A stretch of 45,000 nt of DNA from an uncultured Pelagibacteraceae bacterium. GTDB lineage: Bacteria; Pseudomonadota; Alphaproteobacteria; Pelagibacterales; Pelagibacteraceae. The notes below the pieces were generated by a model, which was given only the letters and a program-made list of their open reading frames with translations, ran no database searches and was not told where the DNA came from. Numbering within the stretch: position 1 is the stretch's first letter; every line of letters starts with the position of its first letter. Both the position numbers and the translations under genes were made by a program. The stretch is from positions 1 to 45,000 of the forward strand of contig CACLTO010000001.1 of the NCBI GenBank assembly GCA_902609915.1, read 5' to 3'. Below, in pieces: positions 1 through 45,000 of the stretch.

Positions 1-12
1 AGGTTAATTTTT

Positions 13-87
13 GCCTCGGTAGCTCAGGAGTAGAGCAGAGCCCTGAAAAGGCTTGTGTCGGAGGTGCGAATCCTTCCCGAGGCACCA
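13..87 (+). tRNA. tRNA-Phe (GAA)
   Basis: A complete cloverleaf can be folded. The acceptor GCCTCGG pairs with CCGAGGC, the D-arm is GCTC/GAGC, and the anticodon stem GAGCC/GGCTT holds the loop CTGAAAA with anticodon GAA. The T-arm loop is TGCGAAT. Discriminator A and CCA are encoded in the DNA. It lies 74 bases before the cold-shock gene, in the same direction. Confidence 0.95.
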
Positions 88-161
88 TCAAAATATCTTG
101 AAATTTATATAAAAGAAATTACCTTTAAGTCTAAATAAACAACAAAAGGACGAATAAAAAG

Positions 162-374
162 ATGAGTACGATTCAAGGAAAAGTAAAATGGTTTAATGGT
201 AAAAAAGGTTATGGTTTCATAGAAAGAGACGACAAAGAAAAAGACGCCTTTGTTCATGCTAGCGCAGTAAAAGCGGCAGGAATGAGATTTTTAAATGAGG
301 GAGATAAATTAGAATTTACATTAGAGGATGGTCCAAAAGGCCCCTCAGCAGTAAATTTAAAAAAATTAGATTAA
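162..374 (+). CDS. cspA: cold-shock domain protein (CspA family)
   Basis: This 70-residue protein is a single cold-shock domain, a five-stranded OB fold that binds single-stranded RNA and DNA and acts as an RNA chaperone. Both RNA-binding motifs are visible: RNP1 as KGYGFIE (about residues 15-21) and RNP2 as DAFVHAS (about 28-34). The length is normal for the family. An AAAGGA Shine-Dalgarno-like element lies about 11 bases before the ATG. The gene ends in the clearest intrinsic terminator of the window (392-431), so it is probably transcribed alone or with the tRNA-Phe upstream. The family is certain; which paralogue it corresponds to is not. Confidence 0.93.
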
Positions 375-391
375 TTGACAATATTTAATAA

Positions 392-431
392 GGGCGTTTT
401 CTTTGATAATTAGAGAGCGTCCTTTTCTTTT
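392..431 (+). terminator. intrinsic terminator after the cold-shock gene
   Basis: GGGCGTTTTCT (392-402) pairs with AGAGAGCGTCC (412-422) over 11 positions, including G-U wobbles, around a 9-base loop. TTTTCTTTT follows at once. This is a textbook Rho-independent terminator placed 18 bases after the stop codon. Confidence 0.85.
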
Positions 432-453
432 AGGGGTTGAATAACTAAAATAT

Positions 454-482
454 TTGTCATAAAAGACGCGAATGATTATAAA
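454..482 (+). promoter_or_regulatory. sigma70-type promoter upstream of tRNA-His/hisS
   Basis: TTGTCA at 454-459 and TATAAA at 477-482 each match the consensus hexamer at five of six positions. They are separated by exactly 17 bases. The predicted start is near 489, about 110 bases before tRNA-His, so a transcript would include the two hairpins at 504-545. Confidence 0.55.
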
Positions 483-503
483 TAATTTATCAAAATTGAA
501 TAT

Positions 504-545
504 AAACAGTTTTCACAGAATCTGTTTCCATAGCCTGTAGGCTAT
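504..545 (+). other. two tandem hairpins in the leader before tRNA-His
   Basis: AAACAG (504-509) pairs with CTGTTT (522-527). ATAGCC (530-535) pairs with GGCTAT (540-545) around the loop TGTA. The second hairpin is followed by TTATTTATAAT. They could be an attenuator, the end of a short RNA starting near 489, or a processing signal. No leader peptide with His codons is visible. Confidence 0.4.
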
Positions 546-598
546 TTATTTATAATATAATTTTAAATTCACAAAAAAATAATATAAAAACAAGGAAT

Positions 599-673
599 GC
601 CTGGGTGGTGTAACGGTTAGCACGAAAGTTTGTGGAACTTTAAGTTTGAGTTCGATTCTCAGCCCGGGTACCA
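599..673 (+). tRNA. tRNA-His (GTG), no encoded G-1
   Basis: The acceptor GCCTGGG pairs with CCCGGGT, giving G1:U72. The discriminator is A73 and CCA is encoded. The anticodon stem AAAGT/ACTTT holds the loop TTGTGGA with anticodon GTG. The base before G1 is T, so the G-1 used in most bacteria is not encoded. G1:U72 with A73 is the known alphaproteobacterial exception and is read by a divergent histidyl-tRNA synthetase. The 3' CCA ends five bases before the hisS start codon. Confidence 0.95.
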
Positions 674-678
674 AAAAA

Positions 679-2073
679 ATGAATAAAGAAAAAAAATTAG
701 TTCCTGGATTACCTTCAGGATTTGAAGATCGTTGGGATAAAAAAATTCTTGTCAAAAAAAAGCTTTTAAAAGCCATTGAGAATAATTTTATTAAATTTGG
801 GGCAGAAGCTCTTGAAACTCCCTCGTTCGAAATTGCAGAAAATATAGGATCTTTTTTGGCAGAAGACGAGGCTAATCCTATGTCTGATGTATTTTTATTC
901 GAAGATGGAGATAAAAATATAACCCTTCGTTACGATCTCTCAAGCCCACTTGCAAGATTTTATGCTCAAAATAATCAAGAACTTCCATCAATTTTCAAGC
1001 GATACCAAATTCAGAATGTATTCAGAAATGAAAAACCTGGCAATGGTAGATATAGAGAATTTATGCAAGCAGATTTTGATATTATTGGAAATGTTAACCC
1101 CGCCCAAGCAAATGCAGAGCTTTGTAATTTAATATCAAGCACATTATCAGATTGTGGATTAAAAACGGATCAATTTATAATTAATGTGAGTAATAGAAAA
1201 ATAGTTCAGGGTTTAATTGATGATTTAAAGATTTCTGAGGAAAAACAGATAAAAGTTATTAGAGCAATTGATAAACTCGACAAGCCTGGTTTTGGATTAA
1301 AAGGGGTTGAGGACTTACTTAAAAAAGAGAGAAAAGACCAAAGTGGAGCTATCACCAAAGGAGCTGATCTAAATAATAAACAGGTAGCACAAATATTAAA
1401 TTTTCTAAAAATAAAAGATTTAAAAAAATTAAAGGAAACCTTAAAAAATCCATTATCTCAAGAGGGAATCAAAGAATTAGAGGATTTATTTCAAGTACTT
1501 GGATATGGTTCAAATTTAAATCAAATCAAAACAAATTTTACGATTGTGAGAGGACTCTCGTACTATGACTCATTTATAGTCGAAACAAATTTAAATTTTA
1601 AAGTGACTAATAACAAAGGTAAGGAAATTGAGTTAGGTAGTATCTGTTCAGGAGGATCGTACGCCAAACTTGTTTCAAGGTTTAGAGGTATTGATGTTCC
1701 TGGGACTGGAATTAGTTTTGGAGTAGACAGGTTGTTATTTGCATTAATGCAGTCAAATCAAATTCAAGTAGAAAATCAAAAACCGGTTTTAGTTTGTGTC
1801 ATGGATGAAAAATATTTAAAAAATTATTATGAAATTGTTGACCAATTAAGAGATAATAATGTTAATGCAGAGGTTTTTTTAAGTACTAAAAAAAATCTTA
1901 GTAAACAGCTCGATTTAGCAAACAAGCGTAAATTAACAGTAGCGATTATTTGTGGGGAAAATGAGTTTAATGATAATACTGTGACCATTAAAAACCTCAG
2001 AGGTGTTAAGGGTGAAAATAACCAAACGATTCCAAAATCAAACTTAATAAATGAAATCAAAAAACTTATCTGA
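679..2073 (+). CDS. hisS: histidyl-tRNA synthetase (alphaproteobacterial divergent type)
   Basis: This class II synthetase attaches histidine to tRNA-His. Starting at the ATG at 679 it has 464 residues and opens with the expected LPSGFEDR segment. An in-frame ATG at 646 lies inside the tRNA and is rejected. Motif 2 is visible as VFRNEKPGNGRYREF (about 114-128), the histidine-binding motif as RGLSYY (291-296, where other bacteria have RGLDYY), and motif 3 as GTGISFGVDRLLFAL. The gene follows tRNA-His by five bases and overlaps hisZ by 23 bases, so a tRNA-synthetase-biosynthesis transcript is likely. The product is certain. The divergent subtype is inferred from the motif differences and the tRNA. 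Confidence 0.95.
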   Translation: MNKEKKLVPGLPSGFEDRWDKKILVKKKLLKAIENNFIKFGAEALETPSFEIAENIGSFLAEDEANPMSDVFLFEDGDKNITLRYDLSSPLARFYAQNNQELPSIFKRYQIQNVFRNEKPGNGRYREFMQADFDIIGNVNPAQANAELCNLISSTLSDCGLKTDQFIINVSNRKIVQGLIDDLKISEEKQIKVIRAIDKLDKPGFGLKGVEDLLKKERKDQSGAITKGADLNNKQVAQILNFLKIKDLKKLKETLKNPLSQEGIKELEDLFQVLGYGSNLNQIKTNFTIVRGLSYYDSFIVETNLNFKVTNNKGKEIELGSICSGGSYAKLVSRFRGIDVPGTGISFGVDRLLFALMQSNQIQVENQKPVLVCVMDEKYLKNYYEIVDQLRDNNVNAEVFLSTKKNLSKQLDLANKRKLTVAIICGENEFNDNTVTIKNLRGVKGENNQTIPKSNLINEIKKLI

Positions 2074-3103
2074 AAAAATCCTTAAGTCTGTTAAGGGCAA
2101 GGGATTTAAATATATTGAATTACCCTCGGTAATTGAGACTAATCATATTGTTCAAAGATCTGGTGAAAATTTTAGAAAGTTTATTTTTTCATTTATTGAT
2201 CAAAATGGAAAAGAACTATGCCTACGTCCTGATTTAACAATAGTCTCATGTCTAAGATATTTAGAAAATAATTTAAGAGGTAAAGAAAAAATATTTTATA
2301 GTGGTCAAGCTTATAGGAAATCTCAAAACAAAAAAGATTCAATAATTAGAAATCAAATTGGATTTGAAATCATTGGTTCTAAAGATGAAAAAAATGATGA
2401 TAAAGAAATTATCCAAACTTCTTTAAATTCTCTAAAAAATTTAAAATATACCTCGGGCACTTTAACATTAGGAAATGTCGAAATATTTAAACTTTTAATA
2501 TCTAAACTAGATATTCCAACTAGATGGAAATTGAGATTATCAAGACATTTCTGGAGAGAAAATTATTTTAATGATTTGTTAAAAAGGTTGGAAACAAACT
2601 CTGATGTTGATCCAACTATTGTTGAAATAGATAAAAAACGTTATCTAAAAATGCTAAAAGGCAACAAAAACTCAATCGTTGCTGAAAGATCGATTGAGGA
2701 GATTTTAAAGCGTTTTAACAAAAAGATAAAAGATCCAAGACGTCCAAGTAAAGGAAGGAATGTATCAAAAATTATTAAAGAGTTTTTAAAGATCAAATGT
2801 CCAATTATCAAAACTGCTGACGTTTTAAATAAATTTTTTAAGACACATCAAATTAACTTGGTAGTAGATCAAAGATACTTTCCAACCTCTGTTAACAGAA
2901 CTTCAAAATTAGATGTAGTTTTTTCAACTTCTTTTGGAAGACAACTTGAATATTACACAGGTATGGTTTTTAAAATTGATGTGAAATTAAATAATAAGAT
3001 TAAAAATATAATTAATGGTGGGAGATATGATCAATTAATTTCTGATCTTGGATCTAAAAAACAAATATCAGCAGTAGGAGCTGCTTTAAATTTAAATTAT
3101 TAA
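2051..3103 (+). CDS. hisZ: ATP phosphoribosyltransferase regulatory subunit
   Basis: HisZ is a HisRS-like protein without aminoacylation activity that forms a complex with short-form HisG to make and regulate ATP phosphoribosyltransferase. The 350-residue protein keeps the class II synthetase core, with LRPDLTIVSCLRYL (about 58-71) and LEYYTGMVFKI near the C-terminus. Its start lies inside the last 23 bases of hisS and it ends one base before hisG. Position next to a 228-residue HisG supports HisZ over a second synthetase. The RGL(D/S)YY histidine motif of a true HisRS is absent. Confidence 0.93.
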   Translation: MKSKNLSEKILKSVKGKGFKYIELPSVIETNHIVQRSGENFRKFIFSFIDQNGKELCLRPDLTIVSCLRYLENNLRGKEKIFYSGQAYRKSQNKKDSIIRNQIGFEIIGSKDEKNDDKEIIQTSLNSLKNLKYTSGTLTLGNVEIFKLLISKLDIPTRWKLRLSRHFWRENYFNDLLKRLETNSDVDPTIVEIDKKRYLKMLKGNKNSIVAERSIEEILKRFNKKIKDPRRPSKGRNVSKIIKEFLKIKCPIIKTADVLNKFFKTHQINLVVDQRYFPTSVNRTSKLDVVFSTSFGRQLEYYTGMVFKIDVKLNNKIKNIINGGRYDQLISDLGSKKQISAVGAALNLNY

Positions 3104-3104
3104 A

Positions 3105-3791
3105 ATGAAAAATATAATCAATATAGGAATTCCAAGTAAAGGTAGACTAAGAAAAGATGTTCTAAACATATTCAAAAAGAAAAAATTAAAACTAATTTCT
3201 GAACGAGGTGAAAGGGATTTAATTGGGTCTATTAAAAGTAAATCAAACATTAAAATTCTTTATTTACATGCAAGAGAAATTATTCAAAGATTAGGAGATG
3301 GTTCTTTAGACATAGGCTTTTCGGGTTTTGATCTGCTTAAAGAGGGAGAGATTAATATTCAAAAAAAAATTAAGTTAATCAAAAAATATGATTTCGGAAA
3401 AGCAACACTAGTTGTTGCTATTCCAGATCCATGGATTGATGTACAAACAGTAGCTGATTTAGAGGAAATTGCGTTTGAATTTAGAGATAAAAAGAAAAAA
3501 AAATTAAGAGTTGCAACTAAATATCCAAACTTAACTAAGGAATTTTTATTTTCAAAGGGTGTAACACAATTTCAATTAGTTGAAAGTTTGGGTGCGACCG
3601 AGGCCTATCCTTTTACAGGTTCTGCAAATTTGATTACGGATATCAGTTCAACTGGCGAAACTATAAAGAGTAATAATCTACGTATCTTAAAAGATGGTGA
3701 GATTTTAAAATCCCAAGCATGTATTTTTACTTCGAAGAAAAACTTAAAAAAAAAAGGTTTAAAAATTTTAGTTAAATTACTTTCCAATTAA
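3105..3791 (+). CDS. hisG: ATP phosphoribosyltransferase catalytic subunit, short form
   Basis: This enzyme joins ATP and PRPP to give phosphoribosyl-ATP, the first and regulated step of histidine synthesis. At 228 residues it is the short form, which lacks the C-terminal regulatory domain and needs HisZ, encoded directly upstream. Visible motifs are GIPSKGRLRKDV near the N-terminus, SGFDLLKEGE, and a PRPP-binding region with TGSANLITDISSTGET (about 170-185). The 3' end overlaps a small reverse-strand ORF (3777-3908) by 15 bases. Confidence 0.95.
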   Translation: MKNIINIGIPSKGRLRKDVLNIFKKKKLKLISERGERDLIGSIKSKSNIKILYLHAREIIQRLGDGSLDIGFSGFDLLKEGEINIQKKIKLIKKYDFGKATLVVAIPDPWIDVQTVADLEEIAFEFRDKKKKKLRVATKYPNLTKEFLFSKGVTQFQLVESLGATEAYPFTGSANLITDISSTGETIKSNNLRILKDGEILKSQACIFTSKKNLKKKGLKILVKLLSN

Positions 3792-3908
3792 TTTATCTTT
3801 AAAATAAATAAGGATTATTTTGATAATATCTAAATTTCTGAAAATCGCGTAAAGAGCTATTAAAGCACCAATTATAAATATAATTTTTAAAATAAGATAT
3901 AATTCCAT
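3777..3908 (-). CDS. putative 43-residue small membrane protein
   Basis: On the reverse strand an ATG at 3908-3906 opens a 43-codon frame that ends with TAA at 3777. The translation starts MELYLILKIIFIIGALIALY and ends in a basic tail KDKLIGK. That gives one or two hydrophobic segments (about residues 3-21 and 26-36) with lysines at the end. An AAGGA Shine-Dalgarno sequence sits six bases before the ATG, which is unusual in this genome, and a TATTAT -10-like element lies just upstream. It fills the gap between hisG and rmuC and overlaps the last 15 bases of hisG. I do not recognise the family. Codon use is AT-rich like the background, so chance cannot be excluded. Confidence 0.5.
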   Translation of the reverse strand: MELYLILKIIFIIGALIALYAIFRNLDIIKIILIYFKDKLIGK

Positions 3909-3938
3909 TAAAAATCCTTATAATACAAGTTACGAATC

Positions 3939-5030
3939 ATGGACACAATTTTATTAATTATTTTAGTTTCTTTGTTAGGCACGACACTAGCTATTTTGTA
4001 TTTGAATATCAGATCTAAACCCAAGTCAGATATTGAAGAGTCAGAGGAAATAACTAACCTAAAAACTGAAATAGTTACATTAAAAGATACCTTAAATAAT
4101 ACTATCAATACTTCAATTGGTACTATGTCGACTTCCTTCAATGCATTATCAACTGGGGTTACAAAAGATATGACTGAAGCCTTAACCAAAGTTGATGAGA
4201 AGGTTGGTAATTTTAATCAACAGGTACAACTATTAAATCAAAGCCAGGAGGGTATTACTAAAATTTTAGCAGGTGTTAAAAAATATGGAACCTTAGCAGA
4301 GTATTCTCTTGATGCTTTAATTAAAGATTTATTGCCCGCATCTCAATTTATCACAAATGTTAAAATGAAAGAAGATACGAGTGAAAATGTAGAATTTGCA
4401 ATTAAACTTCAAGGAGATGTTTTAGTTCCAGTAGACTCTCATTTTCCTGTAGAAAAATTTAAAGCAATTACTGATGCACATGAAGCTGATGATAAAAGAG
4501 AAGTTGCTGATGCTAGAACAAAACTAGCAAATGCTTTTAAAGCCAAAGCTAAAAGTGTAATGGAAAAATATATAGTCCCACCTAAATCAACTGATTTTGC
4601 AATAGTGTATGCACCAACAGAAAGTCTATATAAAGAATTAACTGAATATCAAGATCCAAGCACCAAAGAACTATTAACTCAAGAATTAATGAAAAAATAT
4701 AAAATAGTAATTTGTGGCCCTAATACTCTTTCAGCTTATTTACAATCCTTACATATGGGTTTTCAATCATTAAAAGTTCAAAAAGGAGCTACAGAAATAT
4801 ATAATCATCTAAAAACCATCACCACAAGATTTGGAAAACATTTTGATAATATAATTACACTTAGAAAAAAATTAGAAGAAGCGATGAGTGTGGTAGATAA
4901 GTTTGGTACTGATGCAAGATCAATTAGTAGAACGCTAGAAAATATAAAAGATCCCGAGCAGGTTGAGAAAGCTGTTCAAACAGAAAATGTAGAAAAATTT
5001 GTTGAAAGAAATAAACAGCTTAAAAATTAA
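3939..5030 (+). CDS. rmuC: RmuC family DNA recombination protein
   Basis: RmuC proteins are linked to limiting DNA inversions and recombination at repeats and are predicted to carry a nuclease-like fold. This 363-residue protein begins with a hydrophobic membrane segment (about 3-22). A coiled-coil-rich region follows (about 33-110), then the conserved core with YGTLAEYSLDALIKDLLP and VPVDSHFPVEKFKAI. The family is clear from these blocks. It is followed within about 40 bases by two further nuclease-family genes in the same direction, which suggests shared transcription and a common DNA-processing role. Confidence 0.9.
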   Translation: MDTILLIILVSLLGTTLAILYLNIRSKPKSDIEESEEITNLKTEIVTLKDTLNNTINTSIGTMSTSFNALSTGVTKDMTEALTKVDEKVGNFNQQVQLLNQSQEGITKILAGVKKYGTLAEYSLDALIKDLLPASQFITNVKMKEDTSENVEFAIKLQGDVLVPVDSHFPVEKFKAITDAHEADDKREVADARTKLANAFKAKAKSVMEKYIVPPKSTDFAIVYAPTESLYKELTEYQDPSTKELLTQELMKKYKIVICGPNTLSAYLQSLHMGFQSLKVQKGATEIYNHLKTITTRFGKHFDNIITLRKKLEEAMSVVDKFGTDARSISRTLENIKDPEQVEKAVQTENVEKFVERNKQLKN

Positions 5031-5067
5031 TTTCTTTTTTCTTTTAATAACGATTATAAGAAACTTC

Positions 5068-5754
5068 ATGCAATGGAATAGAAAATATGATTATCCTTCA
5101 TCATCAAGAGCAACAATAGATGGAATTAGGAGATACGTACTAGGAGAATCAAAACTACCAAGCGTTACTTCAATTTTAGATGCAACTAAATCTGAAGAAG
5201 ATAAAGCGGCTTTAGCTAATTGGCGAGAAAGAACTGGTCAAAAAGAAGCTGAGGCAATAACAAAAGCTGCGAGCAGTCGAGGTTCAAAAATGCATAATTA
5301 TTTAGAGTCCTTTCTTTTAGGAAGAGAAAATTTAAGTTTTTTTGAAGATGGAGAACAATATAAATTAATGGCTAAAGAAATAATTGATAAAGGATTAAAA
5401 AATAGGCTAGAAGAAATATGGGGAGTTGAATGCACACTTTACTATCCAGAAAAATATGCTGGGACTGCTGACTGTGTGGGTGTTTATGATGGACAATCTT
5501 GCATAATTGATTTCAAGCAATCTAATAAACCAAAAAAAGCTGAGTATATCGACTCTTGGTTTTTACAAACAAGCGCATATTCTTTAGCACATAATATTGT
5601 CTATAACACAAACATAACATCTTGCGTAATTCTAGTTTGTACAGTAGATAATTTATTTCAAGAATTTAAAATTCAAGGCCCAGAACTAATTACTTATCAA
5701 AATTTATTCTTAGGAAGACTAAAAAAATTTAATGAACTTTCAAATTTAATTTAA
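5068..5754 (+). CDS. RecB-like PD-(D/E)XK nuclease family protein
   Basis: I chose the ATG at 5068 (228 residues). An in-frame ATG at 4999 would read through the end of rmuC and add a non-conserved hydrophobic stretch. The catalytic pattern of RecB-family exonucleases is visible: H76 in KMHNYLE, D135 in AGTADCVG, D148-x-K150 in IIDFKQS, then Q167 and Y171 in LQTSAYSLA. The opening LPSVTSILDATKSEED and the size resemble mitochondrial genome-maintenance exonuclease 1 and phage exonucleases of this fold. The expected activity is single-strand DNA exonuclease; that is inference. It sits between rmuC and an ExoI-like gene, two bases before the latter. Confidence 0.8.
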   Translation: MQWNRKYDYPSSSRATIDGIRRYVLGESKLPSVTSILDATKSEEDKAALANWRERTGQKEAEAITKAASSRGSKMHNYLESFLLGRENLSFFEDGEQYKLMAKEIIDKGLKNRLEEIWGVECTLYYPEKYAGTADCVGVYDGQSCIIDFKQSNKPKKAEYIDSWFLQTSAYSLAHNIVYNTNITSCVILVCTVDNLFQEFKIQGPELITYQNLFLGRLKKFNELSNLI

Positions 5755-5756
5755 AA

Positions 5757-7193
5757 ATGGATAAAATAGTAATTTACGACACAGAAACGACTAACAGTAC
5801 CATTTGGGGATCAATTATCGAAGTTGGAGCAGTTGTAGTTGATAAAAATCTTAAAGAACTAGGGAAATTGAATATTAGAGGAAGGATGCCAGAGGGAGAA
5901 GTCCCCTCTGCAAAAGCTCTTTTAGTTAATTCTACAAGTATTGATTTACTTACTAAAGGTAATTATTCACATTATGATTTTTTAGGTGCCGTTGAAAACT
6001 TTTTCTCTAAATGTGCTCCTGCAATGTTTATGGGGTGGTCAAATTTAAATTTTGATAGAAGAATGTTTCATTTCAATTTTTTTAAGGGAAATAGATATCC
6101 TTATGCTACTCATTCATCACCAAATCAAGAACATGATGGTTTACATATAGCAAGAGCCGCTCAAACCTTGAATTCTGAGACTTTAAAAACCGAATTAACA
6201 CAAGCAGGAAATCCAAGTCTTGCATTAGAATCTTTATCAAGAATGCAAGGTTTTGACACTTCAGCTAGCCACACAGCTTATGTAGATGCTCAGAATTCAT
6301 TAAAGGTTCTGAGAATTATTAAGGATAAACATAAAGAAAATTGGGAAACATTTTTAAAAACATCAACAAAAACAAACGTCGAAACGTTTTTAAAAAATGA
6401 AGGCATATACTCTATTTTTGAAAATGTGAAGGGAAGAAATATGATGTATCTTACAAGTACACTACATCCTAATCACATTTTTCACCCATCTTATGCTTCG
6501 TGGGGATACGTTTGGGACTTAAGAAGAGATCCAGAACCATTATTAAACTTATCAGTAAATCAATTAAGAGATATGTTAAAAAAGTATAGCCCCAAGGCTT
6601 TAAGAGTTTTAAAAACTAACAAAGCTCCAGTAATTTTAGACAAACAATTTGCACTTAAACAAAAACCTTATTCAGATTTAAGTTTAGAAACAATTAGAAA
6701 AAGAGCACAAAATGTCAGAAATAATGAAAATTTTTGTAAGAATATACAAATTATAAATAGAGAGGCAGCAGAGGAAAAGGAGCAAACTAAAACCCAAGAA
6801 GATCTATTACCCGAAGAAACTTTATACGAAAAATTTATTCCTAATAAAGATACTGCTCTTTTTAAAACCTGGCACAGCTCATCTTGGGAAGATAAGTTGA
6901 GATTACTGGATAAGTTTCAAGATAAGAGATGTAGTTGGTTTGGACAAAAAATAATTTATCAAGAAGCACCTCAAATTTTACCACCTGATTTGTATAAAAA
7001 TATTAAAAGTGAAATTGCTAGACGTATATTAAGTAAGAATAAAGAAAAGTGGCAAACAGTAAATATGGCATACAATGAAATTGACTATTTGAGAGATCAA
7101 GCAGATAAAAGAGATGATAAAAATGAATTAAATAAACTAGATGAAATAAATGATTTTATAATGTCTATAGAAAAGAAATATGAAATTGCCTAG
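5757..7193 (+). CDS. sbcB: exonuclease I-like DEDDh exonuclease
   Basis: This 478-residue protein matches the length of E. coli exonuclease I (475) and shows all five DEDDh residues: D8 and E10 in YDTETT, D100 in SNLNFDRRM, H172 and D177 in SHTAYVDAQ. ExoI degrades single-stranded DNA 3' to 5' and takes part in mismatch repair and recombination. The C-terminal half, with repeated lysine-rich helices, fits the ExoI C-terminal region but is divergent, so the gene symbol is tentative. It starts two bases after the PD-(D/E)XK nuclease gene and closes a three-gene DNA-processing run with rmuC. Confidence 0.8.
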   Translation: MDKIVIYDTETTNSTIWGSIIEVGAVVVDKNLKELGKLNIRGRMPEGEVPSAKALLVNSTSIDLLTKGNYSHYDFLGAVENFFSKCAPAMFMGWSNLNFDRRMFHFNFFKGNRYPYATHSSPNQEHDGLHIARAAQTLNSETLKTELTQAGNPSLALESLSRMQGFDTSASHTAYVDAQNSLKVLRIIKDKHKENWETFLKTSTKTNVETFLKNEGIYSIFENVKGRNMMYLTSTLHPNHIFHPSYASWGYVWDLRRDPEPLLNLSVNQLRDMLKKYSPKALRVLKTNKAPVILDKQFALKQKPYSDLSLETIRKRAQNVRNNENFCKNIQIINREAAEEKEQTKTQEDLLPEETLYEKFIPNKDTALFKTWHSSSWEDKLRLLDKFQDKRCSWFGQKIIYQEAPQILPPDLYKNIKSEIARRILSKNKEKWQTVNMAYNEIDYLRDQADKRDDKNELNKLDEINDFIMSIEKKYEIA

Positions 7194-7227
7194 TTGACAT
7201 TAAGATACAAGTTTATAGAAAGGTTTC

Positions 7228-7545
7228 ATGCTTATAGATTTTAAGGACGAAGACTTTGAAGGTAAAATTAAAGGTGAGGATATTTCTGTAATTCAGTTTA
7301 GTGCTGCTTGGTGTGGGCCATGTAAAACTCTGAAACCAATTATGGATAAACTTGCTAGAGAGTACAAAGATAAAGCCGGGTTTTATTACGCTGATATAGA
7401 GGATGGTGGGATTAATACTGGTAGCGCCGCGGGTATAAGGGGTGTACCTACAGTGATAATTTATAAAAAGGGCATAGAGGTTGATAGAAAAGTTGGTGGG
7501 GTTCCCGAAAGTCATATGAAAGAATTTTTAGATAAAAATATTTAA
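7228..7545 (+). CDS. thioredoxin family protein
   Basis: This is a 105-residue single thioredoxin fold with the redox motif WCGPC at residues 28-32 and the cis-proline region GVPTVIIY (about 77-84). There is no signal peptide, so it should act in the cytoplasm as a disulfide reductase. It may or may not be the main TrxA of the cell. A GAAAGG ribosome-binding-like sequence precedes the ATG, and a perfect TTGACA lies at 7195-7200 just after the exonuclease stop, without a well-spaced -10. The stop codon shares the four bases TTAA (7542-7545) with the stop of folC on the other strand. Confidence 0.9.
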   Translation: MLIDFKDEDFEGKIKGEDISVIQFSAAWCGPCKTLKPIMDKLAREYKDKAGFYYADIEDGGINTGSAAGIRGVPTVIIYKKGIEVDRKVGGVPESHMKEFLDKNI

Positions 7546-8807
7546 TTTAAATTTAAAACTTCACCTGCTAAATATAAAGATCCTGTAATAATCAAAAGAT
7601 CGTTTTCATTTAGTGAAATGGATTTAATAGCAGCCTCAATACTTTCCTTATATTCAACTTTAAAATTATTCTTAAATTTTTTTTTTAATTCTTTCCCACT
7701 AATAGCATTTGGTTGATTGGGTATATCGATTGTAGTTAGAGATGAGATATCTTTAAAATTATTAATATATTTTTCATGGTCTTTATTTGCCATCATTCCT
7801 ATAATGACATGTTTATTACAATCTAAAGTATGCAGGTATTCGTTCAAAACTCTAGAACCATCTTCATTATGACTGCCATCAATTATTAACCTATTATCTT
7901 TTACTAATTCTTTTAATTTTCCAGAATTTATTTCTTGTAGTCTTCCAATTGTTCTAATTTTTTTGATACCATCTTTTATATCTTCATCTTTAAAATCAAA
8001 ATTTAGATGTCGTAGAGTCGCAATTGCAGTTGAAATATTCTCAAGTTGAAATTGTCCAAGAATATTAGGTAATGGTAGTTTTAAACCACCAAACCTGTCC
8101 TCATAATAAAAAAAACCATTTTCCCCATTTGAATAACTAAAATCTTCATTGAAAAATAATTTATTAGATGAATTATTTGCAATAGTTTTCTTTATATATT
8201 CAGTAGTTTTATTAGAATTCTGTTTAGATATAATTATATTAGAATTCAAAAGAGAAGATGTTTTTTCAAATACAATTTTTTCTATTGTTTGTTGATTTTC
8301 TGGTAACCAGTCAAGGTGATCTTTGCTAATTGAACAAACCACACTAGCTAAGTTATTTTTAAATATATTAGTTGCATCAAATCTATGAAATAGACCAGCT
8401 TCTACTAGATTAATGTTTTCAGGATATTGGGCTGCTTTATAAAAAAAACATGCACTCAAAGCCTCAAAAAAAGTTAAAGGATTTTTATTATTTATTTTTT
8501 CTATTTTTTCAAAGAGATCTATTAACTCCTCGTCCTTTAACTTTTCATCATTAAAAATAAACCTTTCATTAATTTTTTGAATATGAGGACTAGTGTAAAC
8601 ATTACATTTTATTTTTGCTTCCTTCAAAATTGAAAATATTGCATTGATTGTAGATTGTTTACCATTTGTACCCACTACAGAAATTACCTTAATTCTATCT
8701 TGTGGATTACCTAATTTTTCACAAAGATTTTTAATTCGATCTAAGCTTAAGTCTATTTCTTTAGGATGCAGCTTTTGAAAGCGGTTGAGAATTTTCTGAA
8801 GTTTCAT
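7542..8807 (-). CDS. folC: bifunctional folylpolyglutamate/dihydrofolate synthase
   Basis: FolC adds glutamate to dihydropteroate and folates using ATP, completing folate synthesis and retaining it in the cell. The 421-residue protein opens with the usual FQKLHPKEIDLSLDRIK segment, which fixes the start. The ATP loop reads GTNGKQST at 46-53, where the family normally has GTNGKGST. The Mur-ligase-like central domain shows FHRFDATN, where GGR-D-TN is usual, and DGSHN later. The start overlaps the accD 3' end by 47 bases. It is the last gene of the reverse-strand run from rpsA. Confidence 0.93.
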   Translation of the reverse strand: MKLQKILNRFQKLHPKEIDLSLDRIKNLCEKLGNPQDRIKVISVVGTNGKQSTINAIFSILKEAKIKCNVYTSPHIQKINERFIFNDEKLKDEELIDLFEKIEKINNKNPLTFFEALSACFFYKAAQYPENINLVEAGLFHRFDATNIFKNNLASVVCSISKDHLDWLPENQQTIEKIVFEKTSSLLNSNIIISKQNSNKTTEYIKKTIANNSSNKLFFNEDFSYSNGENGFFYYEDRFGGLKLPLPNILGQFQLENISTAIATLRHLNFDFKDEDIKDGIKKIRTIGRLQEINSGKLKELVKDNRLIIDGSHNEDGSRVLNEYLHTLDCNKHVIIGMMANKDHEKYINNFKDISSLTTIDIPNQPNAISGKELKKKFKNNFKVEYKESIEAAIKSISLNENDLLIITGSLYLAGEVLNLN

Positions 8808-9693
8808 TTTCCTCAGTGCTTATAGCAGGATTTTTATTTAATAGAATTGAAATTAAAATCCCAAATTTTTCTTGAAGATCTTTTCTATCAAGAATCAAAT
8901 CCACAAATCCAGTTTTTTGGACATATGAGCTTCTTTGAAAATTTTCCGGTAAACTCTCTTTTACTGTGCCCTCAATAACTCTTGCTCCAGCAAAAGCTAT
9001 TAAAGCATGGTCAGACTCTGCGATATTTAAATCTCCTAACATCGCATATGATGCTGTTATTCCTCCAGCTGTTGGATCTGTTAAGCATACCAAGTAAGGA
9101 AGATTATTCCTCTTTAGTTCGTTAATAGCCATAGTAGTCCTTGTCATTTGAGATAAAGAAATCAAACTTTCCATCATTCTCATTCCTCCTCCTGAGCTAA
9201 AACAGATGAAAGGTGTTTTATTTTCTATTGCATGCTGGATACCATACAAAAAAGCCTCACCCTCAGCTGCTGCCATTGAAGCTCCTAGAAATTCAAAATC
9301 TGATGCTATTGCCGTAACTTTAATATTGTTTATTGACCCGGAAACAACCATCATTCCACAATCCATACCAGTTTTTTTTCTAGCACTTTTCAATCTATCT
9401 TTATAAGACTTAGAGTCTGTCCAGTTTAATGGATCATCTTTTGGAATAGGTGTTTTAAAAACTTCATAATTGTTTTTTCCAAAAAAAATATCAAATCTTT
9501 GTTTTGGCGTAATCCTATGATGTTTATTACAATCAGGACATACCCAAAGATTTTCCTCTAAATCTTTTTTTAAAATTGGCCCTTTACAACAAGATGTCCA
9601 ATCACTGTTCGCAAGATCCTCTTTTGTTGCCCTCTTATGAATAGCAGTTTTAATTTTTTCACCAGCTTTAATTATTTTAGTTATCCAATTCAT
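8761..9693 (-). CDS. accD: acetyl-CoA carboxylase carboxyltransferase subunit beta
   Basis: AccD pairs with AccA (encoded at 30.4 kb) to transfer the carboxyl group from biotin to acetyl-CoA, the committed step of fatty acid synthesis. Conserved carboxyltransferase blocks are visible, including SSGGGMRMMESLISLSQM and GGITASYAMLGD. The N-terminal zinc ribbon is odd: C35-C36 are adjacent where the usual first half is CxxC, while C52-x-x-C55 is normal. The last ~15 residues are a low-complexity tail that lies in the 47-base overlap with folC. It overlaps trpA by four bases (ATGA). Confidence 0.95.
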   Translation of the reverse strand: MNWITKIIKAGEKIKTAIHKRATKEDLANSDWTSCCKGPILKKDLEENLWVCPDCNKHHRITPKQRFDIFFGKNNYEVFKTPIPKDDPLNWTDSKSYKDRLKSARKKTGMDCGMMVVSGSINNIKVTAIASDFEFLGASMAAAEGEAFLYGIQHAIENKTPFICFSSGGGMRMMESLISLSQMTRTTMAINELKRNNLPYLVCLTDPTAGGITASYAMLGDLNIAESDHALIAFAGARVIEGTVKESLPENFQRSSYVQKTGFVDLILDRKDLQEKFGILISILLNKNPAISTEENETSENSQPLSKAAS

Positions 9694-10490
9694 ATAATTT
9701 TATTTTTTAATCTTCTTACAACCTTATCAACATTTATGACCGGATTTTGTCTTTTTTTAATTGATTTTGTTATTTCTTTACAAATAGCACTTCCTACAAC
9801 TAAACCATCTGCTTTTCTTAGGGATTTTATAGTTTTTTCAGTAATACCAAAACCAATTACAATGTTTTTTTTTGGACTGATTCTTTTTATTTTGTTGTAA
9901 TTAGACAATATTTTTTTTGAAGAGACTTTTAATTTCCCCCCAGTTGTAGATAGCATTGATATAAAATAGTTCATTGGGTGAGAGTCTTTTATAATTTTTC
10001 TTAGTCTTTCGTTCGTTGTTGTTGGCGACAAAAGTTGAATAAAATAAATTGACTTATTCTTACATTTTTTTGCAAATTTTTTATTCTCCGGCCAAGGTAA
10101 GTCTACAACTATCAATCCGTTTACCCCAGAAATTTTACATTTTTTTAAAAAGTTATTTTCACCATATTGGAAGATCATATTATAGTAACCCATTAATATA
10201 ATTGGTTTTAATTTATTTGTTCTCTTGAAGTCTCTTACGATTTTAAAAATATCATTAATTTTAATTCCTTTTTTTATCGCTCTATATGCACTAGTTTGTA
10301 TTTGGCTACCATCTGCAACTGGAGTATTGTGTGGTACACCTACTTCTAATATATCAGCATTTTTTGAGATTGACTTTAATATATTTAAAGATTGTTTTTT
10401 TGAGCTATCACCAGCGACAGTATAGGTTAATAATGCAGGTCTATTCTCGTGTTTAGCTTTTTTAAACGCAACACTAATTGGATTTAACAT
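9690..10490 (-). CDS. trpA: tryptophan synthase alpha subunit
   Basis: TrpA splits indole-3-glycerol phosphate to indole and glyceraldehyde 3-phosphate and passes indole to TrpB. In this 266-residue protein the catalytic pair sits exactly at the textbook numbers: E49 in ILEVGVP and D60 in PVADGSQIQ. The segment after GVP reads HNTP instead of the more common FSDP. It starts one base after the trpB stop and overlaps accD by four bases, so coupled translation is likely. Confidence 0.95.
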   Translation of the reverse strand: MLNPISVAFKKAKHENRPALLTYTVAGDSSKKQSLNILKSISKNADILEVGVPHNTPVADGSQIQTSAYRAIKKGIKINDIFKIVRDFKRTNKLKPIILMGYYNMIFQYGENNFLKKCKISGVNGLIVVDLPWPENKKFAKKCKNKSIYFIQLLSPTTTNERLRKIIKDSHPMNYFISMLSTTGGKLKVSSKKILSNYNKIKRISPKKNIVIGFGITEKTIKSLRKADGLVVGSAICKEITKSIKKRQNPVINVDKVVRRLKNKII

Positions 10491-10491
10491 A

Positions 10492-11718
10492 TTATTTTCT
10501 CAATCTTTTCTTTAATATTCCTCGGTCTTTATAAGCATCTCCACAACTATTAACAACTACGATCGTGTCCTTACTCAACTTTTTTGACTCAGCTATTGCA
10601 ACTGAAAAAGCATGGCTTGGCTCTAATGAAGGTCTTAATTTTTCTAATCTTGTTACTAACTTATATGCCTCTAAAGCCTCTTCATCACTTGCTGCTGTAT
10701 ATCTTGCTCTTTTTGTATCTTTTAGAAAACAGTGAAGAGGTGACACTCCAGGATAATCAAGACCAGCAGAAATTGATTCGGTTTCCTCTATTTGTCCATC
10801 TTTGTTTTGATTAACGTATTGGGCTGCTCCATGAAGAATTCCTATTTTAGATCCGTAAGTGAGAGGTGCCGCATGTTTTTTACTTTTATTAGGTCCCCCT
10901 GCCTCTATTCCAATAAATTCACATTGTTTTTTATCATAATCCATAAATTCATTCCAAAAACCAAAGCTAGAACTTCCTCCACCAACACAATTATAAAGTT
11001 TAAGTTTTTTAGGAATTGATCCAAACTCGTTAATTAATTGAAATTTTAGTTCTCTTGATATCTGACTGGTACTCCAACCACAGATACGTACAAAGACTGC
11101 TGGACCAACAGTACTACCAACGCACATCGCTGTCGTATCACAATTAGCTACCCAAAATCGCATACATTCAGAAACTGCATCTACTAAAGTTTGACTCCCA
11201 GAATACACAGGGATGACTTCAGCTCCATTTTTTTTAATAGCCTTTACGTTTGGCTGTTGTCTCTTAATATCTTTTGCTCCCATAAAAATTTTACACTTTA
11301 AACCAAATTTTTTTGCTGCCATACTCAACATTTTGCCTGCATACCCTGCGCCAGTGTCTCCACATATAATTTTTTTACCTGAACGTTTTGCAAGTAAACA
11401 ATGAACTGTAGCGTTATAAATTTTATGTGCTCCTCCATTCGCATCAGATACAACCTTAGACCAAATCTGTGCTCCACCCACATGTTTAGTTAAATTTTCT
11501 AATTTTATAAAACGTGTTGGAGCTCCAACCCAATTTTTAAAATATTTGTCTCTTTCATTAATGAATCTTTTATCTTTTTTTAGTTTGTTAAAAAGGATTT
11601 CTAGATCTTCAATTGGCCTCTTTAATGTTTCAGGAACAAAGTTTCCACCAAATTTACCTCCCCAGAATCCAAGTTTATTTCCTTGATCAATTACTGCAAT
11701 TCCTTTTTTTAATTTCAT
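10492..11718 (-). CDS. trpB: tryptophan synthase beta subunit, divergent
   Basis: This PLP enzyme condenses indole with serine. At 408 residues it has normal length. The Schiff-base lysine is K99 in GGAHKIYN, and VGGGSSSFG (245-253) and SISAGLDYPGVSP (315-327) are recognisable. Several key positions differ. The ETGAGQHG motif with catalytic Glu (E109 in Salmonella) reads DTGAGYAG here, so Asp121 replaces Glu. The C-terminal SGRGDKD, whose Ser contacts the PLP ring, reads CGDAYKD (392-398). The VGPHPYP block reads VGPAVFV. Context between trpF and trpA, with four-base and one-base junctions, strongly supports TrpB, but the chemistry may be altered. Confidence 0.88.
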   Translation of the reverse strand: MKLKKGIAVIDQGNKLGFWGGKFGGNFVPETLKRPIEDLEILFNKLKKDKRFINERDKYFKNWVGAPTRFIKLENLTKHVGGAQIWSKVVSDANGGAHKIYNATVHCLLAKRSGKKIICGDTGAGYAGKMLSMAAKKFGLKCKIFMGAKDIKRQQPNVKAIKKNGAEVIPVYSGSQTLVDAVSECMRFWVANCDTTAMCVGSTVGPAVFVRICGWSTSQISRELKFQLINEFGSIPKKLKLYNCVGGGSSSFGFWNEFMDYDKKQCEFIGIEAGGPNKSKKHAAPLTYGSKIGILHGAAQYVNQNKDGQIEETESISAGLDYPGVSPLHCFLKDTKRARYTAASDEEALEAYKLVTRLEKLRPSLEPSHAFSVAIAESKKLSKDTIVVVNSCGDAYKDRGILKKRLRK

Positions 11719-12332
11719 ATATTTTTGAATAAATTTAATAATTTATTTATTTTATCTATATCTTTTATGCCTTTATTATTTTCAATTGATCCAGACAAAT
11801 CAATAATGAAGTCTTTATTTTTAAAATTAGGAATATCATTTATTTGGATATTTCCCGCAATCATTTTATTTAATTTTTTGGGCACTTCATTTAGTAGATT
11901 ATGATCAAAACTTTCAGATTTATGGTAACCTTTTGAGTCAAATAAAATTATATCTGAGATTTCTGAATAGTCCTTAAACTTATTTACATCATCTTTATCT
12001 GAGATAGTAAGAGCTGAAATTATTTTCACTTTATATTTTTTTTTAATTTCCAGGGTTCTTATTGGATTAACGTCATATAATTGATAATAATCAAATTTTA
12101 AATCTGCGATTTTTTTAAGAACTTCATTAGTTGGATTTACAAGAACGGAAACAAAATTGACTTGTTTTTTATCAACATTAATTAAATCTTTTAATTTTTC
12201 GTATGTAACAAACCTTTTACTTTTTTCATAATTTGTGATGAACCCAATATATTTCGGTGGGTAAGCATGATTTAAGATATAACTTAATGTTTGAGAGTCT
12301 GAGATCCCACATATTTTCAAACCTTTAATCAT
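11715..12332 (-). CDS. trpF: phosphoribosylanthranilate isomerase
   Basis: TrpF carries out the Amadori rearrangement of phosphoribosylanthranilate in tryptophan synthesis. The 205-residue protein starts with KICGIS, holding the general-base Cys, and has IILFDSKG around the general-acid Asp. The phosphate-binding C-terminal block reads IIDLSGSIENNKGIKD, where DVSSGVE..G.KD is usual. QLYD replaces QLHG, and the protein is lysine-rich and divergent. It overlaps both pyrF and trpB by four bases (ATGA). Confidence 0.88.
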   Translation of the reverse strand: MIKGLKICGISDSQTLSYILNHAYPPKYIGFITNYEKSKRFVTYEKLKDLINVDKKQVNFVSVLVNPTNEVLKKIADLKFDYYQLYDVNPIRTLEIKKKYKVKIISALTISDKDDVNKFKDYSEISDIILFDSKGYHKSESFDHNLLNEVPKKLNKMIAGNIQINDIPNFKNKDFIIDLSGSIENNKGIKDIDKINKLLNLFKNI

Positions 12333-13006
12333 TGATTTAAGTGATAAATTAGAGACTCAATATTTTTTTTGATGTCACCTTTAGTAATAGGTCTGCCTAT
12401 AACAAGCCAATTACTTCCATTTTCATAAGCTTGTTTAGGAGTTGCAACTCTTTTTTGATCGTTATCAATTTTTTTATTAAACCTAATACCAGGTGTAATT
12501 ATTTCTTTTTTAAAAACTTTTTTTACTATATCCACTTCTTTTGCACTGCAAACAATTGCATCTAATTTTGCCTTAGATGCAAGTTTGGCTTGGGCTAAAA
12601 CAATTTTTTTTAAACTTTTATTAAAGCCTATTTCTTTTACGGCTTTATCATTCAGTGATGTCAAAATTGTAACACCCACTAATTTTGTTTTTAGAGCTAC
12701 TTTTTTAGCTGCTTTTAAGGCTTGTAACCCAGAACTAATATGAATTGTTAGATAATTTATTTTTAGATCTCTAATTGCCTTGACTGTTGAAGCACATGTA
12801 TTAGGTATGTCATGAATTTTTAGATCAGCAAAAACGATTTTGTTTTTTAATTTAGAGATAAATTTTCTTCCATGCTTAGAATTAAAAAACTCTAAACCAA
12901 ATTTATATCCTACTTTTATTTTAGAATTTTTTGTATTATCAATAATTCTGTTAATTTTGGAAATATCAGTGCTATCGCAGGCAACAAATATTTTATTTTT
13001 TTTCAT
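12329..13006 (-). CDS. pyrF: orotidine 5'-phosphate decarboxylase
   Basis: PyrF makes UMP from OMP, the last step of pyrimidine synthesis. The catalytic K-x-x-x-D pattern is visible in FADLKIHDIPNT (about residues 59-70), with the substrate lysine in KVGYKFGLEFF (about 32-42) and the phosphate-binding TPGIRF near the C-terminus. The 225-residue length is typical. It overlaps ihfB by 14 bases upstream and trpF by four bases downstream, so it sits in the rpsA-folC transcription unit. Confidence 0.94.
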   Translation of the reverse strand: MKKNKIFVACDSTDISKINRIIDNTKNSKIKVGYKFGLEFFNSKHGRKFISKLKNKIVFADLKIHDIPNTCASTVKAIRDLKINYLTIHISSGLQALKAAKKVALKTKLVGVTILTSLNDKAVKEIGFNKSLKKIVLAQAKLASKAKLDAIVCSAKEVDIVKKVFKKEIITPGIRFNKKIDNDQKRVATPKQAYENGSNWLVIGRPITKGDIKKNIESLIYHLNQ

Positions 13007-13286
13007 TATTCAAAATTTTAAACAAATCTTTAGACATTTTGAAGTTAATTGTCTTTCTCTCTGGAGTATCAATTTTCTCGTTAGTTTTAGGGTTTCTAGA
13101 TATCCTAGCTTTTTGAAGTTTACTTGAAAAAATTCCAAAACCTCTTAGCTCTACTCTTTCGCCTCTTTTTAAGCTTCTTTTAATTTCTTCAAAAATAATA
13201 TTCATAAATTTTTCAAGATCTTTTTTTAAAAAATTTGGATAATTCTTTGAAAGTTGTTTTAAGAGGTTAGATTTTACAATAGCCAA
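12993..13286 (-). CDS. ihfB: HU/IHF family DNA-binding protein, probable IHF beta
   Basis: This 97-residue histone-like protein bends DNA. The family core is clear: GERVELRGFGIFSSK (about 42-56), then the DNA-arm segment RISRNPKTNEKID and the C-terminal FKMSKDL. Position directly after rpsA is the conserved location of ihfB in proteobacteria, which favours IHF beta over HU. IhfA should be encoded elsewhere. It starts 20 bases after the rpsA stop. Confidence 0.9.
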   Translation of the reverse strand: MAIVKSNLLKQLSKNYPNFLKKDLEKFMNIIFEEIKRSLKRGERVELRGFGIFSSKLQKARISRNPKTNEKIDTPERKTINFKMSKDLFKILNNEKK

Positions 13287-13306
13287 TTTAATTTTTAAAA
13301 TTTATT

Positions 13307-15028
13307 TTATTTTTTATTTTTTTTATCAAGTTTACTTGATAGGGATGAAAAAGGGAGATTTTTACCAGAGTCTTCAGCTCCGTATTTCTCTAAAGCCTCT
13401 TTTTTCTCTAATTCCTCTAATAATTTAATACTTAAAGTCGCCTTTCTTTTATTTAGATCTAAATCTGATATGGCACAATCAATTCTTTCACCTCCGGTAA
13501 ATCTTGATGGTCTTGCATCAGCAGTATTGATTGCAATTTGGTTTTTTTTGATAATAAAGTCCATTTCACATTCTTCTGGTCTCACAATTAGCCCTTTATT
13601 ATCTGATGAAATAATTTTTACAGTAATGATTTGATTAATTTTTTTATCTTTAAACCAATCAAATGGATCAGATTGAGTTTGTCTTAAACCAACCCTAATT
13701 TTTTGCTCAGATGCTTTTATTTCTAAAACTTTAACTTTAATTGTGTCACCTTTCTTATATTTTTTTAATTCTTCTTCTCCATTATTTAAATAAGTTAAAT
13801 CATTACAATGTAAAAATGCATCAATTTCTAAATTTTCTACGGTGAGAAATAGTGAATATTCATTTTTATTAACCACTAAACCTTCAACAATTGTTCCAAC
13901 AGGAAACTTTTTTTCAAAAACTTCGAAAGGATTTTCTTTTGTTAGTCTATGCGAGATGGCAACACGTCTTTTTTCCTTATCAATTTCTGTTATTATACAA
14001 TCGACTTCATCACCGACCTTAAACATTTTTTTTGCAGAAACATTTTTTTTTGTCCAACTTAATTCACTAGAATGTAACAAAGTTGTAAGACCAGGTTCTA
14101 ACTCACAAAATGCACCAAAATCCATTATTTTAACTACTTTAACCTTATAAATCTTTTTCAACTCATAATTTTCAATATGTTCAAATGGATCTGGAGACAA
14201 TTGTTTTACTGAACAACCTACTTGGAGTTTTTCTTTATCGACACTAATAACTTTTAAATCATGTTTTTCTCCAATATTAAATACCTCATCAGGGTGATTT
14301 ACTCGACTGTATGAAATTTCTTGTAAATGAACCAACACATCTAACTCATTATTAACATTAAAAAAACATCCAAAAGAACTATAACCTTTCACCTCTGCAT
14401 TATTAATTATATCTCCAATTTTATATTTTTCGATTATTTTAGCCTTATCTTCCTTTTTAAATGAAGAAATTATTTCTCTTCTGGACACACATGCATTTCC
14501 TCTTATCTTATCTAATTTTATTAAAGCAAACTTTTGTGGTTCATTCATAAGGTGACTTATATCTTTGAGAGGTTTGTCACTTATTTGTGACCCTGGAAGA
14601 AACATTAATGATCCCGTATCTAAATGTTCTACAATACATCCACCTTTACATTTAGAAACAATTTTACCCATAATCGGTTCCTTTTTTTCATATGCTTGGA
14701 CAAGTTTATCCCAACCTTTGATCTTAAGCGCTTTACTAGCAGATACAATTACTTCTCCATTTTTATCTTCAATTTTTTCTAAAAGAACTGAGATCTTCTC
14801 TCCTACTTTAATATTTTCTGATAAACCCATGCTCTTAAGCTCATTAATATCAAGAACTGGTTCACTCTTTAATCCTTCAACAAATAAAAAGACAAATTTT
14901 TCAGTTATTTTATTTATCTTACCCTCAATAATTTTACCTTCTTCAATAGTATTTTTTGAAAGTTGACTATTCAACAATTGTTCAAATTCCTTAGAGGCTG
15001 GGTTTGAAAGGTCTTTATAAATTTCCAT
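13307..15028 (-). CDS. rpsA: 30S ribosomal protein S1
   Basis: S1 binds mRNA at the small subunit and helps initiation on weakly Shine-Dalgarno-led messages, which are common here. The 573-residue protein is a chain of about six S1/OB repeats beginning near residue 31. Typical repeats include GDIINNAEVKGYSSFGCFF and KVVKIMDFGAFCELE. The length matches alphaproteobacterial S1. The ATG has no clear Shine-Dalgarno, as is usual for rpsA. It has a 147-base upstream gap with a TATAAT element, so it probably begins its own transcript, continuing into ihfB and onward. Confidence 0.96.
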   Translation of the reverse strand: MEIYKDLSNPASKEFEQLLNSQLSKNTIEEGKIIEGKINKITEKFVFLFVEGLKSEPVLDINELKSMGLSENIKVGEKISVLLEKIEDKNGEVIVSASKALKIKGWDKLVQAYEKKEPIMGKIVSKCKGGCIVEHLDTGSLMFLPGSQISDKPLKDISHLMNEPQKFALIKLDKIRGNACVSRREIISSFKKEDKAKIIEKYKIGDIINNAEVKGYSSFGCFFNVNNELDVLVHLQEISYSRVNHPDEVFNIGEKHDLKVISVDKEKLQVGCSVKQLSPDPFEHIENYELKKIYKVKVVKIMDFGAFCELEPGLTTLLHSSELSWTKKNVSAKKMFKVGDEVDCIITEIDKEKRRVAISHRLTKENPFEVFEKKFPVGTIVEGLVVNKNEYSLFLTVENLEIDAFLHCNDLTYLNNGEEELKKYKKGDTIKVKVLEIKASEQKIRVGLRQTQSDPFDWFKDKKINQIITVKIISSDNKGLIVRPEECEMDFIIKKNQIAINTADARPSRFTGGERIDCAISDLDLNKRKATLSIKLLEELEKKEALEKYGAEDSGKNLPFSSLSSKLDKKNKK

Positions 15029-15175
15029 TAATGTTTAGTTATTAATATTTTTAAAACAACGAACTTTTAGATAAATTTGTGATTTTAATCAAGTTTGAAT
15101 TTTAGCTAAATTAAGGTTAATTATATAGTAAATTAACTGAATTCCTCATTTATACTGATTTTCAACGCCTTAATT
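15029..15175 (-). promoter_or_regulatory. rpsA upstream region with -10 element
   Basis: The gap is AT-rich and has no gene on either strand. On the reverse strand TATAAT lies at 15125-15120 within TATATAAT, giving a predicted start near 15113 and an mRNA leader of about 85 bases without a Shine-Dalgarno sequence. No convincing -35 is seen. The cmk gene that often sits between aroA and rpsA is not here. Confidence 0.4.
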
Positions 15176-16501
15176 TTAATGCTTAAGATTAGCACCAAGA
15201 TAGTTCATCTTTTTCAGGAAAGATGGAAATGAGGTATTTATCGAGTCTTTATCATGTATTTGCCAATCACCACCAAATGAAAGAGCAGCAACAACACTAG
15301 TCATAAAAACTCTGTGATCTTTTAAAAAATTCTTAATTATAATTTTTTTATTAATCTTTATACTGGGGTTTCCATAAATCTTAATGCTATTACTTGTTAC
15401 AATATTTTTAACTCCCATTTTACTTAATATTTTTGAACCCCATTTTAATCTTGGACTTTCTTTTTCATTTAATTCAGATAAATTTTTGAAATAAGATATA
15501 CCCTCAGCCTTAGCAGCTACTAAAAAAATCAATAAAAATTCATCTATGGCTGCACTATTAAATCTAACAGGACAATTAATAGATTTGAATTTTCTTGAGC
15601 TTTGGACAACTAAATCAGCAACCCTCTCTCCTTTGTAGGTTCTTACATTTACTCTTTTAATTTTTACTTTCATCATTTTGAGAATACTTAAAACACCTGT
15701 TCGAGAGGGGTTAATATTTATATTCTTTATCTTTAATTTAGAATTTTTTGATAATGCGGTTAAGACAATAAAAAAGGAACTTGAGCTTATATCTGATGGT
15801 ATTTTATAATTAATAGCTGGTATTTCTTTTCTTCCTTTAATCTTAATTAAATCGTAGTTTTTTTTTTTATTTACTCTTATAGGTAAACCTAAATATTTAA
15901 AAAGCAATTCACTATGGTCTCTTGATTTTTTTGCCTTAATAGTTGTTTCACCATTAGTATTCAATGCCGCTAGCATAACTGCACTTTTACACTGAGCAGA
16001 TCCTTTGGTTTCATAGTAATTTATCGGTTTAGGATCACCAGTACCCTTGATAACTATCGGAAGTTTACCGAGGTTAGTTTGAAATTTTGCCCCAAATTTC
16101 TCTAAAGGTTTTGAGACTCTTAAAAAATCTCTTTTAGACAAACTTTTATCACCTTTTAGCCTAATACTATTTTTAGAATGCACCAAAAGACCCATTATCA
16201 ATCTTCCTAATGTTCCAGAATTTCCAGCATACAATGACAAATCTTTTTTATATTTAAATCCGTTTAGTCCTACACCATATATCTCACAAAATGATTTTGT
16301 TAGTTTTATTTTTACTCCTAATTTTTTAAGACACTTCAAAGTATTAAGAACGTCCTCTGATAATAACAAATTAAAAGATTTACTTTTATAAAGACTCTGA
16401 GAAGCTAATAAAGCCCAGCGAATTGATAAACTTTTGTCTCCCACCGTGGTTAAATTTTTATCAAATTTTTTGATTCTTTTTTTTATTTTGATAAAAGACA
16501 T
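15176..16501 (-). CDS. aroA: 3-phosphoshikimate 1-carboxyvinyltransferase (EPSP synthase)
   Basis: AroA joins shikimate 3-phosphate and PEP on the path to chorismate, feeding pheA and the trp genes in this window. Family motifs are present in order: VGDKSLSIRWALLAS (20-34), AGNSGTLGRL, SLSKRDFLRVSKPL, GSAQCKSAVMLAAL, SRDHSE, NPSRTGVL, and the catalytic region with LNEKESPRL and KDHRVFM near the C-terminus. At 441 residues it is of normal size. Several positions deviate mildly, such as SLSKRD for SLSKRP. It starts two bases after lptB. Confidence 0.94.
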   Translation of the reverse strand: MSFIKIKKRIKKFDKNLTTVGDKSLSIRWALLASQSLYKSKSFNLLLSEDVLNTLKCLKKLGVKIKLTKSFCEIYGVGLNGFKYKKDLSLYAGNSGTLGRLIMGLLVHSKNSIRLKGDKSLSKRDFLRVSKPLEKFGAKFQTNLGKLPIVIKGTGDPKPINYYETKGSAQCKSAVMLAALNTNGETTIKAKKSRDHSELLFKYLGLPIRVNKKKNYDLIKIKGRKEIPAINYKIPSDISSSSFFIVLTALSKNSKLKIKNININPSRTGVLSILKMMKVKIKRVNVRTYKGERVADLVVQSSRKFKSINCPVRFNSAAIDEFLLIFLVAAKAEGISYFKNLSELNEKESPRLKWGSKILSKMGVKNIVTSNSIKIYGNPSIKINKKIIIKNFLKDHRVFMTSVVAALSFGGDWQIHDKDSINTSFPSFLKKMNYLGANLKH

Positions 16502-16503
16502 TT

Positions 16504-17280
16504 TTAATTAATCTTAAAAGAGTCTCCAAAATATGCATTTTTAGCATCAATATTTTTTATAAGATTATTAGGTGTATCTTTAGCGATTACTTTACCATTT
16601 GATAATACTATAGCTAAATCTACACATGATAACAAGTCTCTAGCTTGGTGATCACATAAAATAATTGAAATATTACTTTGTGTCTGTAAATCCACAATAA
16701 TTTGTTGAAGGTTTTTAATTGTCATTATGTCTAAAGCCGCAAAAGGTTCGTCTAATAACAAAATTCTAGGGTTACTCAATAGAGCGAGACAAATCACCAG
16801 ACGTTTTTTCTGTCCTCCTGATAAAAATTCAGCTTTAATATTTTGTAACGATTCAAGTTCAAACTTTGAGATTAGTAAATTTATTCTTTCATCTCTTAAT
16901 TTCTTATCTTCAATTACCATCTCACTAATTGCTTTTAAATTTTCTCTTAAGGTAAGATCATAAAAATATCCCCCATGTTGAGGAACATAGCCAATTTTAT
17001 ATTTTTTAGTTCTATGAAAAATTGGTTCATTAGTTATGTTCTCGTGATCAATAAAAATAGAACCATAATTTGGTTTTAGCAGTCCTATAATAATATTAAA
17101 AATTGTTGATTTCCCAACACCATTTGGGCCAAGTAACCCTAAAATTTCTCCTTGATTTAAACTGAAATTTAAATCTTCAAATATTTTTCTTTTACCAAAG
17201 TAAATTGATATTTTATCAAGCTTAATAAGCTCTTTTTTCTGTTTAAAATTTTTAATACGAAATTTTTTAATGATAGCCAT
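16504..17280 (-). CDS. lptB: LPS export ABC transporter ATP-binding protein
   Basis: LptB powers extraction of lipopolysaccharide from the inner membrane together with LptF/G and LptC. The 258-residue protein has Walker A GPNGVGKST, Q-loop GYVPQHGGYF (the LptB-type position), the ABC signature LSGGQKKR, Walker B ILLLDEPFAALD, and the switch histidine in LCDHQARDLL. The N-terminus carries about 20 extra lysine-rich residues. It starts two bases after the lptC stop, which supports the LptB assignment among the many ABC ATPases. Confidence 0.92.
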   Translation of the reverse strand: MAIIKKFRIKNFKQKKELIKLDKISIYFGKRKIFEDLNFSLNQGEILGLLGPNGVGKSTIFNIIIGLLKPNYGSIFIDHENITNEPIFHRTKKYKIGYVPQHGGYFYDLTLRENLKAISEMVIEDKKLRDERINLLISKFELESLQNIKAEFLSGGQKKRLVICLALLSNPRILLLDEPFAALDIMTIKNLQQIIVDLQTQSNISIILCDHQARDLLSCVDLAIVLSNGKVIAKDTPNNLIKNIDAKNAYFGDSFKIN

Positions 17281-17282
17281 AA

Positions 17283-17870
17283 TTAGTATTTTCCCGATAT
17301 CTGGACATTATCATTTTGATCAAGCATTGAAACACGCATTTTTTTTCTTAAATAATCTAATTCAACTTTATCTGCATACATTTTTGTATTGTTATTCATA
17401 TAGTAAACATTCTCAATTATTTCTATTAAATTTTGTGAGAAATTTAGTTTCACTATTCCCGACTTAATTATTTGATCTGTATATTCGATACTTACATTTT
17501 TCTTAAATACTGTGTCGTTATTTTTTTTATTATAATTTGCTGAGTCTGAATATATTCTGATTACCTCGCTATCTTTACGGATTATTTCTGCATTGACTTT
17601 AAAAAGAAAAATATAATCAGTTTCGTCTTCCTCAAATTTCGCCGACTCTGCATTGATTATATAAGTATTACCAATTAAATCCTGAGATATATATCTTAGA
17701 CTTTCAATTAAATTGGACTCATCGATTTCATTACTTTTATCTGAATTTATTTCAGTAACTTTTTTCTCAGTTAGATCAATTTCTACATTAAAAAATTTTT
17801 GATAAAAAAATACAGATAATAAAATTAATAAAATTATCATTGATAACTGTAAACTTTTTTTTATGTTCAT
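17283..17870 (-). CDS. lptC: LPS export protein LptC-like
   Basis: This is a 195-residue protein with one N-terminal membrane segment (about 9-26) and a periplasmic beta-rich region typical of the LptC/OstA fold, with GNTYIINAESAKFEEDETDYIFLF-type strands. LptC bridges the LptB2FG transporter and the LptA bridge. It lies three bases after kdsD and two before lptB, which is the usual neighbourhood. The lptA gene that often lies between lptC and lptB is missing here. Sequence is weakly conserved in this family, so the call leans on context and the N-terminal anchor. Confidence 0.8.
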   Translation of the reverse strand: MNIKKSLQLSMIILLILLSVFFYQKFFNVEIDLTEKKVTEINSDKSNEIDESNLIESLRYISQDLIGNTYIINAESAKFEEDETDYIFLFKVNAEIIRKDSEVIRIYSDSANYNKKNNDTVFKKNVSIEYTDQIIKSGIVKLNFSQNLIEIIENVYYMNNNTKMYADKVELDYLRKKMRVSMLDQNDNVQISGKY

Positions 17871-17873
17871 ATA

Positions 17874-18845
17874 TCAATAAATCTTGTTTTCCAAAATATT
17901 ATGAATATGAATAATCCCAATTGTATTTGATTTTCTCTTTTCATCATAAACACATAAACAAGTAATTTTATTATCATTCATAATTGACAGTGCTTTTGTC
18001 ACTAATGTATTTTTTTCAATCTTTACAGGGTTTTTAGTCATAACATTTTTTACTTTCAATAAACTTAAATTAATATTTTTTGAATTTAACCTTCTAACTT
18101 GACCATCTGTAATAATTCCTGTCGTATACTTTTTTTTGTTTCTTACAATCAATGTACCTAACTTTTTATCAGTCATAATCTTAAGTGCATGGATCATTGA
18201 GATATTTTCATTAATAAATGGTATTTTGTTATTAGTTAACATGAGATCCTCAACAGTTTTCAATTTTTCTCCAAGGCTCCCAGACGGATGGAATTTTTTA
18301 AAATCTAAATTATTAATTTTTTTCTTTTTCAAAGTCGATACTGCCAAAGCATCTCCAATACTCAGTTGATTAATTGTACTTGATGTAGGTACAATATCAA
18401 GCCCAGCCTCTTTTACTTCTGGAGTCATTAAAATTATGTCACTATTTTTATATAAATCAGAATTTTTTTTTGAAGTAATACCAATTAATAATATTTTATT
18501 TCTATTAGCGTAATTGATTATATTTTTTAATTCAATCGAATTACCAGAATAACTTATCAAAATTAAAATATCTTTTTTGGTGATACTTCCTAAATCACCG
18601 TGTGAACAATCATTTGCTGATAATGAAAAAGATGGAGTACCAACAGAGGATAAAGTAGCAGATATCTTATTAGCAATAATTCCACTTTTACCGACTCCAC
18701 ATAAAATAACTTTAGATTGACAATTTACAATTGCTGTAACGGCTCTATCAAAATTTTTGTTGAGTGATTTTTTTAATTTTTGTAGAGCTTTAATTTCTAA
18801 ATTAATTACATTTTTGGCTATACTCTTATAATTTATTTTTGTCAT
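17874..18845 (-). CDS. kdsD: arabinose 5-phosphate isomerase (KdsD/KpsF)
   Basis: The enzyme converts ribulose 5-phosphate to arabinose 5-phosphate, the precursor of Kdo in LPS. From the ATG at 18845 it has 323 residues; a TTG 12 bases further upstream is also in frame but inside rnd. The SIS domain is clear, with VILCGVGKSGIIANK, SLSANDCSHGDLG and ISYSGNSIE, followed by two CBS repeats. The start codon overlaps the TAA stop of the upstream gene (TAATG). It works in the same pathway as kdsB (23.9 kb). Confidence 0.94.
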   Translation of the reverse strand: MTKINYKSIAKNVINLEIKALQKLKKSLNKNFDRAVTAIVNCQSKVILCGVGKSGIIANKISATLSSVGTPSFSLSANDCSHGDLGSITKKDILILISYSGNSIELKNIINYANRNKILLIGITSKKNSDLYKNSDIILMTPEVKEAGLDIVPTSSTINQLSIGDALAVSTLKKKKINNLDFKKFHPSGSLGEKLKTVEDLMLTNNKIPFINENISMIHALKIMTDKKLGTLIVRNKKKYTTGIITDGQVRRLNSKNINLSLLKVKNVMTKNPVKIEKNTLVTKALSIMNDNKITCLCVYDEKRKSNTIGIIHIHNILENKIY

Positions 18846-19456
18846 TAATGAGCCCAAATATCTTCCTTGAATAAAGCTAAATCTAAATCAACTCTTGTTT
18901 TTAAAAATTTTAAACATTCCTGATATAGTTCAATTCTATTTTCTCTCTTCAAAATTTTATTAAGTTCTTCATTAATTTTATGAAGGTATATAACGTCGTT
19001 TGCACAATATTTAAGCTGACCTTGAGAAAGTTCACCGCCAAAATCTGTTGTTTGAAATTGTTTGCTAATATCAATATTGACAAATTCTTTGATCAATGTT
19101 TTTAATGAATGACTATCTGAAAAAGTACGTGCAATTTTAGATTGGATTTTAGTACATTCAACATTATATACGTCTGTCTTAAGATAATATTTGATGTGAG
19201 CTAGATCACTTCTTGCAAAGTGAAAAATTTTTTTAACATTTTTGTCGCTTAATATTTTGACTAGATTAGGGGCATTATACTTACTTCTATCAAACTGAAC
19301 TATATGGGCATCAGAATTTCCTGAAGAAATTTGAATTAGACACAATGGGTCTCGTTTAACATTTAGCCCCATGAACTCACCATCCACAGCTATTATATTG
19401 CCCAAATTTAAATTCTCAGGTATATCAGTTTTGTATAACTGTATATTATTACTCAT
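18845..19456 (-). CDS. ribonuclease D-like 3'-5' exonuclease
   Basis: This 203-residue protein carries only the DEDDy exonuclease domain. Catalytic positions are visible as VDGEF (where RNase D has DTEF), the Asp in FHFARSDLAHI, and YCANDVIYL with Tyr and Asp. There is no room for the HRDC domains of full-length RNase D, as is common in alphaproteobacteria. The likely substrate is RNA 3' ends such as tRNA precursors. It starts 16 bases from the divergent NDUFA9-like gene, so the two promoters must overlap. Confidence 0.87.
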   Translation of the reverse strand: MSNNIQLYKTDIPENLNLGNIIAVDGEFMGLNVKRDPLCLIQISSGNSDAHIVQFDRSKYNAPNLVKILSDKNVKKIFHFARSDLAHIKYYLKTDVYNVECTKIQSKIARTFSDSHSLKTLIKEFVNIDISKQFQTTDFGGELSQGQLKYCANDVIYLHKINEELNKILKRENRIELYQECLKFLKTRVDLDLALFKEDIWAH

Positions 19457-19472
19457 TTTAAAACATATATAT

Positions 19473-20429
19473 ATGAAAGCAAAAAATTGTCTAATTTTTG
19501 GTGGAAGTGGTCAAATTGGAAGTAACTTGATTAGAAAACTTACTAAAAATAACATTAGAGTAACAGTAGTCACAAGAAATATTCATCAAAAAGGTATAAA
19601 AATTAAAACTCAAGCTAATGCTGGATATATTGAAATTATCGAGTCTAAAATTTTTGATGAAAAGAAAATTGAAAAATTATTTAGTACATCAGATTATTGT
19701 ATAAATTTGATAGGTATTTTATATGAGCGAAAGAGCGGTAATACTTTTAAGAATATTCACACTTTGTTTCCCACCCTTTTAGCAAAATTATGCAAAAAAT
19801 ATAATTTAAAACATTTTATTCATTTATCAGCTTTGGGTATTAATGAGGCCGTTGACTCTAAATATGCAATTTCAAAACTTGAGGGAGAAAAAGGAGTTTT
19901 GAATAACTTTCCTAAAACCACAATATTGAGGCCTTCGGTTGTTTTTTCAAATTCTGACAATTTTAGTACTCAATTTATGACATTATTAAATAGATTACCG
20001 TTTTTTCCACTTTATTATTCTGGAAAAACAAAATTCACACCAATACATTGTTCTGATCTAACTGATATTATTTACCACGTATTACAAAATGAAACTAAGT
20101 CTCAAATTATAGAGTGTATTGGTCCTGAAACCCTTTCTTTTAAGGAAATCTTAGAGATACTACTTCACCTTATGGGAAAAAAAAGATTTTTAGTACCTTT
20201 GCCATTAACCTTCGCAAGCTTATCTGCAAAATTTTTTCAGCTACTTCCAAATCCACTTTTAACTGAAGACCAACTTAGGTTACTAAAATATGATAATGTT
20301 CCCTCAGGTAAGTATAAAACTAATTATGATATAGGTCTGCCAAGCAAACTTTTATTCAAAGATGAGGTAAAAAGATATTCTTTTATGTGGCGAGATGGTG
20401 GAGAGTTTTCGACAGAAAAGTATAATTAA
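19473..20429 (+). CDS. NDUFA9-like NAD(P)-binding protein
   Basis: I use the ATG at 19473 (318 residues); an in-frame ATG at 19371 would lie antisense to the start of the rnd-like gene. The protein begins KNCLIFGGSGQIGSNLIRKL, a Rossmann GGxGxxG motif of the extended short-chain dehydrogenase type. It continues with FIHLSALGIN and YAISKLEGE (Tyr-x-x-x-Lys). The arrangement, plus FTPIHCSDLTDII, resembles the complex I 39 kDa (NDUFA9) accessory family of alphaproteobacteria. A direct role in complex I is inferred only from family; no nuo genes are in this window. Confidence 0.82.
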   Translation: MKAKNCLIFGGSGQIGSNLIRKLTKNNIRVTVVTRNIHQKGIKIKTQANAGYIEIIESKIFDEKKIEKLFSTSDYCINLIGILYERKSGNTFKNIHTLFPTLLAKLCKKYNLKHFIHLSALGINEAVDSKYAISKLEGEKGVLNNFPKTTILRPSVVFSNSDNFSTQFMTLLNRLPFFPLYYSGKTKFTPIHCSDLTDIIYHVLQNETKSQIIECIGPETLSFKEILEILLHLMGKKRFLVPLPLTFASLSAKFFQLLPNPLLTEDQLRLLKYDNVPSGKYKTNYDIGLPSKLLFKDEVKRYSFMWRDGGEFSTEKYN

Positions 20430-20455
20430 ATAGTTAAATCTGTAGCTTAATCTTA

Positions 20456-20956
20456 TTATACAGCATTGATTTTTTTTTCATTATACTCTTGAATTTCTTC
20501 TTTTTCATTATCGTTGCTATCATCTTTTTTACCTTTAGGCTGATAAGCGTATAATAAGTGAAGCTTGCAATATGAAAAATCCTTTAATGAGGATCTTCCA
20601 CAAAAGTAAAATGTTTTTTCATCAGGGTGACCGATAGGCCATTTACAAGAATTTTCGTCTAATTCCTCAAGTTGTTTAGGGTTTTCAGGCTCAAAATCTT
20701 TTTCAATTATTAGTGATTTAAATTTACTTCTTCTCCCTCTTTTTAGTTCATCTAAATTGTTTTGATTATTTGGTGTTACATTTTTATTAGTTTTAGGAGT
20801 TCTAGCTTTTATTTTTGCAGATAAATTTAATCTGTGAGCCTTACCAATTACTGCATTTCGACTAATTCCACCAATAATTTCAGCGATTTGACTTGCAGTA
20901 TTTCCTTTGCCCCATAACTCTTTCAACTTAGCAACTTTTTCATCGTTCCAGCTCAT
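20456..20956 (-). CDS. gcrA: GcrA family cell-cycle regulator
   Basis: GcrA is a sigma70-associated transcription factor of alphaproteobacteria that in Caulobacter acts at promoters carrying methylated GANTC. The 166-residue protein has the family N-terminus MSWNDEKVAKLKELW and the helix-turn-helix IAEIIGGISRNAVIGKAHRL. A basic, asparagine-rich linker follows, then the C-terminal Cys/His block CKWPIGHPDE...CGRSS...YCKLH. Length is typical. An imperfect inverted repeat lies at 20967-21001 just upstream. No CcrM methylase gene is in this window. Confidence 0.93.
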   Translation of the reverse strand: MSWNDEKVAKLKELWGKGNTASQIAEIIGGISRNAVIGKAHRLNLSAKIKARTPKTNKNVTPNNQNNLDELKRGRRSKFKSLIIEKDFEPENPKQLEELDENSCKWPIGHPDEKTFYFCGRSSLKDFSYCKLHLLYAYQPKGKKDDSNDNEKEEIQEYNEKKINAV

Positions 20957-20966
20957 AATATATCAA

Positions 20967-21001
20967 TATAGTGTGTTACTTTAGAATACAAACACAATAT
21001 A
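20967..21001. repeat. imperfect inverted repeat upstream of gcrA
   Basis: TATAGTGTGTT (20967-20977) and AACACAATATA (20991-21001) are complementary at 10 of 11 positions, separated by 13 bases. The element begins 11 bases before the gcrA start codon, so it could be an operator or a hairpin in the gcrA mRNA leader. Confidence 0.45.
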
Positions 21002-21079
21002 GGCGTTAAAATGATGGAATAACAAGCTATTATTTAAAGTTATTAACAAAGATATCAGAAAAAAGTTTTCAATCTGTAC

Positions 21080-21107
21080 TTGTGCCAATATATCTAACGA
21101 ATATAGA
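21080..21107 (+). promoter_or_regulatory. possible argD promoter
   Basis: TTGTGC (21080-21085) and TATAGA (21102-21107) lie 16 bases apart, about 20 bases before the argD ATG. The match to consensus is moderate, and a second -10-like TATAAA is at 21112-21117. Confidence 0.35.
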
Positions 21108-21127
21108 AGTGTATAAATAAATTTTTT

Positions 21128-22294
21128 ATGAGTTATTTAGTAAAAAACTATAATAGAAAAAAAATCTCTTTTAAGTATGGTAAGGGTAGTTATCTATATT
21201 CATATGACAACAAAAAATATTTAGATTTTGTTCAAGGTATAGCTGTAAACTCTTTAGGGCATGCGCATCCTCTATTAATAAAAACTATAAGAAAACAATC
21301 AAAAAAGCTTTGGCATGTTTCTAATGCTTTTTTAATTCCAGAGGGTGAAACGTTAGCTAAAAAATTGTGTCAAAAAACATTTGCAGATTATGTGATGTTT
21401 CAGAATAGTGGTGCAGAGGCCACAGAAGCTGCAATAAAAGTTGCTAGAAGATATTTTTATTCTATTGGGAAAAAAAATAAAAATATAATTTTGTGTGTAA
21501 AAAATTCATTTCACGGCAGAACATTAGCAGCAATTTATGCTAGTGGTTCAAAAAAAATGACCGAGGGATTTGGACCCAAAGTATCTGGATTTAATCATTT
21601 TACTTTTGGAGATCATAAATCTTTAAAAAAAAAGATAACTAATAGAACAGCAGCAATCATGGTTGAGCCTATTATGGGAGAAGGAGGCATTAAAGTGATA
21701 CCTGACTGGTGTTTGAAGGAACTGAGAGAACTATGTAACCAAAAAAAAATTTTATTGATTTTAGATGAGGTTCAGTGTGGGATCTCTAGAACTGGTAATT
21801 TTTTTTCATTTGAAAAATCGAAAGTAAAACCTGACATAGTTCCTATAGCAAAAGGAATAGGAGGTGGCTTTCCCATAGGAGCTGTTTTAATGAGTAAAAA
21901 GGTTGCCTCTGCTATGACTCCTGGCACACATGGTTCTACTTTTGGAGGCAATCCTTTAGCAATGGCTGTAGGCAATACTGTTATGGACATAGTTTCAAAT
22001 AAAAAATTCTTGAAAAGCATTAGAGATTTATCTGAATATTTCTTGTCAAATTTAAATATTATTAAACATCGATATCCAACTATCATAAAAAACATAAGAG
22101 GAAGAGGATTTTTGATTGGAATACAACTTTATAAAGATCAGACTATTTTTATTAAGAAACTAATGGATCATAGATTATTGACCATACGTGCATCCGAGAA
22201 TGTTGTACGTATATTACCACCATTAAATGTAAAAAAAATTGAATTGAATAAGGCTCTAAAAATTATCAATAAAGTTTGTGGAGAATTGAATTAA
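21128..22294 (+). CDS. argD: acetylornithine/succinyldiaminopimelate aminotransferase
   Basis: This PLP-dependent class III aminotransferase makes N-acetylornithine in arginine synthesis, and may also serve lysine synthesis. The 388-residue protein shows the PLP pocket blocks FQNSGAEATEAAIKVAR, NSFHGRTLAAIYASG, LDEVQCGISRTG, and the Schiff-base lysine in IAKGIGGGFPIGA, followed by GSTFGGNPLA. It is followed by argF after a single base. ArgJ of the same pathway is at 34.1 kb. Confidence 0.95.
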   Translation: MSYLVKNYNRKKISFKYGKGSYLYSYDNKKYLDFVQGIAVNSLGHAHPLLIKTIRKQSKKLWHVSNAFLIPEGETLAKKLCQKTFADYVMFQNSGAEATEAAIKVARRYFYSIGKKNKNIILCVKNSFHGRTLAAIYASGSKKMTEGFGPKVSGFNHFTFGDHKSLKKKITNRTAAIMVEPIMGEGGIKVIPDWCLKELRELCNQKKILLILDEVQCGISRTGNFFSFEKSKVKPDIVPIAKGIGGGFPIGAVLMSKKVASAMTPGTHGSTFGGNPLAMAVGNTVMDIVSNKKFLKSIRDLSEYFLSNLNIIKHRYPTIIKNIRGRGFLIGIQLYKDQTIFIKKLMDHRLLTIRASENVVRILPPLNVKKIELNKALKIINKVCGELN

Positions 22295-22295
22295 A

Positions 22296-23225
22296 GTGAA
22301 TCATTTTATAAATTTAAAAGATATTTCAGCAAAAGATCTTAGAAAAATTCTAATTGATGCAAAGAAAAGAAAGAGTTTAAGAAAAAATTTAAACAATCTT
22401 GATGTTGATATTAAAGCTCCTCTCAAAGGAAAATTGTTAATACAAATGTTTGAGAAATCTAGTCTTAGAACAAGACTAAGTTTTTATTTGGCAATAAAGC
22501 AACTTGGTGGAAGTACTTTGACATTAAGGCCTGACGAACTCCACTTATCGAAAGGAGGTGAAAGCATACAAGACACAGCAAAAGTTATTTCAATTTTTGG
22601 TAATGCTTTTATGCTAAGGACAAATAGTGATAAAAAGTTAGAAGAGTTTAAAAAGCATTTATCAATTCCCATTATTAATGGTTTGAGTCCTAGTTCTCAT
22701 GCTACGCAAATCTTATCTGATGTTTTTACTATTGAGGAAATTAAAAAAAAACCGATTTCTAAGTTAAAAATCGCTTGGATTGGTGACTCTAATAATGTTC
22801 TCAACTCCCTTATATCCGCATCAATCAAATTCTCTTTCAAATTAAATATTGGTTGTCCAATTGCATATCGACCAAATAAAAAAATTCTTAAATATATAAA
22901 AAGTAAAAAAAATAAAATCTTAATTTATGATGATCCAAAAAAAGCAGCCAGTGGAGCAGATGTTATTTTTTCAGATAAAGTAATATCTATGAATGATAAA
23001 GGAAATAAAACCAAAAAATTGAGACATTTTAAAAAATTTAGAATTAATAAAGAATTAATTGATTTTGCTAAAAGAGATTGTATTTTTCTTCATTGCTTGC
23101 CAAGAGGCAATGAAGTTGACGACAAAATATTTTTAAGTAATCAATCTAAGGTTTGGCAACAAGCTCTTAATCGAATTCATGTTCAAAAATCTATATTACT
23201 TTATTGCTTTGGAAAGCTAAGGTAA
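22296..23225 (+). CDS. argF: ornithine carbamoyltransferase
   Basis: ArgF makes citrulline from ornithine and carbamoyl phosphate. It starts with GTG one base after the argD stop. The carbamoyl-phosphate loop reads SLRTR in FEKSSLRTRLSF (usual STRTR). The HPxQ motif reads HATQ in SSHATQILSD, and the catalytic HCLPRG is intact. These substitutions are typical of divergent members but the family is unmistakable. The 309-residue length is normal. The 3' end overlaps cycM on the opposite strand by nine bases. Confidence 0.95.
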   Translation: MNHFINLKDISAKDLRKILIDAKKRKSLRKNLNNLDVDIKAPLKGKLLIQMFEKSSLRTRLSFYLAIKQLGGSTLTLRPDELHLSKGGESIQDTAKVISIFGNAFMLRTNSDKKLEEFKKHLSIPIINGLSPSSHATQILSDVFTIEEIKKKPISKLKIAWIGDSNNVLNSLISASIKFSFKLNIGCPIAYRPNKKILKYIKSKKNKILIYDDPKKAASGADVIFSDKVISMNDKGNKTKKLRHFKKFRINKELIDFAKRDCIFLHCLPRGNEVDDKIFLSNQSKVWQQALNRIHVQKSILLYCFGKLR

Positions 23226-23759
23226 CTGCATAGGAGTGTCAGAATTTTGATTTAAGTATAGAATAACTGAAGCTCTATCTTTTTCTTTTCTTAATCCAGC
23301 AAAAGCCATCTTAGTTCCTTTAATCCATTTAGCAGGTTTTAATAAATATCCATTTAGCTCTTCAAAAGTCCATTCTTTTTCATATCCCAAAAGTGCTTTT
23401 GAATATTTGTAATCACTTACTACCCCAACTTTTCTTCCCACAACATTGTATAAAGCTGGACCAATATTATTTTTTCCTCCTTTGACAATTGAGTGACAGG
23501 CAGCACATTTTTTAAAAACTTTCTCGCCTAATACAGGGTCTCCCAAGGCCATAAAAGTTGCCATATCAACTTTTTCCTCGGTTGCCTTAGGGATTGACTG
23601 AGAACTAGCCAAAACTGGTTGTTCCACATCTACAGAATAGCCTGGTGTTTCAGGTTTTTCGACATGAAAAATAATATTTGATAGCTTCCCTATACCAATT
23701 ATTATAAGCGCTACCATTAATATTGCAGCTATCACTTTATTAATTTCAAAAGAGTCCAT
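23217..23759 (-). CDS. cycM: membrane-anchored cytochrome c (CycM type)
   Basis: This 180-residue class I cytochrome c has an N-terminal membrane anchor (about 9-25). A Pro/Ala-rich linker of roughly 40 residues follows, then a haem-binding domain with C85-A-A-C88-H89 and the distal ligand Met151 in GTKMAFAG. CycM proteins carry electrons from the bc1 complex to terminal oxidase in alphaproteobacteria. The gene stands alone, convergent with argF and divergent from kdsB. Confidence 0.92.
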   Translation of the reverse strand: MDSFEINKVIAAILMVALIIIGIGKLSNIIFHVEKPETPGYSVDVEQPVLASSQSIPKATEEKVDMATFMALGDPVLGEKVFKKCAACHSIVKGGKNNIGPALYNVVGRKVGVVSDYKYSKALLGYEKEWTFEELNGYLLKPAKWIKGTKMAFAGLRKEKDRASVILYLNQNSDTPMQLP

Positions 23760-23867
23760 TTATAAAAAATTATTTTAAACATATAACACTATAAATATAA
23801 AATTGCTTATACTTTTAATGTACAATTTTGCCTCTGTTTGTGTTGTAATAACAATTAAAAAAAATTA

Positions 23868-24602
23868 ATGAAGACTCTAGTTCTAATTCCATCAAGGCTG
23901 TCTGCTACAAGATTACCAGGTAAACCTTTATTAAAAATTAACGGATTATCAATCATTTCTCACGTTTTCAAAATAGCACAAAAGGCCAATATAGGAGAAG
24001 TGTTTGTTGCAACAGAGGATCAAGATATTGTTGATGACGTAAAAAAAAATGGCGGTGAGGCAATTTTAACAAGCAATAAACATAAAACTGGAACAGATAG
24101 AATTTATGAGGCTATTAAAAAACTCGGAAAAAAAGATGTAGGGCTAGTTATGAATCTTCAAGGAGATGAACCTTTAATGAATATTGAAGATATTAAAAAT
24201 TTAAATAGACTGATGATTAAGTTTCAGTGCAAAATAGGAACTTTGGCATCTAAAATTATAGATGAAAAAGTATTAAATAATGAAAATATTGTGAAAGTAA
24301 TTACTAAAGAAAGTTTGGATAACTTAAATTTCCCTTTAGCATTAAAATTTTTAAGAAAATTAGGTAAAAATGAAAGTCATACTTATCATCATCTAGGAAT
24401 TTATTGTTATGATTTAGAGACATTAAATAAGTTTGTTTCTATTAAGCAGTCTCATAATGAAATTAAAGATAAATTAGAACAGTTGAGAGCTATAGATAAT
24501 AATATAAATATCAATGTTGCTTTAGCAAAATCATCACCAATTGGTGTCGATACAAAGGAGGATTTTATGGCTATAAAAAAAATTATGGAATATAAATCGT
24601 AA
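23868..24602 (+). CDS. kdsB: 3-deoxy-manno-octulosonate cytidylyltransferase
   Basis: KdsB activates Kdo as CMP-Kdo for LPS core synthesis. The 244-residue protein opens with the nucleotide-binding IPSRLSATRLPGKPL. It continues with VATEDQDIVD, TGTDRIYEA and NLQGDEPLM, all in their usual order. The last base of its TAA stop is the A of the pheA ATG (TAATG), so pheA is translationally coupled. It works with kdsD (17.9 kb) and the Lpt genes. Confidence 0.95.
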   Translation: MKTLVLIPSRLSATRLPGKPLLKINGLSIISHVFKIAQKANIGEVFVATEDQDIVDDVKKNGGEAILTSNKHKTGTDRIYEAIKKLGKKDVGLVMNLQGDEPLMNIEDIKNLNRLMIKFQCKIGTLASKIIDEKVLNNENIVKVITKESLDNLNFPLALKFLRKLGKNESHTYHHLGIYCYDLETLNKFVSIKQSHNEIKDKLEQLRAIDNNININVALAKSSPIGVDTKEDFMAIKKIMEYKS

Positions 24603-25438
24603 TGAATAAAATTTACTTTCAAGGAACTTACGGAGCTTATTCACATTTAGCAGCACTAACAGTTGAACCAAATGCTGAAATTATCCCGTGTAAAACTTTT
24701 GATGAATGTTTTACAAAAGCATTAAAAGACGCAAAATCAAAAATAATAATTCCAGAGTCTAATAGGATCACTGGTAATATAGGAATTGAATATTTAATAT
24801 TTGAGCACAGGTTAAATATTTATGCTGAATATTTTCAAAAAATTGAACATAACTTATTAGGTGTACCTGGTGCAAAGGTTTCTGAAATTAAGGATGTTTA
24901 TTCTCATGCTCAAGCACTTTCTCAGTGTTCTAAATTTATTAAATCTAACAATTTAATTGAACATGTTAGAGCAGATACTGCTGGCTCAGCAGAGATGATT
25001 TCTAATGTCAATAGTAAGGAGAAAGCAGCGATTGCCTCTTCTTTAAGTGCCAAAAAATATAATTTGGACATTATTAAAAAGAATATTGAAAATGAAAAAG
25101 GAAATTTAACGAGATTCTTGATAATGGGGAAGGATATTTCACAGCCTGAATTTGGTAAAAAAAAATATATAACGTCTTTTTTATTTAAACTGAAAAGTAA
25201 ACCTGCAGCTTTATATCAATCATTAGGTGGATTCGCCATTAACGGAGTTAATTTGACTAAGCTTCAAAGCTACCCTGAAAAAAATTCATTCGACTCTTTT
25301 TTCTTTCTATGTGATCTTGACGGCCACATAGAAGACATCAGGGTTCAAAAATCATTAGAGGATCTAGGATTACATTGCCAGGATTTTCACGTTCTAGGTG
25401 TTTTTGAAGCTGACAAACGAAGAGAAATTAGTAAATAA
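24602..25438 (+). CDS. pheA: prephenate dehydratase
   Basis: PheA converts prephenate to phenylpyruvate in phenylalanine synthesis. The 278-residue protein has the prephenate dehydratase domain, with FQGTYGAYSH at the N-terminus, IPESNRITGNIG, and the catalytic Thr-Arg-Phe in NLTRFLIMG (about 178-186). A C-terminal ACT domain follows from about residue 190, with GGFAINGVNLTKLQSYP, the phenylalanine-binding region. There is no chorismate mutase domain, as usual in alphaproteobacteria. Confidence 0.95.
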   Translation: MNKIYFQGTYGAYSHLAALTVEPNAEIIPCKTFDECFTKALKDAKSKIIIPESNRITGNIGIEYLIFEHRLNIYAEYFQKIEHNLLGVPGAKVSEIKDVYSHAQALSQCSKFIKSNNLIEHVRADTAGSAEMISNVNSKEKAAIASSLSAKKYNLDIIKKNIENEKGNLTRFLIMGKDISQPEFGKKKYITSFLFKLKSKPAALYQSLGGFAINGVNLTKLQSYPEKNSFDSFFFLCDLDGHIEDIRVQKSLEDLGLHCQDFHVLGVFEADKRREISK

Positions 25439-25444
25439 CTTTTC

Positions 25445-25474
25445 TTGTAGATAAGAAATTATTACTGTTATAAT
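25445..25474 (+). promoter_or_regulatory. promoter of the SRP RNA gene
   Basis: A perfect -10 TATAAT is at 25469-25474. A weak -35 TTGTAG is at 25445-25450, 18 bases upstream. The predicted start falls at 25481-25482, exactly where the SRP RNA stem begins. Confidence 0.6.
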
Positions 25475-25481
25475 AGATTGT

Positions 25482-25565
25482 GGAGGCTAGAGGTGGATGC
25501 TGCTTGAACTCGACCAGATCTTAACAGAAGCAGTCGTAGAGACAGTTATTCAGGTTCTAGTCTCC
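25482..25565 (+). ncRNA. ffs: signal recognition particle RNA (4.5S type)
   Basis: The ends pair perfectly over ten positions: GGAGGCTAGA with TCTAGTCTCC. The apical Ffh-binding domain is clear: CGAC/GTCG (25511-25514 with 25533-25536) flanks the symmetric loop CAGA/AGCA, then TCT/AGA closed by a UAAC tetraloop (25522-25525) where GGAA is usual. At about 84 bases it is a compact bacterial SRP RNA. It lies directly before dnaX, the conserved position of ffs in many bacteria. Confidence 0.88.
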
Positions 25566-25578
25566 TAGACTTATAGAT

Positions 25579-27219
25579 ATGAACATTAATTCCAACGTAT
25601 TAGCTTTAAAATATAGGCCACAAACTTTTGAAGATCTTATTGGTCAAGACGTGATTACACAAACAATAATAAATTCAATTAAGGCCGATAAGATTCCAAA
25701 TGCATATTTGTTTACAGGAATTAGAGGCATTGGCAAAACTACTATTGCAAGAATTATTGCTAAAAGTCTTAATTGTCCAAATGGAATAGAAAACAAATGT
25801 AAAAATAAATGTAATAATTGTGATGCAATTGCTAATTCAAATCATATTGATGTTTTGGAAATGGATGCAGCAAGCAAAACCGGAGTTGATGATGTAAGAG
25901 AGTTAATTGAGTTTTCGAGATATGGACCTACCTCATCTAAGTATAAAATTTTCATTATTGATGAAGTTCACATGTTAAGTAAGCAAGCGTTCAATGCTTT
26001 ACTAAAAACATTAGAAGAGCCACCAGAATATTTAAAGTTTATCTTCGCAACCACAGAAATAAAGAAAATTCCAATAACAGTAATTTCAAGATGCCAAAGA
26101 TTTGATTTAACTAGAATAAAGTCATCTGAGCTTTTAAAATTTATTCAAAATATTAAAGATAAAGAGGGTGGAAAAGTCAGTGATGATGCACTTAAATTAA
26201 TAGTGAAAATCTCAGAGGGGTCTGTGAGAGACGCCCTGTCCCTTTTAGATAGGGCTTTATTAACGCTAGACCCAAATGTTGAATTAGATTTAAGGTCTGC
26301 CCAAAAAATTTTTGGTTTTTTTGATAAAACGCAATTAATTGAATTATTTGAATTTATTCTTAAAGGAGACGAATCAAAAGTTGTAGAAATTTACAGAAAA
26401 ATTTATGATCAGGGTATTGAGCCAAAAGTTTTCATAAATGATTTTCTAGAGCTATTATATTATTTTAAAAATATCAATTCATTAACTTTAGAGGGTACCA
26501 ATTTTTCTTTGAACGATGAAGAATTTAAAAGAATTAAAAATTTATCAAACCAAATTCAAACTAAAGTGTTGATTTTATTCTGGCAATTTACAATAAAAAC
26601 ACTTGATGAACTTAGTATTGTTTCAAATCAACATCTTTCAATGGAAATGTTTTTAATTAGATTGATGCATCTAAGCTCAATGAAATCAAATCATATAGAT
26701 CAAGATGATAATAAAAGTAATCCGTTGAAAAAAACAGAAGTTGAAGAACAGTCCAGCACTGTAAATCAAATTAAAAATATTACTCAAGAAGAGAAGAGTA
26801 AACCAGAAATACAAAAGGAAATAAAGTCAGAAAAGAAATCATATATTAAATCATTGGAAAATTTAATTGAAGTTTGTACAAAACATAAGGAGTTAAAATT
26901 AAAATATGAATTAGAAAAAAACGTAAATCTTGTAAAATTTGAAAAAAATTTAATTGAAATATCTTTTAATGAAAGTTTAGACAAAAATTTTGTGAAAGAT
27001 CTATCCTCTAAACTTTTCGAATGGACTGGTGAAAGATGGATAATTACATTAAGTCAGACTAAAGGTGAGATATCAATTGAAAATAAAAAAAAAAACTTAA
27101 AAAATGTTTTACTTGATAAGGCAAAGAAGTCGGAAATCTATAAAGATGTACTAAAAAACTTTCCTGATGCTGAATTGATAGATGTAAATTTAACTGGTAA
27201 GGAGAATAACAATGACTGA
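25579..27219 (+). CDS. dnaX: DNA polymerase III subunit gamma/tau
   Basis: DnaX is the clamp-loader ATPase. The 546-residue protein has the AAA+ domain with Walker A GIRGIGKTT (about 48-56), the zinc-binding cysteines between about 66 and 80 (CPNGIENKCKNKCNNC), Walker B IIDEVHML, and sensor motifs SRCQRF and GSVRDALSLLD. Domain III follows to about 370, then a lysine/glutamate-rich tau-like tail. A run of 11 A at 27085-27095 lies near the 3' end. It overlaps ybaB by eight bases. Confidence 0.96.
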   Translation: MNINSNVLALKYRPQTFEDLIGQDVITQTIINSIKADKIPNAYLFTGIRGIGKTTIARIIAKSLNCPNGIENKCKNKCNNCDAIANSNHIDVLEMDAASKTGVDDVRELIEFSRYGPTSSKYKIFIIDEVHMLSKQAFNALLKTLEEPPEYLKFIFATTEIKKIPITVISRCQRFDLTRIKSSELLKFIQNIKDKEGGKVSDDALKLIVKISEGSVRDALSLLDRALLTLDPNVELDLRSAQKIFGFFDKTQLIELFEFILKGDESKVVEIYRKIYDQGIEPKVFINDFLELLYYFKNINSLTLEGTNFSLNDEEFKRIKNLSNQIQTKVLILFWQFTIKTLDELSIVSNQHLSMEMFLIRLMHLSSMKSNHIDQDDNKSNPLKKTEVEEQSSTVNQIKNITQEEKSKPEIQKEIKSEKKSYIKSLENLIEVCTKHKELKLKYELEKNVNLVKFEKNLIEISFNESLDKNFVKDLSSKLFEWTGERWIITLSQTKGEISIENKKKNLKNVLLDKAKKSEIYKDVLKNFPDAELIDVNLTGKENNND

Positions 27220-27529
27220 CTTTACAAAAATTTTGGATAAAGCAAAAGAATTAGAACTTAAAATGAAAGAGAGCCAAAACAGAATTAAAGAGATTAAAGT
27301 AAAGGGAGTTTCGGGATCAAATTCGGTGAAAATAATACTTGATGGGGAAGGAGAAATGCAATCAATAGAATTATCAGAAGAAATACTGAAAGAAGAAAAA
27401 AATATAATAGAAGATCTGATCGTTGCGGCTCATAATAACGCTAAATCTCAAATTAAAGTCAAAACTTCTGAAGAAATTTCAAAAGCAACAGGGGGACTTG
27501 GAATACCTGGTTTTAAGTGGCCCTTATAG
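27212..27529 (+). CDS. YbaB/EbfC family nucleoid-associated protein
   Basis: This 105-residue protein is highly charged at the N-terminus with a helical segment (about 8-28). The C-terminal GGLGIPGFKWPL matches the Gly-rich tail of the family. YbaB/EbfC proteins bind DNA and are almost always encoded between dnaX and recR, as here. The start lies eight bases inside dnaX. Confidence 0.93.
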   Translation: MTDFTKILDKAKELELKMKESQNRIKEIKVKGVSGSNSVKIILDGEGEMQSIELSEEILKEEKNIIEDLIVAAHNNAKSQIKVKTSEEISKATGGLGIPGFKWPL

Positions 27530-27532
27530 CAG

Positions 27533-28150
27533 ATGCAAAACATTTCTGAGATAGAAGAATTAATTAAGCTAATTTCAAAACTTCCAGGTTTGGGCCCTAA
27601 ATCAGCAAAAAGAATTGTATTAAAGTTAATTAATAATAGAGACGAATTAGTAAAGCCATTAGCAAAAACTTTAGCAGAGGTATATAAAAATATTTCTAGA
27701 TGTAAAATTTGTGGAATATTAAAATCCAATTCAATAGATTGTAATTACAGCAATTGTGACATTGTAGAAAAAAAATATGAAAAAATATGTGTAGTTGAAA
27801 ATATTTCTGACCAATGGAGTATAGAAAGTTCTAATATATATAGAGGCTATTACCACATTTTAGGGGGTAATATCTCTTCAGTTGGTAAAAGAAAAGAGGA
27901 TTTATTAATTGATTCGTTAGTAGAAAGAGTTAAAAAAAATAAAATCGATGAAGTCATTTTAGCAACAAGTGCAACCGTGGAAGGTCAAACAACTGCTTAT
28001 TATATCCAGGATAGTTTAAAAGATATTGAAGTTAAGATTACAAAATTAGCCCAAGGACTTCCAATTGGAGGTGAAATAGAAAATCTTGACGATGGAACAC
28101 TTATTTCTGCATTTAAAAATAGATCAAAATTAAAAACTAATTCTGGTTAG
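27533..28150 (+). CDS. recR: recombination protein RecR
   Basis: RecR works with RecO/RecF to load RecA at gaps. The 205-residue protein has the helix-hairpin-helix LPGLGPKSAKRIVLKL (about 17-32). A zinc-finger region with C55 and C58 follows (RCKICGIL), whose third and fourth cysteines are in a less regular spacing (DCNYSNC). Then come the Toprim domain ICVVENISD and the GHYHVL-like block GYYHILGG. It overlaps the malate synthase gene on the opposite strand by 14 bases. Confidence 0.95.
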   Translation: MQNISEIEELIKLISKLPGLGPKSAKRIVLKLINNRDELVKPLAKTLAEVYKNISRCKICGILKSNSIDCNYSNCDIVEKKYEKICVVENISDQWSIESSNIYRGYYHILGGNISSVGKRKEDLLIDSLVERVKKNKIDEVILATSATVEGQTTAYYIQDSLKDIEVKITKLAQGLPIGGEIENLDDGTLISAFKNRSKLKTNSG

Positions 28151-30305
28151 TTTTCTTTTTTAAACGATTTGCGTGAAGCAGTGGCTCTGTATAACCCGAT
28201 GGTTGATTAGTGCCTTTAAAAATAAGATCACACGCAGTTTTGAACGCAATAGATCCTTCATAATCATCACTCATTTTAACGTATTTAGAGTCTTCTTTAT
28301 TTTGCTGATCAACAATTTTTGCCATTTGCTTCATTATTTCCACTACTTGTAATTTTGTGGTTACTCCATGATGTAGCCAGTTTGCAATATGTTGAGATGA
28401 AATTCTTAGAGTAGCCCTATCCTCCATTAATCCGATATTATTTATATCAGGCACTTTTGAACAACCCACTCCTTGATCGATCCATCTAACAACATATCCC
28501 AATAATGTTTGAGCAGAATTAGAAATCTCTTTATTTATTTCATCCACAGACCAATTTGGTCTATCTGCAATTGGTAGAGTCAGTAAGTCATTTAGTTTTG
28601 CCTTATCTCTTTTGAGTAATTTTTTTTGAACATCAAAAATATCTGTTTCATGATAATGAAGTGAGTGAATAGCAGCTGCGGTCGGGGATGGAACCCAGGC
28701 ACAATTGGCACCTGCTTTTAGATGACCATTTTTTTGATCTAGCATGTCTTTCATTCTGTCAGGCATAGCCCACATCCCTTTTCCAATCTGGGCTTTACCA
28801 GATAAACCACAAGCTAGCCCTACATCAACATTGTTATTTTCATATGCTTTTATCCATTTTGAAGATTTCATATCTCCTTTTTTGATCATTGGTCCTGCCT
28901 CCATTGATGTATGCATCTCATCTCCTGTGCGGTCAAGAAAACCAGTATTTATAAAGAAAACTCTATTTTTTAAAGTTCTTATACACTCTTTAAGATTTGA
29001 AGAAGTTCTTCTTTCTTCATCCATAATTCCAATCTTACAAGTGTATTTTTTTAATCCTAATACCTCTTCAACTTTTGTAAAAATCTCATTTGTAAAAGCA
29101 GTTTCATCTGGTCCATGCATTTTTGGCTTCACAATATAAATAGAACCAGTTCTTGAATTACCTTTTCTTTTAAAGTCATGAATAGCAGCGGCTGTGGTCA
29201 TGAAAGCATCCATTAAACCTTCAGGAATTTCACTTCCATCATTCAAAATTATTGAAGGATTTGTCATTAGATGACCAACATTTCTAATAAGTAATAAACT
29301 TCTACCATGTAGTTTTAAACCTTTTCCATCCTTTGAAATATAACTTCTGTTTGGATTAAGCCTTCTTTCAAGTGTTTTACCCTCTTTTTCAAATTGACTA
29401 ATTAAGTCACCTTTCATTAATCCAAGCCAATTTCTATAGCAAAGCACTTTGTCCTCAGCATCCACGGCTGCAACACTGTCTTCATTATCACATATTGTTG
29501 ATATAGCTGATTCTAGAATAATATCACTTATACCAGCATGATCTTGTTGAGCACTAAAGGCCCTTGGATTTTTTAAAATCTCAATATGAAGATTGTTATT
29601 TTTTAAAATAATTGCTGATGGATTATCAGCTTCACCTCTGTGTCCTACGAATTTGTTTTTTTCTTTTAAAGTTGTTACGTCAATTCCTTTTAAAACTTTT
29701 AATTGCCTATCCTGGACGGCAAAGCCTGTAATCTTCTTCCAACTAAAATCCCTCAAAGTAAAATATTTATCCAAAAATTCTCTTCCGTATTTTATTACAA
29801 GTGTCCCACGTTCAGGATCATATCTTCCTGAAGCAGCGGCACTATCCTCAGACTCTTCAATAACATCTGTACCGTACAAGCTGTCATACAAACTCATCCA
29901 TCTTGCATTTGCAGCGTTTAATGCATATCGAGCATTCATTATTGGAACAACAAGTTGTGGCCCAGCAATAGAAGTTATCTCCTCGTCAACATTATTTGTT
30001 TCAATTTTAAAATCTGGGCCCTCATCTTTTAAATAACCAATATCTTTTAGAAATTTTTTATAATCCTCAATTTTGATAACTTCACTTTTATTATCAATGT
30101 GCCATTTATCAATTTTTTTCTGTAAGATTTCTCTTATCTCAATTAGCTCTTTGTTTTTGGGTGCTAACTCGTGAACCACCTCATCAAATCCATCCCAAAA
30201 TTTATCCGAGTTAATCTCAGTACCATTTAACAATTCATTATTTACAAATGAAAATAAGTTTTCCGATACTTTTAGTCTATTTATAGAATGATATTTTGAC
30301 TTCAT
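28137..30305 (-). CDS. glcB: malate synthase G
   Basis: GlcB condenses glyoxylate with acetyl-CoA to malate, used in glyoxylate and glycolate metabolism. The 722-residue length and family blocks are typical: MNARYALNAANARWMSLYD, IVKPKMHGPDE, NVGHLMTNP, the catalytic region around MEAGPMIKKGDMK, and GANCAWVPSPTAAAIHSLHYH. Only 99 AT-rich bases separate it from divergent accA, and I see no glycine riboswitch in them. Such riboswitches have been reported upstream of glcB in SAR11. No aceA is in this window. Confidence 0.96.
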   Translation of the reverse strand: MKSKYHSINRLKVSENLFSFVNNELLNGTEINSDKFWDGFDEVVHELAPKNKELIEIREILQKKIDKWHIDNKSEVIKIEDYKKFLKDIGYLKDEGPDFKIETNNVDEEITSIAGPQLVVPIMNARYALNAANARWMSLYDSLYGTDVIEESEDSAAASGRYDPERGTLVIKYGREFLDKYFTLRDFSWKKITGFAVQDRQLKVLKGIDVTTLKEKNKFVGHRGEADNPSAIILKNNNLHIEILKNPRAFSAQQDHAGISDIILESAISTICDNEDSVAAVDAEDKVLCYRNWLGLMKGDLISQFEKEGKTLERRLNPNRSYISKDGKGLKLHGRSLLLIRNVGHLMTNPSIILNDGSEIPEGLMDAFMTTAAAIHDFKRKGNSRTGSIYIVKPKMHGPDETAFTNEIFTKVEEVLGLKKYTCKIGIMDEERRTSSNLKECIRTLKNRVFFINTGFLDRTGDEMHTSMEAGPMIKKGDMKSSKWIKAYENNNVDVGLACGLSGKAQIGKGMWAMPDRMKDMLDQKNGHLKAGANCAWVPSPTAAAIHSLHYHETDIFDVQKKLLKRDKAKLNDLLTLPIADRPNWSVDEINKEISNSAQTLLGYVVRWIDQGVGCSKVPDINNIGLMEDRATLRISSQHIANWLHHGVTTKLQVVEIMKQMAKIVDQQNKEDSKYVKMSDDYEGSIAFKTACDLIFKGTNQPSGYTEPLLHANRLKKKTNQN

Positions 30306-30404
30306 AAGATAATATTTAAACTCTAGACTATTTAAGTCAAATATATAATAGTATCACAGACATTTTATTGTTATTTTTCTTATATGTGTAATATTCATAT
30401 TTAA
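30306..30404. other. glcB/accA divergent intergenic region
   Basis: These 99 bases are almost pure A/T. They must hold both promoters. TTGACT is present on the reverse strand (30338-30343) and TTGTTA on the forward strand, but no well-spaced pair is convincing. No GGAGAG/CTCTCAGG-type glycine aptamer element is seen. Confidence 0.4.
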
Positions 30405-31499
30405 ATGAAAAATTATTTAAATTTTGAAACGGATATTAAAAATCTTGAGAATGAGTTAGAAAAGTTAAAAGATCCTTTTAATCAAGGTGGCTTATCAGAA
30501 GTTGATACAAAAAAAATTTCTAAAACTCAAGAAGAACTAGATAAAAAACTCAAGACTATTTATGCAAATCTAGACCCGTGGCAAATCACATTAGTTGCTA
30601 GGCACGAAGACAGACCAAAGTCCAAGTTTTTTATAGATAATTTATTTGATGATTTTATTTCTTTAGAGGGAGACAGACATTATGGAGAAGATAAGTCAGT
30701 TATAACTGGTTTGGCAAAATTTAAAAATCAATCAGTATTAGTAATTGGCCAAGAAAAAGGTGAAAATTTAGAAACAAGAATTGAAAGAAATTTTGGCATG
30801 ATGAGGCCCGAGGGATACAGAAAAACTATTAGGCTTATGGAGTTAGCTAATAAGTTTAATTTACCAATTATATCTTTTATAGATACACCAGGAGCTTACC
30901 CTGGAGTAGGTGCAGAAGAAAGAGGTCAAGCAGAAGCTATCGCAAAGTCTATAGAATGTTGCATGAAGTTAAAAGTTCCAACTTTAGCTGTTGTTATTGG
31001 GGAGGGAGGATCCGGTGGAGCAATTGCTCTTGCTTCTTCAAACAAAGTTTTGATGTTAGAGAACGCAATATACTCGGTAATCTCTCCTGAGGGATGTGCA
31101 ACAATATTGTGGAGAGACCCAAAAAAAATGCTCGATGCCGCTAAAGCTATGAAACTATCTGCAAAAGATTTATTAGAATTAAATATAATTGATGAGGTGA
31201 TTCCCGAGCCATTAGGTGGTGCTCATAGAGATAGAGATTTAATTTTAAGAAATGTAAGTAATACTATCTCTCAAAATTTAGATTTTTTTAGAGGAATGAC
31301 TGCTGATGAAATACTTAATCATAGAAAAAATAAATTTTTGCAAATTGGAAGAAGCAAGGGTTTTGTTTCAAATCCAGAAAGTTTAAGCGCATTACAGACT
31401 AAAAGTTTTAATTTTCAAGAAATTAAAAAATTTAAAAAGATTATTATTTTTATCACTGGTGCGATTCTCGTATTATCTATTATTGCTTTATCACTATAA
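30405..31499 (+). CDS. accA: acetyl-CoA carboxylase carboxyltransferase subunit alpha, with C-terminal hydrophobic tail
   Basis: AccA forms the carboxyltransferase with AccD. The core is standard: LDPWQITLVARHEDRPK, FISLEGDRHYGED, ERNFGMMRPEGYRK, FIDTPGAYPGVGAEERGQ, and IGEGGSGGAIALA. AccA of other bacteria usually ends soon after KF..(I/M)G, near residue 315-320. Here the frame continues to 364 residues and finishes with a hydrophobic stretch at about 344-364 (KKIIIFITGAILVLSIIALS), preceded by lysines. That would fit a C-terminal membrane anchor. The extension reaches six bases into the opposed secA gene. Confidence 0.94.
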   Translation: MKNYLNFETDIKNLENELEKLKDPFNQGGLSEVDTKKISKTQEELDKKLKTIYANLDPWQITLVARHEDRPKSKFFIDNLFDDFISLEGDRHYGEDKSVITGLAKFKNQSVLVIGQEKGENLETRIERNFGMMRPEGYRKTIRLMELANKFNLPIISFIDTPGAYPGVGAEERGQAEAIAKSIECCMKLKVPTLAVVIGEGGSGGAIALASSNKVLMLENAIYSVISPEGCATILWRDPKKMLDAAKAMKLSAKDLLELNIIDEVIPEPLGGAHRDRDLILRNVSNTISQNLDFFRGMTADEILNHRKNKFLQIGRSKGFVSNPESLSALQTKSFNFQEIKKFKKIIIFITGAILVLSIIALSL

Positions 31500-34037
31500 A
31501 GCACCACAGCATTTTTTATATTTTTTGCCAGAGCCGCAAGGACAGGGTTCATTTCTACTAATTTTTTTACCAAGATTTTTAAATTTTTCTTTAGATATAT
31601 TTTGACTTAATTTTTCAGTTGGTTCACTATAAACTTTTAAGTTCATTAATATTTTTACATAATCTAATTTTAGTTTTTCAAGCAGAGTAGAGAATAAATC
31701 AAAAGCTTCTTTTTTATACTCTATGAGAGGATCTCTCTGTCCATAAGATCTAAGACCTATTACTTGTCGCAATTGTTCTAAGTATTGAATATGAGATTTC
31801 CAATTAAAATCTATTGATTGTAAAAGGATTCTTTTCTCAACTTCTTTTGATTGTTTTTCCCCCAGAACTTGTGATCTAGCATCTCTTGATAATTTAAATT
31901 TGTTAATAATGGTATCTCTAAATTTTTCGTCCTTAAAGGATATTAATTCATTATATTCATTTTCATTTAAACTTTTTCCAAATATAGTTTTTAATTTATT
32001 ATTAAATTCACTATTCTTTGGATTTGATAGTTTTTGAATTTTTAAATCTATTAAATTATCTATAATTTCCCTTAAAAATCTATCAGAGTAATCAAAAATT
32101 TTATCACTATCCATTGCATCTTTTCTTTGTGAAAAAATTACTTGTCTTTGATCATTTAAGACATTGTCGAACTTAATTAAAGTTTTTCTAATATCGAAGT
32201 TTCTAGCCTCAACTTTTTGTTGAGCTCTCTCTAAAGCCTTGTTTATCCAAGGATGATCTATACTCTCACCATCTTTAAGCCCTAGTTTTTGTAGTATATT
32301 ATTCATAGACTCTGAACCAAAAATTCTCATAAGGTCATCTTCTAAACTTACATAAAATATTGAACTTCCTTCATCGCCTTGTCTGCCGGACCTCCCTCGA
32401 GCCTGGTTATCAACTCTTCTTGACTCCATTCTTTCAGTTCCGATTACAAACAATCCACCTAAGGATTTGATATAATTTTTCTCTTTTTTAAGCTGCTCTT
32501 CCTCAATAGATCCTTTTTTTCCACCCAGTTGAATATCAACACCTCTTCCTGAAATACTTGTTGTAATTATTACTGATTTTGTTTTTCCTGCATTTGCAAT
32601 AATTTCAGCTTCATTTTCGTGATTTTTTGCATTTAATACAATATGTTTAATTTTTTTTTCGTTAAGAAGTTTTGAATAAATCTCAGATTTACTCACACTT
32701 GAGGTGAAAACCAATAGTGGCTGTTTTTTTTCATAACATTCATTAATTTTTTTTACTATTGAGTCATTTTTTTCTTTTTCAGTGCGGAATATTTGATCGT
32801 TATAATCTTTTCTAATCATCTCTTTATTAGTTGGAATTACGACAACAAGTAAATTGTAAATTTCAAAAAATTCTTCAGCTTCTGTAGCCGCAGTTCCAGT
32901 ACATCCTGATATTTTTTCATATAATTTAAAATAATTTTGATAAGTAATTGATGCTAATGTTTGATTTTCAGCTTGAATTTCAATTCTCTCTTTTGCCTCC
33001 AAAGCTTGATGAAGACCATCTCCAAATCTTCTTCCTTCTAAAATTCTTCCGGTTAATTCATCAATAATTTTAATACTATTATCTTTAATCAGATAATCTT
33101 TATCTTTTTTAAACAGGTGGTTTGCCCTTAATGCTTGGTTGACAAAATGGACAAGATCTAGATTTTCTGGATCGTAAAAGTTATTGTTTTTTAATATGCC
33201 AGCTTTAGAGAATAAGTTTTCAATATGATTAATACCCTCATTTGTTAAAAGGATATTTCTCTCTTTTTCATCAATCTCATAATCTTTTTTTGTTAATATC
33301 TTCACTGTTTTATCTATTGAAAGATATTGGTTAGTTTTATCCTCTGCAGCGCCTGAAATAACTAGTGGAGTTCTTGCTTCATCAATTAAGCATGAGTCAA
33401 TTTCGTCAACTATAGCATAATTGTGCCCTCTTTGAACCATCTCATCTTTTGAAAATTTCATATTATCTCTTAGATAGTCAAAACCTAATTCGCTATTAGT
33501 TGCGTAAGTAATATCACAATCATAATTTTTCTTTCTTTCAATATCGTTTTGCTCATTATTTATGTAACCAGAAGTCAAACCTAAAAAACTAAAAATTTTA
33601 CCCATTTCAATCGAATCTCTTTTTGCTAAATAATCATTAACTGTGACAACGTGGACACCCTTTCCCTCTAAAGCATTCAAATAAGCAGCCAAAGCAATTG
33701 TCAAAGTTTTACCTTCTCCAGTTCTCATCTCAGCTATTTTATTCTCATGTAAAACAACACCACCAATAATCTGTACATTAAAGTGCCTTTCACTTCTTGT
33801 TCTCAAAGATGCCTCCCTTACTAATGCGAAAGCATCAGGTAGAATTTGATCAAGCGATTGCCCATTTTGAACTTTTTCTTTTAACTCAAGAGTTTTCTTT
33901 GGGAATTCTTCATCTTTAACTTTTTTGATAATTTCCTCCAAAAAATTGATTTGATTTACAATTTTTTCAATTCTATCTAGCTCTTTTTGATTGCCAGATT
34001 TAACAAATTTAGAAATAAACTTAAGAGGATTAAACAT
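31494..34037 (-). CDS. secA: preprotein translocase ATPase SecA
   Basis: SecA drives protein export through SecYEG. The 847-residue protein has Walker A MRTGEGKT, Walker B VDEIDSCLIDEART, the helicase motif SGRGVDIQLGGKKG, and the block SRRVDNQARGRSGRQGDEG. Its C-terminus ends in the zinc-binding NEPCPCGSGKKYKKCCG, which contacts SecB. Length is typical, slightly short. It ends six bases inside accA on the opposite strand and is divergent from argJ. Confidence 0.97.
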   Translation of the reverse strand: MFNPLKFISKFVKSGNQKELDRIEKIVNQINFLEEIIKKVKDEEFPKKTLELKEKVQNGQSLDQILPDAFALVREASLRTRSERHFNVQIIGGVVLHENKIAEMRTGEGKTLTIALAAYLNALEGKGVHVVTVNDYLAKRDSIEMGKIFSFLGLTSGYINNEQNDIERKKNYDCDITYATNSELGFDYLRDNMKFSKDEMVQRGHNYAIVDEIDSCLIDEARTPLVISGAAEDKTNQYLSIDKTVKILTKKDYEIDEKERNILLTNEGINHIENLFSKAGILKNNNFYDPENLDLVHFVNQALRANHLFKKDKDYLIKDNSIKIIDELTGRILEGRRFGDGLHQALEAKERIEIQAENQTLASITYQNYFKLYEKISGCTGTAATEAEEFFEIYNLLVVVIPTNKEMIRKDYNDQIFRTEKEKNDSIVKKINECYEKKQPLLVFTSSVSKSEIYSKLLNEKKIKHIVLNAKNHENEAEIIANAGKTKSVIITTSISGRGVDIQLGGKKGSIEEEQLKKEKNYIKSLGGLFVIGTERMESRRVDNQARGRSGRQGDEGSSIFYVSLEDDLMRIFGSESMNNILQKLGLKDGESIDHPWINKALERAQQKVEARNFDIRKTLIKFDNVLNDQRQVIFSQRKDAMDSDKIFDYSDRFLREIIDNLIDLKIQKLSNPKNSEFNNKLKTIFGKSLNENEYNELISFKDEKFRDTIINKFKLSRDARSQVLGEKQSKEVEKRILLQSIDFNWKSHIQYLEQLRQVIGLRSYGQRDPLIEYKKEAFDLFSTLLEKLKLDYVKILMNLKVYSEPTEKLSQNISKEKFKNLGKKISRNEPCPCGSGKKYKKCCGAL

Positions 34038-34102
34038 TAGTTTTTGATATACATTTTAATTACAACTTTTAATATAGTTATTTAATTTAAATTTTAAATA
34101 TA

Positions 34103-35404
34103 ATGGGAATTAATTTATCAAACTTTTTAGCCTCAAAATCTCAAAATCGTAAAATGGGGCAATTTCAAGATCTTGATCATCTTGATGGTTTAGCAGTTTC
34201 CACAGTAAGTGCAAATCTATATAATTTTAACAGAGATGATCTAGTAATGTTTTATTTCCGTGAAGGAGCAAATTTTGCGTCAGTTTATACTCAGTCAAAA
34301 ATTTTATCAGAAAATATTAAGTGGAATTTAAATCAAAAAACTCAAAAAATTTTCTCACTTGTAATTAACACTAAAAATGCCAATTCATTCACAGGTGACC
34401 AAGGTTATAAAAGTATGCAACATATTGCAGACATGGTTTCTAAACAATTGACAGATAAACAAAAAGAAGATGAGGACGACCCTAAGATTATAAAGCCAAA
34501 AAATATTATCTTTGGCTGCACAGGCACGATTGGGGAAAAATTTCCAGAAGATAAAATAAAGTTTAAGATTCCAGATCTCATTAAAAATATTAAATATACA
34601 CAAAATAAATATATTTGGATGAAAGCAGCGTTAGGAATAATGACCACTGATACTCAACCCAAAATAGCAATGGAAGAATGCAAAATAGGAAATACAACAG
34701 TTAAGATTTATGGAATTGCAAAAGGTTCTGGTATGATTTATCCAAACATGGCAACAACATTAGGATATGTCTTTACAGATGCAAATATATCTAATGAGAT
34801 TTTAAAAAAGTTGCTCAAAAAAAATGTTGAAAATACTTTTAATGCTATTTCATGTGATGGAGATACTAGTACTAATGATATGATTACTATTTTTTCTACA
34901 GGTAAGGCAAAAAACTCATTGATAAAGACAGTTAATGATAAAAAAATTAAATTTTTTGATGTGTCTTTAAATAACGTCCTTTTAAATTTAGCAAAAAGAG
35001 TGGTAGCAGATGGTGAAGGAGCTTCAAAATTTGTAACTATAAATGTCTTAAATTCTAAAACTGAGCAAGATGCAAAAAAAATTTGTTTTTCAATTGCAAA
35101 TTCCCCTTTAGTAAAGACGGCTATAGCTGGTGAAGATCCAAATTGGGGAAGAATTATTATGGCATTAGGAAAATCCGGGTTAGATATAAATTTGAATAAA
35201 TTAACAATTAAATTTGGAGATCTAATGATAGTAAACAAAGGAAAAATTTTCAGTCAATACAATGAACTTGAGACAGTTAATTATATGAAAAGTTCAGATA
35301 TTAAAGTTATTATCGATATTGGAATGGGAAAAAAAAATTTTACTGTCTACACTATGGATTTAACTAAAAAGTATATAGATATTAATGCCGATTATAGAAG
35401 TTAA
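34103..35404 (+). CDS. argJ: glutamate N-acetyltransferase / ornithine acetyltransferase
   Basis: ArgJ recycles the acetyl group from N-acetylornithine to glutamate and is autocleaved at a conserved threonine. The nucleophile motif is visible as GIMTTDTQPK (about 180). The oxyanion-hole region GCTGTIGEKFP and the later GDTSTNDM are also present. The 433-residue length fits the uncut alpha-beta precursor. Its other pathway partners argD and argF are at 21.1-23.2 kb. It stands 65 bases from secA, in opposite directions. Confidence 0.93.
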   Translation: MGINLSNFLASKSQNRKMGQFQDLDHLDGLAVSTVSANLYNFNRDDLVMFYFREGANFASVYTQSKILSENIKWNLNQKTQKIFSLVINTKNANSFTGDQGYKSMQHIADMVSKQLTDKQKEDEDDPKIIKPKNIIFGCTGTIGEKFPEDKIKFKIPDLIKNIKYTQNKYIWMKAALGIMTTDTQPKIAMEECKIGNTTVKIYGIAKGSGMIYPNMATTLGYVFTDANISNEILKKLLKKNVENTFNAISCDGDTSTNDMITIFSTGKAKNSLIKTVNDKKIKFFDVSLNNVLLNLAKRVVADGEGASKFVTINVLNSKTEQDAKKICFSIANSPLVKTAIAGEDPNWGRIIMALGKSGLDINLNKLTIKFGDLMIVNKGKIFSQYNELETVNYMKSSDIKVIIDIGMGKKNFTVYTMDLTKKYIDINADYRS

Positions 35405-35444
35405 TTACATTGAAATTTTATTATTAGTAATTAAATAATCATTT

Positions 35445-35876
35445 ATGATTAAATACAACCTGTTGTGTAAAAAATGTGAACTAACTTTTGATAGTTGGTT
35501 TGCATCCTCGAAAGAATTTGACAAACTAAAGAAAAAAAAATTGATTAATTGTCATAGCTGCGGATCTTTAAAAGTGGAAAAAAATTTAATGGCACCTAAG
35601 TTAATGAATAAAACTTTAAGCCATAAGGATGAAAGAAAAGATTTACGCAAATATCAAAAGATCAAAAAGAAAATAAGTGAATACCAAAAATTCATCAAAA
35701 GTAATTTCGATTACGTAGGAGAAAATTTTGCATACGAAGCAAGATCAATTCACTACAATAATAAGAAAAGAGATAAAGGCATTTATGGAACAGCATCGAG
35801 AAAGGATTTAAAAGAACTTAAAGAAGAAGGTATTGATACCCAATTAATTCCCTGGGTAGAAAGTGAAAATAATTAA
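35445..35876 (+). CDS. DUF1178 family protein
   Basis: This 143-residue protein has an N-terminal zinc-ribbon-like pair, LLCKKCELTFDSWF and CHSCGS, then NLMAPKL. Its C-terminus carries the conserved EARSIHY and YGTASRKDLKELKEEGID. These are the hallmarks of DUF1178, a small family found in alpha- and betaproteobacteria with no firm function. Its stop shares TTAA (35873-35876) with the stop of ubiG on the other strand. Confidence 0.88.
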   Translation: MIKYNLLCKKCELTFDSWFASSKEFDKLKKKKLINCHSCGSLKVEKNLMAPKLMNKTLSHKDERKDLRKYQKIKKKISEYQKFIKSNFDYVGENFAYEARSIHYNNKKRDKGIYGTASRKDLKELKEEGIDTQLIPWVESENN

Positions 35877-36601
35877 TCCTTTATAAATTTTGTAATATAA
35901 TTAATCGATTTATCATTACTTATACTCCATTTGTTAGTTAGCACATTTAATTTCATGCCGTCTAATCTATCTAGTCTAAAATTATTTTTTTTAAGTATTG
36001 TAATTAACTCTTCAGGTTTTAAAAATTTTTCCCATTCATGGGTTCCTATTGGTAACCAACGTAAAATATATTCAGCTCCTATAATTGCAAAAAAATAAGA
36101 TTTTAAAGTTTTATTTAAAGTGGCAACAAACATAATTCCATTTTTTTTTAGAAGATTGCTGCAAGATTTCAAAAAAAAATTTACATCTTCAACATGCTCA
36201 ACAATTTCCATATTTAAGATTACATCAAATTTATCTTTTACATTTAATTTTTCAGGTGATGAGCAAATATAATTTATTTTAAGATTATTTTTTTTTGAGT
36301 GTAGTTTTGCAACTTTTATATTTTTTTCAGATGCATCAATTCCAGTTACTTCAGCTCCTAGTTTGCACATTGGCTCGGATAGTAAACCCCCACCACAACC
36401 AACATCTAAAATTCTTATATTTTTCAGAGGATTTTTTTTATTTTCTAACTGAAATGTTTTAATTATATTCTCTTTAATATATGAAATTCTGATAGGGTTA
36501 AATTTATGTAACGGTTTAAATTTTCCTTCTGGATTCCACCATTCTTCAGCAATTTTAGAAAATTTTTCTATTTCTTTTTTATTAATTGTGTTATTTTTCA
36601 T
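35873..36601 (-). CDS. ubiG: ubiquinone biosynthesis O-methyltransferase
   Basis: UbiG performs both O-methylations in ubiquinone synthesis. The 242-residue SAM-dependent enzyme begins with the family block EEWWNPEGKFKPLHKFNPIRISYI. It has the SAM-binding motif ILDVGCGGGLLSEPM and later NMEIVEHV. The C-terminal LPIGTHEWEKFLKPEEL is also typical. It is divergent from lysC, 68 bases away. Confidence 0.95.
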   Translation of the reverse strand: MKNNTINKKEIEKFSKIAEEWWNPEGKFKPLHKFNPIRISYIKENIIKTFQLENKKNPLKNIRILDVGCGGGLLSEPMCKLGAEVTGIDASEKNIKVAKLHSKKNNLKINYICSSPEKLNVKDKFDVILNMEIVEHVEDVNFFLKSCSNLLKKNGIMFVATLNKTLKSYFFAIIGAEYILRWLPIGTHEWEKFLKPEELITILKKNNFRLDRLDGMKLNVLTNKWSISNDKSINYITKFIKD

Positions 36602-36669
36602 TTGTAAGTTGACTTTATATTCAACATGTATTTATTCAATATTTTTTAAACATAATAGATAAACTTATC

Positions 36670-37881
36670 GTGAAAATTGTAGTATTAAAATTTGGTGGCA
36701 CTTCAGTCGGTACAATACAAAAAATAAAAAAAGTTGCTGATATAATTGCCAGTTATAAAAGAAAAAATTATAAAGTTATTGTGATTTCCTCAGCTATGAG
36801 TGGTGTGACAAATAATTTAATCAAAAAATCTTATCAAATTAGTGATAATTTTTCTGATGCAGAGCATGATATCCTTGTATCATCTGGTGAACAAATGGCC
36901 TGTTCATTTATTGCAGGAAGATTAATCCATAAAGGATATAAGTCTAGATCTTGGATATCGTGGCAGGTACCAATTATTACCGTAGGCCCTTATAAGAATG
37001 CAAGAATTAACCAAATTAATAAAAAAGAAATAATAAAATATTTAAGAGAAGGTGGTATACCAATAATTACTGGGTTCCAAGGAGTTAATTATGAAAATAG
37101 AATTACAACTATTGGACGAGGAGGATCAGATGCATCTGCAATTATGTTTGCAAAATTTTTTAAAGCTCAAAGATGTGTAATCTATACTGATGTTGAGGGA
37201 GTTTACACAACAGATCCTAATAAATTAAAGAAAGCAAAAAAAATCAAAGAAATTTCATATGAGGAAATGTTAGAGATGGCCTCACTTGGCGCTAAAGTTA
37301 TGCAGCCAGTTTCGATACAAGATGCGAGATTAAACAGAATTGATATTGAAGTAAGGTCATCTTACAAAAAAAAATCTGGGACTTTAATTACCAAAAAGTC
37401 TAATATAAATAGTAATAAGATTATTACTGGAATTTCGTCTACTCAAAATGACTCTAAGGTTTCACTTATCGGCGTAAGAGATAGACCAGGAGTAGCAGCA
37501 GCTATTTTCAAACCTTTATCACTGAATTCAATAAATGTTGACATGGTAGTTCAAAATATTTCTGCTAATGGAAAAGAAACAGATTTAACATTTACGATTA
37601 AGACGGAAGACTTGAATAAAACAAAAAAAATTATTCAACTAAACAAAAAAATCAATTTTAGAAAATTAATATTTGAGAAAAATGTTTCAAAAATCTCTAT
37701 TATTGGGGTTGGAATGATCACTACACCCGGTGTTACTTTTAGAATGTTCCAAACACTTGCTAATAAAAGGATTAATATTAAAGTAATTTCAACATCTGAA
37801 ATAAAAATTTCAGTTTTAATAGATAAAAAAAACTCTCAAAAAGCTTTAACTTCACTTCATAAGGAATTTGAATTAAATTAA
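36670..37881 (+). CDS. lysC: aspartate kinase
   Basis: LysC phosphorylates aspartate, the entry to lysine, threonine and methionine synthesis. It starts with GTG. The 403-residue protein has KFGGTSVGT at the N-terminus, [17 protein letters not shown] and [13 protein letters not shown] in the kinase domain, and two ACT domains from about residue 260 with [17 protein letters not shown] and [16 protein letters not shown]. Monofunctional, alphaproteobacterial type. IspG follows after five bases. Confidence 0.96.
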
Positions 37882-37886
37882 GAAAA

Positions 37887-38984
37887 ATGAGCATTAGACC
37901 TTTTAGAGACATCAAAAGAAGAAAAACAAAAGAAATTAATGTTGGAAATGTCAAAGTAGGAGGCAGCAATCCTATTACAGTACAATCAATGACCAATACT
38001 CTTACCACTGATATAAAGGCTACTATAAAACAAATAAATGAAATTCAAAGTGAGGGAGCTGATATAGTTAGAGTGTCTTGTCCAGATGAGTCATCATCTA
38101 AAGCATTAAAAGAGATTGTTAAACATGTTGATGTGCCTTTAGTTGCGGATATTCATTTTCACTATAAAAGAGCAATAGAGGCTGCTGAAAATGGAGCGAG
38201 TTGTTTAAGAATAAACCCTGGTAACATTGGAAATATTAACAAGATAAAAGAAGTAGTTAAAGCTGCACGTGATAATAATTGCTCAATTAGAGTTGGGGTT
38301 AATGCTGGTTCACTGGAAAAAGATATTTTAGAGAAATATAAAGAGCCGTGTCCAGAAGCCTTAGTTGAAAGTGCTTTAAGAAATATTAAGATTCTTGAGG
38401 ATGAAAATTTTGATAACTTAAAAATAAGCGTAAAATCATCAGATGTTTTTTTATCAATAGAAGCTTATCGTCAACTTTCTAAAGTCACTGATTATCCACT
38501 ACATTTAGGAATTACAGAGGCAGGTGGTTTTGTGCCAGGAAGTGTGAAGTCTTCAATAGGATTAGGCACATTACTTCTGGATGGCATTGGTGATACAATA
38601 AGAATTTCTTTGTCAGATAATCCTGTTGAGGAAGTCAAAATTGGAAATGAGATATTAAAATCCTTAAATTTAAGAGAAAGAGGAGTAAAAATTATCTCAT
38701 GTCCCTCATGTGCAAGACAAGGGTTTAAAGTCATTGAAACTGTAAAAATCTTAGAGGAAAAACTTTCACATATCAAAACCCCAATTACCCTCTCAGTGAT
38801 TGGCTGTGTAGTCAATGGTCCAGGGGAAGCTGCTATGACTGATGTAGGTATTACTGGGGGCCAAAAAGGAAACAATATGCTTTATTTATCAGGAGTGCAG
38901 TCAGAAAAAGTTTTAACAAAAGACATGATAGATAAGATTGTAGTAGAAGTTGAAAAAAAGGCATCAAAATTAATTGATAAATAA
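37887..38984 (+). CDS. ispG: 4-hydroxy-3-methylbut-2-enyl diphosphate synthase
   Basis: IspG (GcpE) makes HMBPP in the MEP isoprenoid pathway and carries a 4Fe-4S cluster. The 365-residue protein shows [43 protein letters not shown], and the cluster cysteines in SCPSCARQ and [11 protein letters not shown] near the C-terminus. Length is standard for the short bacterial form. The stop precedes the prfA start by a single base. Confidence 0.96.
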
Positions 38985-38985
38985 T

Positions 38986-40059
38986 ATGATTCCACTTAAG
39001 ACGATAGAAGAACTGATTAAAAAACACTCATTACTTGAAAAAGACTTATCTTCAGGAAAAATAGATAAAAAATTTTTTGCTGAGAAATCAAAAGAATATG
39101 CAGATTTAAATGAAATTGTTAAAGACGCAAAAAAATACTCTTCATACGAAAAGGAGAGATTAGAAATACAAAAAATCCTAGATGATAAAAATTCAGACAC
39201 AGAATTAATTAAAATGGCAGAGGTAGAATTAAATGATTTGAAGTTAGAAAAAGAGAATAATGAGAAAAAACTTAAATTATTTTTATTACCCAAAGATGAG
39301 GCTGATAAAAAAAATGCAATAATCGAAATAAGAGCTGGAACTGGTGGTCTGGAGGCTAGTTTATTTGCATCAGATCTTTTTAAAATGTATGAAAAGATAA
39401 GTCATAAAAAGAAATGGATTGTAGAATTAATCTCTATTTCTAGGAGTGAGGCAGGTGGTTTAAAAGAAGTAATAGCCTCAATCAAAGGAAATAATATTTA
39501 CTCAACTTTAAAATATGAAAGTGGTGTTCATCGAGTTCAAAGAGTACCTAACACAGAAACTCAGGGAAGGGTTCACACATCAGCAGCAACAGTTGCTGTA
39601 TTACCTGAAGCAGAAGAGGTTGATTTAAAAATAAATGAGACTGATTTAAGAATTGACGTTTTTAGAGCTGGAGGACCTGGAGGACAATCAGTAAATACCA
39701 CTGATAGCGCAGTAAGAATAACGCATGTTCCAACAGGAATATCTGTTTCACAACAAGATGAAAAATCTCAACACAAAAATAAAGCTAAGGGGATGAAAAT
39801 ATTAAGAGCAAGATTATATGAACTAGAAAGATCAAGAATTGAAAAAGAAAGATCAAAAGATAGAAAAAATAAAATTGGAACTGGTGATAGATCAGAAAGG
39901 ATTAGAACATACAACTTTCCACAAGGTAGAGTTACAGACCATAGAATAAACTTAACTTTACATAAGTTAGAGGAGTTTCTTGAAGGAGAAATTTTTGATG
40001 AAATGATAGAGGCTTTAACTTTACAAGCTCAAGAAGAAAGATTAGGAACACTGAAATAA
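38986..40059 (+). CDS. prfA: peptide chain release factor 1
   Basis: RF1 ends translation at UAA and UAG. From the ATG at 38986 it has 357 residues; a TTG 12 bases upstream is in frame but inside ispG. The GGQ motif lies in [19 protein letters not shown], and the anticodon-like PxT appears as PNT in [20 protein letters not shown]. Its methyltransferase prmC starts directly after the stop with no gap. Confidence 0.96.
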
Positions 40060-40902
40060 ATGAATATTGAAAAAGCAATAAAGGAGGCATCACAAAGTTT
40101 AATTAAGGAAAAAATTAAATCTGCTTTATTAGACAGTGAAGTTTTGATGTCAAAAGTATTGAAGAAAGATAGAAAGTTTCTAATAATGAACTCTGAAGAA
40201 GAGATATCTGATAATAATTATAAAAATTTTAGAAAACTAATAGCTAGTCGTTTAAAAAAAAAACCTATCGCTTATTTGACTGGGGTAAAGTCTTTCTGGA
40301 AATATGAATTTATGATAAATGAGAAAGTTTTAATACCAAGACCTGAAACAGAGCTTTTAATTGAACAAGTCTTAGAAAATTACAAAAATAAGGAAAAGGT
40401 TAATTTTTTAGAAATAGGAACTGGTTCTGGATGTATTATTTTGTCAATTTTAAAAGAAAAAAAGTCTTTTTTGGGAAAAGGAATAGATGTAAGCAAAGAT
40501 AGCCTAAAAGTTTGTAGAGTAAATGCAAATAAACTTGGCTTAAGTTCTAGATTAAAATTATTTAAATCAGATATTGACAATTTCTTATTAGGCAAATATG
40601 ATTTAGTAGTTTCTAATCCTCCGTATGTTAAAATTTTAGATTTTAAAAACTTGGATGATGATGTTGTAAAATATGAGCCAAAAAAAGCTCTTGATGGTGG
40701 GTTAGATGGCTTAACAGCGATTAGAAAAGTAATTAAAAAATCATCTGAACTGATAAAGAATAATGGCAAATTAATTTTAGAAATTGCCCACGATCAAAAA
40801 AACGAGGTAAAAAAAATATTAATAAGAAATAATTTTTACATTAATAAAATTGCGAAAGATTTTGCTAAAAAAGATAGATGTATAATAAGTACTAAAATTT
40901 AA
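40060..40902 (+). CDS. prmC: release factor glutamine methyltransferase
   Basis: PrmC methylates the GGQ glutamine of RF1 and RF2. The 280-residue protein has the N-terminal helical domain with AYLTGVKSFW, the start of the catalytic domain IPRPETELLIE, the SAM motif FLEIGTGSGCIIL, and the catalytic NPPY in VVSNPPYVKI. It is immediately downstream of prfA, the usual pairing. Confidence 0.95.
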   Translation: MNIEKAIKEASQSLIKEKIKSALLDSEVLMSKVLKKDRKFLIMNSEEEISDNNYKNFRKLIASRLKKKPIAYLTGVKSFWKYEFMINEKVLIPRPETELLIEQVLENYKNKEKVNFLEIGTGSGCIILSILKEKKSFLGKGIDVSKDSLKVCRVNANKLGLSSRLKLFKSDIDNFLLGKYDLVVSNPPYVKILDFKNLDDDVVKYEPKKALDGGLDGLTAIRKVIKKSSELIKNNGKLILEIAHDQKNEVKKILIRNNFYINKIAKDFAKKDRCIISTKI

Positions 40903-40911
40903 TTTATAAAA

Positions 40912-41295
40912 ATGGTTACATTCAGAAATAATAATAATCGAAGAAATAACTTTAGAAGAAATGATAGAAATTTTAAATCTAATGATAGAAATAAATTTAG
41001 TTCAAATTTTTCTAGCAATGATAGTTTTCAAAGAAAGATGCCTGGTAGAAACAACCACAATGCATCGAAACTAATTGAGAAATATAGTAACCTCGCAAGA
41101 GAAGCCTTATCAAGTGGAGATAAAATACTATCAGAAAATTATTTGCAACATGCTGATCATTTTATGAGAGTTTTGAGTGAGAGAGAATTACAAAAAAAGA
41201 ATATTTCATCGGGCGAAAACCTAGCCACTTCTCGAGAAAATATCATAGATACAAATAAAGATAAATTAGAAATCAAAAATAGTTTAGATCAATAA
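40912..41295 (+). CDS. DUF4167 domain protein
   Basis: A 127-residue protein. The first 45 residues are almost only Asn, Arg, Phe, Lys and Ser (FRNNNNRRNNFRRNDRNFK and similar), likely disordered and RNA- or DNA-binding. The conserved DUF4167 block follows, ASKLIEKYSNLAREALSSGD, with YLQHADHFMRVL. This gene is found next to prfA-prmC in many alphaproteobacteria. The function is not established. Confidence 0.88.
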   Translation: MVTFRNNNNRRNNFRRNDRNFKSNDRNKFSSNFSSNDSFQRKMPGRNNHNASKLIEKYSNLAREALSSGDKILSENYLQHADHFMRVLSERELQKKNISSGENLATSRENIIDTNKDKLEIKNSLDQ

Positions 41296-41308
41296 GTACT
41301 AGCTGAAA

Positions 41309-42601
41309 TTAATTATAACCGATAATTTTCTCAGATTTTAGTACATTTAATTTGATTTTCTTAGTCTCAAAAATTTTTCTTTCATCTCCTTTCAAAACTT
41401 TTCCCGAAGGAAGTTTTAAAGTTTGAGAATTGACTTTTTTTCCATTTATTAAAACTTCATAATGCAAATGTGGTCCAGTTGATTTACCGGTTGAACCTAC
41501 ATATCCAATTGTTTGACCTTGTTTAACTCTAACACCATTTCTAATACCTTTTGCAAACTTCGACATATGAGCATAAATTGTTTGATAAGTAGAGTTGTGT
41601 TTTATCACTACACAATTTCCTCCGCCTCCACACCATCCAGCTTTTTTTATAATTCCAGAGCCAGAAGCCATAATAGGTGTACCCATTGGCGCAGCAAAAT
41701 CTGTTCCCCTATGCATTTTGTTAAAACCATCTATTGGATGTTTTCTCATTCCAAAAGGTGAAGAGAGCCTAGCCCCATTAATTGGAGTCTTCATTAAAGC
41801 TTTTCGAATACTTTTACCATTTTTATCATAATGCCCAATGCTCCCCTCTTTGTCAAAAAAATATAAAGAATTATCTTCTCCACTTAATATTAAATTTGCA
41901 AATAAGATATTACCTGTTTCTACAATTTTTTTTTCTTCATCCATGAATGCCTCATACATGATTTGAAATTTATCAAGTTTTCTTATGTCTCTTTGAAAGT
42001 CTACCTGAAATCCATAAATCTTTGCAAAGTCTAAAATTATATTAATTGGTATCGTTCGATCTATTGCAGATTTATATAAACTAAGCGATATTATATTCTC
42101 TTTATAAACTACCTCTTTTCTTAACTTAGTTAACACAATTTCTTCTTTAAAATTCTTACTTTCTAAATCTTGAGTTAAAATTATCTTTTCTTTATTCGAA
42201 ACTTGAAATAAGAATTCTTTTAAAGAGTCATTAGTTTGATCAATTGTAAAATAAATTTTTTGATTAGTATTTAAGTTATTTAAGTTTATTTTCTTTGAAA
42301 GTTTTTTTTTTATAATTTTAATTTCATCTTTGTTTAGACTATACTGATTAAGTATACTGTCAAAAGTATCTCCAAATTCTATTTTGTGTGAAATTTTCTT
42401 AAATCTTGGTTCAAATTTACTAAAAATATGGTTTAGTGTTTTTTTGAAATAGATATTTTCTACAATTTCTTTGTAGTTATTTGCAGTTTTCTTTTTAGAA
42501 TAGTTATGGTAAGCTGTAGAAATTATTGTTATTGTAAGTACTGCGAAAAGTAAAAAAATCTCATTTTTAATTTTAATTTTTGTTTTTAATCTCTGAAACA
42601 T
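41309..42601 (-). CDS. M23 family metallopeptidase (MepM-like)
   Basis: This 430-residue protein has one N-terminal membrane segment (about 14-30). A long periplasmic linker with a degenerate LysM-like region follows (about 70-110), then a C-terminal LytM/M23 domain. The zinc ligands are visible: HRGTDFAAP (H-x-x-x-D), the His in YAHMSKFA, and GPHLHYEV (H-x-H). Such enzymes cut peptidoglycan cross-bridges. All ligands are present, so it should be active and not an EnvC/NlpD-type activator. It is divergent from the rRNA operon. Confidence 0.9.
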   Translation of the reverse strand: MFQRLKTKIKIKNEIFLLFAVLTITIISTAYHNYSKKKTANNYKEIVENIYFKKTLNHIFSKFEPRFKKISHKIEFGDTFDSILNQYSLNKDEIKIIKKKLSKKINLNNLNTNQKIYFTIDQTNDSLKEFLFQVSNKEKIILTQDLESKNFKEEIVLTKLRKEVVYKENIISLSLYKSAIDRTIPINIILDFAKIYGFQVDFQRDIRKLDKFQIMYEAFMDEEKKIVETGNILFANLILSGEDNSLYFFDKEGSIGHYDKNGKSIRKALMKTPINGARLSSPFGMRKHPIDGFNKMHRGTDFAAPMGTPIMASGSGIIKKAGWCGGGGNCVVIKHNSTYQTIYAHMSKFAKGIRNGVRVKQGQTIGYVGSTGKSTGPHLHYEVLINGKKVNSQTLKLPSGKVLKGDERKIFETKKIKLNVLKSEKIIGYN

Positions 42602-42623
42602 TAAATTTTTTTTGAATTTTTAA

Positions 42624-42651
42624 GTATTACTCGAACAATCAAAAAAATCAA
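42624..42651 (-). promoter_or_regulatory. possible promoter of the M23 peptidase gene
   Basis: On the reverse strand TTGATT (42651-42646) and TAATAC (42629-42624) lie 16 bases apart, about 22 bases before the start codon. It is a moderate match in AT-rich sequence. Confidence 0.35.
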
Positions 42652-42822
42652 AAAAAGTCGCTAAAATCAGTCTTTTTTTAATGATTTTTTATCCTTAAAT
42701 GCTTGATTTCCTAAATTTTTAGCCTATAAGCATCAAACTTTCTCTAAAATACTTGTAATTACAATTATAATAAGAGATTTATTGAGTTTTTTTGCTCAAT
42801 TAGCTATTTAAAATGTTAATAT

Positions 42823-42848
42823 TTAAGAAGAGAAGTGTGGACGGTTAA
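42823..42848 (+). other. 5' arm of the pre-16S processing stem
   Basis: This segment is complementary to 44461-44486 downstream of 16S at 25 of 26 positions (two G-U pairs, one U-U mismatch). It is the kind of long duplex cut by RNase III to release pre-16S rRNA. Confidence 0.8.
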
Positions 42849-42933
42849 GGTTACCAAAATTTGTCGTACACACTTCAACATTATATAAATTTTATTCTTA
42901 GAATTTATATAGAAGCTAGTGTGCGCCGTTTTT

Positions 42934-44410
<1,477 letters not shown>

Positions 44411-44460
44411 AAGGATGAGTAAAAGTAAAATTTTGCTCTAAATAATATACACGGTTAATG

Positions 44461-44486
44461 TTGACCGTCCTCATTTCTCTTCTTAA
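44461..44486 (+). other. 3' arm of the pre-16S processing stem
   Basis: Pairs with 42823-42848 over 25 of 26 positions. It lies 50 bases after the 16S end and 21 bases before tRNA-Ile. A boxA-like TGCTCTAAAT is at 44434-44443, between 16S and this arm. Confidence 0.8.
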
Positions 44487-44507
44487 GTTAGTGTTTTTCT
44501 TGCATCG

Positions 44508-44584
44508 GGGCCGGTAGCTCAGTTGGTTAGAGCACACCCTTGATAAGGGTGGGGTCGAAAGTTCGAGTCTTTCTCGGCCCACCA
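44508..44584 (+). tRNA. tRNA-Ile (GAT)
   Basis: GGGCCGG pairs with TCGGCCC, discriminator A and CCA are encoded, and the anticodon stem CCCTT/AAGGG-type loop holds TTGATAA with anticodon GAT. It sits in the 16S-23S spacer at its usual place before tRNA-Ala. Confidence 0.96.
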
Positions 44585-44596
44585 ATCTAAGATTAA

Positions 44597-44672
44597 GGGG
44601 GATTAGCTCAGCTGGGAGAGCGCCTGATTTGCATTCAGGAGGTCAGCGGTTCGATCCCGCTATCCTCCACCA
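44597..44672 (+). tRNA. tRNA-Ala (TGC)
   Basis: GGGGGAT pairs with ATCCTCC, CCA is encoded, and the anticodon stem CCTGA/TCAGG holds TTTGCAT with anticodon TGC. It lies 12 bases after tRNA-Ile in the rRNA spacer. Confidence 0.96.
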
Positions 44673-44728
44673 AACACTTAGTTATATAAATCGTAAATTA
44701 TGAAATAATAATATCAATATCTATATCC

Positions 44729-44758
44729 GAACATTAGTAATGTTATTAGCTAATGTTC
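44729..44758 (+). repeat. inverted repeat in the 16S-23S spacer
   Basis: GAACATTAG (44729-44737) pairs perfectly with CTAATGTTC (44750-44758). A second copy of TAATGTT at 44739-44745 can pair with the same left arm, so two hairpins compete. Confidence 0.6.
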
Positions 44759-44778
44759 ATATTAAAAATTTGATTCAA

Positions 44779-44797
44779 CACAGAATTTTTTTCTGTG
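44779..44797 (+). other. hairpin just upstream of 23S
   Basis: CACAGAA (44779-44785) and TTCTGTG (44791-44797) form a perfect 7-base-pair stem with a T5 loop. TTGATT (44770-44775) and AATCAA (44803-44808) can extend it around the 23S 5' end. It is probably a processing signal. Confidence 0.5.
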
Positions 44798-44801
44798 CAT
44801 A

Positions 44802-45000
44802 AATCAAGCGTTTAAGGGCGTGTGGCGGATGCCTTGGCACTGAAAGCCGATGAAGGACGTGATATACTGCGATAAGTTTCGGGGAGCTGTATGTAAGTTT
44901 TGATCCGAAAATTTCCGAATGGGGAAACCCACCACTTTATGTGGTACTTTAAACTGAATACATAGGTTTAAAGAGACAACCTGGAGAACTGAAACATCTA
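44802..45000 (+). rRNA. rrl: 23S ribosomal RNA, 5' part
   Basis: The 5' 23S signature is present: AAGCGTTTAAGGGCGTGTGG and GGATGCCTTGGCACTGAAAG, then CCGATGAAGGACGTG and ACCTGGAGAACTGAAACATC. The gene runs off the end of the window. The exact first base is uncertain by a few positions. Confidence 0.95.

Follow-up and report, generated by a model that had tools for sequence, protein, structure and literature searches.

Within the window, by which we mean the whole 45,000-nt stretch of the uncultured Pelagibacteraceae contig that was analysed, a trpB gene lies between trpF and trpA on the minus strand, and both this position and the reality of its open reading frame were confirmed (Table 1). 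The gene is the sole match to its own protein in the window's assembly, and no trpC was found in the same assembly, which is 69.75% complete. The neighbouring AccD (window positions 8761-9693) reaches 267.6 bits where its curated cut-off is 317.45, and accD identity differs sharply among SAR11 genomes.

Table 1. Genes and diagnostic codons of the trp locus in the window
Feature	Position	Strand	Basis
trpB, Asp-type tryptophan synthase beta subunit, 408 aa	10492..11718	minus	ORF, homology, fold match
trpA, alpha subunit of the pair; E49 and D60 retained, Thr for D56 and His for F54	9690..10490	minus	
trpF, 4-base overlap with trpB	11715..12332	minus	
folC, neighbour at the trp locus, named from its place only			
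Lys99 codon (E. coli K87, PLP lysine), kept	11422..11424	minus	alignment
Asp121 codon, replaces catalytic Glu109	11356..11358	minus	alignment
Tyr126-Ala127 codons, replace Gln114-His115 (substrate loop)	11338..11343	minus	alignment
Ala160 codon, replaces Arg148	11239..11241	minus	alignment; Gln114-partner role in the closed state from the accessible text of PMC9512447
Val179 codon, replaces Lys167 (alpha-beta contact)	11182..11184	minus	alignment, subunit pairs; contact role presumed
AVFV 207-210 codons, replace HPYP	11089..11100	minus	alignment
Cys392 codon, aligned on Ser377; Cys is usual there in the Proteobacteria read	10543..10545	minus	alignment
trpA Thr56 codon, replaces Asp56	10323..10325	minus	alignment, subunit pairs

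The window protein is homologous to TrpB1 (TIGR00263), the form of E. coli, Salmonella and Pyrococcus, over its whole length in both sequence and fold, and shares with it the PLP lysine, the Arg141-Asp305 pair, the GGGS motif and the adjacency to trpA. In contrast to TrpB1, it carries Asp for Glu109 and replacements at Gln114/His115, Arg148, HPYP and Lys167, and for most rows the identity over the aligned structural model is 35-42%. Its TIGR00263 score of 371 bits lies under the curated NCBIfam cut-off of 392.45, which was passed in 87 of the 297 genomes of the order search and by members of the Asp-type clade described below such as L198 (403.7 bits). The best of its matches to 46 distinct PDB sequences (E ≤ 0.001) was the reconstructed ancestral TrpB 5ey5_B (1.5e-98), and three of the 46 were TrpB2-like (~1e-14). 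TrpB2 is a distant relative, neither of its models reaching its cut-off with the window protein (82.5 bits against 366 for PRK12391 and 92.4 bits against 518.85 for TIGR01415), and was present as an additional gene in six of the SAR11 genomes read (L133, with 737 bits to PRK12391, and L233-L237, assigned by tree or score). An AlphaFold2 model built from 40 near-identical rows alone reached a mean pLDDT of only 42.2; with SAR11 rows, two distant viral-contig TrpBs and one fragment as input the mean was 71.8, with residues 1-29 and 277-327 below 50. The model of the window protein matched the T. thermophilus TrpB structure 1x1q_A with Z 40.2 and an rmsd of 2.7 over 366 residues.

Residues were read from an alignment of 240 distinct TrpB-family sequences including E. 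coli (273 ORFs gave 239 distinct sequences), which omits 12 other PLP enzymes scoring below 50 bits. The preliminary description had pointed to three unusual blocks, DTGAGYAG (121-128), VGPAVFV (204-210) and CGDAYKD (from 392), and to the retention of Lys99, GGGS and SAGLDYPGV, all of which are indeed kept. Asp121 aligns on E. coli Glu109 and Cys392 on Ser377, with no shifted Glu or Ser. Glu occupies position 109 in all 33 non-SAR11 proteobacterial TrpBs read, which were the best-scoring matches to the window and hence biased towards resemblance. The replacement of the catalytic Glu holds, as does that of the VGPHPYP block. The third block did not survive the comparison: Cys stands at the Ser377 position in 30 of the 33 and is therefore usual there, and Cys392 was rejected as a cofactor-site anomaly. 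A sequencing error was likewise rejected as the source of Asp121, since Asp was found in every one of the 73 distinct sequences given by 80 named SAR11 loci chosen by similarity alone (the best 80 of 501 relatives, each at least 89% identical to the window).

Replacements beyond position 109 were counted, against 37 canonical TrpBs, in 177 Asp-type TrpBs of more than 330 residues, a set that omits six partial Asp rows and two rows without position 109 and that is defined by its own residue, so that its 177/177 Asp is no test of conservation. Gln114 is replaced by Tyr (164) or Met (13), and His115 by Ala (158), Asn (9), Phe (7), Gln (2) or an ambiguous X (1); Arg148 gives way to Ala (140), Ser (24), Phe (8), Val (3) or Glu (1). 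Lys167, presumed to lie at the alpha-beta contact, is Val in 176 sequences and Ile in one. Asn171 is Ser in every sequence. Where E. coli has KREDLLHGG the window reads KVVSDANGG, and in the HPYP block His195 is Ala (95), Asn (56), Thr (22) or one of a few others, Pro196 is Ile or Val, Tyr197 is Phe in 176 of the 177, and Pro198 is mostly Val. The PLP lysine is kept in 176 (one X), both residues of the closing Arg141-Asp305 salt bridge in all 177, and T110, GAG, E350, GGGS and K382 are also kept. According to the accessible text on Salmonella TrpB, Gln114 bonds Asn145 and Arg148 in the closed state, the pocket for indole is bordered by His115 and Phe306, and N1 of indole is steadied by Glu109 (PMC9512447), which is called essential for indole activation (PMC9512447, PMC12727527); given the Gln114-Arg148 bond, Gln114 and its partner have been lost together in nearly all Asp-type TrpBs. 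The basal Asp-type TrpB L140 (genome G203) keeps Arg148 and has Met-Ala at 114-115, and may be an intermediate.

In a TrpB tree of 73 rows, thinned to below 88% identity, the 35 Asp rows grouped in a single branch (SH-aLRT 100) free of Glu rows, its stem measuring 1.3 changes per column. This branch, together with the Asp in 73 of 73 sequences, bears out a SAR11-specific lineage with Asp conserved; a branch of this kind with Asp and Cys conserved had been named beforehand as support for a lineage-specific enzyme. The Asp type is present in both SAR11 families sampled (f1 and f2). Matches were obtained in 170 of 197 genomes with the window TrpB in the family search and in 288 of 297 with TIGR00263 in the order search, both counts taking in incomplete genes as well as weak hits on other PLP enzymes. 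No Asp-type member was detected by score in 739 non-SAR11 proteobacterial genomes (380 + 359), where no match exceeded 323 bits. Among full-length Asp-type TrpBs free of ambiguous bases, the most distant, L140, scores 461 bits, and cut or N-bearing copies, such as that of G047, score lower than L140. Absence outside SAR11 was judged by score in these genomes and by residue in the 33 non-SAR11 sequences read, so Asp109 may yet occur in an otherwise canonical TrpB. Beyond Proteobacteria the comparison covered 14 control genomes (assigned by family), chains of the PDB, and phage records.

Sixteen SAR11 genomes were without TrpB (G281 with a cut TrpB), several of them, including G156, G174 and G044, lacking both trpB and accD at 86-96% completeness. 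True loss of trpB in these genomes is doubtful, since 12 of the 16 were also without a match to the window accD, which suggests that an assembly gap at the trp locus is the likely cause; trpC was found in all three TrpB-less genomes tested (G156, G174 and G044). One genome (G038, contig 7) carries a second, partial Asp-type trpB (L204) at the contig edge, ~10 kb off the operon copy.

The replacements extend to the partner subunit. The TrpAs partnering Asp-type TrpBs form one clade (SH-aLRT 100) and, among 175 of them, E49 is kept in all, D60 in 174 (one Glu) and T183 in 173 (two gaps), and F54 is replaced by His in 169. Residue 56, Asp in 37 of 37 canonical TrpAs, is Thr in 135, Ala in 28 and Cys in 12. 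We take alpha-Asp56 and beta-Lys167 to form a salt-bridge pair in Salmonella, for which literature searches returned no text. When the subunits of each locus are matched, all 37 canonical pairs have D/K at alpha-56/beta-167, the canonical TrpB set consisting of the 33 non-SAR11 sequences, three from SAR11 and E. coli. Two Glu-type sets have E/K (9/9 pairs) and a third, the L120 type, has T/L (3/3), and all 178 Asp-type pairs set T, A or C against V or I; L230, cut before position 109 and outside the 178, has T/V. The alpha acid and the beta lysine are kept or lost jointly. They are lost in two groups, which lie apart on the TrpB tree, although this separation is not firm (support 84 to 100; long branches). 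The co-evolution proposed for TrpB with its neighbours was accordingly upheld for TrpA, more strongly than the mild deviation first described, and not for TrpF, whose between-genome identity does not track the type of trpB.

Compared with eight other loci over 340 codons (Nei-Gojobori), the window trpB gave dN of 0.032-0.091 and dS of 1.2-2.0, the latter near saturation, yet dN was far lower; two of the loci (L002 and L031) gave identical values and may be one genome, and L010 is without an anchor. By this measure Asp-type trpB is under strong purifying selection. The long stem branch of the clade, and the low scores of other window proteins such as AccD, could be taken to mean relaxed drift, in which SAR11 tolerates a damaged, slow TrpB whose changes brought no new function. 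Under such drift, however, dN/dS would not be expected so far below 1, nor the replaced sites so conserved within the clade (Ser at 171, Val at 167), nor the alpha and beta subunits to change as a pair, and we consider it very unlikely.

The trp locus was read in 18 stretches from 17 SAR11 genomes, and its TrpBs were of the Asp type, a canonical type (G199, G244), a Glu type with ESGAGQH (G078, G074, G176), another Glu type (G210) and a very distant type (G160). Four of the genomes examined (L190-L193: G078, G074, G176 and G160) hold a very different trpB-trpA pair in place at the locus. Between G078, a single contig of 1,343,202 bases, and G017, identity is 83% for a 573-aa ORF, 84% for accD, 89% for thioredoxin, 45% for pyrF and 54% for trpF, but only 39% for trpB and 28% for trpA. 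Between G074 and G026 it is 79% for aroA, 90% for the 573-aa ORF, 90% for pyrF and 73% for trpF, then 37% for trpB and 31% for trpA, followed by 48% for accD, 31% for folC and 65% for thioredoxin. The low trpB and trpA identity beside similar flanking genes indicates that the two genes vary as a pair, within a block of otherwise variable genes whose borders differ. Glu types were also found in L216-L218, L225 and L226, the neighbouring trpA always being of the matching kind. The very distant TrpBs L120, L225 and L226 (G160, G392 and G320) have ETGAS(M)(N/H) for ETGAGQH, score 310-323 bits to TIGR00263 and have a stem length of 2.8 changes per column. A search for the source of the ESGAGQH type in 57 other alphaproteobacterial genomes found no match above 50% identity.

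In one IMG/VR contig (L300/L302, IMGVR_UViG_3300006345_001204), T4-like phage genes follow on the 3' end of an Asp-type trpB and a truncated trpA. A 30-mer just past the trpA/phage join occurs in 18 contigs including L302, two of which begin too near the 30-mer to show an upstream gene. Since trpA lies upstream of it in L302 alone, phage carriage of trpBA was rejected and L302 is probably an assembly chimera, a real recombinant being possible. Among 50,697 phage records the window TrpB had 20 matches, the best 42% identical, and the Glu-type L111 had 23, all less than 60% identical among the ten matches listed. The window TrpB alone matched nothing in a scan of IMG/VR; a TrpB alignment matched three contigs.

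Taken together, these results make it probable that the window gene encodes a working SAR11 tryptophan synthase beta subunit, in a lineage-special form whose catalytic acid is shorter and whose contact between alpha and beta has been rebuilt. This reading draws on the fold and homology, the trpF-trpB-trpA order, the retained PLP lysine, Arg141, Asp305, Glu350 and GGGS, the near-invariant E49 and D60 of the partner TrpAs, dN far below dS and the paired change at alpha-56/beta-167. It is further supported by three single-contig SAR11 genomes (G003, G017 and G026) in which no other TrpB or TrpB2 was found; one of them, G026 (1,308,759 bases), combines an Asp-type TrpB with trpC. As to catalytic roles, substrates and the effect on alpha-beta signalling, we infer that Lys99 would carry PLP and form the aminoacrylate from L-serine, and that Asp121 would take over from Glu the stabilisation of charge on the indole nitrogen during C-C bond formation. 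The substrate loop, which holds the carboxylate and forms part of the wall of the indole pocket, would have been re-made through replacement of Gln114 by Tyr or Met and of His115 mostly by Ala, together with the loss of Arg148, and the contact with TrpA with Thr, Ala or Cys against Val or Ile in place of the Asp-Lys pair.

Several observations run against a working subunit. The E109D form of Salmonella TrpB is much weaker with serine, the window protein falls short of the TIGR00263 cut-off, and trpC was not found in the incomplete assembly of the window. In the accessible text on the plant TSB-like protein, loss of the same Glu kills activity (PMC12727527), and a pseudoenzyme that only activates TrpA, with the same Glu changed, might be envisaged here too, the more so in the six SAR11 genomes whose TrpB2 would provide a second enzyme. 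The TSB-like signature as defined there, however, is Ala, Ser or Pro for the Glu and Glu for Asp305 (PMC12727527), whereas the SAR11 proteins have Asp at both positions in 177 of 177 sequences; the TSB-like protein and the engineered TrpB-derived tyrosine synthases, in which the same Glu is changed, lose the carboxylate that the window TrpB retains. With G003, G017 and G026 holding no other TrpB, a pseudoenzyme is extremely improbable.

The position of the changes, exactly at the catalytic acid and the carboxylate loop, would also suit an enzyme that makes tryptophan but prefers another beta-site donor (O-acetyl- or O-phosphoserine) or has relaxed its choice of nucleophile, as would the preference of Salmonella E109D for better leaving groups. 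Bacterial TrpB E105G/A/S is reported, in the accessible text of the sources, to admit phenol as nucleophile (cited in PMC12727527; E105G also in PMC12909874), and P. ubique is there called a glycine auxotroph (PMC10665431), so that its serine supply may be unusual. Nevertheless, the place in the trp operon and the catalytically intact TrpA point to indole delivered by TrpA, Asp retains a carboxylate, and the scores lie far under the TrpB2 models; such a change of donor or nucleophile is unlikely. A broader version of the working subunit is possible, though rather doubtful: the subunits would be rewired without the textbook Asp56-Lys167 contact, with a beta site re-made round the shorter acid that might be adapted to serine in scarce or activated form, and the trpB-trpA pair would also pass between SAR11 cells as a unit by in-place replacement, leaving several perhaps incompatible pairings at one locus.

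A 2008 paper described SAR11 trpB1, from P. ubique and the Sargasso Sea, as a distinct, early-split tree cluster, gave the trp genes of P. ubique as the split operons trpEGDC and trpFBA, and concluded that its one trpB must be functional (PMC2395257). The cluster shares operon order and host group with the window trpB and is very probably the same clade; in the accessible text it is reported as a tree cluster, with no description of residues, interface or in-place replacement (PMC2395257). If the single trpB of P. ubique is of the Asp type, the tryptophan of this organism, which according to the part of a review available to us grows when given nutrients that include methionine, glycine and pyruvate (PMC4285135), would come from an Asp-type enzyme. 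Full-text searches, mostly outside subscription journals and judged by title and abstract, found no literature on the active site, interface or replacement of SAR11 or Pelagibacter TrpB. Thus SAR11 TrpB was known as a distinct cluster, and we found no earlier description of the residue changes.

SAR11 is a very abundant group of ocean bacteria, and TrpB serves as a model in the study of PLP chemistry, of channelling and of allostery. An Asp form that is natural and conserved, and whose changes are coupled between the subunits, would help to show which rules of the active site and the interface are needed. Alpha and beta types taken from the different trpBA pairs that a single genus has at this locus could be mixed to probe partner specificity.
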